DNA from: Peptostreptococcus canis
GTDB lineage: Bacteria; Bacillota; Clostridia; Peptostreptococcales; Peptostreptococcaceae
Direction of reading: 5' to 3'
NCBI RefSeq assembly: GCF_014229965.1
Contig: NZ_JABGBW010000001.1
Coordinates: 1 to 64,000, forward strand
Length of the DNA: 64,000 nt
Part shown: positions 1 to 64,000 of the stretch, piece after piece
Numbering within the stretch: position 1 is the stretch's first letter
How the letters are laid out: each line of letters opens with the position of its first letter
Position numbers and translations under genes: made by a program
Notes under the pieces: model-generated
Databases searched by the model: none
What the model saw: the letters and a program-made list of their open reading frames with translations, nothing else
Told to the model about the DNA's origin: nothing

Positions 1-99
1 GGTTAAGATCCCAGGAAGACTACCTGGTTGATAGGTCAGAGGTGTAAGTGCAGCAATGTATGTAGCTTACTGATACTAATAGATCGAGGACTTGACCAA
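1..99 (+). rRNA. 23S rRNA, 3' end (partial)
   Basis: The first ~99 bases match the conserved 3' terminus of bacterial 23S rRNA, including the GTAAGTGCAGCAATG segment, the ACTGATACTAATAG segment and the final GAGGACTTGACC. The gene enters from the left edge of the window. The exact mature 3' end is uncertain by a few bases. It is followed by a ~60-base spacer and then tRNA genes, without a 5S gene. Confidence 0.95.
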
Positions 100-161
100 G
101 AGATAGATGGTATACACTAAATATATTCGGTTTTGAAGGTACAAAGAATAAATAATAATGT

Positions 162-237
162 CGCGGGGTGGAGCAGTTGGCAGCTCGTCGGGCTCATAAC
201 CCGAAGGTCGAAGGTTCAAGTCCTTCCTCCGCAACCA
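162..237 (+). tRNA. tRNA-fMet (CAT), initiator
   Basis: A cloverleaf with anticodon CAT in the loop CTCATAA. The first acceptor position is C opposite A72 (unpaired), and the anticodon stem carries three consecutive G:C pairs next to the loop; both are initiator hallmarks. CCA is encoded at the 3' end. Confidence 0.95.
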
Positions 238-239
238 AT

Positions 240-311
240 GGCTCCTTGGTCAAGCGGTTAAGACACCGCCCTTTCACGGCGGTAACAGGGGTTCGATTCC
301 CCTAGGAGTCA
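240..311 (+). tRNA. tRNA-Glu (TTC)
   Basis: The acceptor stem GGCTCCT pairs with AGGAGTC, and the anticodon loop CTTTCAC carries TTC. The 3' CCA is not encoded. It begins three bases after tRNA-fMet. Confidence 0.95.
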
Positions 312-333
312 CTTTTTTATTTTATATAAGTAT

Positions 334-407
334 GCGGGTGTAGCTCAATGGTAGAGTTCTGGCCTTCCAAGCCAGCTGTGAGGGTTCGATCCCCTTCACC
401 CGCTCCA
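334..407 (+). tRNA. tRNA-Gly (TCC)
   Basis: A cloverleaf with acceptor GCGGGTG/CACCCGC and anticodon TCC in the loop CTTCCAA. CCA is encoded. Confidence 0.95.
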
Positions 408-415
408 AAAAAAAT

Positions 416-491
416 GGGAGTATAGCTCAGCTGGGAGAGCATCTGCCTTACAAGCAGGGAGTCACAGGTTCGAGCCCTGTTACTCCCACCA
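416..491 (+). tRNA. tRNA-Val (TAC)
   Basis: Acceptor GGGAGTA/TACTCCC, anticodon TAC in the loop CTTACAA, encoded CCA. Confidence 0.95.
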
Positions 492-504
492 AAGAAAAAA
501 ATGT

Positions 505-581
505 GGCCTGGTAGTTCAGTTGGTTAGAATGCCAGCCTGTCACGCTGGAGGTCGAGGGTTCGAGCCCCTTCCAGGTCGCCA
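505..581 (+). tRNA. tRNA-Asp (GTC)
   Basis: Acceptor GGCCTGG/CCAGGTC, anticodon GTC in the loop CTGTCAC, discriminator G as usual for Asp, encoded CCA. Confidence 0.95.
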
Positions 582-591
582 CTAAAAATAT

Positions 592-666
592 GCGGGAATA
601 GTTCAGTGGTAGAGCGCGACCTTGCCAAGGTCGAAGTCGCGAGTTCGAATCTCGTTTCCCGCTCCA
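592..666 (+). tRNA. tRNA-Gly (GCC)
   Basis: Acceptor GCGGGAA/TTCCCGC and anticodon GCC in the loop TTGCCAA, encoded CCA. This is the second Gly isoacceptor of the cluster. Confidence 0.95.
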
Positions 667-679
667 ATAAAAAAAATAT

Positions 680-753
<74 letters not shown>

Positions 754-760
754 TTATTAA

Positions 761-795
761 AAGGCTTTACATATTAATTATGTAAAGCCTTTTTG
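761..795 (+). terminator. Terminator of the rRNA-tRNA transcript
   Basis: A 12-bp perfect stem AAGGCTTTACAT/ATGTAAAGCCTT with a short AT loop, followed by a T run. It closes the rRNA-tRNA transcript. Confidence 0.9.
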
Positions 796-817
796 ATTGC
801 CAATGATGATAGATTAT

Positions 818-1855
818 TTATTTTTTAATAATAATTCGAGTAAATCTATTGTTATATTTACATATTTCAAAAGAATTAATCACATTGCTACTTTCCCAAT
901 ACTCTAATATCCTAAATACAGCATCTCTTAATTTTTTTTTAGTTTGATTGTTTTCGGCATTTAAATCAGAATATAAATTGTCTAAATATATATTACTTTT
1001 AGTCATTGAAATTGGACAATTAAAAGCATTGTTATCCAATTTGACGTGTAACCCTGACATAGTAGAAAACCTGTAAATGAATGTATCTCTTAAAACTAAA
1101 AATTCATGCTCATTTAGATCTATAGTGTATAATAATTTTTCTTTATGAGTTTGCTTGGTCATTATATTATTAATAATTATACTGATTTTTTTTAGTTTTA
1201 AAACGGAATTTCTTATTAAAGTAATTTGTTTGTCTGTAACAACATTTGGATTATTTGAACTAATATACTTAAACAAATTTGTATAAGATATTTTATTTAA
1301 ATTATTTGCATAAAAAACAAAAATTGATCTTAATACTATAAAATCAAATATATCAAGGTTATCGTTTTGTAAAAAAAGTTCAAACTCATCAGTAAAAAAC
1401 GTTATTTTAACAATGTTATGAATATTATAGTTTTTATAAAAATGAAAAAAAGGAAAGTCATTAGATATTTCTTGAGAATTAAATTTCATTCTATAGACAG
1501 TTTTCATATCAGGAATAACATTATTGTCGAATTGGTTATAATTATTTAAAATAAAAATTAAATTTTTTATACTAATACGCCAAAAGTAATGAGAATGTAT
1601 TATTTCAGAAATTGAATTTGATATTTTTATACTGTTTGGATATGAGGAGCAAATTAAATTTATTACCTTATTTAGCTTATAGTCAAAAGAAATAATCTCA
1701 TCTAGAAAAGTTTCTAATTCTTTAATATAAGAGTTAGAAACTTCTGGAAGTAATAAAGATTTATCATTAATTAAAAAATCTAATTTATTTAGTAGTATGT
1801 TCCTTTTATTTATCAATGGATCTATAATATTATCATCTATCATTTGGATATTCAT
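818..1855 (-). CDS. Replication-initiator-like protein, uncertain
   Basis: A 345-residue, Asn/Ile/Lys-rich soluble protein; no signal peptide or membrane segment is visible. Two stretches resemble the winged-helix replication initiators of Firmicute plasmids and integrative elements. Residues ~175-240 have the pattern of a helix ending in a YANN-like turn, then a 'tdkqi.lirnsvlkLkk' segment. The last ~40 residues read KKLRDAVFRILEYW followed by a short beta hairpin, the usual C-terminal end of that group. This is pattern recall, not an alignment; the protein could instead be an unrelated regulator. It is convergent with the tRNA operon and lies directly after its terminator, a typical integration position. 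Base composition is more AT-rich than the neighbouring core genes. Its own upstream region is very AT-rich with no clear promoter. Confidence 0.5.
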   Translation of the reverse strand: MNIQMIDDNIIDPLINKRNILLNKLDFLINDKSLLLPEVSNSYIKELETFLDEIISFDYKLNKVINLICSSYPNSIKISNSISEIIHSHYFWRISIKNLIFILNNYNQFDNNVIPDMKTVYRMKFNSQEISNDFPFFHFYKNYNIHNIVKITFFTDEFELFLQNDNLDIFDFIVLRSIFVFYANNLNKISYTNLFKYISSNNPNVVTDKQITLIRNSVLKLKKISIIINNIMTKQTHKEKLLYTIDLNEHEFLVLRDTFIYRFSTMSGLHVKLDNNAFNCPISMTKSNIYLDNLYSDLNAENNQTKKKLRDAVFRILEYWESSNVINSFEICKYNNRFTRIIIKK

Positions 1856-2306
1856 ATTAAGTTGATTGTCTAAAAAATATTAAAGTTAGTATTCATAATT
1901 ATATTATTCCCTTCTATAATATTACTTAAATTCTATCATAATATATAAATATTATAAAATCTTTTAAAGAAGATGATATTGAATTATATATTTTCGTTAT
2001 AAAATTTAGAAAAAAGGATATAATAGTTGAATTTTAAAAAATATAAAGTAGAATAATAATTAGGATATTAAGTATTGTTATCAAATACAAAAAAATATAT
2101 ATTTAAACTTTATAAGAAAAAACATATTAATTCATTCGTTAATTTTAATGGCTATAATTGTATCTATATTTGTTGTATTTATTCCATATGTAACAGCAAA
2201 GTGTCAATCAATCAACTATAAAAAATTATAGAATTAGAAAATATATAATCAAAATGTTTAGATTACTTATTTAATTTATTTATATAAATTTGAGGAGGAG
2301 TAGTAA
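1856..2306. other. Gene-poor, very AT-rich spacer
   Basis: About 450 bases between the divergent Rep-like gene and the ABC permease gene. Apart from the permease-like remnant at 2064-2231, only low-complexity AT sequence is seen. A strong ribosome binding site, GAGGAGG, at its right end serves the permease gene. Confidence 0.6.
2064..2231 (+). pseudogene. Permease N-terminal remnant
   Basis: An open stretch of 55 codons between two stops, without a start codon near its beginning. The translation has a basic segment (IRKN) followed by a hydrophobic helix (LILMAIIVSIFVVFIPYV) and then TAKCQ. This is the same layout as the first ~45 residues of the intact permease that follows (KKNIKTY, helix, LKRSQAN). 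It could be the leftover of a tandem copy; chance is possible in such AT-rich DNA. Confidence 0.35.
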
Positions 2307-4823
2307 ATGTATACATACTTTAAATTATCAAAACAGTATATAAAAAAGAATATAAAAACATATATTATAATTTTAGTAGCATTGACACTTACAGTTTTTA
2401 CAATTTCGTTTCCTACTGTACTAAAAAGGAGTCAAGCTAATAATAAAATAAGATATATACAGGAAATAGCACCTAAATATGATTATCTAGGTATTAATAT
2501 TAGTACAAAAAATTTATCTGACTTGGAAAATAGTAATTTAATTAAAAATATGTATGCATATGATAACTTAGGTAGTCTGTCCATTGGCAATAATTATGCT
2601 ACTAGCCTGGTCGGATATAACAATATATTATTTGATATTTTAAAATATGATATTGTTCAAGGGGATTTTCCTAAAAAAGATGATGAAGTAATTTTAAATA
2701 AAGATACATATATTTATGGAAAAAAAGTAAATGTAGGAGATAAGTATAATTTTTTTCACGAATATAGATATAAAGAGAATGGTGAAAACAAGATAATATC
2801 AGGTAATAAAACACTTAAAGTCGTAGGAATATATAAATCTTTAAATTCTGAGGAATTGGTAAAATATCTGGCTAAAATGGGATTTAACTATAACAACGCT
2901 TATACAAATGCACAATCCAAGATAATACCTGGAGATTTAAAAACATATAATGTGTTCATAAATAAGATTAATAACAAAGTAAAAAACTACGATATATCAA
3001 GTTCCACGAATATAGAGCCAATGAAAATAGTAGAAAATGATTTTAAAAGAATCCTTACTGATACGGTGAAAAGTGAAATGGTAATAAATAAAGAAAATAG
3101 GCTGGCTGTTATATCCGTGATTATGTTAATAATAAGCGTATTTCTTATTTCTTCTCCAGATAGAATGAAGTTTGCAGGTACTATTGAAATATTAGGTGGA
3201 AATAAGAAAAAATTAGGATTATCAATATTACTTGAATATATAACATTGATAATAATTTCTACTTTAATCGGTTGTGCTTTAACATATATATCTACAGCTT
3301 TGGTGTTAAATTTTTCTGATTTTGATATTACAGGAATAAAGTTAAATATTAAAGTACCATATAAGGAAATATACTTAAAGAATAAAGATATTTATTTATG
3401 TGTATTGTTAAATGTCATATGTATGTTGATTATATATATTAAACAACTGATTAAGATTATTATTACATCTCCTATTGCATTATCTAAAAATAATAGGAAA
3501 ATAGATAAAGTAACAATGCTAATTTCAAATATAAATATCGGTAGAAGTATAAAATCGAAATTAGCATATAAGTGGATTGTTCTAAGTATTAAGTATTATA
3601 TAATTCCAATGATAATAATATGTGCAATAGGTTCTAGTTTTATTGAAGTTGTGAGTTCTGAGAAAATGGAGTCAGAATCTGAAAAAGTTTATAGTAATGT
3701 ATACGCAGAATTGATTGGGAGAGATTATATTCTAAAGACTTATTCAGAGTCTGATAAATTTGGTTTTAATAAAGATTTTATTAAAAAAGAAGCAAGAGAA
3801 TATAATTTAAATAATACTATATTTTCTTATAATAGAGAGAATTATATACTTGAGAACAAAGATAATATAAACACTGAATATTTTAATGAAAGATTAAATA
3901 ATATAAATCCAAGACCTGATGGAAGGTATGAAATTCCATTTGAATCAATGTCGTTAAATGAGAGCTATCTCAAATTTTTAAAGAGCAATAAATTAATATC
4001 TGATGATGATATAACTAGATTAAAAGACAAGAAGAATATTGGAATAATAATAGTTGATGATTTTTATAGTGATTCTCTAAATAGTAGATTTAAAATATTG
4101 AAAAATCTAAAGGACGGAGATTTTATAGATTTAAAATTGCCATATGTTACTGATAATAAAGTGGATTATAAAATAATAAAAGCACAAGTTATCAAAAAGA
4201 TACCTAGAAATGATTGGAGTAAATATTCGATTGTACAAAGATCTTTGGAAGGTAACTTAGGTATTAGTCAAATTGTTTTGGAAAACATAAGTAATATAAA
4301 TCATTATAATAACTTTGTATTCAATGGAAATAAAGTTAATGTAAATAAAATGATAAAAGGTAATAATATATATAGTTCCTTTAACTTTAGTAGTAGAAAA
4401 AATATAAGTGATAACACAAAAAAAGAAAGAAGAATAATATATTTTGGACCGATAGTAGTAAATTATTTAATAGCAGGATTAATATTAGTGTTTACTATAC
4501 TATCGATATCAAAAATGATTATGGAAATAAGAAAAAGAGATTTTAGTATAATGAGAGATATCGGGGCAAGTGAAAGATACATAATATCTATATTAAGAAT
4601 TGAAACTATTATTCTTTCATTCACAGCATTTATACTATCGTGTTTAATTGGTATTATTAGGTTATATAGAGATTATATTATGATATCAAAACTTGAAATT
4701 ATGGATAAAGGAATTGTATATACAAAATTCAGTGTAGACAATGCAGCCATATTAATATTATTTTCTATAATCTTTATAACTTTTATAGTTAATTATATTA
4801 TATTAAAAAAAATGGAAAATTAA
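2307..4823 (+). CDS. ABC transporter permease, FtsX/MacB-like
   Basis: An 838-residue membrane protein. A first transmembrane helix lies at residues ~16-38, followed by a large extracytoplasmic region, then a helix group at ~265-400 with the FtsX-like sequence EILGGNKKKLG, a further helix at ~430-450, another large external region, and a C-terminal group of three helices (~710-835) containing RDIGASERYI, the second coupling helix typical of FtsX-type permeases. The start is supported by GAGGAGG eight bases upstream. It forms an exporter with the ATPase at 4913, as in MacB/BceAB-type systems that move peptides or give peptide resistance. Substrate unknown; the radical-SAM fragment between the two genes hints at a past peptide-modification locus. 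Confidence 0.85.
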   Translation: MYTYFKLSKQYIKKNIKTYIIILVALTLTVFTISFPTVLKRSQANNKIRYIQEIAPKYDYLGINISTKNLSDLENSNLIKNMYAYDNLGSLSIGNNYATSLVGYNNILFDILKYDIVQGDFPKKDDEVILNKDTYIYGKKVNVGDKYNFFHEYRYKENGENKIISGNKTLKVVGIYKSLNSEELVKYLAKMGFNYNNAYTNAQSKIIPGDLKTYNVFINKINNKVKNYDISSSTNIEPMKIVENDFKRILTDTVKSEMVINKENRLAVISVIMLIISVFLISSPDRMKFAGTIEILGGNKKKLGLSILLEYITLIIISTLIGCALTYISTALVLNFSDFDITGIKLNIKVPYKEIYLKNKDIYLCVLLNVICMLIIYIKQLIKIIITSPIALSKNNRKIDKVTMLISNINIGRSIKSKLAYKWIVLSIKYYIIPMIIICAIGSSFIEVVSSEKMESESEKVYSNVYAELIGRDYILKTYSESDKFGFNKDFIKKEAREYNLNNTIFSYNRENYILENKDNINTEYFNERLNNINPRPDGRYEIPFESMSLNESYLKFLKSNKLISDDDITRLKDKKNIGIIIVDDFYSDSLNSRFKILKNLKDGDFIDLKLPYVTDNKVDYKIIKAQVIKKIPRNDWSKYSIVQRSLEGNLGISQIVLENISNINHYNNFVFNGNKVNVNKMIKGNNIYSSFNFSSRKNISDNTKKERRIIYFGPIVVNYLIAGLILVFTILSISKMIMEIRKRDFSIMRDIGASERYIISILRIETIILSFTAFILSCLIGIIRLYRDYIMISKLEIMDKGIVYTKFSVDNAAILILFSIIFITFIVNYIILKKMEN

Positions 4824-4833
4824 AGGAGTAGAA

Positions 4834-4902
4834 ATGTTTACAATTGTAATAACGGATAGATGTAATTTAAAATGTAAATATTGTTATGAAAGAAAAATAT
4901 GA
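4834..4902 (+). pseudogene. Radical SAM enzyme, N-terminal fragment (22 aa)
   Basis: An ATG preceded by AAAGGAG opens a 22-codon frame. Its product contains TDRCNLKCKYCYE, the CxxxCxxC cluster-binding motif in the exact form seen at the N-terminus of radical SAM/SPASM peptide maturases, then stops at TGA. A full enzyme has several hundred residues, so this is a truncated gene start, not a working enzyme. It lies 10 bases after the permease gene, and the ATPase gene begins 10 bases after it. An internal deletion that fused the maturase start to the downstream exporter gene would produce this arrangement. A short translated leader is a less likely alternative. Confidence 0.7.
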
Positions 4903-4912
4903 GGTATAAATT

Positions 4913-5593
4913 ATGAAAAAATTGTATACAAATGTATTAAAAAGATATTATGGAAAAAAGGATAGCTTAGTAAAGGCAGTTGACGGAATTTCATTAGAAA
5001 TTGAAAATGGTAGATTTACAGCTATAGTAGGTACTAGTGGCTCGGGAAAAAGCACTTTGCTTCATTGCTTAGCCGGACTTGATAAACCTACAGATGGTGA
5101 GGTTATATTAGGTGATAAGAATATATATAAACTAAATGATGATGAATTATCAAAAATTAGACGTCAAGATTTTGGGTTTATATTTCAAAGTTTCAATTTA
5201 ATACCTGTACTTAATGTATATGATAATATAATATTGCCAATACAATTAGATGGTAAAAAAGAAGATAAAGAATATATTATGAATATAATAAAAAAAGTTG
5301 GACTGGAAGATCAGCTTAAAAAGTTTCCGAATGAATTATCAGGTGGACAACAACAAAGGGTGGCAATAGCAAGAGCCTTATCAAATAAACCGGCTGTGAT
5401 ATTCGCAGATGAGCCTACAGGAAACTTAGACAGCAAGACGACAGAAGAAGTAATGAGCCTTCTTGAAAATACAGTAAGTGAACTTAATCAAACGTTAGTA
5501 ATGATAACTCATGATGAAAATATAGCGAAACAAGCGGATAGAGTAATAACTATAAGTGATGGAAAAATAATAAAAGATGAAAGGAAACAATAA
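4913..5593 (+). CDS. ABC transporter ATP-binding protein, MacB/LolD-like
   Basis: A 226-residue cytoplasmic ATPase of the MacB/LolD/BceA type. Walker A is GTSGSGKST (~residues 42-50), the Q-loop lies in FIFQSFNLIP, the signature is LSGGQQQRVAIARAL (~142-156), Walker B is VIFADEPTGNLD (~161-172), and the switch His lies in ITHDE. The full family length is present. The ribosome binding site is GAGGT. It pairs with the permease at 2307. Its last codons overlap the start of the small frame at 5577. Confidence 0.93.
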   Translation: MKKLYTNVLKRYYGKKDSLVKAVDGISLEIENGRFTAIVGTSGSGKSTLLHCLAGLDKPTDGEVILGDKNIYKLNDDELSKIRRQDFGFIFQSFNLIPVLNVYDNIILPIQLDGKKEDKEYIMNIIKKVGLEDQLKKFPNELSGGQQQRVAIARALSNKPAVIFADEPTGNLDSKTTEEVMSLLENTVSELNQTLVMITHDENIAKQADRVITISDGKIIKDERKQ

Positions 5594-5702
5594 TATAAAA
5601 AATATTCATTTAATATGTAAAAAGGTTGGATTATGTGAATCTATATTTAACTTAAAAAATGAAATTAATACAAAAAGTGGTGAAAGAAGAGCTAAATTAT
5701 AA
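5577..5702 (+). CDS. Small ORF of unknown function (41 aa)
   Basis: An ATG in the +1-shifted frame, inside the last six codons of the ABC ATPase gene, opens a 41-residue frame ending at TAA. The product is basic, with two Cys (LICKKVGLC) and a Lys/Arg-rich tail (SGERRAKL); there is no membrane segment. No strong Shine-Dalgarno sequence is visible (AAAAGATG context), so translation would depend on coupling. It could be a small peptide tied to the exporter, another decayed fragment, or chance. Confidence 0.3.
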   Translation: MKGNNNIKNIHLICKKVGLCESIFNLKNEINTKSGERRAKL

Positions 5703-5721
5703 TGAATAGTTTATAGAGTTG

Positions 5722-5752
5722 AAAGATGTAATTTTTGAATTACATCTTTATT
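5722..5752 (+). terminator. Terminator of the ABC transporter locus
   Basis: A 12-bp perfect stem AAAGATGTAATT/AATTACATCTTT with a TTTG loop, followed by ATTAATTT. It marks the end of the accessory patch. Confidence 0.75.
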
Positions 5753-5888
5753 AATTTATGAGACAGGTGAAGATATAGTCCACTATACTCAAAAGTACAT
5801 TATATCCTTCAACAGAATTTAATTTGAAGCCATATGCCATATATATTGCAAAATATAAAAAATTATGAAAAAATTATGAATTAGGCTA

Positions 5889-5894
5889 TATAAT
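5889..5894 (+). promoter_or_regulatory. Putative -10 element upstream of cdaA
   Basis: TATAAT 55 bases before the cdaA start; the matching -35 region is weak. Placed by eye. Confidence 0.4.
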
Positions 5895-5948
5895 GTTAAG
5901 GTAGATATGCTAAAATTAAAGTAGCGATATGAAATTAGGAGGTATTTT

Positions 5949-6794
5949 GTGTTTTCAATAAGCATGTTTTTAAATAAATTTTTTGAAATTATTACTAAAG
6001 TAAGTGTTAATGATGTAGTAGATATGCTGATTGTGGCATATTTATGTTACAAAATACTTATGTTTATTAAAGATACAAGGGCAGAACAGTTATTTAAAGG
6101 AGTAATTATTCTTCTCGTAGTTACTCAATTAAGTGGAATGTTAAAGTTGCATACACTATACTGGATGTTGGTAAAGATATTGGAAATAGGATTTATTTTA
6201 CCTTTTATCATTTTTCAGCCTGAACTTAGGGCAGGATTGGAACATTTGGGCCGAAATACGAGTTTTAGAAAAATAAGTAAGACAAATAATGAAAATTATG
6301 AAGATAAAGTAATAAAGCCAATAAATGAGATAATTGATGCCATTTATGAATTAGCAGAAAATAGGATTGGAGCACTATTAGTAATTGAAGGGAAGACTAA
6401 AATTAATGAAATAGTTCAAACAGGGACAATTATTGAGGCTGCAATAAGCAAGCAGTTGTTAGAAAATATTTTTGTTCCGAATACCCCTTTACATGATGGG
6501 GCAGTTGTAATTAGAAATTTAAAGATAAAATCTGCAAGTTGTTTTTTGCCACTTACTCAAAGAAAAGATTTGAGTAAGGAACTTGGTACGAGACATAGAG
6601 CAGGTATAGGAATTAGTGAAATATCAGATTGTATAAGCCTAATAGTTTCAGAGGAAACTGGAAATGTTTCAATAGCAAAGTCTGGAAAAATATATAGAAA
6701 TATAAGTAAGGAAAGATTATTCAATATTTTAAAAGAATTTGAAGAAAAAAGACACGAGTCTAATTTAAGTATTCTAAAGGACTTCTTTAAGTAA
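5949..6794 (+). CDS. cdaA: Diadenylate cyclase CdaA
   Basis: A 281-residue membrane-anchored cyclase that makes c-di-AMP from two ATP. Three hydrophobic segments lie in residues ~20-95, followed by the DisA_N domain with LHDGAVVIR (the DGA motif) and RHRAGIGISE (the RHR motif); both are needed for catalysis in the family. Start is GTG, chosen because AGGAGG sits seven bases upstream. cdaR follows at ~100 bases, as in other Firmicutes. The usual third member, glmM, lies about 6 kb away here, with the butyrate kinase/oxidoreductase genes between. Confidence 0.95.
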   Translation: MFSISMFLNKFFEIITKVSVNDVVDMLIVAYLCYKILMFIKDTRAEQLFKGVIILLVVTQLSGMLKLHTLYWMLVKILEIGFILPFIIFQPELRAGLEHLGRNTSFRKISKTNNENYEDKVIKPINEIIDAIYELAENRIGALLVIEGKTKINEIVQTGTIIEAAISKQLLENIFVPNTPLHDGAVVIRNLKIKSASCFLPLTQRKDLSKELGTRHRAGIGISEISDCISLIVSEETGNVSIAKSGKIYRNISKERLFNILKEFEEKRHESNLSILKDFFK

Positions 6795-6892
6795 TGCTTA
6801 AAAAAATAAGAAAATAATATTATATTAATAAAAGAATAATTGCAAAAAGTTATTATAAAGTCATAATATTTATAGCGAGGTTTATTATATTA

Positions 6893-7807
6893 ATGAAAAA
6901 TAATGTGTTAAAAAAAAATAATATAAAAACAAAAGTTATCTCACTTATTACTGCCATTGCACTTTGGATGTATGTAATTGTAGTTGTGGATCCTGAGGAA
7001 AAAAAAGTTATTGAAAATATTCCAATAACAATAACAAATCAAAAAGAAATAGAAAATGATGGACTTATTCCGTATCCAAATGATAACTTGTATACAGATA
7101 TAACCATTGAAGGTAAATTATCTGAAATTCAAAAACTAAATAAAAATAATATAAATATATATGGTGAAGTGATAAATCCTGTTGAAGGTAAAAATGTTGT
7201 GAATTTGCGAACCAATATATCTAATAGAGTTTCTAGAGAACTTAAAGATAATACATATGTTCTCAATTTAGAAAAGATAATAAAGAAAAAAGTTGATGTA
7301 AAAATAGATATACCTATATCCATAAAGTCGGATATTCACAGTATAATTCCTGAAAAGACAGAGGTGGTAGTTAGCGGACCAAGGGCTATTGTTAACGAGG
7401 TAAATTATGTTGGAACTACTTTACAGGTGAATAATAAAAATGATTTAAATGATGAAAATATAGAACTGACTCTGACAGCATTTACTAGCAAAGGTGCTCC
7501 TTTAAATGTGAAAATATCAGATAAAAAAATCAATGTTAAAGTTTTATATTTAGTAAGTAAGGAAGTACCTATAAATATTGATTACGCTGGTAATGAACAA
7601 AATATTGGATCATATAAAATTTCACCTGAAAAAATAACATTATTAGGAAGCAACGAAATTCTACAAGATGTAAATGAAATCAACACTGAAAAATTAAAGG
7701 AAGCTGATTTAAGAGGAGCTACAAATAAAAAAGTAAAATTGATTATACCTAATAATGTGAGTGTTAAAGGCGATATTAGTGAGGTAGAAATAAGTAAAAC
7801 TGAATAA
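6893..7807 (+). CDS. cdaR: CdaA regulator CdaR (YbbR-domain protein)
   Basis: A 304-residue protein with one N-terminal transmembrane helix (~residues 14-32: SLITAIALWMYVIVVV), followed by extracytoplasmic YbbR repeats recognisable by repeated 'V.i.g....v..v..v....dl' strands, e.g. VVVSGPRAIVNEVNYV. In Firmicutes CdaR binds CdaA and modulates c-di-AMP synthesis. The gene follows cdaA and a hairpin terminator follows it. The Shine-Dalgarno (GCGAGG) is distant and weak, so the start is slightly uncertain. Confidence 0.9.
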   Translation: MKNNVLKKNNIKTKVISLITAIALWMYVIVVVDPEEKKVIENIPITITNQKEIENDGLIPYPNDNLYTDITIEGKLSEIQKLNKNNINIYGEVINPVEGKNVVNLRTNISNRVSRELKDNTYVLNLEKIIKKKVDVKIDIPISIKSDIHSIIPEKTEVVVSGPRAIVNEVNYVGTTLQVNNKNDLNDENIELTLTAFTSKGAPLNVKISDKKINVKVLYLVSKEVPINIDYAGNEQNIGSYKISPEKITLLGSNEILQDVNEINTEKLKEADLRGATNKKVKLIIPNNVSVKGDISEVEISKTE

Positions 7808-7814
7808 TTTACTT

Positions 7815-7896
7815 TAAATAAGGAAGTATTTTAAAAATATCGAATTTACAAAATTTTGTTAAATTAATATTTTTATTGCAACTTCCTTATTTTAGT
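7815..7896 (+). terminator. Terminator after cdaR
   Basis: AAATAAGGAAGT pairs with ACTTCCTTATTT across a ~53-base AT-rich loop and is followed by TTAG. The long loop makes it weaker than the other terminators here. Confidence 0.5.
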
Positions 7897-8068
7897 TATA
7901 AAATAGAATATATAGACAAGATGTATTCATATTTGTTGCATTTAAACAAATTGTGAAGGAAGTATTCGGATTCGTTGAAAAAATATTTTTTTTGATGTTT
8001 GCGAAACCTTTTCAGAGTCTTGTTTTTAAGAAAACACAGTAATTTTTATATTACTTAGGAGGTAAAAA

Positions 8069-9151
8069 ATGGCAGACATTTACAAGATTTTGACAATTAA
8101 TCCAGGATCGACTTCTACAAAAATTGCAGTATTTGATAATGATGTTGAAGTATTTGAAAAGACTCTTAGACATTCTTCTGATGAAATAGGTCAGTTTAAA
8201 AATATTTCTGATCAATTCAATTTCAGAAAGGATGTAATTGAAAGCGAGCTAAAAGCTGCAAATATAGATTTAAAAGATTTAAATTGTATTGTTGGTAGAG
8301 GTGGATTGCTTAAGCCTATAAAAGGTGGTACATATAGTGTTACTGAAAAAATGTTAGAAGATTTAAAAGTAGGGGTTTCAGGACAACACGCATCTAATTT
8401 AGGCGGAATAATAGCAAATGAGTTTTCGAAAGAACTGGGAGTTCCTGCATTTATTGTTGATCCAGTTGTAGTTGATGAGTTGAGTCCAATAGCGAGAATA
8501 TCAGGATTATCTGATATAGATAGAAGTAGTATTTTCCATGCTCTTAATCAGAAGGCTATAGCTAGAAGATATGCTGAGGAAGTTGGAAAGAAATATGAGG
8601 ATTTAAACTTGATTGTCGCTCATATGGGTGGCGGTATTTCAGTTGGTGCTCATCAAGCCGGTTCTGTAGTTGATGTTGCTAATGCGCTTGATGGTGAAGG
8701 ACCATTCTCACCTGAGAGAAGTGGCGGTGTACCAGTTGGTAAATTAGTAGAAATGTGCTATAGCGGAAAGTATACTATATATGATATGAAAAAAATGATC
8801 ACAGGTAAAGGCGGATTAGTTTCTTATCTTGATACTAACGATGCTAGAGAAGTTGAAGCCTTGATTGAAAAAGGTGATGAAAAAGCTAAGTTAGTATATG
8901 ATGCGATGGCATATCAGATTGCAAAAGAAATAGGCGCTTGTGCAGCTGTTTTAAAAGGTAAAGTGGATGCTATATTGCTAACAGGAGGAATAGCATATTC
9001 AAAATCTTTCACTAAAGAAATAACTGAAAGAGTTAACTTTATAAGTGAGGTAAAAATATATCCTGGAGAGGACGAAATGATAGCTCTTGCCCTAGGTGGT
9101 TTAAGGGTATTAAAGGGAGAAGAAAAAGCTCAGAATTACGACGAACAGTAA
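8069..9151 (+). CDS. buk: Butyrate kinase (branched-chain acid kinase)
   Basis: A 360-residue acetokinase-family enzyme that transfers phosphate from an acyl phosphate to ADP, giving ATP and a free acid. Visible motifs are the N-terminal INPGSTSTK phosphate-binding loop, [13 protein letters not shown], and the C-terminal LTGGIAYS. Length is normal for Buk. Start supported by AGGAGG. With the 2-oxoacid:ferredoxin oxidoreductase that follows and ptb at 53752, it completes oxidative fermentation of branched-chain amino acids to short acids. Isobutyrate kinase activity is possible. Confidence 0.94.
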
Positions 9152-9195
9152 TCTGGCATGATTTGATAATCGATTAAGTTAATAATAAATTAGTT

Positions 9196-9224
9196 AGGTG
9201 TATCCATTTTATAAATGGATACCT
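9196..9224 (+). terminator. Hairpin after buk
   Basis: AGGTGTATCCATTT/AAATGGATACCT with a 3-base loop and one bulged G. No T run follows, so it may be a processing or stability hairpin, or a weak terminator. Confidence 0.45.
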
Positions 9225-9329
9225 ATAACTATGCAATTTCAATTAATAATAAAAAATATCAAATGAGAATGTTTTTTAAAACCCTTGTTATCTGGAGATT
9301 GAGAATTTTAGATAAATAAGGAGGTAAAA

Positions 9330-10004
9330 ATGAATAATAAGAGAATTAGAATAATAACAGGTCATTATGGAAGTGGAAAAAGCGAATTTTCAGTGAATTA
9401 TGCTTTGAAATTGAGAAAAGAGTTAGAAGGAAAACTTTCTCTTTCTGATCTGGATGTTGTGAATGTTTATTTTAGATCCAGAGGTCTAAAAAAATATTTG
9501 GAAGAAAACGGAATACATTTGATTGCTAGTTCGGTAGATGCACCCACTCTTGATATACCAGCATTATCAGCTGAAATTCATACGCCATTGTTGAATAAAG
9601 ATCATAATAACATAATTGATTTAGGTGGCGATAAGGTAGGAGCAACAGTAATAGCAAGATATAAAAATATGATAGATGATGATGACTATGACATGTTTTT
9701 TGTAGTCAATGCAAATAGGGAAAAAACGCAAACAGCTGAGGAAGTTATGAAGTATATTGATGATATAGAAATGGCTTCAAATTTGAAAGTGACAGGTCTA
9801 ATCAATAATACTCATATGCTTAAAGCAACTACAATAGAAGATTTAAAAAAAGGACAAAAAGTTTGTAGGGAGGTTTCAAAAGAAAGAAATATACCTATTA
9901 AATTTGTGTCTTGTCTAGAATCTTTAGTTGATCAGATACCGTCAGACTTTGAGGGAGAGGTTGTTCCAATCAAACTTCTTTTAAGGGACGAGTGGATGAT
10001 GTAG
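9330..10004 (+). CDS. P-loop ATPase of unknown role
   Basis: A 224-residue soluble protein with an N-terminal Walker A, GHYGSGKSEF (~residues 10-19), and a later hydrophobic strand with DLGGDKVGATV, resembling the CobQ/MinD/ParA group. Function is not known to me. Position just upstream of the ferredoxin oxidoreductase subunits, with similar spacing and an AGGAGGT binding site, suggests co-expression, perhaps in cofactor assembly or maturation; that is inference from context only. Confidence 0.75.
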   Translation: MNNKRIRIITGHYGSGKSEFSVNYALKLRKELEGKLSLSDLDVVNVYFRSRGLKKYLEENGIHLIASSVDAPTLDIPALSAEIHTPLLNKDHNNIIDLGGDKVGATVIARYKNMIDDDDYDMFFVVNANREKTQTAEEVMKYIDDIEMASNLKVTGLINNTHMLKATTIEDLKKGQKVCREVSKERNIPIKFVSCLESLVDQIPSDFEGEVVPIKLLLRDEWMM

Positions 10005-10062
10005 TTTGTGTTTTAAATAAATAAAATTTAGACTAATTTTAATTTTTAAGGAGGCAATACAA

Positions 10063-10278
10063 ATGGCTAAAGGTAGAGTGTCTTTTGATCAGAAGTACTG
10101 TAAAGGTTGTGGTCTTTGCATATCAGTATGTCCAAAAAAGATAATTGAGCTTGATATGTCAAAGGTTAATTCAAAGGGGTATAACCCTGCACATGTAGTA
10201 AGAATGGAAGACTGTATAGGTTGTGCAAGTTGTGCATTAATGTGTCCAGATGCAGTTATCACAGTTGAAAGAGATTAA
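10063..10278 (+). CDS. 2-oxoacid:ferredoxin oxidoreductase, delta (ferredoxin-like) subunit
   Basis: A 71-residue protein with two [4Fe-4S] motifs, CKGCGLCISVCP (~residues 15-26) and CIGCASCALMCP (~48-59). It carries electrons from the catalytic subunits toward ferredoxin. First of four consecutive subunit genes in the order delta, alpha, beta, gamma, the layout of 2-oxoisovalerate (Vor) or 2-oxoglutarate (Kor) enzymes. Confidence 0.92.
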   Translation: MAKGRVSFDQKYCKGCGLCISVCPKKIIELDMSKVNSKGYNPAHVVRMEDCIGCASCALMCPDAVITVERD

Positions 10279-10297
10279 TTATTAGGGGGGAATTTTA

Positions 10298-11359
10298 ATG
10301 GCTAAGATACTAATGAAAGGTAACGAAGCATTCGGTAAAGCTGCAATGGTTGCGGGCTGTAGACATTTCTTCGGTTACCCAATAACTCCACAGAGTGAGT
10401 TACCTGAATATTTATCAAGAGAATTACCAGCAATAGGTGGAACTTTCGTACAGGCAGAATCTGAAGTTGCTGCTATAAATATGGTTTATGGTGCAGGAGG
10501 TTGTGGTGCTAGAGTACTTACATCTTCATCTTCACCTGGTATAGCATTAAAGCAAGAAGGTATTACTTACTGTGCAGGTGCCGAGGTACCATGTGTTATA
10601 TTAAACGTAGTGAGAGGTGGCCCTGGTCTAGGTTCAATTCAGCCTTCACAGTCTGACTACTTCATGACTACAAGAGGTGGTGGTGATGGAGACTATAGAA
10701 CTCCAGTTTATGCTCCGGCAAGTGTTCAGGAAGCTTGTGATATGATAATTGATGCATTTGACGTTGCTGAAACATATAGAACTCCAGTTTTAGTATTATT
10801 AGATGGTATGATCGGACAGATGATGGAGCCGGTTGATTTCGAAAAGGAAAGAAAAGTTAGAAAATTGCCGCCAAAAGATTGGGCAACTACTGGTACAAAA
10901 GGTGAAAGAAAGCCTAATATTATAAACTCTTTATACCTTTCTCCAGAAATACTTGAAGAACATAACTACCATCTACAGAGAAAGTATGATTTAATAGAAA
11001 AAGAAGAAGTACAGTATGAAATGGATAGAACAGAAGATGCTGAACTTGTATTTGTAGCTTATGGAACAATGGCAAGAGTTGTTAAGAATTGTGTAAATGA
11101 TTTACGTGAAGAAGGATATAAAGTTGGTTTAATAAGACCTAAGACAGTATGGCCATATCCTTATCAGGCGTTTGATGAGATACCAGCTTGTAAAAATTTA
11201 TTTGTAGTTGAAATGAGTTTAGGACAGATGGTAGAAGATGTTAAGTTAGGTTCTAATGGAAGATATCCAGTTCATTTCTATGGAAGACCAGGTGGTATGG
11301 TTCCAGAACCAAAAGAAATCATGGCAAGAGCGAAAGATATTATGGGAGGTGTTAAGTAA
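10298..11359 (+). CDS. 2-oxoacid:ferredoxin oxidoreductase, alpha subunit (Vor/Kor type)
   Basis: A 353-residue subunit carrying the pyrimidine-binding part of the thiamine diphosphate enzyme. It shows FGYPITPQSE near the N-terminus, the ESEVAAINMVYGAG segment with the conserved catalytic Glu, and the C-terminal transketolase-C-like region (VAYGTMARV). The four-gene split enzyme oxidatively decarboxylates a 2-oxoacid to an acyl-CoA and reduces ferredoxin. With buk nearby, a branched-chain 2-oxoacid is the likely substrate (inference). The stop overlaps the next start by one base. Confidence 0.9.
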   Translation: MAKILMKGNEAFGKAAMVAGCRHFFGYPITPQSELPEYLSRELPAIGGTFVQAESEVAAINMVYGAGGCGARVLTSSSSPGIALKQEGITYCAGAEVPCVILNVVRGGPGLGSIQPSQSDYFMTTRGGGDGDYRTPVYAPASVQEACDMIIDAFDVAETYRTPVLVLLDGMIGQMMEPVDFEKERKVRKLPPKDWATTGTKGERKPNIINSLYLSPEILEEHNYHLQRKYDLIEKEEVQYEMDRTEDAELVFVAYGTMARVVKNCVNDLREEGYKVGLIRPKTVWPYPYQAFDEIPACKNLFVVEMSLGQMVEDVKLGSNGRYPVHFYGRPGGMVPEPKEIMARAKDIMGGVK

Positions 11360-12120
11360 TGGCTGTAATTTTCAAAAAAACAAAAGGCTTAACAGATGCA
11401 CAGACACATTACTGTCCAGGATGTACTCATGGTATTATCCACAGACTAGTTGCTGAAGTATTAGAAGAAATGGACGTACTAGGAACTTCAATTGGTGTTG
11501 CTCCGGTTGGATGTTCAGTACTTGCATATAATTATTTTAACTGCGATATGCATGAAGCTGCTCATGGTAGAGCTCCTGCTGTTGCAACAGGTATTAAAAG
11601 AGTATTCCCAGAGCATACTGTATTTACTTATCAGGGAGATGGTGACCTTGCATCAATTGGTACTGCTGAGATAGTTCATGCAGCGAACAGAGGTGAAAAT
11701 ATCACTGTAATATTTGTAAATAATACTACTTATGGTATGACTGGTGGACAGATGGCTCCTACTACACTTATAGGTGAAAAAGCTACAACTTGTCAGGGCG
11801 GTAGAGATCCTAAACTTCATGGTTATCCAATTAGAATAGCTGAAATGTTATCAACTTTAACTGGTGCGGTTTATGTAGAAAGAGTTAGAGTAGATACTCC
11901 GGGGGAAGTTAGAAAGGCTAAAAAAGCAATAAGAAAAGCATTTGATGTTCAGATGGCTGGATTAGGGTTCTCAATAGTAGAAGTTCTATCAACTTGTCCG
12001 ACTAACTGGGGTAAAACAGCTCCAGATGCTCTTCAGTGGTTAAGAGACAATATGGTTCCATATTACCCAGTTCAGAATTTCAGAAATATTGATATAGAAG
12101 CTGCAAAGGAGGAAAAGTAA
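11359..12120 (+). CDS. 2-oxoacid:ferredoxin oxidoreductase, beta subunit (ThDP-binding)
   Basis: A 253-residue subunit with the thiamine diphosphate/Mg motif, GDGDLASIG (~residues 94-102) followed by VNNTTYGMTGGQ, and an N-terminal CPGCTHG cluster-associated motif. ATG overlaps the alpha stop (TAATG), indicating translational coupling; no gap separates it from the gamma subunit. Confidence 0.93.
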   Translation: MAVIFKKTKGLTDAQTHYCPGCTHGIIHRLVAEVLEEMDVLGTSIGVAPVGCSVLAYNYFNCDMHEAAHGRAPAVATGIKRVFPEHTVFTYQGDGDLASIGTAEIVHAANRGENITVIFVNNTTYGMTGGQMAPTTLIGEKATTCQGGRDPKLHGYPIRIAEMLSTLTGAVYVERVRVDTPGEVRKAKKAIRKAFDVQMAGLGFSIVEVLSTCPTNWGKTAPDALQWLRDNMVPYYPVQNFRNIDIEAAKEEK

Positions 12121-12675
12121 ATGAGTACATCTAGAGTTATTTGTGCAGGTTTCGGTGGACAGGGTGTAATGTCTATGGGTCAGTTAATGACTTATGCTGG
12201 AATGTTAGAAAATAAGGAAGTTTCTTGGTTACCTTCTTATGGTCCAGAAATGCGTGGTGGTACAGCTAACTGTTCTGTTACAATTTCTGATGAACCAGTT
12301 GGTTCTCCAATTATTACTGATGATGCAACGGCTGCAATAATAATGAATTCACCTTCATTAGTTAAATTTCAGGGAGATGTAGTTCCAGGAGGAGTTATTC
12401 TTATAAATAGTTCTCTGATTCATGAAAAATGTGAAAGAGACGATATACAGGCTTACTATGTAGATGCATTAGAAATATCTAAAGAATTAGGTGGAACAAA
12501 ATTTGCTAATATGGTAATGTTAGGAGCTTTCCTTGCTATAGACGATAGTGTTAATATAGATTCTGTTCTTGAAGCATTCAAAAAGGTATTTGGAAAGAGC
12601 AAAGAAAAATTCATACCAGTTAATAGACAGGCATTAGAGGCTGGATATAATGCTGTTATGAGTCAGAAAAAATAA
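12121..12675 (+). CDS. 2-oxoacid:ferredoxin oxidoreductase, gamma subunit
   Basis: A 184-residue subunit of the POR gamma family: N-terminal GFGGQGVMSMG CoA-binding-type loop, then PSYGPEMRGGTANC. The start follows the beta stop directly, with AAAGGAGG inside the beta gene. It is the last gene of the operon and is followed by a strong terminator. CAG for Gln is common here, as in the dehydratase operon and gdh, unlike most of the window, which fits high expression. Confidence 0.93.
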   Translation: MSTSRVICAGFGGQGVMSMGQLMTYAGMLENKEVSWLPSYGPEMRGGTANCSVTISDEPVGSPIITDDATAAIIMNSPSLVKFQGDVVPGGVILINSSLIHEKCERDDIQAYYVDALEISKELGGTKFANMVMLGAFLAIDDSVNIDSVLEAFKKVFGKSKEKFIPVNRQALEAGYNAVMSQKK

Positions 12676-12704
12676 TATATATTAATAGTTAATATAAGTT
12701 AATT

Positions 12705-12735
12705 AAAGGATGGATTTTTATATCCATCCTTTTTG
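12705..12735 (+). terminator. Terminator of the oxidoreductase operon
   Basis: AAAGGATGGAT/ATCCATCCTTT stem with a short T-rich loop and TTTTT tail. Confidence 0.9.
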
Positions 12736-12870
12736 AGTTCACCTTCCAAAATGTATTTTTTGATATAAATTTGATATAAAAAAGTATTATAAACTTAGTA
12801 ATATAAAGAAAAAATAAAGATTATGTGATAAAATATATTGTATAAGTAATCAAAAATGAGGAGAATAAAA

Positions 12871-14220
12871 ATGAGGAAATATTTTGGAACAGATGGAGTT
12901 AGAGGAATTGCAAATACAGAATTAACATGTGAACTAGCATATAAATTAGGAAGAGCAGGTGGATATGTTCTTACTGATGGAAAAGAAAAGGTAAGCGTGG
13001 TAGTAGGTAGAGATACAAGAATTTCGGGTGACATGCTTGAATCAGCACTTATATCAGGATTGATGTCCGTTGGATGTAATGTAATTACAGTAGGGATAGT
13101 ACCAACTCCGGCAGTGGCTTATTTAACCAGAAAATATGGTGCAGACTGCGGTGTTGTTATTTCTGCATCACATAATCCGGTTGAATTTAACGGTATAAAA
13201 TTCTTTAATAAAGATGGTTTTAAGTTAGCTGATGATGTAGAACTGGAAATTGAAAAATACATTGATAATATAGATGCTGTGGATTCACATCCCGTTGGAG
13301 ATAAAGTGGGTAAAAAAATGTTCATGCATGATGCTTTGAAAGACTATGTTGAATATATTACATCTCATATTAAAATTAATTTTGACGGAATTAAGGTTGT
13401 TTTAGATTGTGCAAATGGGGCTGCATATAAGGTTGCACCAATGGCGTTTAGAGCTTTGGGAGCAGAAGTTGTTGAGATGAACTGTAAGCCCGATGGAAAT
13501 AATATAAATTATGAATGTGGATCTACTCATCCGGAAGGCCTTCAAAAAAAAGTTGTAGAAGTAGGCGCAGATATGGGGATGGCTTATGATGGAGATGCGG
13601 ATAGACTTATAGCCGTTGATGGAAACGGAAATATAGTTGATGGCGATAAAATTATGATTATGAGTGCTATTAACATGAAGAAAAAAGGTATGCTAAAAAA
13701 AGATACATTAGTTGTGACAGTGATGAGTAATATAGGTCTCGTTATTGCTGCAAAAGAAAATGGAATCAGTCTTTCTACTACAAAAGTTGGTGATAGGTAT
13801 GTACTGGAGGAAATGATAAAAGAAGGTTATTCATTAGGTGGAGAACAGTCCGGGCATTTGGTTTTTCTGGATTATAATACTACAGGGGATGGAACTATGT
13901 CATCATTAATATTGGCTTCAATACTGCAAGAAGAAAAAATGACACTTGCTAAAATGTCAGAAGTAATGGATCAATATCCACAAGTATTGATAAATGTAAA
14001 GGTTAAGAATGAGTTCAAGAATTCCTATATGGATTTTGAAGAAATTTCAAATGAAATAAATAGAATTGAAGAAGAAATGAATGGAAAGGGAAGGGTTCTT
14101 ATCAGATCTTCCGGAACAGAACCTCTTGTAAGAGTTATGTTGGAGGGTAAGGATCAGGAGTATATATATTCTCTTGCTAAGGGATTGGCAAATATAATCG
14201 ATGAAAAAATAGGTTGTTAA
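12871..14220 (+). CDS. glmM: Phosphoglucosamine mutase
   Basis: A 449-residue alpha-D-phosphohexomutase converting GlcN-6-P to GlcN-1-P for peptidoglycan precursor synthesis. Motifs: N-terminal FGTDGVRG; phosphoserine loop SASHNP (~residue 100); metal loop DGDADR; sugar-binding GGEQSGH; phosphate-binding RSSGTEPLVRV near the C-terminus. I chose the ATG at 12871 (product MRKYFGTDG), not the in-frame ATG at 12856, because GAGGAG lies just upstream and the family starts there. glmS follows, so the amino-sugar pathway is clustered. Confidence 0.96.
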   Translation: MRKYFGTDGVRGIANTELTCELAYKLGRAGGYVLTDGKEKVSVVVGRDTRISGDMLESALISGLMSVGCNVITVGIVPTPAVAYLTRKYGADCGVVISASHNPVEFNGIKFFNKDGFKLADDVELEIEKYIDNIDAVDSHPVGDKVGKKMFMHDALKDYVEYITSHIKINFDGIKVVLDCANGAAYKVAPMAFRALGAEVVEMNCKPDGNNINYECGSTHPEGLQKKVVEVGADMGMAYDGDADRLIAVDGNGNIVDGDKIMIMSAINMKKKGMLKKDTLVVTVMSNIGLVIAAKENGISLSTTKVGDRYVLEEMIKEGYSLGGEQSGHLVFLDYNTTGDGTMSSLILASILQEEKMTLAKMSEVMDQYPQVLINVKVKNEFKNSYMDFEEISNEINRIEEEMNGKGRVLIRSSGTEPLVRVMLEGKDQEYIYSLAKGLANIIDEKIGC

Positions 14221-14248
14221 TTCTTGAGTATAAAATCATACTTGTATT

Positions 14249-14302
14249 AAGGAGCTGATCTATAAGTAAAAGATATCCACTTTTGAATCAGTTCCTTTTT
14301 TA
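14249..14302 (+). terminator. Terminator after glmM
   Basis: AAGGAGCTGAT pairs with ATCAGTTCCTT, with an additional inner AAGT/ACTT helix and a TTTTTT tail. Confidence 0.85.
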
Positions 14303-14347
14303 TTAAGGTTTAATTTAATAATTTTTGTTAAAATATAAAAAATAGGT

Positions 14348-14377
14348 TTGATTTTTAGTGGACTTATTTGATATAAT
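14348..14377 (+). promoter_or_regulatory. Probable glmS promoter
   Basis: TTGATT (14348-14353), an 18-base spacer and extended -10 TGATATAAT (TATAAT at 14372-14377). It lies ahead of the hairpin and the glmS ribozyme. Confidence 0.6.
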
Positions 14378-14399
14378 TAATTGTTAAGTAAAAAATCTG

Positions 14400-14441
14400 T
14401 TTTGCAACTTTTCTTTTTTGGGTTGCAAAATCTTTTATTTT
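14400..14441 (+). terminator. Terminator-like hairpin in the glmS leader
   Basis: TTTTGCAAC (14400-14408) pairs perfectly with GTTGCAAAA (14422-14430), followed by TCTTTTATTTTT. It sits between the promoter and the ribozyme, so it could attenuate or simply stabilise the leader. Confidence 0.5.
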
Positions 14442-14510
14442 TAAGGATTTTTGTTATAACATTAAAAAATAAAGAATTTGGTCAAATACAAAGTAAAGGG
14501 ATTTTTTCTC

Positions 14511-14695
14511 TAGCGCCAGAACTACCTGAAAAATTCTGTGAATTTATGAATAGATATTAATTTTATGGTAGTTGACGAGGACGAAGTTTATCGAAAATTC
14601 GGCGGATGCTTCGCGGAATGCCTGTTTCCGAACTGTCTCACAAAACTTGAAAGAAATTTCATCGACAAAAGAGACTCAACAGGTGACCAATTCTT
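14511..14695 (+). ncRNA. glmS ribozyme (GlcN-6-P-responsive self-cleaving RNA)
   Basis: The sequence starts with TAGCGCCAGAACTACC at 14511, the conserved cleavage-site core AGCGCCAGAACU. It continues with GACGAGGACGAAGTTTATCG, CGGCGGATGCTTCGCGGAATGCC and ends with GACTCAACAGGTGACC, matching the conserved P2-P4 elements of the glmS ribozyme. It lies directly upstream of glmS. In this class glucosamine-6-phosphate acts as a catalytic cofactor, and cleavage destabilises the mRNA. Confidence 0.95.
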
Positions 14696-14718
14696 AAAAA
14701 AATTTAGGAGGTACCAGT

Positions 14719-16545
14719 ATGTGTGGTATAGTTGGTTATATAGGTAATAGAAAGGCTAGTGACGTGATATCCGAAGGTCTTTCTAAATTGGAGTACAGAG
14801 GATATGATTCGGCAGGTATTGCAGTTTATAATAATGGTAATATCGAAATAAGAAAGCATAAAGGAAGACTTGCAGTATTGGAAGAATCTTTAGCCAAAAA
14901 TCCGATTGATGGAAATCTAGGAATAGGTCATACTAGATGGGCAACTCATGGAGAACCTTCAGATGTTAATTCTCATCCACATTTTAATGAAGAAAAGACA
15001 ATTGCAGTTGTTCATAATGGTATAATTGAGAATTATGCTGAATTAAAAGAAAAACTGATAAATGACGGGGTAACTTTCATATCAAAAACAGATACTGAAG
15101 TAATACCACATTTAGTATCTAAATTTTATAAAGGTAACTTATTGGACGCCGTTTATAATGTTTTAGATGAGATTAGGGGAGCTTATGCACTTGGGATAAT
15201 GGCCAAAGACTCACCAAATGAATTGATTGCGGTTAGAAAAGATTCCCCGCTTATAATAGGCGTAGGAGATGGTGAATATTTTATTGCATCTGATATACCG
15301 GCGATATTAAAATATACAAGAGACGTATATTTTATGGAAAATGGTGAAGTTGCCCATATTGAAGGTAATAATATAAAAATTTATGATGAAAAAAGAAATC
15401 TTGTTGAAAAAGATGTATTTCATGTTAATTGGGATATAGAAGCCGCCTCAAAAGGTGGATTTGACTGTTTTATGAATAAGGAAATTCATGAGCAACCTCA
15501 GGGGATAAAAGATACTATTGAAAGAAGATTGGATAGTAATGGTAAAATACATTTAGATGATATTAAAATAACCAGAGAAGAACTTAATAATATAAATAGA
15601 ATATATATAGTAGCTTGTGGTACCGCATACCATGCCGGAATGCTAGGGAAATACGCCATTGAAAAATTGATGAAGGTTCCGGTAATAACAGATATTGCAT
15701 CTGAATTTAGGTATGGTCAAAATTTTGTGGATGATAAATCCCTTGTAATTCTTGTAAGCCAATCCGGTGAAACAGCAGATACATTGGCCGTACTTAGAGA
15801 TTCAAAAGCTAAGGGAGCCAGAATTTTATCCGTGACAAATGTTGTAGGATCATCAATAGCAAGAGAATCTGATGATGTATTTTATACTTGGGCAGGTCCG
15901 GAAATAGCAGTTGCCTCTACAAAAGCATATACTACTCAGATTGTTTCACTTTATATGATAGCATTAGATTTTGCATTAAAGATGGATACAATAGATGAAA
16001 AAGAATATAAAAAGATTCTTGATGAAATGCGTGAATTACCTGAAAAAATCCAGCAGATTTTAAATAATAAAGACTATATAAAGGATTTAGTAAAGGATCT
16101 AGTTGCTAAAGAACATGTATTTTATCTGGGAAGAGGTATAGATTATGGGCTTTCTTTAGAAGGGTCTTTAAAATTAAAGGAAATTTCCTATATTCATTCG
16201 GAAGCATTTGCAGCCGGTGAGTTAAAGCATGGTACTATAGCTTTAATTGAAAAAGATACTCCGGTTATATCTATTGCTACTCAAAGTTATCTTTTTGAGA
16301 AGATGGTTTCTAATATGGAGGAAGTAAGAGCAAGAGGTGCAAATGTGATTGCTATAGCAAAAGAAGGAAATAAGGTAGTTGAAAAAGTTTCGGACAAGGT
16401 TATTTATATACCGGAGTCTTCTGATTTTGTGGCACCTGTTTTAGCAATAGTTCCGATGCAGTTGATGGCTTATTATATTTCATCTATGAAAGGATTGGAT
16501 GTAGATAAGCCTAGAAATTTAGCGAAATCAGTTACGGTAGAATAA
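14719..16545 (+). CDS. glmS: Glutamine--fructose-6-phosphate aminotransferase (isomerizing)
   Basis: A 608-residue cytoplasmic enzyme making GlcN-6-P from Fru-6-P and glutamine. After Met removal, Cys1 of CGIVGYIG is the glutaminase nucleophile. The Ntn domain spans ~1-240 (GHTRWATHG, HNGIIENY), and two SIS isomerase domains fill the rest (VACGTAYHAG, SQSGETADT, KEISYIHSEAFAAGELKHG). It ends in DKPRNLAKSVTVE, the usual C-terminus. Start is confirmed by AGGAGGT. It is controlled by the upstream ribozyme and followed by a long hairpin terminator. Confidence 0.97.
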   Translation: MCGIVGYIGNRKASDVISEGLSKLEYRGYDSAGIAVYNNGNIEIRKHKGRLAVLEESLAKNPIDGNLGIGHTRWATHGEPSDVNSHPHFNEEKTIAVVHNGIIENYAELKEKLINDGVTFISKTDTEVIPHLVSKFYKGNLLDAVYNVLDEIRGAYALGIMAKDSPNELIAVRKDSPLIIGVGDGEYFIASDIPAILKYTRDVYFMENGEVAHIEGNNIKIYDEKRNLVEKDVFHVNWDIEAASKGGFDCFMNKEIHEQPQGIKDTIERRLDSNGKIHLDDIKITREELNNINRIYIVACGTAYHAGMLGKYAIEKLMKVPVITDIASEFRYGQNFVDDKSLVILVSQSGETADTLAVLRDSKAKGARILSVTNVVGSSIARESDDVFYTWAGPEIAVASTKAYTTQIVSLYMIALDFALKMDTIDEKEYKKILDEMRELPEKIQQILNNKDYIKDLVKDLVAKEHVFYLGRGIDYGLSLEGSLKLKEISYIHSEAFAAGELKHGTIALIEKDTPVISIATQSYLFEKMVSNMEEVRARGANVIAIAKEGNKVVEKVSDKVIYIPESSDFVAPVLAIVPMQLMAYYISSMKGLDVDKPRNLAKSVTVE

Positions 16546-16626
16546 AAATGACTGGAAATTTTAATATGAAAATTAACTAATGTATTTGTAGAATATAAAT
16601 TTATTACATATTTTAAAAACATAATA

Positions 16627-16692
16627 AGCACAAAACATTTTGAGAGGAGAGTTTAAACCTTTCCTTCTCTAATGTTTTTTGTGTTTTTTTGT
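16627..16692 (+). terminator. Terminator after glmS
   Basis: A long interrupted stem: GCACAAAACATT with AATGTTTTTTGTG, and GAGAGGAG with CTTCTCT inside, ending in TTTTTTT. Confidence 0.85.
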
Positions 16693-16700
16693 GATATATG

Positions 16701-16729
16701 TTGACATATTGATAAAATAAGTATATAAA
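16701..16729 (+). promoter_or_regulatory. Probable murA promoter
   Basis: TTGACA (16701-16706), 17-base spacer, TATAAA (16724-16729). It is ~215 bases upstream of murA, leaving a long leader in which I see no known element. Confidence 0.65.
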
Positions 16730-16943
16730 AGTATAGTAGGCATTTATACTCATTTATAAAATATATATTCTTTGAATGAATTTTAAGAAGGTTAGTTTAA
16801 TAAAAATTGGTAAAATATGTGGTTTTATTAAACGTACATATTTATAATATATGTTTTATAAATGAAGATAAATAAACTCGTTTTGAGATGTTAATTTTAT
16901 ATTAGTTATGTAGTTTAAGTGATATGTTTAAGGGAGTAGAATT

Positions 16944-18197
16944 ATGCCAAGAATAAGAGTAAAACAAAGTGGCCCTCTTAAGGGAACTATAAAGATAGAC
17001 GGCGCTAAGAATGCTGTTTTGCCAATTATTGCAGCGACTTTATTGGCAGATGGAAAATGTGTATTAAAAAGTGTACCGGATTTAAGAGATGTTCATGTTA
17101 TTTCGGATTTATTGGTTCATTTGGGTGCTAAAGTAGAATATAAAGATAACGTGTTGACCGTTGATTCATCTGAAATCAATACGTATGAAGCACCATATGA
17201 ATTAGTTAAAAAAATGAGAGCTTCTTTCCTAGTAATGGGTCCTATTTTAGCCAGGTTTAATCATACAAAAATTTCTATGCCAGGCGGATGTGCAATAGGA
17301 ACTAGACCTATAGATTTGCACTTAAAAGGATTTAAAGCACTGGGGGCGGAGATAAATGTCGATCATGGTTTTGTAGAAGCCAAGGCAGATAATTTAAAAG
17401 GAAATAAATTATATCTAGATTTTCCTTCAGTTGGTGCGACCCAAAATATAATAATGGCATCTGTGTTAGCCGAGGGAACAACGGTGATAGAAAATGCAGC
17501 AGAAGAACCTGAAATAGTGGATTTAGCGAATTTTTTAAATGAAATGGGGGCTTCTGTAAGGGGAGCAGGAACAAATACGATAAAAATAAAAGGGGTTAAA
17601 AAATTACATGGTGCTGAACACACGATAATACCTGATAGAATAGAAGCTTCAACTTACATGGTTGCTGCTGCCATGACAAATGGCGATGTAGTGTTGGAAA
17701 ATGTAATAATAGATCATTTAAAGCCAGTAATTGCAAAGTTAACTGAAGCAGGAGTAACTGTGATAGAAGACGAAAATTCAATAAGAGTAATAGGAAATGG
17801 TAAGATTAAGCCTATTGATATAAAAACATTGCCACATCCTGGTTTTCCAACAGATGTACAGGCTCAATTTATGGCTATGCTTACTGTAGCAGATGGAACA
17901 GGGGTAGTTATTGAAACGGTTTTCGAAAACAGATTTATGCATGTTAATGAATTTAATAGAATGGGTGCTAATATTAAAATTGACGGAAGAAGCGCAGTTG
18001 TAAATGGAGTAGATAAATTGGTAGGTGCAGATGTTACAGCGACTGATTTGAGAGCAGGTGCAGCTTTGATTTTATGTGGATTAATAGCAGATGGAATTAC
18101 TAATGTCGGAGAAATTTATCATATTCAAAGAGGTTATGTAGATATTGACAAAAAACTCAGGGCATTAGGTGGAGATGTAGAAATAGTAGAAGATTAA
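16944..18197 (+). CDS. murA: UDP-N-acetylglucosamine 1-carboxyvinyltransferase
   Basis: A 417-residue cytoplasmic enzyme of the EPSP-synthase fold that starts peptidoglycan synthesis by moving enolpyruvate onto UDP-GlcNAc. DGAKNAVLP appears near the N-terminus and [11 protein letters not shown] (~residues 113-123) carries the active-site Cys that fosfomycin attacks. Also present are the FPTDVQAQ loop and DLRAGAA near the C-terminus. Next is an MreB-type gene, 95 bases downstream, a common clostridial pairing of wall synthesis and shape genes. Confidence 0.96.
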
Positions 18198-18292
18198 TTT
18201 TGAATATATAATAGGTATTTGTATTTTTAATCTGAATGTTATTTTAGATGAGAAAAGACAATTTTAGGTCTTAGATATGTGGAGGTATTGAA

Positions 18293-19303
18293 ATGGCTGG
18301 AATGGATATAGGTATTGATTTAGGTACTGCCAATGTACTTATCGTTGTTAATGACAAGGGAATAGTATTAAATGAGCCATCGGTTGTGGCTGTAGATAAT
18401 AGAATTGATGAAGTGATTGCTGTTGGTCATGAAGCTTATAAGATGATAGGTAGAACTCCAAAAGATATTGAAGCTATAAGACCAATGATGAATGGTGTAA
18501 TATCTGATTATGATAATGCTGAAAAAATGCTTAGAGGATTTGTAGAGATGCTTGGAAATAAAAAAGGTATGGGTAAAATAGTTATGCCTAGGATTATGGT
18601 ATCAATACCGACGAATATTAACGATATAGAAAGAAAAGCAGTAGAAGATGCTACAAAGCAGGCTGGGGCAAGAGAAGTATTATTGATTGAAGAACCTGTA
18701 GCAGCTGCAATTGGTGCAGGTATTGATATAACTGTTCCTGGTGGGCATCTGATAGTGGATATCGGTGGTGGAACTACAGATGTAGCAGTTATTTCGCTTG
18801 GAGGAACAGTGATAAGTAAGTCTATAAAAATTGGCGGCAGTAAATTTGATTTAGATATTATAAGATATATAAAAAGAAATTACAATGTGATTATAGGAGA
18901 AAGAACTGCCGAGAAAATTAAAAAGGATATAGGATGTGCTTATAGAAGACAAGAGGAAAGATTTATTAAGATAACAGGTAGAGATTTAACAAATGGTCTG
19001 CCAAAATCTATAACTGTCAGTTCGCTGGAAATAATGGATGCTATGAGTGACAGTGTGATGCAGATAGTAAATCTTGTGATAAAAGTATTGCAAGAGACTC
19101 CTCCCGAATTAGCTTCCGATCTTGCCGAAAAAGGAATAATGCTTACTGGTGGTGGAGCATTGTTATATGGAATGGACAAGAAAATATCTGAAGTGACTGG
19201 TCTAAGAGTAAAACTTGCAGATGATCCTATTAGCTGTGTAGCTCTTGGAACGGGAATAGCTTTGGGATCAGTCGAATTATTAGAAATAGCCGGAACAGTT
19301 TAA
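18293..19303 (+). CDS. Rod shape-determining protein, MreB/Mbl family
   Basis: A 336-residue actin-like ATPase that polymerises under the membrane to position wall synthesis. Actin-fold motifs are: phosphate 1 GIDLGTANVLI, phosphate 2 DIGGGTTDVAVISL, adenosine motif LTGGGALLYGMD, and the connecting IEEPVAAAIGAG. Length fits MreB/Mbl. Which paralogue cannot be decided here. It lacks mreC/mreD neighbours, which argues for Mbl or MreBH rather than the mreBCD operon copy. Confidence 0.93.
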   Translation: MAGMDIGIDLGTANVLIVVNDKGIVLNEPSVVAVDNRIDEVIAVGHEAYKMIGRTPKDIEAIRPMMNGVISDYDNAEKMLRGFVEMLGNKKGMGKIVMPRIMVSIPTNINDIERKAVEDATKQAGAREVLLIEEPVAAAIGAGIDITVPGGHLIVDIGGGTTDVAVISLGGTVISKSIKIGGSKFDLDIIRYIKRNYNVIIGERTAEKIKKDIGCAYRRQEERFIKITGRDLTNGLPKSITVSSLEIMDAMSDSVMQIVNLVIKVLQETPPELASDLAEKGIMLTGGGALLYGMDKKISEVTGLRVKLADDPISCVALGTGIALGSVELLEIAGTV

Positions 19304-19362
19304 AATATAACCAATAAAAAAATAAGATAACAAATTAATTTAGATGATTTTAACGAAATATA

Positions 19363-19391
19363 TTGACATTAATTGAAATTAATGTTATATT
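19363..19391 (+). promoter_or_regulatory. metK promoter
   Basis: TTGACA (19363-19368), 17-base spacer, TATATT (19386-19391), about 30 bases ahead of the SAM riboswitch. Confidence 0.75.
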
Positions 19392-19423
19392 AGTTTAGTA
19401 ATTTAATAAGAAATCTTGATTTA

Positions 19424-19577
19424 CCTTATCAAGAGTGGCTGAGGGACAGGCCCTATGACGCCCGGCAACCGATAAAGACGGTGCTAATTCCTACAAGATA
19501 TTTTCTTGAAAGATGAGGTTAGCTAATCATTAATATAATGAATTAATGGCCTCTTCACGAATGAAGAGGCTTTTTAT
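19424..19577 (+). ncRNA. SAM-I (S-box) riboswitch with terminator
   Basis: The aptamer (about 19424-19518) carries the conserved S-box segments CTTATCAAGAGTGGCTGAGGGA, GGCCCTATGACGCCCGGCAACC and GGTGCTAATTCC, with P1 closed by CTTGAAAGATGAG. A perfect terminator GCCTCTTCA-CGAA-TGAAGAGGC with TTTTT follows at 19549-19575. In this class bound SAM favours termination. The downstream gene is metK, so this is product feedback. Confidence 0.96.
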
Positions 19578-19652
19578 ATGGCTAATAATAGGGTGAGGAG
19601 AGATAACTTCGCTAGTAAAGTAAAAAAAATAAAAAAGAAAGGAAATAGGAAA

Positions 19653-20837
19653 ATGGCAAGACATTTATTTACATCAGAATCAGTGACAGAAGGGCATCCT
19701 GACAAACTTTGCGACCAGATATCAGATGCAATCTTAGATGCACTTTTGGAAAAAGATCCTACATCGAGAGTTGCTTGTGAAACGACAGCAACTACCGGGC
19801 TGATATTAGTAGCAGGAGAAATCTCTACAAATGCATATGTAGACATACCTAAACTGGTAAGAGAGACAGTGTGTGAAATAGGATATGTCAGAGGTAAATT
19901 TGGATTTGATGCAGAAAACTGTGGTGTTATTACTGCAATTGATGAGCAATCAAATGATATAGCTATAGGAGTTAATGAAGGATTAGAGTCAAAATCTGGA
20001 GAGCAGGTGGAGGATGAAATTGAAAAGGTAGGAGCAGGTGATCAAGGGATTATGTTTGGCTTTGCTTGTAATGAAACACCGGAGTTAATGCCACTTCCTA
20101 TATCTCTTGCGCATAAACTGTCTAGGAAACTTACCGAAGTAAGAAAAAAAGGTGAATTGAAATATTTAAGACCGGATGGTAAGACACAGGTAACTGTTGA
20201 ATATGAAGATGATAAGCCGGTAAGAGTTCATACCGTACTTATATCAGCTCAGCATGATCCTAGTGTAGAAAATGCTCAAATAAGAGAGGATTTAATAGAA
20301 AGAGTAATCAAAACCACTATTCCAGAAGAATTAATAGATGACGAAACAATATATTATATAAATCCGACTGGTAGATTTGTTGTTGGTGGACCTCATGGAG
20401 ATACCGGATTGACTGGAAGAAAGATAATTATTGATACTTATGGTGGATATTCAAGACATGGTGGAGGAGCTTTCTCTGGAAAGGATCCTACAAAAGTTGA
20501 CAGATCTGCTTGCTATGCCGCTAGATATGTAGCTAAAAATATAGTTGCAGCCGGGTTGGCGGATAGATGTGAAATAGAACTATCCTATGCCATAGGAATT
20601 GCAAGACCACTTTCAATTTTTGTAGATACATTTGGAACGGGTAAATTATCAAATCAAGAACTTGTAGATATAGTGAAAGAAAATTTTGATCTTAGACCCG
20701 GTGCAATAATCAGAGATCTTGATTTGAGAAGGCCTATATACAAGCAGACTGCTGCATATGGACATTTTGGAAGGACAGACATTGAACTTCCTTGGGAAAA
20801 ATTAGACAGGGTAGAAAAATTAAAGACATATTTATAG
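19653..20837 (+). CDS. metK: S-adenosylmethionine synthase
   Basis: A 394-residue enzyme forming SAM from methionine and ATP. Motifs: [17 protein letters not shown] near the N-terminus, [12 protein letters not shown] in the middle, [13 protein letters not shown] and the glycine-rich [16 protein letters not shown] loop. The start at 19653 gives the family N-terminus [17 protein letters not shown] and has AAAGGAAATAGG upstream; an in-frame ATG at 19578 directly after the riboswitch terminator has no binding site. Expression is controlled by the SAM-I riboswitch. Confidence 0.97.
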
Positions 20838-20865
20838 TAAATGTTTTATACTTAAATTTTGATAT

Positions 20866-20907
20866 TAAAAGGTTATTTTATTTTTAAAATAAATAGCCTT
20901 TTTTTAT
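20866..20907 (+). terminator. Terminator after metK
   Basis: AAAAGGTTATTTTATTTTTAAAATAAATAGCC hairpin followed by TTTTTTT. Confidence 0.85.
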
Positions 20908-21056
20908 TTGCTTATCATTGTACTGCTTTTTACTAAAAATTTAAAAACCACCTTTTTTATGATAATAAATATTAAATCTTACTCTTCTATTTTTTATTAT
21001 TTTTTGATGATTTTTCAAAAATAACTAATAATTTTTAAAGAATTCCCTATTATATT

Positions 21057-21088
21057 GAATATTATTATGATTATCTCTATGTTATAAT
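21057..21088 (+). promoter_or_regulatory. Promoter with Fur-box-like sequence before the surface protein gene
   Basis: Extended -10 TGTTATAAT (TATAAT at 21083-21088). Immediately upstream, 21057-21075 matches the 19-base Fur consensus at 13 positions. The AT-rich background raises the chance of random matches. Iron control would suit the haem-related domains of the gene. Confidence 0.4.
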
Positions 21089-21155
21089 ATAAAACAGTAA
21101 ATGAAAACAACATTTAATTATAAAGGATAATTACTACAAATATATGGAGGTTAAA

Positions 21156-24100
21156 ATGAGTAAAAGCAAAATTAGTATAGTCAGAAAAATAACATCAGTA
21201 ATGTTGGTGGCAACTTCAGCGGCAGCTTCTGTATCAGTTTTACCACAAAGAATAGTGGCAGAGGAACATTCGAAGAACGAATTTTCATCTAAGTCAGAAA
21301 TTGATAAACAGTTTCTTGAAATTAAAAAAGTGTCATATTCTAAAGACAGAAAAATGATTACGATTTCTTGTAATGGTAGATTAACAGAAAATAATCATGA
21401 ATTTTATGAAGCAATTTATAATAATATAAAAAAAATAGTTGTAAATGAACATAGTTATAAAGAGGGATTTAGGGTTAATTTGCAGCCAGAAAAACGAGAA
21501 ATTTTCATTGAAGATATTAATTTAAAAGACAATAAAATCGAAAGCCTGATATTATATACAAAAGATAATAAAACAATAAGTTGGAAAAAATCAGATGCTG
21601 GTAATGATGGAAGTGTCGATTCTCATGAAGAAAATGGAAATACAGAAATAATTGATAAACCTGAAGTAAATATTTTACATAAAATAGATATTATAAAAGG
21701 AATTGGTTTAAAAAAAGGTGAATTTGGATATTTTTATTTAGATTTAAAACCGGAATATGATAATCAGAAAGAAAAGTTTAAGAACGATATAAAATCAATA
21801 GTAGTAAACAAAAAAACGGTACCTTTATACAAGTTTAGAGAGCTTACTCGTATGTATAGTTATTCAATTGACAGAAAGAAGTGGGATTCTTTTGGTATAA
21901 ATACTACAGAGGATGAAAATAATAGAGTTACTATTACTTTTAAAAATGGTGATAAAATAGAATGGCCTAAGGGAGATTTAAGAGATAATAGTTCTGAAAG
22001 TATTGTAGAATCAAGTGTTAGTGAGAATGATCCTCTTTATACTTTTGAGGCTATTGATGATTTTAATATAAACAATTCAGAAGATTTTTATATAAATTTA
22101 AAAACTAGATATGGTGAAAACGAAGAAAAGCATATAAGAGGAATAAACTTAGATGAGAGAAAAGACGAATTTGTGGCGAACATTGAAAGTATAAGTATAA
22201 ATAATACTGAATTTTCTACTTCTAGCTTGTCAACATCTCATAGAACCAGAACCATAACTTTAACTGAAGAAGCAAAAGAAAAATTGAAATTTAATTTTAA
22301 AGAAAGTGATAATATATTAAAGATAACTTTTAAAAATAAAAAATCTATTGTTTTACCAAAGGGTTCTTCTTCATCAAATACAACTGACTCCGGTAAAGAA
22401 GAAGAATTATCACCAAAACCATCTGTTCCATCTGATAAAGAAAAGATATATAATTTGAAGGATAAGCTTCCGAAGGGAGAGTACACTATAGGATTTGAAG
22501 CAAAGTATGCAGATGGTAGAGATGGATACTCTATGTTACAGGGCTTTTTTGATGAAAGAGTGAAGTTGGTCGTTAAAGAAGATGGTTCTATGGAAATAGA
22601 GATGCTTTGCTTATTATTTGCAGATGGCTTATATGATTTAGCTATGCAAAATGATGGAAAGTGGAGCTCAACAATTGAAAAGAAAAATTATGGGAATCCA
22701 GATGTAAATAATAAATACAGGCAGGCTATATTTAAGTTACCTGTTAAAAATTTAGATCAAGTACATCTTGCCGGGGTTATAGTCGGATATATGGGAGCTG
22801 TTGAAACTGATAAAGGTCAATTTGATAAGTATACAAGGGTAAATATAAACTTCAAAGAGGGAATCAAAAAAGGATTTACTAATTATAAACAAGTGGAAGA
22901 GGATGAAAAAGCTAGGATATTAGGAGAAAAAGTATTAAATAGCAGATTAATTGCAAATGGATTTGATAGTAATCAAGGAAAAGTTACCAAGGAAAATATT
23001 AAAAATTTTAAAGGTGATACAGTAAATTTAGGTTCAGATTATGATAAAGATAAAGAAACGGAAGGAAAAGATATTTATGACATATCTATTTTAAAAGATT
23101 TGGGACCTTCAGTGAAACGTCTAGTCTTAACTGGAAATGCTATTTCTGAATTGCCAAAAGGAATTTTTGATGGAATGACAAATTTGGAGGAGATAGATTT
23201 AGCAGCAAATAGATTAGATACTTTGGATAAGAATTTATTTGCGAAAAATAAGAAATTGAAAAAAATACGTTTGTCTTCTAATAAATTAGGAACTATTGAT
23301 AAAGACTTTTTTATCAATAATCCTGAAATAGAAGAAATAGATTTATCAAATGCATGGTTAAAGGATATACCGGGTGGATTATTTAAAAATAATAGTAAAT
23401 TGAAAATACTTCAATTAGAATCAAATAATTTATTTGAAATGGCTGATGATGCATTCAGTCATAATGAAGATCTTAATTTTTTAAATATATCAGATAATAA
23501 TTTATCAAAAATGCCAAGTAGTGTTTCGGAATTGACGGGTCTTTCCAAAATATATATGCAAAATAATAAAATCAAAGAATTACCGGATTTAAGCAAATTA
23601 AAAAATCTTTTTGAATTAAATGTTAGCTATAATGAATTAGATAATATTGATGATAGAGTTTGGGAAAATATTATGACTAATAGAAAGAATAATGTTAAAG
23701 TAAATCTTATTCATAATAATTTAAAAAGGGTTCCCGTAGAAATATTAAATAAAGGTAGAAATGTAATAAGTGTAGATTTGGCATATAATTATTTACCAGA
23801 AAAATATGAAGAAATTTTTAATGGAACTGACAGTGAAAAAACCGGTGTAAACCCTAGAAATCATTCTAGCTATAACCCTCAGAAAACAGCAGTGAATTTG
23901 AATGTAAGAATTGATGCTAAAAATATAATTGTTGATTCTACCAAGAATTTGACTATGCTTGATCTTGCTAATTGGAGATATCCAAGAGGAGGGGCTATTG
24001 GAACTGTAAAGCCTGATAAAAAGTCTTATCTTGAGGAATTAAAAGAATATAAATCAGTCGAAGAAATGGTAAAGGCAAAAAGTGATAGCTATAGCTGGAA

Positions 24101-25697
24101 GATAAATACTAAAGTAGAAAGAATCAGAAATGGTCATAAAAGCCTTGTGGATGAAAAAATTACTACTGAAAAAGAAGATGAAAAGTTTATTTTTAATGAC
24201 TTGCAAATGAGAGAGGGAGATAAATATATTGTAACAAAGACTCTTTTATTTAGGAGAGATGCTTCTAATGGATATGTTAAAGAAGTTTCTGTAACAACTA
24301 CTCTAGATGCACCTAAAGATGATAAGAAAGATATTAAAAGATATGCAGTTCCAGTTAAATTGATGCATGCTTACGAAGAAAAACCTTCTATGGGTAATGC
24401 AGCTTTATTACCAAATGCAATTGTAGAAGAAAAGGATGGATTGAGAACAGTATATATTTCTTTTAAAGGTATGAATGCGCTTAATCTATATGGTCATTTA
24501 ACAAAAGTTTTTGTATATCCGGGTTCTAATAAAAATGGAGTTCCAAAAGAATCTTCTGTAGAAAAAATGTTTAAAGATAAAGGACTTGACGGAAAAGAAA
24601 AAGATTTTATAAAGACTGTATCTTTTGTTAGAGAAGGAAATAGAGAGAATGTAATTTGGTTTAAAGTTTATGTAGATGCTATGGATGCTTTAACTCCAAG
24701 TAAGACTGAAGGGTCCGGCGCACAAGATGCTAAGTTAATATTTGACTGGTCTAAAGCTAAAGAGACAGATAAAACTTGGCCGGAAGATGTATTGGACAAA
24801 GAAAATAAAAAAATTGATGAAATTTTAAACAATGCAACTAGATTACAGGGAAGAGATAGATACGGAACAGCCATTTCTATAAGCAAAAAATTCTTTAAAA
24901 ATGCAAATAACGTAGTACTTGCAAGTGGAGAAAATAATGCCGATGCATTGGTATCAGCATCTTATGCTAAGTTGAAAGAAGCTCCAATTCTATTGACTAA
25001 AAAAGATGAAATGCCTGTTGATGTAATAAAAGAAATAGAAAGATTAAATACAAAGAATATTACGATTATAGGCGGAAATACTTCAATATCTTCAGAAGTT
25101 GAATCTGTCCTGAAAGGTAAAGGGTATAATGTAAACAGAATCTCCGGTAAAGATAGATATGAAACATCCACTATATTAGCTAAAGATGTAATGAAAATGG
25201 GAAATTCTAAAAAAATAGCTGTGATTAATGGAAAAACAAGTGCAGATGCATTGACAATTTCTTCATTAGCCACAAAATATAATTTGCCTGTCGTGATGAT
25301 TAAAAATATAGGAGCCAATGACATTTCTATCAAGGAAATAAATACATGGGGAATAAGTGAGGCGATTATTGCCGGTGGAGATTCTTCTGTGTCGGAAGAT
25401 ACATTACATTCTATAAAAGCTTATATAAAGAGAAGAATAGCAGGAAAAAACAGATATGAAACTGCATTAAAAATAGCAAAAGAAAGCTATCCAAATAGCA
25501 AAAATATTTTTATAGGAAATGGAGAAATATCTGTGGATTCTTTATCTGCCGGAGCTGTAACAAGTAGAGTAGAAGCGCCTATACTTTTAATAAAAAAAGA
25601 TAAAATAGATGATAACATAAAAAAAGCTATTGAAGAAATGGGAACAGGAGAAGCCTACATACTAGGAGGAAAAAGTACAATTGCCCTTGGCAAATAA
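21156..25697 (+). CDS. Shr-like haem/haemoglobin-binding surface protein (HID-NEAT-LRR-CWB2)
   Basis: A 1513-residue secreted protein. Residues 1-36 form a signal peptide (basic start, helix, cleavage near VAEE). Three ~100-residue repeats follow at ~45-390, each with 'i..Ivvn...' strands and an I/F-T-hydrophobic-K end; they resemble the haemoglobin-interacting (DUF1533) domains of streptococcal Shr. A NEAT-like domain lies at ~425-560 (KGEYTIGFEA, YSMLQGFFDE, KYRQAIFKLPV). Eight or nine leucine-rich repeats follow at ~645-850. A second, weaker NEAT-like segment lies at ~1070-1215 (MGNAALLPNAIV, KLIFDWSK). Three CWB2 wall-binding repeats end the protein (~1228-1513; LQGRDRYGTAI, ISGKDRYETS, IAGKNRYETA). 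The ATG at 21156 was chosen because GGAGG precedes it; the ATG at 21144 overlaps that site. Probable role: capture of haem or haemoproteins at the cell wall. Domain calls are by eye. Confidence 0.8.
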   Translation: MSKSKISIVRKITSVMLVATSAAASVSVLPQRIVAEEHSKNEFSSKSEIDKQFLEIKKVSYSKDRKMITISCNGRLTENNHEFYEAIYNNIKKIVVNEHSYKEGFRVNLQPEKREIFIEDINLKDNKIESLILYTKDNKTISWKKSDAGNDGSVDSHEENGNTEIIDKPEVNILHKIDIIKGIGLKKGEFGYFYLDLKPEYDNQKEKFKNDIKSIVVNKKTVPLYKFRELTRMYSYSIDRKKWDSFGINTTEDENNRVTITFKNGDKIEWPKGDLRDNSSESIVESSVSENDPLYTFEAIDDFNINNSEDFYINLKTRYGENEEKHIRGINLDERKDEFVANIESISINNTEFSTSSLSTSHRTRTITLTEEAKEKLKFNFKESDNILKITFKNKKSIVLPKGSSSSNTTDSGKEEELSPKPSVPSDKEKIYNLKDKLPKGEYTIGFEAKYADGRDGYSMLQGFFDERVKLVVKEDGSMEIEMLCLLFADGLYDLAMQNDGKWSSTIEKKNYGNPDVNNKYRQAIFKLPVKNLDQVHLAGVIVGYMGAVETDKGQFDKYTRVNINFKEGIKKGFTNYKQVEEDEKARILGEKVLNSRLIANGFDSNQGKVTKENIKNFKGDTVNLGSDYDKDKETEGKDIYDISILKDLGPSVKRLVLTGNAISELPKGIFDGMTNLEEIDLAANRLDTLDKNLFAKNKKLKKIRLSSNKLGTIDKDFFINNPEIEEIDLSNAWLKDIPGGLFKNNSKLKILQLESNNLFEMADDAFSHNEDLNFLNISDNNLSKMPSSVSELTGLSKIYMQNNKIKELPDLSKLKNLFELNVSYNELDNIDDRVWENIMTNRKNNVKVNLIHNNLKRVPVEILNKGRNVISVDLAYNYLPEKYEEIFNGTDSEKTGVNPRNHSSYNPQKTAVNLNVRIDAKNIIVDSTKNLTMLDLANWRYPRGGAIGTVKPDKKSYLEELKEYKSVEEMVKAKSDSYSWKINTKVERIRNGHKSLVDEKITTEKEDEKFIFNDLQMREGDKYIVTKTLLFRRDASNGYVKEVSVTTTLDAPKDDKKDIKRYAVPVKLMHAYEEKPSMGNAALLPNAIVEEKDGLRTVYISFKGMNALNLYGHLTKVFVYPGSNKNGVPKESSVEKMFKDKGLDGKEKDFIKTVSFVREGNRENVIWFKVYVDAMDALTPSKTEGSGAQDAKLIFDWSKAKETDKTWPEDVLDKENKKIDEILNNATRLQGRDRYGTAISISKKFFKNANNVVLASGENNADALVSASYAKLKEAPILLTKKDEMPVDVIKEIERLNTKNITIIGGNTSISSEVESVLKGKGYNVNRISGKDRYETSTILAKDVMKMGNSKKIAVINGKTSADALTISSLATKYNLPVVMIKNIGANDISIKEINTWGISEAIIAGGDSSVSEDTLHSIKAYIKRRIAGKNRYETALKIAKESYPNSKNIFIGNGEISVDSLSAGAVTSRVEAPILLIKKDKIDDNIKKAIEEMGTGEAYILGGKSTIALGK

Positions 25698-25742
25698 GTT
25701 ATAAAAATTTTTACCTATATTCTAAATATATTATTATATAAA

Positions 25743-25800
25743 AACACAAAAAGATATCAATAACCAAAGTTTATGGCTATTGATATCTTTTTTGTGTTTT
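25743..25800. terminator. Bidirectional terminator between convergent genes
   Basis: AACACAAAAAGATATCAATAACC pairs with GGCTATTGATATCTTTTTTGTGTT, with T runs on both strands. It serves the surface protein gene (+) and the transporter gene (-). Confidence 0.88.
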
Positions 25801-25880
25801 GGTTAATTCCATTATTTGAATTTATAATAGTATAAAAAATTTGGAATATGGTTTTTTCTCGTTAAGCGATTATGAGATAT

Positions 25881-27068
25881 TTATTTGGCTTGTAGCTGAT
25901 CTCTTTTTCTTATATTTTTATATCCTATAATCCAAAGTGGAAGTATTATGAAAATCCAGTTAAACAGGCCTAAATATTTATAGGCAACCTGAACTATCCA
26001 CATCAACCCCTGAGTAGATACAAGATAACAAATAGTCAAACATATTATACTTATAATAGCCTTTCTTAATATCGAGCTACTCATGCCTCTTAGTACATAC
26101 GGATCTATTCTTTGAACCATACCAAATATAAAACCTACTGCAGTGGTTATTAGTGCTAAGAAAAGCAATAAAGGATAAAGAACTTTTAAAACAGATATAT
26201 TCAAATCGTTTACGATAAATACTGTTGGAAGAGTTCTAGCAGTTTGATTTGTATAAATATCAGGCATTCTTGAGAATATTAATAGGCAGATACCTAATAG
26301 CATTATTAGATTTATTATACAACCTAAAATCATAGCTCCTTTTGCTTCTTCTTTATATATACCGCCTTTAAATGAAGAAGTAATGCCTCCGATTGCACTT
26401 ATTTGGAATCCTGCATATGTCAAAGCCCAAAGTAAAGCATTTCCGAAATTTCCTTTTACTGTCTCTTTGCTTCCTGTGATTCCCCATTTTGATGCATTTG
26501 GATTAACATATCTTTCAGACATTAATTTTACTATTTGAGGATAGTATTTTATTAAGCCGGCAACTAAAACTATTGATACAATTGCTAATATGCATATAGT
26601 CATTACCATGGCATTTTTTCTAACGACGCTTTCTCCAAATACGCAAATTAAAGTTACAATTCCAAACATTGCAAGTGAGCCGACAATAACAGGTATATGT
26701 AGATATTGATTGGCTAACAGTCCTCCGGTTGCTATTGTAGCGGCAGTAGCAGCAATCGTAGTAATAATAATACTGGCATCTAAAGTGATATTAAGAAAAG
26801 GTGCTAAAGATCCAAAAGCTTCTCTGGCCCACTGGTTATAACTCCACTTATCCGTTTGTCTAGCTGTTTCAAGTCCTACATAATATGTAAGAGCTATTAT
26901 TATGAAAGTTATAATAGGCATAAATACACCAAACCATCCATGATTGGAAAAGTATTGAAGTTCTTGTGTGCCTGATGCAAATCCTGCACCACAGTGAGTA
27001 GAGAACCAAACAGTTGCAACTCCAATACTAATAGATGTAAAATATTTGTTTTTTTTCTTCTTTTCCAT
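25881..27068 (-). CDS. YkvI-family membrane transporter
   Basis: A 395-residue integral membrane protein with about ten to eleven hydrophobic helices, belonging to the uncharacterised YkvI group of the LeuT-fold superfamily. The first helix holds the Gly-rich CGAGFASGTQELQYF segment, matched by GGGFATGNQEVQYY in the paralogue at 38388. Substrate unknown; amino acid or related organic compounds are plausible for such folds. Start supported by AAGGAGGG. A 48-bp perfect palindrome lies at its promoter. Confidence 0.85.
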   Translation of the reverse strand: MEKKKKNKYFTSISIGVATVWFSTHCGAGFASGTQELQYFSNHGWFGVFMPIITFIIIALTYYVGLETARQTDKWSYNQWAREAFGSLAPFLNITLDASIIITTIAATAATIATGGLLANQYLHIPVIVGSLAMFGIVTLICVFGESVVRKNAMVMTICILAIVSIVLVAGLIKYYPQIVKLMSERYVNPNASKWGITGSKETVKGNFGNALLWALTYAGFQISAIGGITSSFKGGIYKEEAKGAMILGCIINLIMLLGICLLIFSRMPDIYTNQTARTLPTVFIVNDLNISVLKVLYPLLLFLALITTAVGFIFGMVQRIDPYVLRGMSSSILRKAIISIICLTICYLVSTQGLMWIVQVAYKYLGLFNWIFIILPLWIIGYKNIRKRDQLQAK

Positions 27069-27085
27069 GTTGCCCTCCTTGTATT

Positions 27086-27133
27086 GATATAATTATTAAT
27101 ATAGATTTTAAAATCTATATTAATAATTATATC
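27086..27133. repeat. 48-bp perfect palindrome at the transporter promoter
   Basis: Two 24-base arms are exact reverse complements with no loop (GATATAATTATTAATATAGA and four T, then its complement). On the minus strand an extended -10 (TGATATAAT, 27126-27134) overlaps the upstream arm, and the transporter's Shine-Dalgarno starts about five bases after the other arm. Probably an operator; a full transcript hairpin is unlikely if initiation is inside it. Confidence 0.85.
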
Positions 27134-27507
27134 ACAATAAAATAGAAAATTTGTTAATAATTTATAAATAATAGAAATGAAGAATTTGAATAATATATAA
27201 ATTTAATATACAAATAATGTTTTTTATTTTATGTTTTTTAATAATATATAACCTGCTTTATTAAAATTAATTAATTATATAAACTATACAATTAGTTTAA
27301 GTAATTACCTTTTTATGAAAATATAAAAAATACAAAGCAAAAATATGCTTTATATATGAATTTTATGTAATCTTGTTTTTATATATTGCTTTTTTGCAAA
27401 AAATAATATATATTGTATCTAAATATAGATTTATAGTATGTATGTAATGATGAAAATTTAACTATTTGTTGTTAAATTATTGTTGAAGATGTTAAGGAGG
27501 GTGTCGT
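27134..27507. other. AT-rich intergenic region between divergent genes
   Basis: About 370 bases between the transporter (-) and alcohol dehydrogenase (+) genes. It contains a short inverted repeat AAAGCA-N6-TGCTTT (27334-27352) and TTGC-TTTTTT-GCAAAA (27386-27401), a six-spacer relative of the repeats upstream of the dehydratase operon. No sigma-54 promoter is visible here. Confidence 0.5.
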
Positions 27508-28568
27508 ATGAAAGGGTTTGCAATGTTAAAATTGGCGAGGTAGGTTGGATTGAAAAAGAAAGACCTAAATGTGGTCCTATTGATGCTATTTTAAAACCTA
27601 TCGCAATTGCACCATGTACTTCTGATGTTCATACAGTATGGGAAGGTGCAGTTGGAGAAAGAACAGATATGATATTAGGTCATGAATGTTGTGGTGAGGT
27701 AATAGAAGTTGGAGAATTAGTTAAAGATTTTAAGCCAGGTGATAGAGTGCTGGTTCCCGCTATAACTCCTGATTGGAATTCTCTCGAAGCTCAAGCCGGA
27801 TACTCAATGCATTCAGGTGGTATGTTATCCGGTTGGAAATTTTCTAATTTTAAAGATGGAGTATTTGGTGAATTTATACATGTAAATGATGCCGATGGGA
27901 ATTTGGCTTTATTGCCAAATGGAATTGAGCCTGAAGAAGCTTGTATGTTATCTGATATGGTCCCAACAGGTTTCCATGGAGCTGAATTAGCAGATGTTCA
28001 ATTTGGTGATGAAGTATTAGTAGTAGGTATCGGTCCAGTTGGTTTAATGTCAGTTGCAGGTGCAAATTTAAGAGGAGCTTCAAGGATTTTTGCTGTTGGT
28101 ACTAGACCGGTTTGTATTGAAGCTGCGAAATTTTATGGAGCTACTGATTTTATAAGTTATAAAAATGGTCCTATAGCTGAACAGGTGTTAAAATTGACTG
28201 ATGGTAATGGTGTAGATAAAATAATTATAGCTGGTGGTACTGTTGATACATTTGCTGAAGTTATGGAGTGTTTAAAACCGGGTGGTAAGATTGGTAATGT
28301 AAATTATCTTGGTTCAGGTGATTATATAAAAATTCCTAGAATTGAATGGGGCGTTGGTATGGGACATAAAGAAATCAACGGTGGCTTAATGCCTGGTGGT
28401 AGATTAAGAATGGAAAAACTTGCAAAATTAGTATCTGCCGGAAAACTTGATCTATCTAAATTAATAACTCATAGATTTGAAGGGTTTGAGTATGTTGAGG
28501 AGGCATTAATGCTTATGAAGGATAAACCAAGAGATCTTATAAAACCTGTTGTAAGAGTTGAAAAATAG
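27508..28568 (+). pseudogene. NADP-type secondary alcohol dehydrogenase, frameshifted
   Basis: A zinc alcohol dehydrogenase closely resembling clostridial/Thermoanaerobacter secondary (isopropanol) dehydrogenases: APCTSDVHT with the zinc-ligand Cys, LGHECCGEV with His-Glu, SDMVPTGFHGAE with Asp, cofactor loop GIGPVGLMSVAG and GTRPVC of the NADP-specific type. The natural start is ATG 27508 with AAGGAGG and gives KGFAML, exactly the family start. That frame hits TAG after 11 codons; the rest of the protein is in the +2 register from about base 27531. Restoring one A in the AAAA run at 27528-27531 yields a full ~352-residue enzyme. Sequencing error, recent mutation or slippage are all possible. 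A rescued start at GTG 27501 has no room for a binding site. Confidence 0.85.
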
Positions 28569-28625
28569 ACATATTATTAGATTTGATATATAATTTACTT
28601 GTGGTTAGAAACTAGCTCAAGTATT

Positions 28626-28655
28626 ATAAAGGCTCATTTTTATGCGAGCCTTTAT
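28626..28655 (+). terminator. Hairpin after the alcohol dehydrogenase gene
   Basis: ATAAAGGCTC/GAGCCTTTAT stem of 10 bp with a 10-base loop. The T run after it is short. Confidence 0.65.
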
Positions 28656-28678
28656 ATTATGGAAAAGCAGAGGTATAT

Positions 28679-29635
28679 ATGAAAATATTAGTTGTTTCAG
28701 GGTTTTTAGGTGCTGGAAAGACTACTTTTATAGAAAAGTTAGTAAAAGAAACTAAAAAAGATATATTGATATTAGAAAATGAATATGGAGAAGTTGGAAT
28801 AGACGGAGATTTGTTGAAGAAAGAAGATATAAATATTTGGGAGATGACAGAGGGGTGTATTTGTTGTTCAATGGAATCAAGTTTTGGAATGACCGTTTTG
28901 ACAATATCTAATACAATTAATCCGGAGATTCTTATTATTGAACCTACAGGTGTAGGAAAGTTGAGTTCTATTATGAATAATATTTCAAAAGTACAGTATG
29001 AAAGAATAGAAATACTGGAACCGGTAACAATAGTAGATCCTAATTGTATAAATAAATATATAAAAGAATTTGGTGAAATTTTTGTAGATCAAATACTAAA
29101 TTCAAATAAAATTATTATATCTAAGACAAATCAATTCAAATATGATGTAATTACTGAGGCTGAGAATAAAATAAAGGAGTTAAATTCAAATGCGGATATA
29201 TTAAAGGAAGATTATCAGCTATTTAGAAAAATAAAATGGGATGAATTTTTACAAAGACCATGGTCAAGAGGTATAAATAAAAGCAATGGAAAAGAAGAGG
29301 TAGAAATTGATAACATAGGATTTTCAGGAGTTTATTTTGAAGATATATCACTATTTGAGTCTTATATGGGAGCTATAATGAGAGGTAGATTTGGAGAAGT
29401 TATTAGAGCTAAAGGTTTTTTGCCCATTAATAATATCTGGTCAAAATTTGATATAGTAAATGATAAATATTCTATTGAAAAAATAGAATCAATGGATAGT
29501 TCTAAAATAATATTGATAGGAAAAAATTTGAAAAAAAATGAGTTAGAGGTATTGTTTAGTTCAATTACAGATGATAAACTGAAATTTAATCAAGGAAATA
29601 AAATGACGGATTTATTTTTAAATATAAAAAAGTAA
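28679..29635 (+). CDS. CobW/P47K-family GTP-binding metallochaperone-like protein
   Basis: A 318-residue G3E GTPase (COG0523 group). Walker A is GFLGAGKTTF (~residues 8-17), the metal-binding motif is GCICC (~residues 60-64), and a PTGVG switch-like loop follows; a C-terminal CobW_C-like region carries GRFGEVIRAKGF. These proteins deliver metal ions (Zn, Co, Ni or Fe) to client enzymes. The client is not identifiable; the preceding gene is a zinc alcohol dehydrogenase, which may be coincidence. Confidence 0.88.
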   Translation: MKILVVSGFLGAGKTTFIEKLVKETKKDILILENEYGEVGIDGDLLKKEDINIWEMTEGCICCSMESSFGMTVLTISNTINPEILIIEPTGVGKLSSIMNNISKVQYERIEILEPVTIVDPNCINKYIKEFGEIFVDQILNSNKIIISKTNQFKYDVITEAENKIKELNSNADILKEDYQLFRKIKWDEFLQRPWSRGINKSNGKEEVEIDNIGFSGVYFEDISLFESYMGAIMRGRFGEVIRAKGFLPINNIWSKFDIVNDKYSIEKIESMDSSKIILIGKNLKKNELEVLFSSITDDKLKFNQGNKMTDLFLNIKK

Positions 29636-29753
29636 ATCATAAGTTGTAGATATAAAGTTTAAAATATAAAAACTAAATGGTATATTATTAGAATTTATGT
29701 TATAGTTTGAAGTATTTTTTATAGAAAACGTCTATATATTAATAGGAGGCATT

Positions 29754-31970
29754 ATGGAAAAGTTTGAAGGAACTGTTGTAGATATAATTTTTTCTAATGA
29801 CAGTAATGGTTATACAGTTGCAAGGTTAAAAACTGAAGATTATAATGAGATAATTACAGGAATTATGCCTGGTATAGCTTCCGGTGAAAATATAGAGGTT
29901 TTTGGTGAATGGAATATACATGAAAATTATGGAAGGCAATTTCAAGTAAAAGAATACAGGGTAGTAGTTCCATCTACTATAAGTGGAATACTAGCATTTT
30001 TATCATCAGGTGTAATCACCGGAGTCGGTGAAAAAATGGCAAAAAAAATAGTAGATAAATTTGGAATAAGAACTTTGGAAGTGATACAAAATTCTCCACA
30101 GGAGCTACTTTCTATAGGGGGGATTGGTCCTAAGAAGTTGGCGCCTATCATAGAAAGTTACAATGAAAATATGGGAGTAAAAAATATTATAGTTTCTTTA
30201 TCGCCATATGGTATTAGTCCTAAATTAAGTATGAAAATTTACAGAAAATACGGTTCAAAATCTCTAGAGATAATAGAATCGAATCCATATAGACTGATTG
30301 AGGATATAGTTGGCATTGGATTTAAAATTGCAGATGATATTGCCAGTAAAACCGGTATAGAAAAAAATTCAAAGTATAGAATAGAGCAAGGTATAATGCA
30401 TATTTTGAAAGAAGCTATTAATGATGGGCATACTTTTTTACCGGAAGACAAGTTATTGGATACCTCTATAGAGCTTCTGGGAGTGCCGGAGGATTTGATA
30501 GAAGAGCATATCTATAATTTGGCTATAGAACGAAAGATAGTTGTGGAGAAGTATGGTGATTATCATATTATATATCTTGCAAAATATCATAAAGCAGAAA
30601 TCGATGTATGCAATAACCTGATTAGTTTGGCTTATGAAAATCATAGGGATTTAAAAATAGACATAAATGAGGAGATAGAAGCATTTGAGGAAAGAGAAAA
30701 TATTTATTTAGCAAATGCTCAGAAACAGGCTGTCAGAGCTGCCTTTGAAAATGGCGTAATGGTTCTTACCGGAGGTCCCGGCACAGGAAAGACCACTACA
30801 ATAAATGCGATTATAAAACTTTTTAGAATAAACGGTCAAAAAGTAGTGCTTGCTGCTCCAACAGGAAGAGCAGCTAAAAGAATGACAGAAACTACGGGTA
30901 AAAAGGCTAAAACTATTCACAGATTATTAGAAATGGCGTTCGATGTGGATGATAGACTTATTTTTACAAAAAATGAAGATGAACCAGTGGATGCAGATGT
31001 TATTATTATTGATGAGGCATCAATGATCGATATTTTTCTAATGGATAATCTATTGAAAGCTATGAGCAATAAGACTAGATTGATTTTAGTCGGAGATGCG
31101 GATCAGCTTCCTTCGGTAGGTGCCGGAAATGTATTGGGTGATATTATATCATCAGGTGCAATCACTGTAATATCTCTAACTGAAATTTTTAGACAAGCCC
31201 AAAAAAGCGACATAATAATGAATGCACATAGAATAAATCAAGGCGAGGATATAAAGGCAAACTCTAAAGGTACTGATTTTTATTTTATAAATAGGGATAA
31301 TGAGTCAGGAATACTTGAAGAAATAAAAAGTCTTGTAGGAGGTAGACTGTCTTCTTTTTATAAATGTGATTCATTAAAAGATATTCAAGTACTTTCACCT
31401 ATGAGAAAAGGGATTGTCGGTGTTACAAACATGAATATTGAATTGCAGAAAATATTAAATCCGGTTAGAAATGAATGGCTAGAAGTAGAGCTTATGAAAA
31501 GGGTATTTAGAGTAGGGGACAAAGTCATGCAAATAAAAAATAACTACTCTAGACCTTGGGAAGATGAAAAAAGTATTGAAAATGGAGAAGGAATTTACAA
31601 CGGGGATATTGGTTATATCTATCATATTGATAAACAAAATAAGTTAATTTATATCGTTTTTGACGAATATAAAATATTTAAATATAAATATGACGAGCTG
31701 GATGAAATAGAGCACTGTTTTTGTACGACAGTTCATAAAAGTCAGGGAAGTGAATTTCCTGTGGTTATTATTCCTATGACATGGGGACCGCCAATGTTAC
31801 TAAGCAGAAATTTGATATATACAGCGGTTACAAGGGCAAAAAAATTAGTGATAATAGTGGGAATGAAAAAATATTTGGATAGAATGATAGAAAATGATAT
31901 AAATAATGATAGATATTCTAATTTAGGATATAAACTAAGTACATTTAGAATAAATAATATTGTAGAATGA
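29754..31970 (+). CDS. recD2: RecD-like DNA helicase RecD2
   Basis: A 738-residue ATP-dependent 5'-3' helicase of the RecD2 type, found in bacteria without dependence on RecBC. The N-terminal part (~1-190) has an OB-like region and helix-hairpin-helix segments (SSGVITGVGEKMAKKIV, IGGIGPKKL). The helicase core has Walker A GGPGTGKTT (~residue 341), IIDEASMID, GDADQLPSVGAG, and C-terminal TVHKSQGSEF and AVTRAKK. Start by AGGAGGC. Likely role in replication-fork or mismatch repair. Confidence 0.94.
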   Translation: MEKFEGTVVDIIFSNDSNGYTVARLKTEDYNEIITGIMPGIASGENIEVFGEWNIHENYGRQFQVKEYRVVVPSTISGILAFLSSGVITGVGEKMAKKIVDKFGIRTLEVIQNSPQELLSIGGIGPKKLAPIIESYNENMGVKNIIVSLSPYGISPKLSMKIYRKYGSKSLEIIESNPYRLIEDIVGIGFKIADDIASKTGIEKNSKYRIEQGIMHILKEAINDGHTFLPEDKLLDTSIELLGVPEDLIEEHIYNLAIERKIVVEKYGDYHIIYLAKYHKAEIDVCNNLISLAYENHRDLKIDINEEIEAFEERENIYLANAQKQAVRAAFENGVMVLTGGPGTGKTTTINAIIKLFRINGQKVVLAAPTGRAAKRMTETTGKKAKTIHRLLEMAFDVDDRLIFTKNEDEPVDADVIIIDEASMIDIFLMDNLLKAMSNKTRLILVGDADQLPSVGAGNVLGDIISSGAITVISLTEIFRQAQKSDIIMNAHRINQGEDIKANSKGTDFYFINRDNESGILEEIKSLVGGRLSSFYKCDSLKDIQVLSPMRKGIVGVTNMNIELQKILNPVRNEWLEVELMKRVFRVGDKVMQIKNNYSRPWEDEKSIENGEGIYNGDIGYIYHIDKQNKLIYIVFDEYKIFKYKYDELDEIEHCFCTTVHKSQGSEFPVVIIPMTWGPPMLLSRNLIYTAVTRAKKLVIIVGMKKYLDRMIENDINNDRYSNLGYKLSTFRINNIVE

Positions 31971-31980
31971 TGAATTTAAT

Positions 31981-32000
31981 GGCCTCCCGAAAAGGAGGTC
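31981..32000 (+). promoter_or_regulatory. Hairpin masking the comF Shine-Dalgarno
   Basis: GGCCTCC-CGAAAA-GGAGGTC: a 7-bp stem in which the downstream arm is the comF ribosome binding site (GGAGG, four bases before ATG). It could lower translation of comF unless coupled to recD2 translation, whose stop is ~10 bases upstream. Confidence 0.6.
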
Positions 32001-32003
32001 ATT

Positions 32004-32783
32004 ATGTATTTTGAAAAGATATATGAATATTTAAAGATAATTTTTGAATTAATATTGCCACAAAATTTAAATTGTATTTTTTGCGACATGCCGATTAGTC
32101 GAAATAATAGATATTCTATGTGTAAATCGTGTTATGAAAAAATTATTTTTATAAATGAAGCTTGTCCTAAATGCGGGAAACCAATTGAAAATATACATTT
32201 AGATAAAAAGATATATGTGGATAATTGCGGGTATTGTGAGGATAGAAACTTTTTATTTGATAGAAATATTTCATTTTTAGAATATGACGAGACATCTATA
32301 AAGTTTGTATTTGGTTTAAAATATGGAATGAAAACTTATTTATCCAAAATTATGGCTGAAATTATGTTTGATATCATAAAATTATATTATGAAAAAGAAA
32401 TAAGTAAAATAGATTTTATTTGTTTTGTACCCTTAAGTAAAAAAAGATACAAGGAAAGGGGATTTAATCAATCCGAAAAAATAGCTTTTTATCTGTCGAA
32501 ATATTTACAAATTCCAATAATAAATGCTATTGAAAGAAAAAAGAATACAAAAAGACTGTTTAAATTAAGCAGAAATGAGAGAAAAAAAGAATTGCGAAAT
32601 GCATTTAATATAAGTAAAAAATATGAAAATAATCTGGAAGGTGCAAGAATTATATTAATTGATGATATATTTACTACAGGTTCTACTGTTGATGAAATAA
32701 GTAAGGTTTTAAAGATGAATGGGGTAGAACAGATAATAGTTATGAGTTTTTTGACAGGTAAATACACAAAAGACTTGACATAA
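32004..32783 (+). CDS. comF: ComF-family phosphoribosyltransferase-like protein
   Basis: A 259-residue protein. The N-terminal zinc-finger region has four Cys pairs (CIFC, CKSC, CPKC, CGYC) and the C-terminal PRTase domain has PLSKKRYKERGFNQSE and the PRPP loop IILIDDIFTTGSTVDE. ComFC proteins support DNA uptake and are widespread even in non-transformable Firmicutes. In Firmicutes comFC is usually followed by hpf (raiA) and secA; here an RNA gene and folT lie in the interval. Its stop codon overlaps the next promoter's -35. Confidence 0.92.
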   Translation: MYFEKIYEYLKIIFELILPQNLNCIFCDMPISRNNRYSMCKSCYEKIIFINEACPKCGKPIENIHLDKKIYVDNCGYCEDRNFLFDRNISFLEYDETSIKFVFGLKYGMKTYLSKIMAEIMFDIIKLYYEKEISKIDFICFVPLSKKRYKERGFNQSEKIAFYLSKYLQIPIINAIERKKNTKRLFKLSRNERKKELRNAFNISKKYENNLEGARIILIDDIFTTGSTVDEISKVLKMNGVEQIIVMSFLTGKYTKDLT

Positions 32784-32803
32784 GTGAATTATACTAATAA
32801 AAT
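32775..32803 (+). promoter_or_regulatory. Promoter of the raiA-motif-like RNA
   Basis: TTGACA (32775-32780, overlapping the comF stop), 17-base spacer, TAAAAT (32798-32803). Predicted initiation near 32810 coincides with the first closing-stem base of the RNA. Confidence 0.75.
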
Positions 32804-32808
32804 AAAAT

Positions 32809-33012
32809 GGTATTTAGGTCTGTGGTTGAAAGTCCAAGCCAGTCGCAGGCAAAAGGACCCACGTAAGCGAATTCTAAAAATTGAATCGTGAGCATGGTGC
32901 GGCTTAGATGTAAGTCCTGCCGAGGAAATCGAGAGGATTAGTAGTGCGGTAACCCCAAAGCGAAAGTTCCAGCAGGCGAGTGTGGGGTCAAAGATCAGGT
33001 CAGCTAAATACT
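32809..33012 (+). ncRNA. raiA-motif-like structured RNA
   Basis: A ~200-base region of clearly higher GC than its surroundings. Ends pair as GTATTTAG (32810-32817) with CTAAATAC (33004-33011). Inside are highly structured purine-rich segments such as GGTTGAAAGTCCAAGCC, AGCATGGTGCGGCTTAGATGTAAGTCC and GCGAGTGTGGGGTC. It has its own promoter, a downstream terminator, and no sensible ORF. Size, position after comF and before secA, and sequence character match the raiA RNA motif of Firmicutes and Actinobacteria. I made the assignment from context and recall; a covariance search would settle it. Confidence 0.75.
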
Positions 33013-33027
33013 TCAATAAAAAATTAC

Positions 33028-33072
33028 TCCCATATGTTTATTTTTATTAAGCATATGGGAAATTATTTTTTA
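33028..33072 (+). terminator. Terminator after the structured RNA
   Basis: TCCCATATG/CATATGGGA stem with an AT-rich loop and ATTATTTTTTAT tail. The reverse strand could also serve folT. Confidence 0.8.
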
Positions 33073-33079
33073 TACTCTA

Positions 33080-33607
33080 TTATTGTCTAATCATTTTATA
33101 TTGTTTTAGCAATTTTAGTAGTGCGTATAAAATAGATACTTTAATAGGGAATAGAGCTACGAATTTAATAATTCGGGGGATTGCAAAAAACTTTGCTCCA
33201 TATAGTATATTTAGCCATATTGGAGTCAATATAATTGTTATAAGTATACCCTCTACTAATACACATAGTACAATTCTTTTTAATGTTATTTCCTTTTTGT
33301 ATAAAAATAGTCCATATATTATACCAGTGAGTATTGCATTTAAAGTAAATCCTGGGAAAAAGGGGCCGGATGATCTTACTAAATATTGAATAATATCAGC
33401 TATACCGCCAATAATACCACCTACTATTGGCCCATAAATTGCTCCTCCTAAAGCTATTGGTGCAAATCCAAATGAAATTTCTAAAATATTACTAATTACT
33501 ATTCTGAAAAAATCTACAATCACCGACATAGCGACCAACAAAGAAGAACCTGTAAGAGTACGAATGTCTTTTAAACCTGTAGATTTGCTCGAAATGTTTT
33601 CTTTCAT
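33080..33607 (-). CDS. folT: ECF transporter S component, folate type (FolT-like)
   Basis: A 175-residue, six-helix membrane protein of the ECF substrate-binding S-component class. FGFAPIALGGAIYGPIVGGIIGGIADIIQYL is the characteristic S-component segment; a second GGFTLN-like stretch (FFPGFTLNAILTG) and ILTPIWLNILYG are typical of FolT. It needs the shared EcfA/A'/T module, not present in this window. Start confirmed by AGGAGGT. Substrate specificity is a family-level guess; it is placed against the direction of comF and secA. Confidence 0.82.
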   Translation of the reverse strand: MKENISSKSTGLKDIRTLTGSSLLVAMSVIVDFFRIVISNILEISFGFAPIALGGAIYGPIVGGIIGGIADIIQYLVRSSGPFFPGFTLNAILTGIIYGLFLYKKEITLKRIVLCVLVEGILITIILTPIWLNILYGAKFFAIPRIIKFVALFPIKVSILYALLKLLKQYKMIRQ

Positions 33608-33758
33608 TAAATACCTCCTATATTATATGATGAATAATAAATCTATATTATCCTATTTTATAATAAAAATCAATAAATAGTAGTTAATATTTGGATTTCT
33701 TATCTAAAACAAAAGAAATTATTTTAAATATTTTTAGCTTTTTTTTCAATAAATATGG

Positions 33759-33764
33759 TATAAT
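33759..33764 (+). promoter_or_regulatory. secA promoter, extended -10
   Basis: TGGTATAAT (TATAAT at 33759-33764); no clear -35. About 75 bases before the secA start. Confidence 0.5.
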
Positions 33765-33840
33765 TGACTATGAATGTGTGTTAATAGCAATTAATAATAG
33801 TTAATATAAAATAATTTTTGTATAGAATAGGAGAAGATAT

Positions 33841-36525
33841 ATGGGGTTTTTAGATGGCCTATTTAATATGGCCGATAAAAAAGATTTGAAACAATTCAAT
33901 AAAATTGTTGACAAAATAGATAGTGTAGGTTCAAAGTATGCCGAAATGTCTGATGAAGAATTACAGAATATGACATCTGTATTTAAAGAAAGATTAAAAA
34001 ATGGAGAAACACTAGATGATATTTTAGTGGATGCATTTGCTGTTGTAAGAGAAGTTTCTACTAGAGTATTGGGAATGAAGCACTTTAGAGTTCAGTTAAT
34101 AGGTGGAATTGTATTACATCAAGGGCGTATAGCTGAAATGAAAACTGGTGAAGGTAAAACACTTGTTGCAACTTGTCCGGTTTATTTAAATGCTCTTGAA
34201 GGCAAGGGTGTACATGTTGTTACAGTGAATGATTACCTTGCGAAACGTGACCGTGATCAGATGGCGAAAATATATGAATTTTTAGGAATGACTGTAGGGG
34301 TTATTGTCCACGGTCAAAATCCTAAAGAGAGAAAACAACAGTATGATTGTGATATTACTTACGGTACAAACAATGAATATGGATTTGATTATTTGAAGGA
34401 TAATATGGTGATTCATGAGGAACAAATGGTTCAAAGAGGGTTGAACTTTGCGATTGTCGATGAAGTCGATTCTATATTGGTCGATGAAGCCAGAACTCCT
34501 CTTATTATTTCTGGACCTGGAGATAAATCTACTCATCTGTATTCAGACGCCAATGTATTTATTCTTACACTTAGTGAAGAAGATTATGAAAAAGAAGAAA
34601 AAGATAAAGCAGTTTCTTTGACTGAAACGGGTATAAAAAAAGCAGAAGTATATTTCAATGTCGATAATATTACCACTATGGAACATACGGAACTATATCA
34701 CCATATTAATCAGGCGTTAAAAGCCCATACAATAATGAGAAAAGATGTTGATTACGTGGCGAAAGATGATGAAATAGTAATAGTAGACGAATTTACGGGT
34801 AGACTTATGTTTGGTAGAAGATATTCTGATGGACTTCATCAGGCGATTGAGGCCAAAGAAGGTCTTACTATTCAGAGGGAATCTAAGACTCTAGCTACTA
34901 TTACATTCCAGAATTACTTTAGAATGTATAGTAAATTATCCGGTATGACAGGTACAGCCAAGACTGAAGAAGAAGAGTTTAAGTCAATTTATAAGATGGA
35001 TGTATTCCAGGTACCGACTAATAAACCTCTTTTGAGAAATGATTTACCGGATTCAGTATATGCAAATCAAATTGCTAAATTTAATGCTGTTGCAAGAGAT
35101 ATTGTTGAAAGACATAATAAGAAACAGCCGGTTCTTGTAGGTACTGTTTCTATAGAAAAATCAGAACTTCTTTCTGCTATACTTACAGAATATGGTATAG
35201 AACATGAAGTTTTGAATGCAAAATTCCATGAAAAAGAGGCAGAAATAGTTGCTCAGGCAGGTAGATTGGGAGCGGTTACTATAGCTACGAATATGGCAGG
35301 TAGAGGTACAGATATACTTTTAGGTGGTAATCCTTCTTTTATGGCTCTTAAAGAAATGAAGAGATTGAACTTTACTGATGAAATGATAAATAGGGTTAAT
35401 TCAGCAAATGAAACAGCAGGTGTTGAAGAAAATGAAGAGTATGATGCAGCCAGAAAAACTTATAAAAAATTATATGATGAATATAAGCGTTTAACCGATC
35501 TTGAACAAGAAGATGTGTTAAAAGCGGGAGGTCTTTGTATCTTAGGTACAGAAAGACATGAGTCTCGTAGAATAGATAATCAGTTAAGAGGTCGTGCCGG
35601 ACGTCAGGGAGATCCGGGGGAATCTAGATTCTATATAGGTCTTGATGATGATCTAATGAGATTGTTTGGTAGTGAAAGGATTCAAGGTTTACTTGACAAG
35701 TTGGGAATGGATGAAGAAACTCCTATCGAACATAGAATGCTTACAAAGTCTATAGAAAATGCTCAGAAAAAGGTCGAAGGTAAAAACTTCGGTATAAGAA
35801 AGCACGTATTGGAATATGACGATGTAATGAATAAACAAAGAGAGATAATTTATAAAGAGAGAAAAAGAGTTTTATCAGGGGAAAATTTACAGGAACAAAT
35901 TCAGCTTATGATGAGAGAAGTTTTAACTGATGCCGTTGATATGTATACTGATGAAAAAGAAAAATTAGACTACAAAGCTTTAAGAAGTCATTTATATCGT
36001 AAATATCTTCCGGGCGGAACAATAGATCAATTAGATTTATCTTCAATGAGTCCTATTGAAGCTCTTGATTCCATATATAATAGAGTATTGGAACTTTATA
36101 TGGAAAAAGAAGAATTTATAGGCTCTGAAAGAATGAGAGAGGTTGAAAGAATAATACTTCTTCAATCTGTCGATAATCATTGGATAGATCATATTGATGC
36201 TATGGATCAACTTCGTCAGGGCATAGGACTTAGAGCTATAGGTCAGATTGATCCAGTAATTGCATATAAAATGGAAGGTTTTGAGATGTTCGATGAAATG
36301 AATAAACTAATAAGGGAAGATACTGTTTCTTACTTATTTAATATTCAAGTTGAAGTTCCAGTCGAAAGAAAGGCAGTTGTTGATGTTGATTCATTAGAAT
36401 CGCCTGATACAGAGGAAAGTCACAAAGCAAAGACAACTCAGAAAAAATCTGAAAAAACAGTTGGTAGAAATGAGCCTTGTCCTTGTGGTAGTGGAGAAAA
36501 ATATAAAAATTGTTGTGGAAAATAA
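33841..36525 (+). CDS. secA: Preprotein translocase ATPase SecA
   Basis: An 894-residue motor that drives secretory proteins through SecYEG. Walker [13 protein letters not shown], Walker B with [28 protein letters not shown] and [16 protein letters not shown] helicase motifs. The C-terminus has the zinc-binding SEC-C tail [14 protein letters not shown], which binds SecB or ribosomes in other species. Start is ATG after AGGAGA. prfB, which commonly follows secA in Firmicutes, is not next here but at 48186. Confidence 0.97.
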
Positions 36526-36552
36526 TAGATTAAAAGTAATATAGTTTAGGCT

Positions 36553-36582
36553 TATGGAGATATGAGTATTCATATCTCCATA
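36553..36582. repeat. Perfect 13-bp inverted repeat between secA and the activator gene
   Basis: TATGGAGATATGA-GTAT-TCATATCTCCATA. No T run follows, so it is not an obvious terminator. It ends about seven bases before the activator gene's Shine-Dalgarno and could be an operator or mRNA hairpin. Confidence 0.8.
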
Positions 36583-36600
36583 GTTGAATGGAGAAAAATT

Positions 36601-38310
36601 ATGGATTTTTTGATGCTTAAAAAATTAATATCAAATATTGATAATCCTGCGATAATATTTAGCCGTAAAGGCGATATAGTCTGTAAGAATAAGCAGTTTG
36701 AACATGTTTATGAATATCTAGATGTAGATGAACTGGAAAGTCTAAATCAGGTTAAAATAACCAAAACCAATACGGATAATCCAGATGTAAAATTTTTTAA
36801 TCTTACTGAAACCCATTTGAATGGTGTGGAGTTTATAATAAGGTTTAGTGAGGAAGAAAAATATTCATTATATGTTTTTGAAAGAACATTTATTTTAGAT
36901 GAACTAATATCAAATGTAATTGAACATATTGATGAAATAGTAGTAGTATTTGATGAAAACGGAATTCTTAGAAAAATGAATGGTATATGTGATGAGTTAT
37001 TACCATTTAAGAGAGAAGATGTCTTAGGAAAAAATATATTGGAACTTGTAAAAGATGGCAAGGTAGAAAATCCGGTGATAACAGAAATGATAGAAAAAAA
37101 GAAAAAAGTGTATAGAGATATTGTCTATTCTGATGGAAGGGTAATATCTTATACAGCTGTTCCGATAATAGATAAAGATGGAATATTTAAGGGAGGAGTT
37201 CTTACAGGTAGAGATGTATCCAGATTAATAAATCTTGCAAGAAAGGTCAACACTCAAGAACATGATGTAAAAGAATATATAAGTGAAAGTCCACAATTAA
37301 AGAGAATCAAATCTATAATAGACAGAGTAGCTCCATCTGATGCTCCGGTATTTATAGTAGGAGAGTCAGGGGTTGGTAAAGAAATAATAGCAAATTCTAT
37401 CTGGAATCAGAGTAATAGAAGAGATAAGAATTTTGTGGCTATTAACTGTGCATCTATACCATATGATTTGATAGAATCTGAATTATTTGGTTATGAAAAA
37501 GGATCATTTACCGGGGCAAAAAAAGATGGAAAAATAGGATTGATTGAAGCTGCAGACGGTGGTACTTTATTTCTTGATGAGATAGGCGAGCTACCTTTGG
37601 AGACTCAAAAAAAACTTCTCAGGGTTATTCAGGAAAATGCAATACTTAGAATAGGTGCTGTAAAGCCTAAAAAAGTAGATGTAAGATATATATGTGCTAC
37701 CAACAAAACTAAGCAGGAACTTAAAGATCCAAAGGTGTTTAGACAGGATTTATATTATAGGCTAAATGTAATTCCACTTTTAATTCCGCCATTGAGAGAA
37801 AGAAAAGAAGATATTCTTGTTATAGGAAATTATTATATAGATTTATTCAATAAAAGATATAATAGAAAAATAAAACTTACATCTGAAGCCGAAAAAATTC
37901 TTATGAAAAATAAGTGGGAGGGTAATGTAAGGGAGCTGAAAAATGTAATTGAGAGACTAGTAATACTTTCTCCTCATGAAAATATATATGCGGAACAACT
38001 GGAGAGGATATTGACTTTGGGGAATATCGATCAGATTGAGGATAAGGATATAGACTCGATATTGGGAGAAGATATTGATTATAATGAAAATGGAAACAAT
38101 GAAGTGAATGAAACAGAAGAATTAGAAGGGGTTCAAGGTATTATAGTAAATGATATTGTGAATATAGATGAAGCCCATAGAATAGTAGAACAAGAAATTC
38201 TGAAAAAAGCTTTAGAAAAATATGGTAATATAACAAATGCAGCCAAGGCTGTCGGAATAAATCCATCTACAGTTTATAGAAAGATAAAAAGAGGACACAT
38301 TAAATTATAA
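36601..38310 (+). CDS. Sigma-54-dependent transcriptional activator (PAS-AAA-HTH)
   Basis: A 569-residue enhancer-binding protein. Residues ~1-230 hold two PAS-like regions (NPAIIFSRKGDIV; EIVVVFDENGILRKMN), which would sense a ligand or redox state. The AAA+ domain (~235-470) has Walker A GESGVGKE, the sigma-54 contact loop in the Firmicute form GSFTGAK, Walker B GGTLFLDEIGELP and an arginine-finger stretch FRQDLYYRLNVIPL. The C-terminal Fis-type helix-turn-helix (NITNAAKAVGINPSTVYRKIKR) binds enhancers. No receiver domain. Start at 36601 because GGAG lies nine bases upstream; the ATG at 36562 lies inside a hairpin. It probably controls the two sigma-54 promoters directly downstream. Confidence 0.93.
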   Translation: MDFLMLKKLISNIDNPAIIFSRKGDIVCKNKQFEHVYEYLDVDELESLNQVKITKTNTDNPDVKFFNLTETHLNGVEFIIRFSEEEKYSLYVFERTFILDELISNVIEHIDEIVVVFDENGILRKMNGICDELLPFKREDVLGKNILELVKDGKVENPVITEMIEKKKKVYRDIVYSDGRVISYTAVPIIDKDGIFKGGVLTGRDVSRLINLARKVNTQEHDVKEYISESPQLKRIKSIIDRVAPSDAPVFIVGESGVGKEIIANSIWNQSNRRDKNFVAINCASIPYDLIESELFGYEKGSFTGAKKDGKIGLIEAADGGTLFLDEIGELPLETQKKLLRVIQENAILRIGAVKPKKVDVRYICATNKTKQELKDPKVFRQDLYYRLNVIPLLIPPLRERKEDILVIGNYYIDLFNKRYNRKIKLTSEAEKILMKNKWEGNVRELKNVIERLVILSPHENIYAEQLERILTLGNIDQIEDKDIDSILGEDIDYNENGNNEVNETEELEGVQGIIVNDIVNIDEAHRIVEQEILKKALEKYGNITNAAKAVGINPSTVYRKIKRGHIKL

Positions 38311-38312
38311 GT

Positions 38313-38328
38313 TGGCATGCATTTTGCT
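38313..38328 (+). promoter_or_regulatory. Sigma-54 (-24/-12) promoter of the transporter gene
   Basis: TGGCATG-CATT-TTGCT, a near-perfect match to TGGCACG-N4-TTGCW with GG and GC ten bases apart. It begins two bases after the activator stop codon. Confidence 0.9.
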
Positions 38329-38329
38329 A

Positions 38330-38373
38330 CTTAATTAGTTAATTATATTATTATAATTAATTAACTAATTAAG
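38330..38373 (+). repeat. Long AT hairpin in the transporter leader
   Basis: CTTAATTAGTTAATTA (38330-38345) pairs perfectly with TAATTAACTAATTAAG (38358-38373). Its last bases overlap the AAGGAGG binding site of the transporter gene. With initiation about 12 bases after the -12 element it would lie at the very 5' end of the transcript. Confidence 0.8.
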
Positions 38374-38387
38374 GAGGTATTATAAAA

Positions 38388-39563
38388 ATGAAAAAAGCTA
38401 GAAACATCAGTCCAATTGGAGCTATATTTGGTGTAGCTGCGGTTTTATTTGGGTCTCATGCAGGTGGAGGGTTTGCCACTGGTAATCAGGAAGTTCAATA
38501 TTATGTACAATATGGATGGACCGCGCCGGTTATGGCTATACTTGCCATGATCTTGCTTACTGTAACTTTAAGAGAAGCTATAGTAATGTATAATAATAAG
38601 GATTGTAAAAATTATAAAGATTTATTCAGGGAATTATGGCATCCATATGAAAAGTTAGAAATATTATGGGAAATATATTATTATCTAATGGTAATAATAG
38701 CAGTTGGGGCAGTAATTGCAGGAGCAGCATCGGTTTTCCAGACAATGGGATTACCATACTTCCTATCAGTATTATTAGTTGGATTTGTATTGCTTATGTT
38801 GACAATATTTGGTGCTTTGGTTGTATCAAGTGCTGCCGGTATAATGTCTATAATAATAATGGTATGTTGTTTATTAATATTCTTAACAGGAATAAGTATT
38901 AAGTCAGACACTATAGCTACTATTTTATCTGAAAGACAATTTTGGGGTGAAAATCCTATGAAACCTTTTATCTTAATCTTTACATATGCTGGATTCCAGT
39001 CGGTTGTTATTCCTTCTTTAGCCGCCAGTTCAAGAGAATTATTGAGAAATGAAAAACAAGCTACTGCTGCCATGGCTCTTTCTTTTGTTATGAATGCAAT
39101 TGCTTTATGCCTTGCTGTTACTATGTTACTTGGTTGGTATGCTGACTTCAAAGCAGCAAATCAAATGACTTTGCCGACTCTTTATGTTGCTACTCATTCG
39201 GGAAATGCATTTGTGGCATTTGCTTATAAAGTATCATTATTCTTATGTCTGATATCTACAGGGGTTACCACTATATTTGGGCTTGTTAATAGATTCGAAG
39301 ATCATGAAAAACTTGGATTTATTAAAACACAGAGAGCAAGAAGGGCGTTTGTAGCATGTGCAATAATGGTCATTGCAGTGCTTATATCATTGACAGGATT
39401 AAGCAATATAGTGAAATATGGTTACGGATATTGTGGATATTTGGGTATATTCTCAATAATAATACCATTCTTAACTATAGGTGTTTATAAGAATAGAAAG
39501 TTTAAAAAAGAAAATCCTGATCATAAGTGGGAATTAGATAGAGAGGAAATGGAAGAAGTTTAA
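38388..39563 (+). CDS. YkvI-family membrane transporter, sigma-54 controlled
   Basis: A 391-residue membrane protein with ten to eleven hydrophobic helices, paralogue of the gene at 25881: both begin with a helix containing a GxGFA(T/S)G(N/T)QE(V/L)QY(Y/F) segment and end with a short Lys-rich tail. Start by AAGGAGGT. It sits between the sigma-54 activator and the 2-hydroxyacyl-CoA dehydratase operon and has its own -24/-12 promoter, so uptake or exchange of the amino acid or hydroxyacid used by that pathway is a reasonable hypothesis; substrate unproven. Confidence 0.87.
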   Translation: MKKARNISPIGAIFGVAAVLFGSHAGGGFATGNQEVQYYVQYGWTAPVMAILAMILLTVTLREAIVMYNNKDCKNYKDLFRELWHPYEKLEILWEIYYYLMVIIAVGAVIAGAASVFQTMGLPYFLSVLLVGFVLLMLTIFGALVVSSAAGIMSIIIMVCCLLIFLTGISIKSDTIATILSERQFWGENPMKPFILIFTYAGFQSVVIPSLAASSRELLRNEKQATAAMALSFVMNAIALCLAVTMLLGWYADFKAANQMTLPTLYVATHSGNAFVAFAYKVSLFLCLISTGVTTIFGLVNRFEDHEKLGFIKTQRARRAFVACAIMVIAVLISLTGLSNIVKYGYGYCGYLGIFSIIIPFLTIGVYKNRKFKKENPDHKWELDREEMEEV

Positions 39564-39571
39564 AATGACGG

Positions 39572-39606
39572 TTTTGCAAAAAGCAAAAAAGTTGCAAAAA
39601 GCAAAA
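39572..39606. promoter_or_regulatory. Candidate enhancer sites 1 and 2 (TTTTGC-N5-GCAAAA)
   Basis: Site 1, 39572-39588, is a perfect inverted repeat TTTTGC-AAAAA-GCAAAA. Site 2, 39590-39606, has AGTTGC-AAAAA-GCAAAA. The centres are 18 bases apart, ~440 and ~420 bases ahead of the dehydratase sigma-54 promoter. Tandem sites like these suit a sigma-54 activator. Confidence 0.65.
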
Positions 39607-39692
39607 AAATAAATTAGTTAAATAACAAACATATAAATGTCTAATTTGCATTATAAACTTAATATAATGACAAAAAATTAATAAAAAATAAT

Positions 39693-39740
39693 AAAAAGAT
39701 ACGAGTTTTCTTTATTTAAAAACCCGTATCTTTTATTTTT
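39693..39740 (+). terminator. Terminator after the transporter gene
   Basis: AAAAGATACG/CGTATCTTTT stem, with further AGTTTT/AAAACC pairing inside, then TTTATTTTT. Confidence 0.85.
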
Positions 39741-39759
39741 GTCTTAATTTATAGATATT

Positions 39760-39776
39760 TTTTGCAAAAAGCAAAA
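39760..39776. promoter_or_regulatory. Candidate enhancer site 3 (TTTTGC-N5-GCAAAA)
   Basis: A third, perfect copy of the inverted repeat, ~250 bases ahead of the dehydratase promoter. It is followed by two exact 12-base tandem repeats, TGTCAAAAATAT (39782-39805), and a degenerate third. Confidence 0.65.
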
Positions 39777-39875
39777 AAATATGTCAAAAATATTGTCAAA
39801 AATATTGTTAAAATAAATTTCTAACAAATAAATAAAAATTTTTTTTCAAAAAAAATACCATGCTCTTTAAAGAAT

Positions 39876-39887
39876 ATTGTATACAAT
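39876..39887. promoter_or_regulatory. ATTGTATACAAT palindrome
   Basis: A 12-base perfect palindrome of the type bound by GntR-family repressors, ~140 bases before the sigma-54 promoter. It may be an additional operator; unproven. Confidence 0.4.
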
Positions 39888-40018
39888 CTGTTAAAAAATA
39901 GAATAATATAGTATTTAACATATCTTTAACAACGTTAAGATTTTTTGAAAAAGTTAATTTACCGAGAAGGATTATTGATTAAATAAAAAAAATAAAAAAA
40001 AACTGAAAGGATAAAAGT

Positions 40019-40034
40019 TGGTATGAATTTTGCT
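40019..40034 (+). promoter_or_regulatory. Sigma-54 (-24/-12) promoter of the dehydratase operon
   Basis: TGGTATG-AATT-TTGCT: GG and GC at canonical spacing, same architecture as at 38313. About 135 bases before hadA. Confidence 0.85.
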
Positions 40035-40170
40035 AATATAATAAATGGAAGTCAATTAATGACATTCTTATAGTTTTAATTTATTATATGCTAGTTTCAA
40101 ACTAGAATTTATTTTAAATATATTGAGATGTCAATATATAGTAATCAATGTATTTTTAGGAGGTAGAGTT

Positions 40171-41382
40171 ATGTCAAATAAGGGATTACCATTAGAGGGT
40201 ATAAGAGTAATTGAATATGCAAACTTTGTTGCTGCACCAGTATGTGGTAGATTACTTGCAGATTGGGGTGCTGAAGTAATAAAGATAGAACCACATTTTG
40301 GTGACTCAATGAGAATTGTTGGTATTCAGTGGTGTTTCCCAGCAACTGAAGAAGAAAATCCAATGTTCGAAATTGAAAACTCTGGTAAAAAGGATATAGT
40401 AATTGATACTAATACCAAAGAAGGTGTTGAAGTTATCTATAAATTATTAGATTCTGCAGACGTTTTCTTAACAAATACTAGACAGAAAGCTTTGGATAAG
40501 AGTGGACTGAATTATGAAGAAATTAAGAAGAGAGCTCCTCATATAATCTTTGCTCACTTACTAGGATACGGAGATAAGGGTCCAGCAAAGGATAATCCAG
40601 CGTTCGACTATACTGCATACTTTGCAAGAGGTGGTGTAGCTGCAAGTTTGATGGAAAAGGGAACTTCTCCAGCCAATCCGGTTGCAGGTCTTGGAGATCA
40701 CTATGCCGGTATGAGTTTGGCTGCAGGTATATTAGCAGCTTTATATAAGAGAAAAGAAACAGGTAAGGGTGAAAGAGTCACAGTATCATTATTCCATACT
40801 GCGGTATTTGGTATGGGTATTATGGTATCAGCTGCTCACTATGGATACGAAATGCCTATCACTCGTCGTCAGCCACCAAACCCATTAAATACTACTTTTA
40901 AGTGTGCAGATGATAAGTGGATACAGATAGCATTCTTCCAGTATGATAAGTGGTTCCCTAATTTCTGCAATACAGTAATAGAAAGACCTGATTTAATAGG
41001 AAGTAAATATAGTACATTGAAGAGTGCTGTTAACTATGTAGAAGAGTTTGTTATGATGATGGAAGAGGAATTTGCTAAGAGACCAATTGATGAATGGTGT
41101 GAAAGACTACAGGCTGCAGGTATTCCTTATGAAAAACTTGCTACTCCATCGGATGTATTGGTTGATGAACAGTGTTGGGCAAATGATTACTTAATCAAAC
41201 ATACTTATGAAAATGGCCATGAAGGTGTAATATTCAACACTCCAGTAATGTTTACTGAAAATCCAAGAGGTGAATACAGAAGAGCTCCTAAGTTTGCTGA
41301 ACATACTGATGAAGTATTGATTCAGGCTGGTATGTCACAGGCAGAAATAGAAGAGTTAAAGAATAAAGATATAATTAAGTAG
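40171..41382 (+). CDS. hadA: 2-hydroxyacyl-CoA transferase (HadA/FldA-type, class III)
   Basis: A 403-residue CaiB/BaiF-family CoA transferase. It activates a 2-hydroxyacid (2-hydroxyisocaproate or an aryl lactate) with CoA taken from the pathway's own enoyl- or acyl-CoA. Visible features: N-terminal LEGIRVIEYANFVAAPVCGRLLADWGAEVIKIEP (given here as a family hallmark in parts: VIEYANFVAAP, LADWGAEV), and AFDYTAYFARGG with the catalytic Asp. Start at 40171 from AGGAGGT; an in-frame ATG at 40123 has none. First gene of a seven-gene operon. HadA and FldA cannot be separated by eye. Confidence 0.9.
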   Translation: MSNKGLPLEGIRVIEYANFVAAPVCGRLLADWGAEVIKIEPHFGDSMRIVGIQWCFPATEEENPMFEIENSGKKDIVIDTNTKEGVEVIYKLLDSADVFLTNTRQKALDKSGLNYEEIKKRAPHIIFAHLLGYGDKGPAKDNPAFDYTAYFARGGVAASLMEKGTSPANPVAGLGDHYAGMSLAAGILAALYKRKETGKGERVTVSLFHTAVFGMGIMVSAAHYGYEMPITRRQPPNPLNTTFKCADDKWIQIAFFQYDKWFPNFCNTVIERPDLIGSKYSTLKSAVNYVEEFVMMMEEEFAKRPIDEWCERLQAAGIPYEKLATPSDVLVDEQCWANDYLIKHTYENGHEGVIFNTPVMFTENPRGEYRRAPKFAEHTDEVLIQAGMSQAEIEELKNKDIIK

Positions 41383-41412
41383 TTTTTAAGAGATTATTTG
41401 GAGGTGTTTTAA

Positions 41413-42636
41413 GTGGAAGAAAAGAAGAATCCGGTTAAAGTTATAAATGAAGTCCTTGCACAGCAATATGCTAATGCATTCAAGGCTAAAGAAGAAGGTA
41501 GACCAGTAGGTTGGGCAACTTCAGTTTTCCCACAGGAATTAGCTGAAATATTTGATTTAGATCTGCTGTATCCAGAAAATCACGCTGCAGGTGTTGCGGC
41601 AAAAAAAGAATCTCTTGAGTTGTGTGAACTTGCAGAAAATGATGGATATTCTAATGACTTATGTGCATATGCAAGAACTAACTTTGGTTTATTATTAAAA
41701 GGAAGATCTGATGCATTGCCAATGCCGGAGCCAGATTTTCTATGCTGTTGTAATAATATTTGTAATGAGGTTATTAAGTGGTATGAAAATATTGCAAGAG
41801 AAAAAAATATACCGCTAATAATGATAGATACAACTTACAATTATGATTATGAAGTTTCTGAGACAAGAATCAAATATTTGAGAGGTCAATTTGAAGAAGC
41901 TATCAAACAGTTGGAAGTAATATCAGGAAAGAAATTTGATCCAAAGAGATTGGAAGAGGTTATGAAAATATCTTCTGAAAATGGTAAATTATGGAAATAT
42001 TCAATGAGTTTACCATCAGGAAATTTCCCTTCTCCAATGAATGGTTTTGATTTATTCACTTATATGGCTGCAATAGTTGCTGCAAGAGGTAAAAAGGAAA
42101 CAACAGAAGCGTTTAAGTTACTGATTGACCACCTAGAAGAAAATGCAAAAACTGGTGCAACAAGCTTTAGAGGTGAAGAAAAATACAGAATAATGATGGA
42201 AGGTATTCCTTGCTGGCCATATATTGGTTACAAGATGAAATCTCTTGCTAAGAAAGGCGTGAACATGACAGGAAGTGTTTATCCTCACGCTTGGGCTTTA
42301 GTTTACGAAGCTAATGATTTAGATGGTATGGCAAGAGCATACAGCTCAATGTTCAACAATGTAAATATCGAAAAAATGGTTGAGTATCGTGTTAATGCTC
42401 TTAGAGAAGGTGATTGCGTAGGTGCATTCTACCATATGAATAGAAGTTGTAAACTAATGAGTTTTGTTCAGTATGAAATGCAAAGAAGAGTTCATGAGCA
42501 AACTAATATTCCATATGCAGGATTTGATGGTGACCAGGCTGACCCTAGAAACTTTGCCGAAGCTCAGTTTGAAACAAGACTTGAAGGTTTAATAGAAGTA
42601 ATGGAAGAAAGAAGAACAAAGGGGGAACAACAGTAA
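41413..42636 (+). CDS. hadB: 2-hydroxyacyl-CoA dehydratase, subunit B
   Basis: A 407-residue subunit of the oxygen-sensitive (R)-2-hydroxyacyl-CoA dehydratase, which removes water through a ketyl radical. [12 protein letters not shown] contains Cys candidates for the [4Fe-4S] cluster, followed by the family's [18 protein letters not shown] start with GGAGGTG eight bases upstream. The gene overlaps hadC by one base. Characterised operons place the activator hadI/fldI between the transferase and this subunit; here only 30 bases separate them. Confidence 0.92.
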
Positions 42637-43757
42637 TGAATTTAAGCGATATACTTTTCAAATTAGAAGATGCTGCAAATAATCCTAAGAGATTAATGCA
42701 AGAATACATAGCTGAAGGAAATAAAGTTGTTGGATGTCTTCCAGTATATACTCCGGAAGAATTAGTTCACGCTGCAGGTATGGTACCAATGGGAATCTGG
42801 GGAGGTAATGTCTCTTTAGATGGTGCGAAGCAGTATTTCCCTGCTTTTGCCTGTTCAATTATGCAATCAATATTTGAATATGGTTTGAAAGGAAGCTACG
42901 ATGGATTGTCAGCTGTAATGATTCCTTGTATGTGCGACACATTAATCTGTATGACTCAGAACTGGAAATCTGGAATTAAAATACCTATGATTCCATTTGT
43001 TCATCCTCAAAATAGAAAAATACAGGCTGGCGTTGATTATTTAGTAGAAGAATACAAAGGTGTTAAAGCTAAATTGGAAGAAATTTGTGGACATGAAATA
43101 AAAGATGAAGATATTCATAAGAGTATAGAAATATATAATGAACACAGAAAAGCTTTACAAGAATTTGTCAAAATAGTGCCAGACTATCTATGTACAATAA
43201 CTCCTTACATTAGAAATGTAGTAATTAAAAGTGGTCTTTTTATGAAAAAAGAAGAACATACTGAATTAGTTAAAGAGTTAAACAAAGTATTAAAATCTAT
43301 GCCTAAAGAAAATTTTACTGGAAAGAAAGTTTTAGTTACAGGTATAATACTTGATTCAAAGGAAATATTAGATGTATTTGAAGAAAACAATATAGCTATA
43401 GCTTATGACAATGTAGCTCAGGAAACTAGACAATTCAATACTCTAGTTCCAGATGGAAATTGTGCTCTTGAAAGATTAGCAAAACAGTGGTCAGAAATAG
43501 ATGGATGTTCACTTGCATATGATCCTTACAAGAATAGAGGAAAGATAATAGTAGACGATGTTAAGAAAATGGATCTAGATGGAGTAGTTTATGCACTAAT
43601 GAAATTCTGTGATCCAGAAGAATACGACTACCCAATCGTTAAGAAAGATCTTGAAAAAGCAGAAATACCACATCTATATATTGAAATTGAACAACAGACA
43701 AGTAGTATTGAGCAAATAAGAACTAGAATTCAAACATTTGCTGATATAATAGCTTAA
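42636..43757 (+). CDS. hadC: 2-hydroxyacyl-CoA dehydratase, subunit C
   Basis: A 373-residue second subunit of the dehydratase. FACSIMQS and [17 protein letters not shown] supply Cys residues for its own [4Fe-4S] cluster, and [22 protein letters not shown] is the family's N-terminal region (given as PVYTPEEL and AAGMVP). The start ATG overlaps the hadB stop (TAATG), so the two subunits are translationally coupled. It must be activated by a reductive ATPase encoded elsewhere. Confidence 0.92.
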
Positions 43758-43780
43758 ATCAACATAATTGGAGGTTAACA

Positions 43781-44923
43781 ATGATATTTAAGAAAGAACA
43801 CGAATTAGTAAAAAAATCAGTTAAAGATTTTTGCCAGCGTGAATTGTATGATACTGATTTAGCAGAAAAAATGGACAGAGAAGGCGTTGAAATGCCAAAA
43901 GAATTTATAGACAAATTAGCAAAATATAAATTCTCTTGTCCAATCGTTCCTAGAGAATATGGCGGTGCAGGTGCAGACTATGTATCTTATGCAATAATAA
44001 TGGAAGAATTATCAAGAGCGGATGCTTCTTGTGGTACATATGTAACTGCAGGTGCTTCATTGGTTGCACTTCCACTTATTAACTTTGGTACAGATGCACA
44101 GAAAGAAAAATATCTTAAGCCACTTGCAGAAGGTACTTTAGTAGGTGCTTTCGGTCTTACAGAACCGGGTGCAGGTTCAGATGCAAGTGCCACTCAAACT
44201 ACAGCAGTTCTTGAAGGAGATCACTATGTACTTAATGGTAGAAAGTGTTGGATAACAAATGCTCCTTTCTGCGATTTTGCTATCATTACTGCAGTTACAG
44301 AAAAAGGAAAAGGAACAAAGGGAATATCTACTTTCATAGTTGAAGCTAAATGGGAAGGATTTTCTCATGGTGCCCATGAAGATAAAATGGGTATTAGAGG
44401 TACTAGAACTTCAGATTTGATATTTGAAAACGTAATAGTTCCTAAAGAAAACTTGCTAGGAAAAGAAGGTAAGGGATTCAGCGTAATGATGAATACTCTT
44501 GAAGCCGGTAGAATTGGTGTTGCTGCTCAGGCTGTGGGTGTTGCTCAAAGTGCTTTGGATGAAGCTATAAAGTACACTAAGGAAAGAGTTCAGTTTGGTA
44601 GAACATTATCTCAGTTCCAGAACACTCAGTTTACTATAGCTGATATGGCTACAAAAATAGAAGCAGCTAGATTATTAGTTTATCAAGCAGCTCAGTTGAA
44701 AGATAATGGTGAAAGTCCTGCAATAGCATCTTCTATGGCTAAATATTATGCAGCTGAAGTAGCAAATGAAGTAGCTTATAAAGCTTTACAGTTACACGGT
44801 GGATATGGATATGTTAAGGACTATAGAATAGAAAGAATCTATCGTGATGCCAGAATACTTTCAATCTACGAAGGTACTTCTCAAGTTCAGCAGATAGTAA
44901 TCGCAGGAAAGTTATTAAAGTAA
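43781..44923 (+). CDS. acdB: Acyl-CoA dehydrogenase (enoyl-CoA reduction, AcdB-type)
   Basis: A 380-residue flavoprotein. GAFGLTEPGAGSDA (FAD/substrate loop), CWITNAPF, GGYGYVKDYRIERIYRDARI and the C-terminal YEGTSQVQQ with the catalytic Glu are standard for short-chain acyl-CoA dehydrogenases. In this pathway it reduces the enoyl-CoA made by HadBC, with EtfAB, possibly by electron bifurcation to ferredoxin. AATTGGAGG binding site, 23 bases after hadC. Confidence 0.94.
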   Translation: MIFKKEHELVKKSVKDFCQRELYDTDLAEKMDREGVEMPKEFIDKLAKYKFSCPIVPREYGGAGADYVSYAIIMEELSRADASCGTYVTAGASLVALPLINFGTDAQKEKYLKPLAEGTLVGAFGLTEPGAGSDASATQTTAVLEGDHYVLNGRKCWITNAPFCDFAIITAVTEKGKGTKGISTFIVEAKWEGFSHGAHEDKMGIRGTRTSDLIFENVIVPKENLLGKEGKGFSVMMNTLEAGRIGVAAQAVGVAQSALDEAIKYTKERVQFGRTLSQFQNTQFTIADMATKIEAARLLVYQAAQLKDNGESPAIASSMAKYYAAEVANEVAYKALQLHGGYGYVKDYRIERIYRDARILSIYEGTSQVQQIVIAGKLLK

Positions 44924-44938
44924 AGGACGGTGTACAAT

Positions 44939-45724
44939 TTGAAAATTATAGTATGTGTAAAACAAGTACCAGATACAACAGAAGTTAAAATAGACAAAAA
45001 GACGAACACTCTAATAAGAGAAGGTGTTCCTAGTATATTAAATCCGGATGATGCTAATGCCTTAGAAGAAGCACTAGCTCTTAAAGAAAAATATGACGAT
45101 GTAAAAGTTACAGTATTATCAATGGGACCTCCACAAGCAGATGTGATGTTGAGAGAATGTTTAGCAATGGGTGCAGATGAAGCTATATTACTAAGTGATA
45201 GAGCGTTTGGTGGTTCAGATACATGGGCAACTTCAAATGCACTTGCTGCAGCAATAAGAAAGATTGGTGAATACGACATAATATTCGCTGGTAGACAGGC
45301 AATAGATGGGGACACAGCTCAGGTTGGACCTCAGATTTCAGAAAAACTTGGAATTCCACAAATAACATATGTTGAAAAAATGGAGTTATTAGGTGATAAA
45401 GTAAGAGTGCAAAGACAGTTAGAAGATGGATATGAAGTTATTGAAGCTTCTATGCCAATACTTCTTACAGCTGTAAAAGAACTTAATGAACCAAGACATA
45501 TGTATATTGATAAGATATTTGATGCCTATGAAAAGGAAATACCGATACTTACAATAAATGATGTAGATATTACTACAGCGGAAGTTGGTTTAAAGGCGTC
45601 TCCAACTAGAGTATTTAGATCATTTACACCAGAAGTAAAGGGTCAGGGAGTTATTTTAGAAGGAACTGAAAAGGAAGTCGCTGCAAAACTAGTAAATGAA
45701 TTTAAGCATGCACATATAATTTAG
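44939..45724 (+). CDS. etfB: Electron transfer flavoprotein, beta subunit
   Basis: A 261-residue EtfB. The TTG at 44939 gives [15 protein letters not shown], the family N-terminus, with AAAGGACGG eight bases before; the GTG at 44930 is too close to that site. Nucleotide-binding region [18 protein letters not shown]-like ([11 protein letters not shown]) and [16 protein letters not shown] are visible. Forms a heterodimer with EtfA and hands electrons to the acyl-CoA dehydrogenase encoded upstream. Confidence 0.94.
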
Positions 45725-45749
45725 TAGGTATTTTAGGGAGAGTAATATT

Positions 45750-46763
45750 ATGGAGATAAAAGATATTAACCAGTATAAAGATATTTGGGTTTTCGCTGAA
45801 CAGAGACAGGGAAAACTTACACCAGTAGTAATCGAATTACTAGGTGAAGGAAGAAAATTAGCAAATGTAAAAGGGAAAAAATTAAATGCAATACTTTTAG
45901 GTAAAGATGTTGATAGTTTAATTCCAGAGCTTTATGCATATGGAGCAGAAACTGTATACTATGCAAATGATGCTCTATTAGAAAATTATACAACTGATGC
46001 TTATACAAAAGTAATAGTTGATGCAATTGAAGAAATAAAACCGGAAATAGTTCTAGTTGGTGCTACAAATATAGGTAGAGATTTAGCTCCTAGAATAGCA
46101 TCAAGACTTAACACTGGGCTTACAGCTGACTGTACAAAATTAGAAATAGATGAAGAAGATGGTAAAATCAAGCAGACTAGACCTGCATTTGGTGGTAATA
46201 TAATGGCCACTATTATATGTCCGGATGCCAGACCACAGATGTCTACAGTAAGACCAGGTGTTATGGATAAGGCAGAAAGAGATGATTCTAGAAAAGGTGA
46301 AGTTGTTAATTTAAACATCGATTTAAAGGAATCTGATATCAGAACTAAGATTATTGAAATAGTAAAATCTGCTCATGAAAAAGTTTCATTGACAGATGCA
46401 AATATAATAGTATCTGGTGGTTTGGGACTTAAAACTCCAGACGGATTTAAGCTAATAGAAGAATTAGCGAATAAACTTGGTGGTGTTGTAGGTTCATCAA
46501 GAGCTGCAGTTGATGCTGGTTGGATAGACAGAAGTCATCAGGTTGGTCAGACTGGTGTGACAGTTAAGCCTAACCTATATGTAGCTTGTGGTATATCAGG
46601 AGCTATTCAGCATCTAGCTGGAATGAAAGAGTCAGATATAATAGTTGCAATAAATAAAGATCCAGATGCACCTATATTTAAGGTAGCTGATTATGGAATA
46701 GTTGGGGATCTATACAAAGTAATTCCTGAAATAATAGAGGCATTGGATTCAATACAAAAATAA
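45750..46763 (+). CDS. etfA: Electron transfer flavoprotein, alpha subunit
   Basis: A 337-residue EtfA. N-terminal half contacts EtfB; the C-terminal FAD domain shows [49 protein letters not shown] (listed in parts) and NKDPDAPIF, all characteristic. Bifurcating Etfs have the same fold, so bifurcation is possible but not decided here. Confidence 0.95.
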
Positions 46764-46814
46764 GATTATCTTGTTTTTAGTTTTCATGTATTTTTAGTAA
46801 AGGTGGAGGAAAAA

Positions 46815-47813
46815 ATGAGAATTTTAGCATATCATGTTCAACCATATGAAGAAAAAGCATTTCTTAAGTGGTCAAAAGAAAATAATATAGAAGTAGTATT
46901 AGAAAAAGGTTTATTAACATTAGATTCAGTTGAAAAAGCTAAAGGGTTTGACGGTGTTACGACTCAACAAGTTATACCTGTAAAAGATGAAGAGATATTC
47001 AAAAAATTAAAAGAATATGGCGTTGGTCAGATTTCATCAAGAACTGCAGGTGTTGATATGTTTGGCTTAGATATGGCAAAAGAATACGGAATAGCAATTA
47101 CAAATGTTCCTAGATATTCTCCTAATGCCATAGCTGAATTAGCTGTTTCTCATGCTATGCATCTATTGAGAAATGTTAAACGTATTGAAAAAGCAATGTC
47201 TGTTGGAGATTTCTCTTGGAACAAGGATCTTATATCAAGAGAAATTAGAAGTTGTACAGTTGGTATAGTAGGAACAGGTAGAATAGGTCTTACTGCAGGT
47301 ACACTTTTTAAGGGATTAGGAGCTAATATTATAGGATATGATAAGTTCAGAAATCCTGATGCAGATGGTGTATTGGAATACAAAGATACATTAGAAGAAT
47401 TATTAAAAGAAGCTGATATTATTTCTTTACATTTACCATTGGTAGATGATACTTATCACTTAATAAATAAGGATAATATAAAGATAATGAAAGATGATGC
47501 AATAGTAGTTAATACAGGTAGAGGTGCTTTAGTTAATATAGATGATATAATTGAAGCTCTTGAATCTGGAAAACTAGCAGGAGCTGGTCTTGATGTGTTA
47601 GAATGTGAGACTCTTTATGTTAATCAGAAAGTAGGTCTTGAAAAGATTAAAGGAACTGTTGTTGAAAAATTGATGGGAATGGATAATGTTGTATTGACAG
47701 GACATTTTGCATTCTTTACTGAAACAGCAGTAGATAATTTAGTTTCAATTTCTCTTGATAATATTAAAAAGAGTATAGAAACAGGAAAATTACACAATTG
47801 TACAAATATGTAG
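46815..47813 (+). CDS. ldhA: D-2-hydroxyacid dehydrogenase ((R)-2-hydroxyisocaproate type)
   Basis: A 332-residue NAD-dependent enzyme of the D-lactate dehydrogenase family reducing a 2-oxoacid to the (R)-2-hydroxyacid, the entry to the reductive branch. Motifs: ISSRTAGVDMFGLD, NVPRYSPNAIAELAV, Rossmann loop GIVGTGRIG (~residues 149-157), NTGRGALV and TGHFAFFTE with the catalytic His. Start ATG 46815, with GGTGGAGG upstream; the GTG at 46803 overlaps the binding site. In C. difficile the gene lies at the head of the operon; here it is last. Confidence 0.93.
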   Translation: MRILAYHVQPYEEKAFLKWSKENNIEVVLEKGLLTLDSVEKAKGFDGVTTQQVIPVKDEEIFKKLKEYGVGQISSRTAGVDMFGLDMAKEYGIAITNVPRYSPNAIAELAVSHAMHLLRNVKRIEKAMSVGDFSWNKDLISREIRSCTVGIVGTGRIGLTAGTLFKGLGANIIGYDKFRNPDADGVLEYKDTLEELLKEADIISLHLPLVDDTYHLINKDNIKIMKDDAIVVNTGRGALVNIDDIIEALESGKLAGAGLDVLECETLYVNQKVGLEKIKGTVVEKLMGMDNVVLTGHFAFFTETAVDNLVSISLDNIKKSIETGKLHNCTNM

Positions 47814-47920
47814 TTTTTAATTTTATTTAACAAATATTAATGTAAATGTATGGTATAAACCATAATAAATTTTGATAGAATTGTACCCTTAAAATTTTAA
47901 ATAAGCGATTTTATCGCTAA

Positions 47921-47962
47921 AGAGAAATCCTGACTTTTATTTAGTCGGGATTTCTTTGTTTA
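47921..47962 (+). terminator. Terminator of the dehydratase operon
   Basis: AGAGAAATCCTGAC/AGTCGGGATTTCTTT stem with a T-rich loop and TTGTTT tail. It ends the seven-gene operon. Confidence 0.85.
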
Positions 47963-48031
47963 GTAACTTATACTCGTTCTGTGAGGCATAACATAAATAA
48001 AAAAATAAAGACTATAAATTAAATAAATATA

Positions 48032-48071
48032 TATACTAAATCTATTTTTAGTATACATGCTATGTTATAAT
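48032..48071 (+). promoter_or_regulatory. prfB promoter with inverted repeat
   Basis: Extended -10 TGTTATAAT (TATAAT at 48066-48071). A 9-bp-arm inverted repeat TATACTAAA-N6-TTTAGTATA (48032-48055) covers the -35 position and could be an operator. Confidence 0.5.
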
Positions 48072-48185
48072 AAAAAATATGTACAAAAATTAATTACCAC
48101 TATAATATTTTATTATAGCAAAAGACATTAAGTTATATAAAAATATTGATTTTAAATGAACTGATTTGAGGAGGAATGTATATAT

Positions 48186-49317
48186 ATGTTAAATATACAA
48201 GATTACAAGGCGGAGTTCGATTCTATCGGCTTCAGAGTAAGAGAGTTAGGTGTTTCTCTTTGACCTGGATGGTTTGAGAGCAAAGCAGGTAGATATAAAT
48301 ACTTTAATGGAAGAGCAGGAATTTTGGGAAGATAGTGAAAAAGCTAATAAATATCTTCAGGAAAATAAGGCGATTTCAGTTAAATTGGAAAGTTATAATG
48401 AGTTATACACTTTATATGAAGAAGTAGGTATTTTAATTGATTTAAGCGAAGAATCAGATGAAACCGAATCAAAATCATTGGAAGAATCCTTAGTAAATAG
48501 AATAAAGCTGGCAAAAGGGAAATTGGAATCCATGACCTTAGAACTTTTGTTTAATGGTGAATACGACAAAAATAATGCTATATTATCAATTAATCCAGGA
48601 ACAGGTGGACTAGATGCTCAAGATTGGTCTCAAATGATGCTACGAATGTACACAAGGTGGGCAGAATCGAAGAAATATTCGGTGAAATTACTGGATTTAA
48701 TTTATGATACTGAAGCAGGTATAAAAACAGCTACATTGTTAATAAAGGGAGAAAATGCCTATGGATATTTAAAGAGTGAAAAAGGTGTTCACAGGTTGGT
48801 TAGAATATCTCCATTTGATTCTTCGGGAAAAAGACATACCTCTTTTGCATCTGTGGATGTAATGCCGGAAATAGACGAAAATATAAATATAGAAGTAAAT
48901 CAAGCTGATTTGAAGGTAGATACATATAGAGCGTCTGGAGCAGGAGGTCAACATGTAAACACAACTGATTCAGCTGTAAGGATAACACATATTCCAACTG
49001 GTGTAGTAGTACAGTGTCAAAACGAGAGAAGTCAGCACATGAATAGAGATGTGGCAATGAAACTTTTAATAGCGAAATTAATACAGTTAAAAGAGGAAGA
49101 ACAAAAAGAAAGAATAGAGGATATACAAGGTAAGTACAATCAAATTACGTGGGGAAGTCAAATAAGGTCATATGTATTTCAACCATATAAACTGGTAAAG
49201 GATCATAGAACTAATTTTGAGAATGCAAATGTAGATTCTGTAATGAATGGTGATTTGGATAAATTTATGTTTGAATATCTAAAAAACAAGCAGAAAAGGA
49301 AAGAAAATGAATATTAA
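48186..49317 (+). CDS. prfB: Peptide chain release factor 2, programmed +1 frameshift
   Basis: The zero frame starts at ATG 48186 (GAGGAGG upstream), runs 25 codons to CTT TGA at 48258-48263, and the rest lies in the +1 frame from GAC 48262, giving ~376 residues. CTTTGAC with an upstream TTAGGTG stimulator-like stretch is the classic autoregulatory RF2 shift site: low RF2 favours slipping past its own UGA. The protein shows RISPFDSSG (UGA-recognising SPF) and GAGGQHVNTTDSAVR (catalytic GGQ). The gene overlaps tex by 11 bases. prfB usually follows secA, but here lies 11.6 kb downstream. Confidence 0.95.
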
Positions 49318-51478
49318 TGAAATACTAATAAAAGAATTTAAATTAAAAGAATATCAGATTGAAAATGCAATAAAACTCATAGATGAGGGTAATACAATAC
49401 CATTTATTGCAAGATATAGAAAAGAAATGACTGGAGAAATGAGTGATACTCAATTAAGAGATTTATTTGAAAGATTAACTTATCTTAGAAATCTTGAATC
49501 CAGAAAAGAAGATATTATGAGACTTATAGATGAACAAGGAAAGCTGACAGAAGAGATAGAAAAATCACTTGAAAAGGCAAAAACTCTTCAGGAAGCAGAG
49601 GATATATATGCCCCATATAAGCAAAAAAAGAGAACAAGAGCTACAATTGCGAAAGAAAGAGGATTAGAACCTTTAGCTCTTATGCTTTTGCTGTCAAAAA
49701 ATATAGATTTGGAAAAAGAGGCATTTGCATTTGTAAATGAAGAAAATGATGTATTAGATATTCAAACTGCTATTGAAGGTGCTAAAGATATTGTTGCAGA
49801 GCAGATGAGTGATGATGCTGACATTAGAAAATATATAAGAGAATATGGTTTGAATCATGGACTAATTAGCTCAAAAGCGAAAAATGAAGAGGATTCAGTA
49901 TATAAAATGTATTATGATTTTTCAGAGTCAATAAAAGATATTCTTCCTCATAGAACTTTGGCTATAAACAGAGGTGAAAAGGAGGACTTTTTATCCGTGA
50001 AAATAGTACTTGACGATCAAACTATGATAGATGAAATAGCCAAAAGATACACTGGAGCACAGAATGAGGGAAATGAAAATATACTTTTTGAAATAGCACA
50101 AGATTCATATAAAAGATTAATATTTCCATCAATAGAAAGAGAGTTAAGAAATCATTTGACAGAAATAGCACAGGAAAGAGCAATAAAAGTATTTGGACAA
50201 AATTTAAATGGCCTTTTACTTCAACCGCCTATTAAAGAGCAGGTAGTTATGGGATTTGATCCCGCATTTAGAACAGGATGTAAAATAGCGATTGTAGATA
50301 AAAACGGAAAATTATTAGATTTTACTACAGTATATCCAACAGAACCTCAAAATAAAATTGAAGAATCGAAAAAAATATTAAAAAATATGATAAATAAGTA
50401 TAATGTGGATATAATTTCTATTGGTAATGGTACAGCTTCAAGAGAGTCTGAGAGATTTGTCGCGGAAATGATATCAGAAATGGATAGAAATGTTAGTTAT
50501 GTAATTGTGAATGAAGCCGGTGCATCTGTATATTCCGCTTCAAAATTAGCAAATGAAGAGCATCCGGATATAAATGTATCTATTAGAGGAGCTATTTCTA
50601 TTGCTAGAAGATTACAGGATCCTATGGCTGAATTAGTGAAAATAGATCCTAAAAGTATAGGAGTAGGTCAATATCAGCATGATGTAAATGAAAAAAGGTT
50701 GACTGAAGTACTAGATGGAGTAGTTGAGGATTCTGTAAATAAAATAGGCGTAGACGTAAATACAGCATCATACTCTCTGTTAGAACATGTTGCAGGTATT
50801 TCTTCAAGTGTAGCAAAAAATATAGTGATTTATAGAGATGAAAATGGAGAATTTAATGATATAAACGATTTAAAAAATGTTAAAAGGTTGGGACCGGCTG
50901 CATTTAAGCAATCAGCAGGATTTATAAGAATTCCTGAATCTAATAATCCTCTTGATAATACAGGTGTTCATCCCGAAAGTTATGAAGCATGTCTGGGATT
51001 GTTGGATAAACTAGGTTATTCATTAAATGATGTAAAAAACGGAAATCTTGAAGATATAGATTCAAGGGTAAAGAAATATGGGATTTCTAAACTTTCCGAT
51101 GAATTAAAATCCGGAGAAGCTACGTTAAAAGATATTATTGATGAAATTAAAAAGCCGGGAAGAGATATTAGAGATAGTGGTATAAAACCCGTACTTAGAA
51201 CTGATATTATGAAGTTGGAAGATTTAGAAAATGATATGATTCTTACTGGAACAGTTAGAAATGTCGTTGACTTTGGTGCTTTTATAGATATAGGCATAAA
51301 AAATGACGGCTTGGTTCATATTTCTCAAATTTCAAAGAAAAGGATAAAAAATGTGTCAGATGTTTTAACAGTTGGAGATATAGTTAATGTAAGAGTAATA
51401 GGGATAGATTTAGAAAAGGGAAAAGTATCCCTATCACTAAAAAATGTTCCACAAAATAAAGAAACAGAAGCAATTTAA
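49307..51478 (+). CDS. tex: Tex-family S1 RNA-binding transcription accessory protein
   Basis: A 723-residue protein. N-terminal Tex domain with IPFIARYRKEMTG (~residues 32-44), a YqgF-like nuclease fold (VVMGFDPAFRTGCKIA), helix-hairpin-helix region (GISSSVAKNIVIYR, VKRLGPAAFKQSAGF), and a C-terminal S1 domain (~residues 645-715; LTGTVRNVVDFGAFIDIG, GLVHISQIS). Binds nucleic acid; acts in transcription or RNA-related stress. Starts inside the end of prfB with AAAGGAAAG. Confidence 0.94.
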   Translation: MNINEILIKEFKLKEYQIENAIKLIDEGNTIPFIARYRKEMTGEMSDTQLRDLFERLTYLRNLESRKEDIMRLIDEQGKLTEEIEKSLEKAKTLQEAEDIYAPYKQKKRTRATIAKERGLEPLALMLLLSKNIDLEKEAFAFVNEENDVLDIQTAIEGAKDIVAEQMSDDADIRKYIREYGLNHGLISSKAKNEEDSVYKMYYDFSESIKDILPHRTLAINRGEKEDFLSVKIVLDDQTMIDEIAKRYTGAQNEGNENILFEIAQDSYKRLIFPSIERELRNHLTEIAQERAIKVFGQNLNGLLLQPPIKEQVVMGFDPAFRTGCKIAIVDKNGKLLDFTTVYPTEPQNKIEESKKILKNMINKYNVDIISIGNGTASRESERFVAEMISEMDRNVSYVIVNEAGASVYSASKLANEEHPDINVSIRGAISIARRLQDPMAELVKIDPKSIGVGQYQHDVNEKRLTEVLDGVVEDSVNKIGVDVNTASYSLLEHVAGISSSVAKNIVIYRDENGEFNDINDLKNVKRLGPAAFKQSAGFIRIPESNNPLDNTGVHPESYEACLGLLDKLGYSLNDVKNGNLEDIDSRVKKYGISKLSDELKSGEATLKDIIDEIKKPGRDIRDSGIKPVLRTDIMKLEDLENDMILTGTVRNVVDFGAFIDIGIKNDGLVHISQISKKRIKNVSDVLTVGDIVNVRVIGIDLEKGKVSLSLKNVPQNKETEAI

Positions 51479-51537
51479 AAATTCAAAAAATCAATAGAAA
51501 GATAATATAAAAAGATTTTGCAAAAGGTGGTGTTTTT

Positions 51538-52359
51538 ATGAAGAGAATTTGCGTAATGTATTTTAGTGGTACAGATAATACCAAAAAGGTTTCAATAGGT
51601 TTTGCAGAAAGCCTTAAAAAACATTTGGGGAATAGTCTCTGTTGCGAAATATCAATTTATAATTTTACACCACCTGAAAATAGAAAACAAATGCCTGAGT
51701 TTGATAGTAATGATATTCTAGTACTTGCAGTTCCTACTATTGCAGGAAGGGTGCCTAATTTGCTATTGCCGTATTTATCAAAAATAAAGGCCAAAAATTC
51801 TCTGGGAGTTCCAATTGTAACTTTTGGTAATAGAAATTTTGATGATAGTTTAATAGAACTTTCTAGACTGATGGAAGAAGGTGGTTGTAATATAATAGCC
51901 GGTGGTGCTTTTATAGGAGAACATTCATTTTCAGAAATTCTGGCAAAAAATAGACCTGATCAGGAAGATTTTATTGTGTTGGATAATTTTGCAAAGAAAG
52001 TTGCTCAAAAAATATTATCGGGCGATTATTCACGGGTTGAAATAGATGGGGAAATTCCATTTAGACCATATTTTACTCCTAGGGATAGAAATGGAAACAG
52101 TATAAATTTTGTGAAGATAAAACCTGTCACAGACACTGAAAAATGCGATAGTTGCGGAATCTGTGCAAAAATATGTCCATTAGGTTCAATAGATAAATTT
52201 AATTTTGATAAAATAATTGGCAAATGTATGAAATGTTGTGCTTGTATTAAGAAATGTCATACGGGTGCAAAATATTTCGATGATGAAGGATATATTTATC
52301 ATATGAAAGAATTAGAAGATATGTATTTTAAAAGAAAAGAGCCAAAAGTATTTATTTAA
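51538..52359 (+). CDS. Flavodoxin-ferredoxin fusion protein (EFR1-like)
   Basis: A 273-residue redox protein. The N-terminal flavodoxin-like domain has the FMN phosphate loop YFSGTDNTKKV (~residues 8-18) and VPTIAGRVP; the C-terminal half has two [4Fe-4S] motifs, CDSCGICAKICP and CMKCCACIKKCH. Family role poorly known; likely internal electron transfer. AAAGGTGG before the ATG. It stands directly upstream of the FMN riboswitch of ribU but has its own context. Confidence 0.86.
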   Translation: MKRICVMYFSGTDNTKKVSIGFAESLKKHLGNSLCCEISIYNFTPPENRKQMPEFDSNDILVLAVPTIAGRVPNLLLPYLSKIKAKNSLGVPIVTFGNRNFDDSLIELSRLMEEGGCNIIAGGAFIGEHSFSEILAKNRPDQEDFIVLDNFAKKVAQKILSGDYSRVEIDGEIPFRPYFTPRDRNGNSINFVKIKPVTDTEKCDSCGICAKICPLGSIDKFNFDKIIGKCMKCCACIKKCHTGAKYFDDEGYIYHMKELEDMYFKRKEPKVFI

Positions 52360-52410
52360 TTCCTATGATAAGGCAATTTAATATGTTATGAAAAAGTTTT
52401 CAAAAGTATA

Positions 52411-52439
52411 TTGACTTTAATTAATGTTAATAATATAAT
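52411..52439 (+). promoter_or_regulatory. ribU promoter
   Basis: TTGACT (52411-52416), 17-base spacer, TATAAT (52434-52439), ~24 bases ahead of the FMN riboswitch. Confidence 0.8.
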
Positions 52440-52462
52440 TTAATTAAGAAAATAAATAGAAA

Positions 52463-52643
52463 ATCTTCGGGGGTGGGTGAAATTCCCTACCGGCGGTTAT
52501 AGCCCGCGAGCTTGTTTAGAGCAGATTTGGTGAGATTCCAAAGCCGACAGTACAGTCTGGATGAGAGAAGACATTTATGCAATTTGTTAGTTATAATTGT
52601 AATTATTATTCCTGGAGAGAGATTTTTTCCAGGTTTTTTTATT
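52463..52643 (+). ncRNA. FMN riboswitch (RFN element) with terminator
   Basis: The aptamer (about 52463-52572) shows CTTCGGGGGTGGGTGAAATTCCC, CCGGCGGTTATAGCCCGCGAGC, GCAGATTTGGTGAGATTCCAAAGCCGACAGT and GGATGAGAGAAG, the conserved RFN blocks. A terminator CCTGGA/TTCCAGG with TTTTTTT follows at 52609-52643. FMN binding is expected to stop ribU transcription. Confidence 0.96.
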
Positions 52644-52670
52644 TCCCCTCGAAATAATAGGAGGTAAAAT

Positions 52671-53288
52671 ATGCAAAAAGCGAGTACGTTAAAAGCACAA
52701 AGTAGTAGGGTTTCAACAAATAAGCTGGTAAAAGTAGCTTTGTTATCAGCAATATCATTTATATTAATGTTTATAGAAATGCCAATACCGGGATTATTTC
52801 CGGATTTCTTAAAAATAGATATTTCTGATATTCCGGCACTTATAGCCGGGTTAGCATTGGGGCCTATTGCAGGAATTGCAGTTGAAGTGATAAAAAATTT
52901 CTTGCATGGTATCGTGGCCACGACTACAGGTGGAGTTGGCGAATTGGCAAACATTGTAGTAGGAAGCTCGTTTGTAGTAGGATCTTCAATCGTATACAGA
53001 AGCAGAAGAAATTTAAAAGGTCTTTTGATGAGTTTAGTATCTGGAACAATTATGATGGTGGTAGTAGGTTCTATTGTAAACTATTTTTTCTTATTGCCAT
53101 TCTATGGAAAACTTATGGGCTTAGAGGCAATAATAGGAATTGGTAAAGCAGTAAATCCAAAAGTACATGATTTGGCTACATTTGTAATCTGGTTTATAGC
53201 ACCATTCAACTTTATAAAAGGAATAATGATTTCAGTAATAATAATTCCTATATATAAAAAGATAGAAAATTTAATAAGAGCAAACTAA
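52671..53288 (+). CDS. ribU: ECF transporter S component, riboflavin (RibU)
   Basis: A 205-residue membrane protein with about six helices; FPDFLKIDISDIPALIAGLALGPIAGIAVEVIKN contains the RibU-typical D-x-S-D-I-P-A and GPIAG elements, and FVIWFIAPFNFIKG closes the protein. Start at AGGAGGT. Control by an FMN riboswitch supports riboflavin as substrate. Requires a shared EcfAA'T module encoded elsewhere. Confidence 0.93.
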   Translation: MQKASTLKAQSSRVSTNKLVKVALLSAISFILMFIEMPIPGLFPDFLKIDISDIPALIAGLALGPIAGIAVEVIKNFLHGIVATTTGGVGELANIVVGSSFVVGSSIVYRSRRNLKGLLMSLVSGTIMMVVVGSIVNYFFLLPFYGKLMGLEAIIGIGKAVNPKVHDLATFVIWFIAPFNFIKGIMISVIIIPIYKKIENLIRAN

Positions 53289-53751
53289 TGGCCAATAATA
53301 TAAAATATGGCTAATTTAGACAGAATTTACTGAGACCATGATATAGTAATGTAAAATTAATATTAAAGAGCAGAATGATAGATGACTCATAAGTTAGGAA
53401 AATTTTATTATCAAAAATTGGAACTGTTAAAAAAATATATGTTTCTAAAATGATAAATAAAAAACACCAGCTTTGAGTCATCTGTTTTTATGTTGTTTTC
53501 ATTATAATTAAGTTTAGAATGTATATAACAAGATAAAGTTGTCAGATAAAAAGATTAAATAATTACAAAGGATCTATCATAAACTATAAAAAATAGTATA
53601 TTTTTGTAATTGTTTAGAAAAAGGAAAACTTTTACATAATGTCAATTATATGCTAAAATATAATGTAGGCAGATTATATAAATATGAAGAGTATATTTTT
53701 ATTATCGGTAAATATTAAAATGAATATTATTGATTTAAACGGGAGGAAAAG
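53289..53751. other. Intergenic region between ribU and ptb
   Basis: About 460 AT-rich bases. AGATGACTCATAAG (53380-53393) can pair with CTTTGAGTCATCT (53471-53484), followed by GTTTTTATG; this closes a ~78-base AT-rich loop. It could be a terminator-like or small-RNA structure. Towards ptb, TTTACA (53631-53636), 17 bases and TAAAAT (53654-53659) form a probable promoter. Confidence 0.5.
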
Positions 53752-54669
53752 ATGATTAATCAAGATTATTTTGTGAATTTAGCCAAAGAAATATCAGGAG
53801 ATGCTATTCAAACAGTGGCGGTTGCTGCTCCGTATGATGATGCTACTCTTGAAGCACTAAGAAATGCTGTAGACTTGGGATTTGTGAAAGTTCAACTTGT
53901 AGGAGAAGAAGATAAAATACTTGCTACAGCTAAGAAAGCTAATTTGGACATATCAGATATGGAGTTAATCCATGCCGAAGATTTGGCGGATTCTGCTCAA
54001 AAAGCAGTAGATCAGGTGAAGTTAGGAAAAGCAAATTTGATTATGAAAGGACTTATAGACACTTCATTAATTCTTAAAGCCGTTGTAAAAAAAGAAAATG
54101 AGTTGAGAACAGGGAAGACATTAAGTTATGTTGGTATTTTATTTAGAGAAGATAAAGAAAAATATTATTTAACTTCTGATGGTGCTATGCTTATTGCTCC
54201 TGATTTACAGCAAAAAAAAGGTATAATAGAAAATGCAGTTGAAGTTGCTCATGCTTTAGGAAATGAAGAGCCAAAAGTAGCTATGATTTGTGCAAAGGAA
54301 AAATATTATGAAAAAATGCCGGCTACTGTAGATGCGACTGAATTACAGAAGATGAATAAAAATGGAGAAATTAAAGGTTGTATAGTAAGTGGGCCACTTC
54401 AGTTTGATAATGCTGTGGATGCTCATGCAGTTGAGGTAAAAGGAGTGGATGATCCGGTTGCTGGAAAGGCAGATATACTTGTTGTTCCTGCTATTGAAGC
54501 CGGTAATGTTCTTTTAAAAACAGCGAAGTATCTTGGAGGATGGACTTTTGGTGGAGTGGTAGTAGGTGCAAAAGTACCTATTGTTGTATGCTCAAGATCT
54601 GATGGAGAGTCAGCTAAGTTGGTTTCAATAGCCGCTGCTTGTATGATGGCTGCTAAAAATGGTAAGTAA
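53752..54669 (+). CDS. ptb: Phosphate butyryltransferase (acyl-CoA phosphotransacylase)
   Basis: A 305-residue enzyme of the phosphate acetyl/butyryltransferase family, converting butyryl- or branched acyl-CoA plus phosphate to acyl phosphate. VAVAAPYDDATLEA near the N-terminus, MKGLIDTS, and GPLQFDNAVD with the later ADILVVPAIEAGN are characteristic. Works with Buk, whose gene is 45 kb upstream; the two are adjacent in many clostridia but separated here. GGGAGG binding site. Confidence 0.93.
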   Translation: MINQDYFVNLAKEISGDAIQTVAVAAPYDDATLEALRNAVDLGFVKVQLVGEEDKILATAKKANLDISDMELIHAEDLADSAQKAVDQVKLGKANLIMKGLIDTSLILKAVVKKENELRTGKTLSYVGILFREDKEKYYLTSDGAMLIAPDLQQKKGIIENAVEVAHALGNEEPKVAMICAKEKYYEKMPATVDATELQKMNKNGEIKGCIVSGPLQFDNAVDAHAVEVKGVDDPVAGKADILVVPAIEAGNVLLKTAKYLGGWTFGGVVVGAKVPIVVCSRSDGESAKLVSIAAACMMAAKNGK

Positions 54670-54757
54670 TCTATACGAAGATATTTTGTAAATTTATATA
54701 ATGATGAAATTTAAAGTCTTAAAGAAAAGTAATAGTCTTTTAATTTGTTAACTTATT

Positions 54758-54785
54758 GGGAAGTCAGAGATGGCTTCCTTTTTGA
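54758..54785 (+). terminator. Terminator after ptb
   Basis: GGAAGTC/GGCTTCC stem (one T:G pair) with an AGAGAT loop and TTTTT tail. Confidence 0.8.
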
Positions 54786-54884
54786 TTTCATACTCATTTT
54801 ATATATTACTTATGGTATAATATAATGATGTGAACTTTTATTATAAAAATAATTAAGAGTAATAACTTTGGAGTAGGTGAAATT

Positions 54885-55340
54885 ATGAGAAAAATTTTTC
54901 TTAAAAATGAAGAATATACAAAGAAAATCGGAAAGTCTCTTGGAGAGTTGCTATTTGAGGGGGCTATTGTATGTTTAAATGGAGATCTCGGTGCAGGAAA
55001 GACAACCGTGACAAAAAGTATTGCAAAAGCTCTAGGAATAAATGAAGATATTACGAGCCCTACATTTACAATAGTAAATGAGTATAATGAGGGGAATATT
55101 CCGTTATACCATTTTGATGTATATAGAATAGGAAGTAGCGAAGAAATGTATGATATAGGATTTGACGAATATATAGATTCAAATGGGATTTGTGTTATTG
55201 AATGGTCAGATATAATTAAAGATATATTGCCAAAAGAAAGACTGGAAATTTTTCTATCATATGAAGATGAAGGAAGAAATATAGAATTTATACCTTATGG
55301 CAAAAAATATCAAAAAATTGTTGAGGCGGTGAGTTTATAG
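54885..55340 (+). CDS. tsaE: tRNA t6A biosynthesis ATPase TsaE
   Basis: A 151-residue P-loop protein. Walker A LNGDLGAGKTT (~residues 27-37), SPTFTIVNEY, and YHFDVYRIGS plus IEWSDI are TsaE hallmarks. It drives the TsaB-TsaD complex that makes threonylcarbamoyl-adenosine at position 37 of ANN-decoding tRNAs. GGAGTAGGTG before the ATG. Its stop overlaps the tsaB GTG start. Confidence 0.95.
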   Translation: MRKIFLKNEEYTKKIGKSLGELLFEGAIVCLNGDLGAGKTTVTKSIAKALGINEDITSPTFTIVNEYNEGNIPLYHFDVYRIGSSEEMYDIGFDEYIDSNGICVIEWSDIIKDILPKERLEIFLSYEDEGRNIEFIPYGKKYQKIVEAVSL

Positions 55341-56038
55341 TGAATATTTTAAGTTTTGATACATCTTCAAAGGCTGCAAGTGTATCGCTTATAATGGATA
55401 ATGTACTTATAGGAGAAATAGTAATAAACGATAAGAGAACCCACTCGCAAAAGCTAATGCCAATGCTAGAAAATTTATTTTCGTTAGCTAATATAAAGGT
55501 AGAGGATATAGATTTATTGGGTGTGTGTATAGGTCCAGGATCTTTTACAGGTCTTAGAATTGCGATGGCAACTGTAAAAGCTATGGCTCATGTAAGAAGT
55601 TTACCAATAGTAGCAGTAGATTCTTTAGAAGGACTTGCAAATAATGTATCTAATTCCGGTGCTGATGTGGTGCCGATTTTGGATGCACAGGGAACTAATG
55701 TCTACACTTCATGGTACAGTAATAATAAGCGAATAAAGGATATTGAAGTTTTGGATATTGATGAACTTATAGATGCTATTAAGGCTCATTCCAAAAATGT
55801 GATAGTGTTAGGAGAGGCTGTAGAAAAATATAAAGAAAAACTAATAATGGTGAAAAATATTGAATTTGTAACATCGGAAAAAAATATCTTAAAAGCATCT
55901 AGCATAGGAACAATAGCTATAAAAAAATATAATGCTGGAATGGATATTTATAATTGCTATGATATTCTTCCGATGTATATTAGAAAATCTCAAGCAGAGA
56001 TTCAATATGAGGAAAGACATAATGAAAATAACATATAG
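55340..56038 (+). CDS. tsaB: tRNA t6A biosynthesis protein TsaB
   Basis: A 232-residue ASKHA-fold protein: ILSFDTSSKAASVSL at the N-terminus, CIGPGSFTGLRIAMATVKAMA near residues ~70-90. It dimerises with TsaD. GTG start overlaps the tsaE stop (TAGTG). Its last codons overlap rimI. Confidence 0.94.
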   Translation: MNILSFDTSSKAASVSLIMDNVLIGEIVINDKRTHSQKLMPMLENLFSLANIKVEDIDLLGVCIGPGSFTGLRIAMATVKAMAHVRSLPIVAVDSLEGLANNVSNSGADVVPILDAQGTNVYTSWYSNNKRIKDIEVLDIDELIDAIKAHSKNVIVLGEAVEKYKEKLIMVKNIEFVTSEKNILKASSIGTIAIKKYNAGMDIYNCYDILPMYIRKSQAEIQYEERHNENNI

Positions 56039-56477
56039 AAGAATGAAATTAGATGATATAGCGAATGTTTATAAAGTTGAACTTTCTTGCTTTTCGGAAC
56101 CATGGTCAATGGCAGCACTAAAAGACGAAATAAAAAATCAACTATCCAGGTATATAGTGGCTGAGGATGAAAATGAAAATATACATGGATATATAGGAGC
56201 GTGGTTTATTATAGATGAAGCTCATATTACTAATGTTGCAGTGCATAAGAATTCCAGGGGAAAAGGTATAGGGAATGGACTGATAGAAGAGCTTATAAAA
56301 GAATGTGAAGAAAATAGAATTCATGCGATAACTCTTGAAGTAAGACAAAGTAATATGGTTGCACAAAATTTATATAGAAAATACGGTTTTTTACCCGGTG
56401 GTATTAGAAAAGAGTATTATAGTGATAATAAAGAGGACGCAGTAATAATGTGGAAACAGCTAAAGGAGGCATTATAA
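56022..56477 (+). CDS. rimI: Ribosomal protein alanine N-acetyltransferase RimI
   Basis: A 151-residue GNAT acetyltransferase; acetyl-CoA loop [15 protein letters not shown] (~residues 77-91), and [19 protein letters not shown] is the conserved RimI segment. Start at ATG 56022 because GAGGAAAG lies just upstream and the product begins at the family's N-terminus; it overlaps tsaB by 17 bases. Member of the common tsaE-tsaB-rimI-tsaD operon. Confidence 0.93.
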
Positions 56478-56479
56478 AG

Positions 56480-57505
56480 ATGAATACTAAAGATATTATT
56501 ACACTTGCCATAGAGAGTAGCTGTGATGAAACAGCCTGCTCAATTTTAAAAAATGGAAGAGAAGTACTTTCAAATATTATTTCAACACAAATTGATATAC
56601 ATAAAAAATTTGGAGGTGTTGTGCCGGAAGTCGCATCCAGAAAACATATAGAAAATATAGATATAGTGGTGCAGCAGGCTTTAGAAGAAGCAAATGTTGA
56701 TTTTGGTGATATAACACATGTGGCTGTAACTTATGGGCCAGGTCTTGTGGGAGCGTTGCTGGTTGGATTGTCATATGCAAAAATGTTAGCATTTACGTTG
56801 GGAATACCATTAGTGGGAGTGAACCATATAGAAGGTCATTTAAGTGCAAATTATATAGAACATAAGGAACTCAAACCGCCATTTATAACACTAATTGTTT
56901 CCGGTGGTCATACACATCTTGTAGAGGTAAAAGATTATGGAAAATACGAAATAATAGGTAAAACTAAGGATGATGCTTCAGGAGAAGCGTTTGATAAAAT
57001 TGCAAGGGCTATGAATTTAGGTTATCCGGGTGGCCCCATAGTGGATAAATTAGCTGAAAATGGAAATCCAAATGCCGTGAATTTTCCTAGGGCATGTATT
57101 CATGAGGAAGGATATGATTTTAGTTTTAGCGGATTAAAGTCTTCTGTACTTAACTACCTAAACTCAATGAAGATGAAAAATATTGAAATTATCCCGGAAG
57201 ATGTGTGTGCTTCTTTTCAAGCGGCTGTTATAGATGTATTAGTTTATAAAACGATAAAGGCTTGCAAGGATAAAAAATATAATACCGTAACACTATCCGG
57301 GGGTGTAGCATCAAATTCTGCATTAAGGAAAAAAATGGAAGAAGAATGCTACAAGAGTGGATTAAACTTAAAATATCCCCCTCTCGTATTATGTACTGAT
57401 AATGCTGCTATGATTGGGTGTGCGGGATATTATAGATATAAAAATGAAAGAAGAGATGGAATGGATTTAAATGCCGTTCCTAATCTGAAAATTAATCAAG
57501 GATAG
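56480..57505 (+). CDS. tsaD: tRNA N6-adenosine threonylcarbamoyltransferase TsaD
   Basis: A 341-residue ASKHA-fold catalytic subunit of t6A synthesis. [14 protein letters not shown] at the N-terminus, HIEGHLSAN with the metal-binding His pair, [19 protein letters not shown] and the final [14 protein letters not shown] are all present. Start ATG 56480 after AAGGAGG; the ATG at 56450 would lie inside rimI without a site. Confidence 0.96.
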
Positions 57506-57530
57506 TATTGCCTTTTATTGCGCACTATCC
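57500..57530 (+). repeat. Small hairpin between tsaD and the ABC-F gene
   Basis: GGATAGT/ACTATCC arms with a 17-base loop, overlapping the tsaD stop. No T run; may space translation. Confidence 0.5.
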
Positions 57531-57548
57531 AGTTTGGAGGTAGAAAAT

Positions 57549-59480
57549 ATGATAGTATTGTCTTGCAACAATGTAAAAAAAAGCTTTGGTGTGGAGACTG
57601 TTCTTGAAGATATATCATTTTCAGTAAACGAAGGTGATAAAATAGGTATAGTGGGAATAAATGGCACTGGAAAAACTACTTTATTTAAGATAATTACAGG
57701 TATATATGAATATGATAGTGGTGATATATATACTTCAAAAAATTGTAAAATAGGTTATTTGGAGCAAAATACCAATTTCTACTCTGAAAATACTATATTA
57801 GATGAGGTTATGGAAGTATTTTCAGATTTAATTGAAGCAGAAGATGAGTTAAGAGAATTAGAGAATCGAATTTCTGAATTATCTTCTAATGAAAATTCAT
57901 CAACTAAAGAATTAAAAACATTAATGGATAATTATGGAAAAAAATATGAAGAGTTTGAAGCCAGAAATGGATATGGATATAAAAGTGAAGTTTTAGGTAT
58001 ACTTAGAGGATTGGGCTTCAAAGATGAAGAATTTGGAAAGAAAATTAATGTACTATCAGGCGGAGAAAAAACTAGAGTGTTGCTAGGTAAATTGCTTCTT
58101 ATAAAACCATCTTTATTAATGCTGGATGAACCGACAAATCATTTGGATTCGGATTCTGTGGAGTGGCTTGAAGGTTTTTTAAGAGGTTATAATGGAACTA
58201 TAATGACAATTTCCCATGATAGATATTTTTTAGACCAATCTGTGAATAGAATTTTTGAAATTCATAACAAAAAACTGACTGCATATAATGGAAATTATAC
58301 AGAGTACCAGAAAGAATCTAAGCTTCAGAAAGAAATCGCATTAAAAAACTATGAAAATCAGCAAAAAGATATAAAAAAGCAGGAAGAGTCAATTGAAAGA
58401 TTAAAAGCTTATGGGAGAGAAAAACATCTTAAGAGGGCAAGAAGCAAAGAAAAGATGCTTGATAAGATAAAAAAGCTAGATAAACCGGAATCCGAGAGGA
58501 AAAAGGCAAAATTTAGATTTAATTTGGAGCATCAAAGTGGTAAAGATGTTTTACAGGTGGAAAATCTTGAGAAAAAATTTGATGATAAAATTCTCTTTAA
58601 AGGAGTTAATTTTAACATATACAGAGGCGAAAAAGTCGCTTTGATAGGGCCAAACGGTATGGGAAAATCGACTATTTTTAAGATTTTAGTAGGTGATGAT
58701 GAAAAATACTATGGAAATTTTAGGGTAGGACAGAATGTTGAGATGGCCTATTTTCATCAGGAACAAAAAACATTGGATCTAAATCAAACTGTAATAGATG
58801 AGATTTGGAACTCTAAACCCAAGCTAAATCAAACCGAGGTTAGGAATTTATTAGGTGCTTTTTTATTTGAAGATGAAGATGTATTTAAGGAAATAAAATC
58901 TCTAAGTGGTGGTGAAAGAGCGAGGGTAGCGATATTAAAACTTATTTTATCTAAATCTAATCTGCTACTATTGGATGAACCAACAAATCATTTAGATATA
59001 GACTCTAAAGAAGTATTGGAGGATGCCTTAATAGATTACGAAGGAACAGTATTTACAATATCACATGATAGGTATTTTATTAACAAAGTAATTGATAAAA
59101 TATTAGTATTATCAGAGAGTGGTGTGATTGAATATTTGGGTAACTACGATTATTATCAAGAAAAGAAAAATCAACAGCTGGAAATGAATTTACTAGCAAA
59201 AGTATCTTTTAATAAGGATAAAACCAAAACACAATTAAAAGAGGAAAAGAAACGTGAAAAAGAGCAAAAACAAAGAGAAAATGAAGTTAAAAAGAGTATT
59301 AAGGATTTAGAAAACGAAATAACAATCTTGGAAAAACAAATTCAGGGGCTTGAATTAATGCTCTGTCGAGAAGAAATTTATACAAATCCAGATAAATCAA
59401 GGGATATAAATATAGAAAAATCTGAGTATGAAAAAAAATTAAAAAAATTATATGAAAAATGGGAAGAAATATTGGTATAA
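57549..59480 (+). CDS. ABC-F family ATPase
   Basis: A 643-residue soluble protein with two ABC domains and no membrane segment: Walker A GINGTGKTT and GPNGMGKST, signatures LSGGEKTRV and LSGGERARV, Walker B LLMLDEPTNHLD and LLLLDEPTNHLD. The linker between domains and a Lys/Glu-rich coiled-coil C-terminus (~560-640) place it with translation-associated ABC-F factors (Uup/YdiF-like). ATG 57549 after GGAGGTAG; an earlier TTG overlaps that site. Some ABC-F proteins confer antibiotic resistance; nothing here indicates that. Confidence 0.92.
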   Translation: MIVLSCNNVKKSFGVETVLEDISFSVNEGDKIGIVGINGTGKTTLFKIITGIYEYDSGDIYTSKNCKIGYLEQNTNFYSENTILDEVMEVFSDLIEAEDELRELENRISELSSNENSSTKELKTLMDNYGKKYEEFEARNGYGYKSEVLGILRGLGFKDEEFGKKINVLSGGEKTRVLLGKLLLIKPSLLMLDEPTNHLDSDSVEWLEGFLRGYNGTIMTISHDRYFLDQSVNRIFEIHNKKLTAYNGNYTEYQKESKLQKEIALKNYENQQKDIKKQEESIERLKAYGREKHLKRARSKEKMLDKIKKLDKPESERKKAKFRFNLEHQSGKDVLQVENLEKKFDDKILFKGVNFNIYRGEKVALIGPNGMGKSTIFKILVGDDEKYYGNFRVGQNVEMAYFHQEQKTLDLNQTVIDEIWNSKPKLNQTEVRNLLGAFLFEDEDVFKEIKSLSGGERARVAILKLILSKSNLLLLDEPTNHLDIDSKEVLEDALIDYEGTVFTISHDRYFINKVIDKILVLSESGVIEYLGNYDYYQEKKNQQLEMNLLAKVSFNKDKTKTQLKEEKKREKEQKQRENEVKKSIKDLENEITILEKQIQGLELMLCREEIYTNPDKSRDINIEKSEYEKKLKKLYEKWEEILV

Positions 59481-59629
59481 AAATGTTTTAAATTTATCGA
59501 AAATATTGTATAATTATTCTATAATAATTCAGCCAATGGGCGAATGATTAATATATCAAAGACTATTTAGATATAGGTATAAAATAAATTATAAGCTACA
59601 AAAAAATATTAACAGGGGGTTTTTTAGAC

Positions 59630-60265
59630 ATGGGAAATAAAAATATTTCTATGGCGGTTATCAGAAGATTACCGAAATATTATAGATATTTAGCAGATTT
59701 GCTGTCAAAAGATATTCAAAGAATATCGTCAAAAGAGTTAAGTGATATCATTGGCTTTACTGCATCACAAATAAGACAGGATTTAAATAATTTTGGTGGT
59801 TTTGGTCAGCAGGGGTATGGATATAATGTGGAAGCTCTTCATAGGGAAATTGGAAAAATTCTAGGGCTTGATAAAAAGTATAATGCGATTTTAGTAGGTG
59901 CAGGTAATCTTGGTCAGGCATTGACAAACTATTCGGGATTTAAAAATGCAGGATTTGATATCAAGGCTGTTTTTGATGCAAATCCCAAAATAATAGGATT
60001 AAAACTTAGAGATTATGAAATAATGGATTCTGATAAATTAGAGGAATATATAGTAGAACATAACGTTGATATAGCAATACTTTGTATACCTAAAAATGGC
60101 GCTCAAGATGTGGCAGATAAAATTGTCAATGCAGGCGTAAAGGGGATTTGGAATTTTGCACCGATTGATTTAGAAGTTCCCAATCATGTAATTGTGGAAA
60201 GTGTAAATTTAACTGAAAGTTTATTCACATTATCTTACCTTATGAAAGAAGATAATGAAATATAA
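59630..60265 (+). CDS. rex: Redox-sensing transcriptional repressor Rex
   Basis: A 211-residue NADH-sensing repressor. N-terminal winged helix (~1-75: VIRRLPKYYRYL, FTASQIRQDLNNFGGFGQQGYGY in parts) and Rossmann domain with GAGNLGQAL (~residues 86-94). In Firmicutes it controls fermentation genes through TTGTTAA-N4-TTAACAA sites; I found no perfect site in this window. AGGGGG before the ATG. Confidence 0.95.
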   Translation: MGNKNISMAVIRRLPKYYRYLADLLSKDIQRISSKELSDIIGFTASQIRQDLNNFGGFGQQGYGYNVEALHREIGKILGLDKKYNAILVGAGNLGQALTNYSGFKNAGFDIKAVFDANPKIIGLKLRDYEIMDSDKLEEYIVEHNVDIAILCIPKNGAQDVADKIVNAGVKGIWNFAPIDLEVPNHVIVESVNLTESLFTLSYLMKEDNEI

Positions 60266-60289
60266 ATATGTTTAATATATAAGTAAAAA

Positions 60290-60399
60290 TTTTAAGTTAG
60301 CTATAAGCCCTTCATAAGGAAGAGGTCCCATGGCTTTGTATATCAAATAAAATATTATTGTGCTTGAAGCGATATAGTCCTATAATTATATCGCTTTTT
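60290..60399 (+). ncRNA. Unassigned structured RNA ending in a terminator
   Basis: Downstream of rex. AAGCC (60305-60309) pairs with GGCTT (60332-60336) around the hairpin CTTC-ATAAG-GAAG. A perfect 10-bp terminator AAGCGATATA/TATATCGCTT with TTTTT closes at 60399. It may be the rex 3' untranslated end or a separate small RNA. I do not recognise a known class. Confidence 0.45.
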
Positions 60400-60403
60400 G
60401 TTA

Positions 60404-60560
60404 TGAGAGCATGTTATCTTCGCATAGGGAGGCATAGTTACCGATGGACCTATATAGGATTTGCAAGATTAACATCGTTATAGTATATGGATTTTTTCAA
60501 GCGTGGCAACACATTGGTTGCCAAATTTACCACAGCTCGACTTTGCTATTTTATATTTCT
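60404..60560 (+). ncRNA. Unassigned structured RNA candidate
   Basis: GC content rises above the surrounding sequence. ATGTTATCTTCGCA (60411-60424) pairs with TGCAAGATTAACAT (60462-60475), with two small bulges, and ATAGG/CCTAT continues inside, giving a rod with an internal loop. A second hairpin TGGCAAC/GTTGCCA lies at 60504-60523. No ORF. It is followed by ~240 AT-rich bases before the ferredoxin gene. Confidence 0.4.
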
Positions 60561-60738
60561 ATATGTATAATTAATTAAAATCACGGAATTAATCAATACA
60601 AAAACACAACAAAAAAGGAAATTCATTATCAATTACAATTAGAGAGAGGGAAATATATTAAAAAAAGAAACCAACAATATTGTACTTTCAATGTGAATAT
60701 AACAATATAAAAAAATACAAAAAATATTTAAAAATCAA

Positions 60739-60767
60739 TTGCAAATATCCTTTGCATTTGCTATAAT
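60739..60767 (+). promoter_or_regulatory. Ferredoxin gene promoter
   Basis: TTGCAA (60739-60744), 17-base spacer, TATAAT (60762-60767), ~40 bases before the start. Confidence 0.75.
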
Positions 60768-60808
60768 AAGAATATCGATAGAATATAATTAATAAGGAGG
60801 TACAAAAA

Positions 60809-60979
60809 ATGGCTTATGTAATTAAGGATACTTGTATTAGTTGTGGTGCTTGTGCTGGTGAATGTCCAGTATCTTGTATATCTGAAGGAGATGGAATCTA
60901 CGTTATAGATGCAGCAGCTTGTATAGATTGTGGTTCTTGTGCTGGTGTATGTCCAGTAGATGCTCCTCAGCCAGAATAA
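60809..60979 (+). CDS. Clostridial 2[4Fe-4S] ferredoxin
   Basis: A 56-residue ferredoxin starting MAYVIKDTCISCGACAGECP with the second motif CIDCGSCAGVCP; eight cluster Cys are present and the length is standard. It is the likely electron partner of the 2-oxoacid oxidoreductase and of a bifurcating Etf. Strong AAGGAGGT site and its own promoter and terminator. Confidence 0.96.
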   Translation: MAYVIKDTCISCGACAGECPVSCISEGDGIYVIDAAACIDCGSCAGVCPVDAPQPE

Positions 60980-61030
60980 TAGCTGACAGATTTTAATATT
61001 TAGTATAATTAAAATATACTAAAATTTATA

Positions 61031-61070
61031 AAAGACAGATTTGTATTAATGTACATGATCTGCCTTTTTA
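61031..61070 (+). terminator. Terminator after the ferredoxin gene
   Basis: AAAGACAGAT/ATCTGCCTTT stem with one mismatch, inner TGTA/TACA pairing, TTTTTAATTTTTT tail. Confidence 0.75.
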
Positions 61071-61288
61071 ATTTTTTGGATTGCATTACAAGTGTATTTT
61101 AATATAAATTAACTAATGTTATATGTATTATAAAATAGATTAAATATATTTTTTATATGAACAGATATAAAATTCTATAAGTTATTAATATAGTTGAAAA
61201 CTTGAAATATTCGGACGATTTTGAAAATATTATAATTAAAAAATAAATTGTTAAAAAATAAACTATGGTACACTATTATTTGTAAATA

Positions 61289-61297
61289 TGTTATAAT
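61289..61297 (+). promoter_or_regulatory. gdh promoter, extended -10
   Basis: TGTTATAAT at 61289-61297 with no clear -35. Initiation near 61304 would place the leader stem at the very 5' end of the transcript. Confidence 0.6.
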
Positions 61298-61304
61298 TTT
61301 AGTG

Positions 61305-61394
61305 TAGTTAGGAAAATGTTTCGCAAGTACTATGAGAAATTCAGTTTTACTGGAGTAAAAAATTTTGATGTTTAGTAAAACATTTTCCCAACAT
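61305..61394 (+). ncRNA. Structured 5' leader of gdh
   Basis: TTAGGAAAATGTTT (61308-61321) pairs with AAACATTTTCCCAA (61379-61392), one mismatch, enclosing a small TTTTACTGGAGTAAAA hairpin. Not a glutamine riboswitch or other class I know. No T run follows, so control of translation or stability would be more likely than termination. Confidence 0.5.
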
Positions 61395-61434
61395 AAAAAT
61401 TTTTAGATGATCTTAATTTTAAGGAGGCTTACAA

Positions 61435-62688
61435 ATGGCAAATGTATTTGAAATGGCACAAGCTCAGGTTAAGAATGCTTGTGATAAATTAGGGATGGAA
61501 CCACAGGTTTATGAGTTATTAAAAGAACCAAGAAGAGTTATCGAAGTTAATATTCCAGTTAAGATGGATGATGGTTCTATAAAAGTTTTCAAGGGATTCA
61601 GATCTCAGCATAATGATGCTGTGGGACCAACAAAAGGTGGTATAAGATTCCATCCAAATGTTTCTTTAGAAGAAGTTAAGGCACTTTCTATATGGATGAC
61701 TTTTAAGTGTTCAGTAACAGGTATTCCTTATGGTGGTGGTAAGGGTGGTATCATAGTTGATCCATCTGAATTATCTCAGGGAGAATTAGAAAGATTATCA
61801 AGAGGATACATAGAAGGTATCTATAAATTAATAGGTGAAAAGGTTGACGTTCCTGCTCCAGACGTAAATACAAACGGACAGATAATGTCTTGGATGGTAG
61901 ATGAATACAATAAGTTAACTGGTGTTTCTGCAATAGGTGTACTTACTGGTAAACCATTAGAATTTGGTGGTTCAAAAGGTAGAAACGAAGCTACTGGTTT
62001 CGGTGTTGCTGTTACAGTAAGAGAAGCTGCTAAAAAACTTGGAATAGAAATGACTAAGGCTAAAATAGCAGTTCAGGGATTCGGAAATGTTGGAGCTTTC
62101 ACAGTTAAAAATATACAAAAATTAGGTGGTAAAGTTACTGCAATAGCAGAATGGTGTAAAGAAGTAGGACCATATGCTATATATAATGAAGATGGTTTAG
62201 ATTTCCAGGCTATGTGGGATTACAGAGCTGAAAAAGGTAATTTAGTTGACTTCCCAGGTTCTAAGAGAATAGATATGGATGAATTCTGGTCAGCTAATGT
62301 TGATATATTAGTTCCAGCTGCTCTTGAAAATTCAATTGATGCTAGAGTTGCAGAAATGATAAAAGCTAAATTAGTTTGCGAGGCTGCTAATGGTCCTACT
62401 ACTCCAGAAGGTGATGAAGTTCTTAACAGAAGAGGAATAGTTCTTACTCCAGATATCTTAACTAATGCAGGTGGTGTTACAGTTTCTTACTTTGAATGGG
62501 TACAGAACTTATATGGATACTACTGGACTGAAAAAGAAGTTGAAGAAAAAGAAGAAATCGCAATGGTTGACGCTTTTGAAGCACTTTGGAAGATCAAAGA
62601 AGAATACAATGTTACAGTAAGAGAATCTGCTTATATGCATTCAGTTAAGAGAGTTGCACAGGCAATGAAACTTAGAGGATGGTATTAA
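61435..62688 (+). CDS. gdh: NAD-specific glutamate dehydrogenase
   Basis: A 417-residue hexameric-type enzyme interconverting glutamate and 2-oxoglutarate; a catabolic role fits an amino-acid fermenter. Glutamate-binding GGGKGGI with catalytic Lys nearby (FKCSVTGIPYGGGKGG in parts), PAPDVNTNGQIMSW, cofactor loop VQGFGNVGAF, and NAGGVTVSYFEWVQN. Start by AAGGAGGC. CAG-rich Gln codons, as in the other highly expressed fermentation genes. Preceded by a structured leader. Confidence 0.96.
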   Translation: MANVFEMAQAQVKNACDKLGMEPQVYELLKEPRRVIEVNIPVKMDDGSIKVFKGFRSQHNDAVGPTKGGIRFHPNVSLEEVKALSIWMTFKCSVTGIPYGGGKGGIIVDPSELSQGELERLSRGYIEGIYKLIGEKVDVPAPDVNTNGQIMSWMVDEYNKLTGVSAIGVLTGKPLEFGGSKGRNEATGFGVAVTVREAAKKLGIEMTKAKIAVQGFGNVGAFTVKNIQKLGGKVTAIAEWCKEVGPYAIYNEDGLDFQAMWDYRAEKGNLVDFPGSKRIDMDEFWSANVDILVPAALENSIDARVAEMIKAKLVCEAANGPTTPEGDEVLNRRGIVLTPDILTNAGGVTVSYFEWVQNLYGYYWTEKEVEEKEEIAMVDAFEALWKIKEEYNVTVRESAYMHSVKRVAQAMKLRGWY

Positions 62689-62756
62689 GATAAAGTATAT
62701 GAAGTTTTAATACTTTTATATACCATAATAGTATGATAATAAAAAGATTTATATAA

Positions 62757-62790
62757 AAAAGAATCGGTGTATTACACCGATTCTTTTTTA
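62757..62790 (+). terminator. Terminator after gdh
   Basis: AAAAGAATCGGTGT-AT-TACACCGATTCTTTTTT: a 13-bp near-perfect stem with a T run. Confidence 0.92.
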
Positions 62791-62862
62791 TAAAATGAGT
62801 ATCAGTTAAGTGATTATTTCAGATGAAATTCAATTGATTTATAGATATTAAAGTCAATGGAA

Positions 62863-62909
62863 AAATTGTTTCACAATTTATTGACAACCATTGTAAATTG
62901 CATTATACT
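62863..62909 (+). promoter_or_regulatory. feo operon promoter with inverted repeat
   Basis: AAATTGT-TTC-ACAATTT (62863-62879) ends directly before TTGACA (62881-62886), followed by 17 bases and TATACT (62904-62909). The repeat is well placed for a metal-responsive regulator, but it does not match the Fur box. Confidence 0.7.
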
Positions 62910-62953
62910 TTAAATGTACATAGAGTATTTATCTTATAAAGGAGGGCGATTCA

Positions 62954-63172
62954 ATGAATCTATCCATTGCACCAATAGGTGTTCCGATGAAGATAGTAAA
63001 AATAAAAATCAAGGGCGAACAACAGAAACAACTTGCAAACATGGGATTTATTGAAACGGCAAATATAACGGTAGTTTCTGAAACTGTAGGTAATCTGATT
63101 GTGAATATAAAGGACAGTAGAGTTGGACTTGGCAAGGATTTAGCTCAAAAAATAATTGTTACTCCTGCTTAG
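62954..63172 (+). CDS. feoA: FeoA-family protein (first copy)
   Basis: A 72-residue SH3-like protein: LSIAPIGVPMKIVKIKI, then a NMGF turn and IVNIKDSRVGLGKDLAQKIIV, the FeoA pattern. FeoA is thought to support the FeoB ferrous-iron transporter. AAAGGAGGG site. Two feoA copies precede feoB, common in clostridia. Confidence 0.9.
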   Translation: MNLSIAPIGVPMKIVKIKIKGEQQKQLANMGFIETANITVVSETVGNLIVNIKDSRVGLGKDLAQKIIVTPA

Positions 63173-63261
63173 ATAAATATCAGGGGTAATGTTTTTTGTG
63201 TTTAGTTGATGAAAAAAACTATCATTATTATTTAGAAAATGAGAAGATTGGAGGAAAATTT

Positions 63262-63495
63262 ATGATTACACTAAAAGATGCTCAGATTGATTGCTATTAT
63301 ATAGTAAAAAAAATCAAGGGTGAAGGTCCGTTAAAAAGAAGAATAATGGACATGGGGATTACAAAGAATGCAGAAATTTTTGTAAGAAAAGTAGCTCCAT
63401 TAGGAGATCCTGTACAGATAACTGTGAGAGGATATGAATTAAGTCTTAGAAAAAATGATGCTTCATGTGTAGAAGTAGAGTTATTGGAGAAGTAA
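63262..63495 (+). CDS. feoA: FeoA-family protein (second copy)
   Basis: A 77-residue FeoA: ITLKDAQIDCYYIVKKIKGEGPLKRRIMDMGI is the standard N-terminal half (in parts LKRRIMDMGI), followed by KVAPLGDPVQITVRGYELSLRKNDA. It is closer to the canonical FeoA than the first copy. Start at ATG 63262 after TTGGAGG; an upstream in-frame ATG at 63196 has no site. Confidence 0.92.
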   Translation: MITLKDAQIDCYYIVKKIKGEGPLKRRIMDMGITKNAEIFVRKVAPLGDPVQITVRGYELSLRKNDASCVEVELLEK

Positions 63496-63636
63496 TGCTT
63501 ATTGATTAGGTATTTGTTTTAGAGTAAGTACTTGTAAAACGTTTTATTAATTGAAGGAATAATAACATTAAAAAGGAATAATAACATTAAATTTTTAGTT
63601 TATTTAATTTAGGCTTATTTGTAGAAAGGGGAAGTT

Positions 63637-64000
63637 ATGAGTATAAGAATAGCATTGGCGGGAAACCCCAATAGTGGTAAATCTACCTTATTTAACGCTT
63701 TGACTGGCTCAAATCAATATGTTGGTAACTGGCCAGGTGTTACGGTAGAAAAAAAAGAAGGTAAATATAAAAAAGATAAGGAAGTAAGTATTACTGACTT
63801 ACCGGGCATATATTCACTTTCACCATACACGTTAGAAGAAGTTGTAAGTAGAGAATATTTAATAAATGAAAGACCCGATGTAATTGTAGATGTAGTCGAT
63901 GCATCAAATATCGAAAGAAATCTTTATTTGACTACCCAATTATCTGAGTTAGGGATACCGGTTATAGTAGCTTTAAATATGATGGATGTTGTTGAAAAAA
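63637..64000 (+). CDS. feoB: Ferrous iron transport protein B (partial, N-terminal)
   Basis: The first 121 residues of FeoB, cut by the window end. The GTPase domain shows G1 GNPNSGKST (~residues 9-17), G2-region [10 protein letters not shown]3 DLPGIYSL and G4 NMMD. The membrane part lies beyond the window. AAAGGGG binding site. Together with two feoA genes it forms the Fe(II) uptake operon. Confidence 0.95.

What the first reader, a model, noticed from the sequence alone, without database searches (positions are those of the whole stretch)
4834..4902. Radical SAM maturase start stranded inside an ABC exporter operon
With its own Shine-Dalgarno, a 22-codon frame encodes a textbook radical SAM CxxxCxxC start (RCNLKCKYCYE) and then stops 10 bases before the ATPase gene. 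Radical SAM enzymes with this type of start modify ribosomal peptides, and FtsX-type ABC exporters are typical partners. The locus is probably a peptide-maturation cluster that lost its enzyme by deletion, leaving the transporter or immunity genes. Intact relatives could reveal an undescribed modified peptide family.
Basis: partly seen in the sequence, partly recalled or inferred. Interest (0 to 1): 0.7.

Follow-up and report, generated by a model that had tools for sequence, protein, structure and literature searches.

The report
Remnant of a peptide-modifying gene cluster
A 22-codon scrap is the leftover start of a radical SAM enzyme from a decayed cluster for making modified peptides; two transport genes that probably protected the cell from its own peptide survive beside it, and intact relatives reveal a peptide family that the databases searched here do not describe.

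Summary
The frame at 4834-4902 (MFTIVITDRCNLKCKYCYERKI*) is a true radical SAM start. NCBIfam PapB matches it at E=5e-6, and its best hits in eight sibling genomes are two full radical SAM genes, each in a peptide-maturation cluster that also holds the permease-ATPase pair. The clusters encode two or three radical SAM enzymes, an S8 protease, an MsbA-like exporter, a 51-66 residue Cys-rich precursor and usually an FtsX permease plus ATPase. They occur across the family, on plasmids and in three further families of the class. The precursors match nothing in NCBIfam or Pfam.

In the window, deletions end about 5-11 bases from the undamaged ATPase. They leave the radical SAM start, an exporter fragment (5598-5699) and a second permease fragment (2109-2216). 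The locus is a roughly 5-kb insertion between a tRNA array and cdaA that five siblings lack. Six other loci show the same outcome: permease (mostly with ATPase) kept, maturation genes reduced to stubs.

Best reading: a decayed RiPP cluster that keeps its immunity pair as orphan resistance. The decay is well supported; the immunity role is inferred. The 22 codons are a relic, not a leader peptide.

The parts
4834..4902 (+). N-terminal stub (22 codons) of a PapB-like radical SAM/SPASM maturase, with its start codon and Shine-Dalgarno (4822-4828)
2307..4823 (+). Intact FtsX-type ABC permease (838 aa), probable peptide immunity permease
   Evidence: PF02687; relatives; profile match
4913..5593 (+). 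Intact LolD/MacB-type ABC ATPase (226 aa), 89% identical to the ATPase of the intact G001:C47 cluster
5598..5699 (+). Fragment of the MsbA-like peptide exporter (residues about 445-478), directly behind the ATPase
   Evidence: 47% identity, E=8e-6; profile iE=1.4e-4
2109..2216 (+). N-terminal fragment of a second FtsX permease
   Evidence: E=0.002 to the window permease; by eye close to the L031 permease start
818..1855 (-). Divergent 345-aa gene of unknown function; its homologue flanks the intact G007 cluster (L033:3642-4775)
   Evidence: 34% identity, E=2e-71; alignment A3
755..5948 (.). Stretch between the tRNA array and cdaA; five sibling species have only about 150-215 bp here

Best explanation
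The locus is the remains of a horizontally acquired RiPP gene cluster. In intact relatives, paired radical SAM/SPASM enzymes modify a 51-66 residue Cys-rich precursor (inferred: thioether cross-links like those of PapB or QhpD), an S8 subtilisin removes the leader, and an MsbA-like exporter secretes the product. An FtsX permease-ATPase pair protects the producer (inferred). In the window, deletions removed the maturation, protease, precursor and exporter genes. They left the first 20 or so codons of the radical SAM gene between the permease and the ATPase, and an exporter scrap behind the ATPase. The permease and ATPase are intact and probably work as orphan immunity against peptides made by neighbours. 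The 22-codon frame is probably still translated, because its start signals are intact, and it may pass ribosomes to the ATPase, but it has no enzyme function. Shown: the identity of the stub, the intact clusters, the other remnants, the insertion and the parallel decays. Inferred: the chemistry, the immunity role and the selection.
For: Identity of the stub. In its genus the 22-aa query best matches the two cluster radical SAM genes of G007 and G001 (E=9e-7 and 3e-6; next best 1.5e-4). Intact clusters with permease, ATPase, S8 protease, exporter and precursor; on a Paraclostridium sordellii plasmid with public annotation. Exporter fragment behind the ATPase, in the order seen in intact L037. 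The window ATPase is 89% identical to that of intact L037 and groups with it. The window genome has no other such radical SAM gene and no such S8 protease. Six other loci keep the permease (five of them with an intact ATPase) beside stubs of the same genes, while a 52-kb control stretch shows no stub. Immunity: 12 of 17 precursors lie 73-108 bp upstream of a permease on the same strand, G080 has three tandem precursor-permease cassettes, and the pair is missing from some complete core clusters.
Against: No intact cluster was found in which the permease is followed directly by the PapB-like gene, so the ancestral order and the exact deletion are unknown. There is one genome of this species and no reads, so a local assembly error cannot be excluded. 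Immunity and peptide chemistry are inferred from gene neighbourhood and homology. The window permease is only about 17-27% identical to other cluster permeases. The S8 stubs in L035 and L238 are weak on sequence alone (iE 0.06-0.07) and rest on position.
Confidence: 0.82

Rival explanations
1. The 22-codon frame is a functional leader or coupling mini-ORF. It was derived from the radical SAM start but is kept because its stop overlaps the ATPase Shine-Dalgarno and hands ribosomes to the ATPase.
For: Intact AAAGGAG start signal, and a TGA overlapping the GAGG just before the ATPase ATG. N-terminal stubs also sit beside the permease or before the ATPase in L034, L035 and L042.
Against: No relative carries the same free frame. 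The stubs derive from different genes (radical SAM or S8). N-terminal parts hold the conserved motifs and so are easier to detect. Intact clusters express the ATPase without such a stub.
Confidence: 0.1
2. Assembly or sequencing error: the species has a full cluster and the assembly collapsed it.
For: The assembly is in 40 contigs and no reads are available.
Against: The join lies inside a 677-kb contig. No PapB-like gene of this type and no such S8 protease occurs elsewhere in an assembly listed as 100% complete. Independent remnants of the exporter and of a second permease flank the pair.
Confidence: 0.04
3. The permease-ATPase pair was never part of a RiPP cluster. It is an ordinary antimicrobial-peptide detoxification (BceAB-like) pair that a radical SAM fragment landed in by chance.
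For: Similar pairs occur without radical SAM genes, for example L039, L040, L041 and L043.
Against: Fragments of two different cluster genes lie on the two sides of the ATPase, and the ATPase groups with that of an intact cluster. Six further loci show the same kind of remnants.
Confidence: 0.04

Closest known systems
PapB ranthipeptide maturase (NCBIfam NF047865; PapA/PapB, PMC9413430)
   Same: Best family match of both the stub and the full relatives; radical SAM plus SPASM domains; small Cys- and Asp-rich peptide substrate.
   Different: Full relatives score 173-212 bits against a cut-off of 340. They start at the CxxxCxxC motif without an N-terminal extension, and a second radical SAM gene lies next to them in every cluster mapped. 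The precursors lack the repeated CX3D pattern.
QhpD/QhpE/QhpF maturation of quinohemoprotein amine dehydrogenase (PMC7876137)
   Same: A radical SAM enzyme that makes Cys-to-Asp/Glu thioethers, a subtilisin-like leader protease and an ABC exporter. The S8 proteins here match QhpE best (E=2e-15).
   Different: QhpE match is 57 bits against a cut-off of 165. There are two or three radical SAM enzymes, a small free peptide instead of an enzyme subunit, and usually an added FtsX pair.
Orphan bacteriocin immunity ABC transporters, e.g. Mr10EFGH of enterococci (PMC10598978)
   Same: An immunity transporter that is found both with and without the bacteriocin genes.
   Different: Different transporter family. 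Here the remnants of the lost cluster are still recognisable. Protection has not been tested.
SCIFF maturase CteB (PDB 5wgg)
   Same: Closest solved structure to the full radical SAM relatives (E=4e-49).
   Different: Another family; the window genome has its own SCIFF-type gene elsewhere (C12:330658).

Membership tests
Radical SAM superfamily (stub) | CxxxCxxC cluster motif in the N-terminal strand-loop context | tested here: met
   PF04055 positions 1-18, E=2e-4; RCNLKCKYCYE read directly
Radical SAM superfamily (stub) | complete partial-TIM-barrel domain able to act as an enzyme | tested here: not met
   The frame ends after 22 codons
PapB ranthipeptide maturase NF047865 (full relatives) | curated score of at least 340 bits | tested here: not met
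   173-212 bits for the three relatives scanned
PapB/ranthipeptide system (full relatives) | thioether links at non-alpha carbons, CX3D/E motifs in the precursor | not testable with these tools
   Precursors are Cys/Asp-rich with CX1-2D spacings rather than repeated CX3D (read by eye); the links need mass spectrometry
RiPP cluster (intact relatives) | short precursor with conserved leader and variable core, next to modifying enzyme, protease and exporter | tested here: met
RiPP cluster (window locus) | precursor and modifying enzyme present | tested here: not met
   No precursor in the window by profile search; the radical SAM gene is only a stub; no S8 protease of this type in the genome
Bacteriocin/RiPP immunity ABC transporter | genetic linkage to the peptide gene | tested here: met
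   In relatives 12 of 17 precursors lie 73-108 bp upstream of a permease
Bacteriocin/RiPP immunity ABC transporter | protects against the cognate peptide | not testable with these tools
   Needs a protection assay

The most novel reading that the evidence does not exclude
The intact clusters define an undescribed RiPP family: DPCK...DCxxDC precursors, a pair of different radical SAM enzymes and an S8 protease. Each precursor carries its own fast-diverging FtsX permease as a specific immunity partner, while the ATPase is shared and conserved. Repeated loss of the maturation genes in this genus, the window included, turns such clusters into orphan immunity loci, an arms race that can be read from the stubs.
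Probability: 0.4. Interest if true: 0.7.

Novelty: new variant of a known kind. Interest (0 to 1): 0.52.

Why it matters
The scrap itself is ordinary gene decay, but it points to a widespread modified-peptide system of Clostridia, also carried on plasmids of Paraclostridium sordellii and (in a more distant form) Clostridioides difficile, whose precursors match no model in the libraries searched. The tandem precursor-permease cassettes and the conserved ATPase with diverging permeases make a specific immunity partner directly testable. The several half-decayed loci in one genus give a natural series for how producers become resistant non-producers.

Tried and rejected
A degenerate-pattern scan of genome contigs with the window permease found no relative. 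A scan with the radical SAM alignment returned mostly distant radical SAM proteins at 24-39% identity and did not name the close relatives. No plasmid holds a relative of the window permease. No solved structure matches the permease by sequence. PADLOC gives only viperin matches to a full-length relative, which reflect general radical SAM similarity. A free, conserved leader peptide was considered and rejected. Assigning the exact deletion end points by microhomology (TTATGAAA occurs both in the stub and at the ATPase start) was considered but cannot be shown without the parent sequence. A bias towards N-terminal stubs was considered and set aside, because detection favours the conserved N-terminal motifs.

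Full report
OBSERVATION. The frame at 4834-4902 reads MFTIVITDRCNLKCKYCYERKI*. It has its own AAAGGAG start signal, which overlaps the permease stop. Its TGA overlaps the GAGG start signal of the ATPase, and 10 bases separate the stub stop from the ATPase ATG. Although only 22 residues long, it matches Pfam Radical_SAM at positions 1-18 (E=2e-4), NCBIfam PapB at positions 5-23 (E=4.8e-6) and a profile built here from 15 full relatives (iE=3.3e-8). In 60 first-order shuffles no short ORF with C[NDG]LxCxxC arose. It is not chance.

WHAT GENE IT COMES FROM. In the nine genomes of the genus, the 22-aa query hits itself and then two full genes, in G007:C34 (68%, E=9e-7) and G001:C47 (63%, E=3e-6), ahead of all other radical SAM genes. 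Both are PapB-like radical SAM/SPASM genes within clusters that hold the permease-ATPase pair.

THE INTACT SYSTEM. A search of 71 family genomes and maps of the best neighbourhoods show a recurring set. It consists of a radical SAM/SPASM enzyme with a roughly 90-residue N-terminal extension (called CC here), the short PapB-like enzyme (CYE), sometimes a third radical SAM enzyme, an S8 subtilase (Pfam Peptidase_S8; nearest NCBIfam model QhpE) and an MsbA-like exporter. A 51-66 residue precursor with a conserved leader (KIELKD/E) and a Cys-rich core (DPCK...YDCCxDC...) is usually detected with them. An FtsX permease and a LolD/MacB-type ATPase are usually but not always present. A LytTR response regulator and a GHKL kinase are often close by (Pfam assignments). 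A Paraclostridium sordellii plasmid carries the set with public annotation; its precursor MKKITEIKEKVELKDLEVQADPCANMPGTKPCKYDCCHDCYNGTSSYVSPKL is filed as hypothetical protein WP_195346531.1. A Clostridioides difficile plasmid has a more distant core set without the pair in the stretch read. Three genomes of other families of the class have the core as well. Ten precursors were run against NCBIfam, six of these against Pfam; there was no meaningful match (L036 precursor). Paper searches in the held library found no description; that library lacks most subscription journals, so the family may have been noted elsewhere.

THE WINDOW IS A DECAYED COPY. Behind the ATPase, about 5 bases after its stop, lies a 34-residue fragment of the exporter (residues about 445-478, 47% identity, E=8e-6), in the same order as in intact L037, where the exporter follows the ATPase. 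A second permease survives only as an N-terminal fragment at 2109-2216 (E=0.002). The divergent 345-aa gene at 818-1855 has a homologue in a similar place beside the intact G007 cluster (34%). No precursor is found in the window. No second PapB-like gene of this type (only the SCIFF-type gene at C12:330658 comes near) and no such S8 protease is found in the genome. The ATPase is 89% identical to that of the intact G001 cluster. The losses on both sides stop within about 5-11 bases of an undamaged ATPase, which suggests that the pair is kept by selection; that step is inference.

INSERTION. The tRNA array (162-754) is followed in five sibling species, after about 150-215 bp, by cdaA. One sibling (G008) has about 1.1 kb there; two contigs end too early to tell. 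In the window the gap is 5.2 kb, so the locus is an insertion of roughly 5 kb beside a tRNA gene.

PARALLEL DECAY. Profile searches of six-frame translations found remnants of the same genes beside retained permeases in L031 (S8 C-terminus iE=2e-6, exporter end iE=0.002), L032 (two exporter fragments, iE=3e-30 and 1e-9, plus a precursor), L034 (S8 start, 2e-4), L035 (S8 start, 0.06), L042 (radical SAM start, precursor, S8 start and ATPase pieces) and L238 (S8 start, 0.07; the exporter there is whole). A 52-kb control stretch of the window gave only a real ABC protein. In L042 the radical SAM start is fused in frame to the precursor core.

WHY THE PAIR IS PROBABLY IMMUNITY. Of 17 precursors, 12 lie 73-108 bp upstream of a permease on the same strand and one more lies 379 bp upstream; G080 has three precursor-permease cassettes. 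The pair is absent from some complete core clusters, so it is not needed for maturation or export there. Within the genus the ATPases are 70-96% identical, while best permease pairs have a median of 19% (range 17-93%), as expected for partners specific to different peptides. None of this is a functional test.

MECHANISM. By analogy with QhpD/QhpE/QhpF (PMC7876137) and PapB (PMC9413430), the intact system most likely cross-links the precursor, cleaves its leader in the cytoplasm and exports the product. In the window only the protective pair remains, comparable with orphan bacteriocin immunity transporters (PMC10598978).

LIMITS. The family is inferred to be Peptostreptococcaceae from the named plasmid relatives, and the genus perhaps Peptostreptococcus; neither was tested. 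There is one genome for the species and there are no reads. No intact cluster has the permease directly followed by the PapB-like gene, so the exact deletion cannot be reconstructed.

Noticed in passing
window 818-1855 (-); L033:3642-4775, L237:403-1563, L238:9729-10898, L239:10296-11423, L240:17968-19212, L241:9182-10312, L242:2300-3550: A roughly 345-415 aa protein family without any Pfam or NCBIfam match above cut-off, essentially confined to this genus and repeatedly next to RiPP or ABC immunity loci; possibly a regulator or a further immunity factor.
   Followed up: partly
L042:6384-6629 (-): In-frame fusion of a radical SAM start (MNFNLVVTSKCNLSCKYCYEDNN) to a precursor peptide core in a decayed cluster of another genus; the break falls just after the CYE motif, as in the window.
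   Followed up: partly
L119:1-19501 and L120:1-18500: Three and two precursor-permease cassettes around one maturation set, suggesting several peptides, each with its own permease.
   Followed up: partly
L038:7027-7525 (G000:C1 near 555000): A second permease locus of the window genome, whose ATPase gene is split over two frames with its middle missing, next to an intact permease.
   Followed up: no
L240:128-19212 (G006:C23): A different peptide-type locus in a sibling: two radical SAM genes of 507 and 514 aa, two exporters, a 361-aa protein without a Pfam match, and a member of the unknown divergent family.
   Followed up: no
window 679-754: ARAGORN calls this tRNA-Pyl (cta); the loop CTTCTAA reads as tRNA-Arg (TCT), so the call is probably a shifted anticodon. 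The same call recurs in the siblings.
   Followed up: no

Follow-up and report, generated by a model that had tools for sequence, protein, structure and literature searches.

Shr of Streptococcus pyogenes is a membrane-anchored protein with the domain order HID-HID-linker-NEAT1-LRR-NEAT2. IlsA of Bacillus cereus is built as NEAT-LRR-SLH, with a single NEAT and a non-covalent wall anchor, and is not known to have a Shp-type partner. Crystal structures of Shr have identified Met390/Met475 and Met997/Met1107 as the axial haem ligands of its two NEATs, and loss of both methionines abolished haem binding by NEAT1 and drastically lowered that by NEAT2 (PMC12796733). The same 2025 study regarded methionine coordination as a trait that sets S. 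pyogenes apart from the NEATs of other Gram-positives, and suggested as the reason for its use that a neutral methionine pair can hold both ferrous and ferric haem (PMC12796733). Among clostridia, ChtE of Clostridium perfringens was noted in 2016 to keep the methionine ligands of Shp; neither LRR nor CWB2 has been reported for the Cht locus, and deletion of chtDE left growth on haemoglobin unimpaired in vitro (PMC5026354).

The gene described here lies in a 64 kb window (the whole stretch of DNA that was analysed) from a Peptostreptococcus genome of 2.06 Mb. Its product is likely to be a wall-attached, divergent Shr-type haem receptor with a swapped anchor, feeding an importer of the Shp/IsdE type.

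Domain order and possible Fur control of the receptor gene

The open reading frame occupies positions 21144/21156-25697 of the forward strand. A Shine-Dalgarno-like GGAGG stands between the in-frame ATG codons at 21144 and 21156, so that the latter is the likely start, as had been chosen in the first-pass annotation, giving a coding sequence (21156-25697) of 1513 aa. A signal peptide (aa 1-36, 21156-21263), recognised by eye in the translation, is followed by three N-terminal repeats, NEAT1, a leucine-rich repeat block, NEAT2, and three CWB2 repeats, all encoded on the forward strand. The leucine-rich block (aa ~646-859, 23091-23732) was placed between the two NEATs by Pfam (LRR_8, E=1e-32), and the wall-binding repeats (24840-25692) matched PF04122 three times (E=5.6e-50) as well as the Cwp6/Cwp8 structures. 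The first-pass annotation had proposed this order, and the Pfam and PDB comparisons agree with it for the NEAT-LRR-NEAT core and the CWB2 anchor, as does inspection of the translation for the signal peptide; the three repeats are also real, and it is their description as HID-like that found little support. Its likening of the protein to Shr, with a clostridial wall anchor, was likewise borne out by the matches to Shr NEAT1 and NEAT2, LRR_8 and CWB2. No C-terminal membrane anchor of the Shr kind is present, the C-terminus consisting of CWB2 repeats by Pfam, and the protein is for this reason classed as a variant predicted to work like Shr rather than as Shr in the strict sense.

A Fur-like box had also been noted at the promoter, and the candidate, which matches at 15 of 19 positions (21057-21075, forward strand), was the best 19-mer of the 64 kb, with a shuffle P of 0.01-0.02; its surroundings are 84% AT. 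Just downstream, at 21080-21088, is an extended -10-like sequence, TGTTATAAT, and the box probably overlaps the -35 region of this predicted promoter. The position and rank of the box are suggestive of Fur-type control of the receptor gene, and the genome carries three FUR-family genes. At the haem operon described below, the Fur box scored 14/19, no better than chance by shuffling. The Feo operon reported elsewhere in the window was recovered as feoA, feoA and feoB, starting at 62954 and continuing beyond 64000, with a weak Fur-like box near 63211; Pfam scans of 20 ORFs of the window missed it because feoB extends past the window end.

Predicted methionine ligands and the haem-uptake operon

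Profile searches, proposed earlier as the check on the NEAT assignment, gave matches to PF05031 for NEAT1 and to the Shr structures for both domains. NEAT1 (aa 437-567, 22464-22856, forward strand) exceeded the Pfam cut-off (39.6 and 42.6 bits in two scans, vs 32.8), and the sole PDB match of this fragment was the Linker-NEAT1 of Shr (9w5z, E=4e-27, 39% identity). NEAT2 (aa ~1061-1207, 24342-24776, forward strand) alone fell below the Pfam cut-off at 16.7 bits, and as a single sequence it matched Shr NEAT2 (9w5y) at E=0.2 only. With the NEAT of the NEAT-CWB2 protein encoded in the haem operon, which does pass the cut-off (34.1 vs 32.8), it shares 47% identity. A family profile made from NEAT2 and two operon paralogues had Shr NEAT2 9w5y as its best match (E=2.2e-12), with IsdA and the remaining NEATs ranked lower.

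Aligned with 9w5z and 9w5y, the protein has all four methionines of Shr, those of SMLQG and YMG in NEAT1 and of SMGN and DAMDA in NEAT2, and each domain is predicted to form a bis-Met haem pocket. The NEAT1 pair is invariant in seven proteins and Shr, and the NEAT2-type pair is kept in every domain compared except one Clostridium domain, which is poorly aligned there. The Isd-type haem motif YXXXY is absent from the corresponding NEAT stretch, where methionine ligands stand as in Shr and Shp. These alignments argue against restricting methionine coordination to S. pyogenes. The first-pass annotation had taken loss of the haem-contacting tyrosines from both NEAT-like parts as the sign of a mistaken assignment; this was the wrong test, because Shr coordinates haem by two methionines (PMC12796733) and these are kept in both NEATs, and it would have rejected the Shr-type finding wrongly.

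The NEAT-LRR-NEAT and CWB2 architecture is strengthened by an uptake operon of the Shp/IsdE type in the same genome. This run of six genes, at 284.7-292.1 kb of contig C1, which also carries the receptor gene, encodes a double-NEAT protein, Shp (PF11545, 1.6e-48), an IsdE-type lipoprotein (IsdE equivalog, 5.5e-113, above cut-off), a FecCD permease, an ATPase and the 486-aa NEAT-CWB2 protein. Both methionine positions of Shp are kept in the alignment of all 11 Shp-type loci. The IsdE-type lipoproteins keep a methionine (AMxPD) and a histidine (xxxH), which we take to be the haem ligands, as in IsdE and HtsA. The same reading of these two residues is drawn from PMC5026354. The receptor gene stands about 260 kb from the operon and is unlinked to it in this genome; in a sister species (G001), a paralogous NEAT-LRR-NEAT-CWB2 receptor is encoded directly upstream of the haem operon. 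A gene for an AraC-family regulator adjoins the operon (L046 3692-4375, reverse strand; L054 2009-2713, forward strand), the family being assigned by Pfam in G000 and by similar position and sequence in G008, and it may respond to haem rather than to iron.

The N-terminal repeats and the possible source of haem

The three N-terminal repeats, R1 (21312-21593), R2 (21672-21977) and R3 (22032-22367), all on the forward strand, are 94-112 aa long; the same repeat occurs two to four times in receptors of sister species. AF2 gave confident models, with a pLDDT of 88.5 for R1 and 81.8 for R2. None of the repeats reached the threshold of PF07550 (HID), Pfam and PDB searches with the N-terminus alone returned nothing relevant, and a profile of the repeat matched the PDB only at chance level. 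True clostridial HIDs match the HID2 structure at 1e-14, so the sequence method does work on closer HIDs. Compared profile to profile, the repeats, with R1 among them, matched HID with a probability of 82% and a score of 34.0 over 23 columns around an I..V.VNG core. The controls scored no higher than 13.7 for 200 column shuffles and 15.8 for other parts of the same proteins. The HID profile had 21 rows, some of them duplicated sequences, and is hence shallower than this number implies. Foldseek searches with the R1 and R2 models, made without a HID model as positive control, gave no HID among the 50 matches listed, and those listed were weak and generic, of Ig-like or CBM-like type. The repeats are probably distant, divergent relatives of HID, and contact with haemoglobin by them is plausible. 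The three HID-like repeats of the first-pass annotation exist as repeats, and their HID nature is weakly supported by the 23-column profile match, with no match in Pfam or PDB and no HID among the fold matches listed. Its picture of haem piracy from host haemoglobin is supported in part: the Shr-type architecture and the uptake operon speak for the capture of haem, and haemoglobin as the specific source is plausible, the HID assignment being a twilight profile match only.

A haem receptor that draws on something other than haemoglobin is an alternative, given here slightly less than an even chance. The repeats would bind another host or food haemoprotein, the wall or mucus, and the NEATs would capture haem that is free or has been released secondarily. 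The lack of a PF07550 match, the shortness of the profile match, the generic Ig-like folds of the models with no HID among the matches listed, and a Shr-type protein in G094 that joins a different N-terminus (Fn3/CHB) to the same NEAT-LRR-NEAT core would all fit such a source, but in the HID profile match the VNG cores fall in register and the score is far above both sets of controls, and true HIDs stand at this position in related Clostridia. Were the protein chiefly an adhesin, with the leucine-rich block and N-terminal repeats binding host matrix and the NEATs as accessories, its long LRR block, which resembles those of host-binding LRR proteins, would be accounted for; this is unlikely, however, since the methionine pairs conserved in both NEATs, together with a full uptake operon, point to selection on haem handling. 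Very improbable is a receptor of the IlsA type in which CWB2 has replaced SLH: the order NEAT-LRR-anchor is the same, but here the LRR is flanked by two NEATs, the best PDB matches are Shr domains, and the ligands are methionine rather than tyrosine.

If the protein is a Shr-type receptor feeding the Shp/IsdE-type importer, as preferred here, it would be secreted and held non-covalently on the wall by its CWB2 repeats, as inferred from that family. The N-terminal repeats would recognise a host haemoprotein, most likely haemoglobin, which is a plausible ligand of the receptor. NEAT1 and NEAT2 would each hold haem between their two conserved methionines, and haem would then pass to membrane-tethered Shp, on to the IsdE/HtsA-type lipoprotein with its conserved methionine and histidine, and into the cell by the FecCD/ATPase importer. 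Expression would probably be derepressed under iron starvation by a Fur-family regulator, the box being suggestive.

Relatives and known systems

Of 391 sampled Clostridia, 6 carried NEAT1-type domains, as did 3 of 399 sampled members of the phylum; within the genus, a NEAT of any type occurred in four of nine genomes. A 2414-aa Shr-like protein (G526, L140 1724-8968) adjoins an importer ATPase and has a C-terminus resembling SLH repeats by eye. The protein of G094 (L107 1094-5968) lies beside a shp gene, its Fn3/CHB-type domains standing in place of HIDs. G000 (contig C12, L047 7370-13247) and G003 (L052 2392-8273) each encode a second large protein of the NEAT-CWB2 kind, 1463/1544 aa long, with secreted companions of ~220-330 aa and ~150 aa to which no family was assigned.

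It is tempting, though the case falls somewhat short of even, to see the bis-Met relay (from the Shr NEATs through Shp to IsdE) as a wider, patchy module of anaerobic Firmicutes, in which the NEAT-LRR-NEAT core is kept and the anchor (membrane, LPXTG, CWB2, probably SLH) and recognition repeats are swapped in each lineage. Since the N-terminal recognition repeats would differ between lineages, the target of those in this protein may be some haemoprotein different from haemoglobin. The receptor and its operon would extend the streptococcal methionine-ligand haem relay to anaerobes and offer a direct test of the reason for methionine use, as the holding of both ferrous and ferric haem would suit anaerobes even better than S. 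pyogenes. They would also be a case of separate evolution of receptor core, anchor and recognition module, a pattern of use in looking for the haem receptors of gut and mucosal anaerobes.

Shr, Shp, CWB2 and clostridial NEAT proteins are already known; their combination, and a double-methionine relay in anaerobes, were not found in the literature searched, where CWB2, NEAT and heme did not occur together and matches to "NEAT domain" with "Peptostreptococcus" concerned other genera. The Cht locus (ChtD/ChtE) of C. perfringens is likewise a case of clostridial haem uptake by NEATs. Nearer in architecture are HID-NEAT-LRR proteins from two members of the class Clostridia (G243, L104 6293-10351; G320, L103 7196-9736), which share the NEAT-LRR arrangement and NEAT1 methionine ligands and are followed by adjoining shp-type genes and an importer. 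They differ in having true HIDs (PF07550) and no CWB2, the anchor of the G243 protein being an LPKTG sortase signal and that of the Peptostreptococcus protein CWB2. IlsA resembles the latter in combining NEAT, LRR and a non-covalent wall anchor, but has one NEAT and SLH in place of two NEATs and CWB2. From Shr the protein differs in its CWB2 rather than membrane anchor, in N-terminal repeats that have diverged beyond the reach of the HID profile, and in the location of its gene away from shp in this genome, whereas the two have in common the order NEAT1-LRR-NEAT2, 39% identity between their NEAT1 domains, a pair of methionine ligands in each NEAT, and partners of the Shp and HtsA/IsdE types encoded in the genome.
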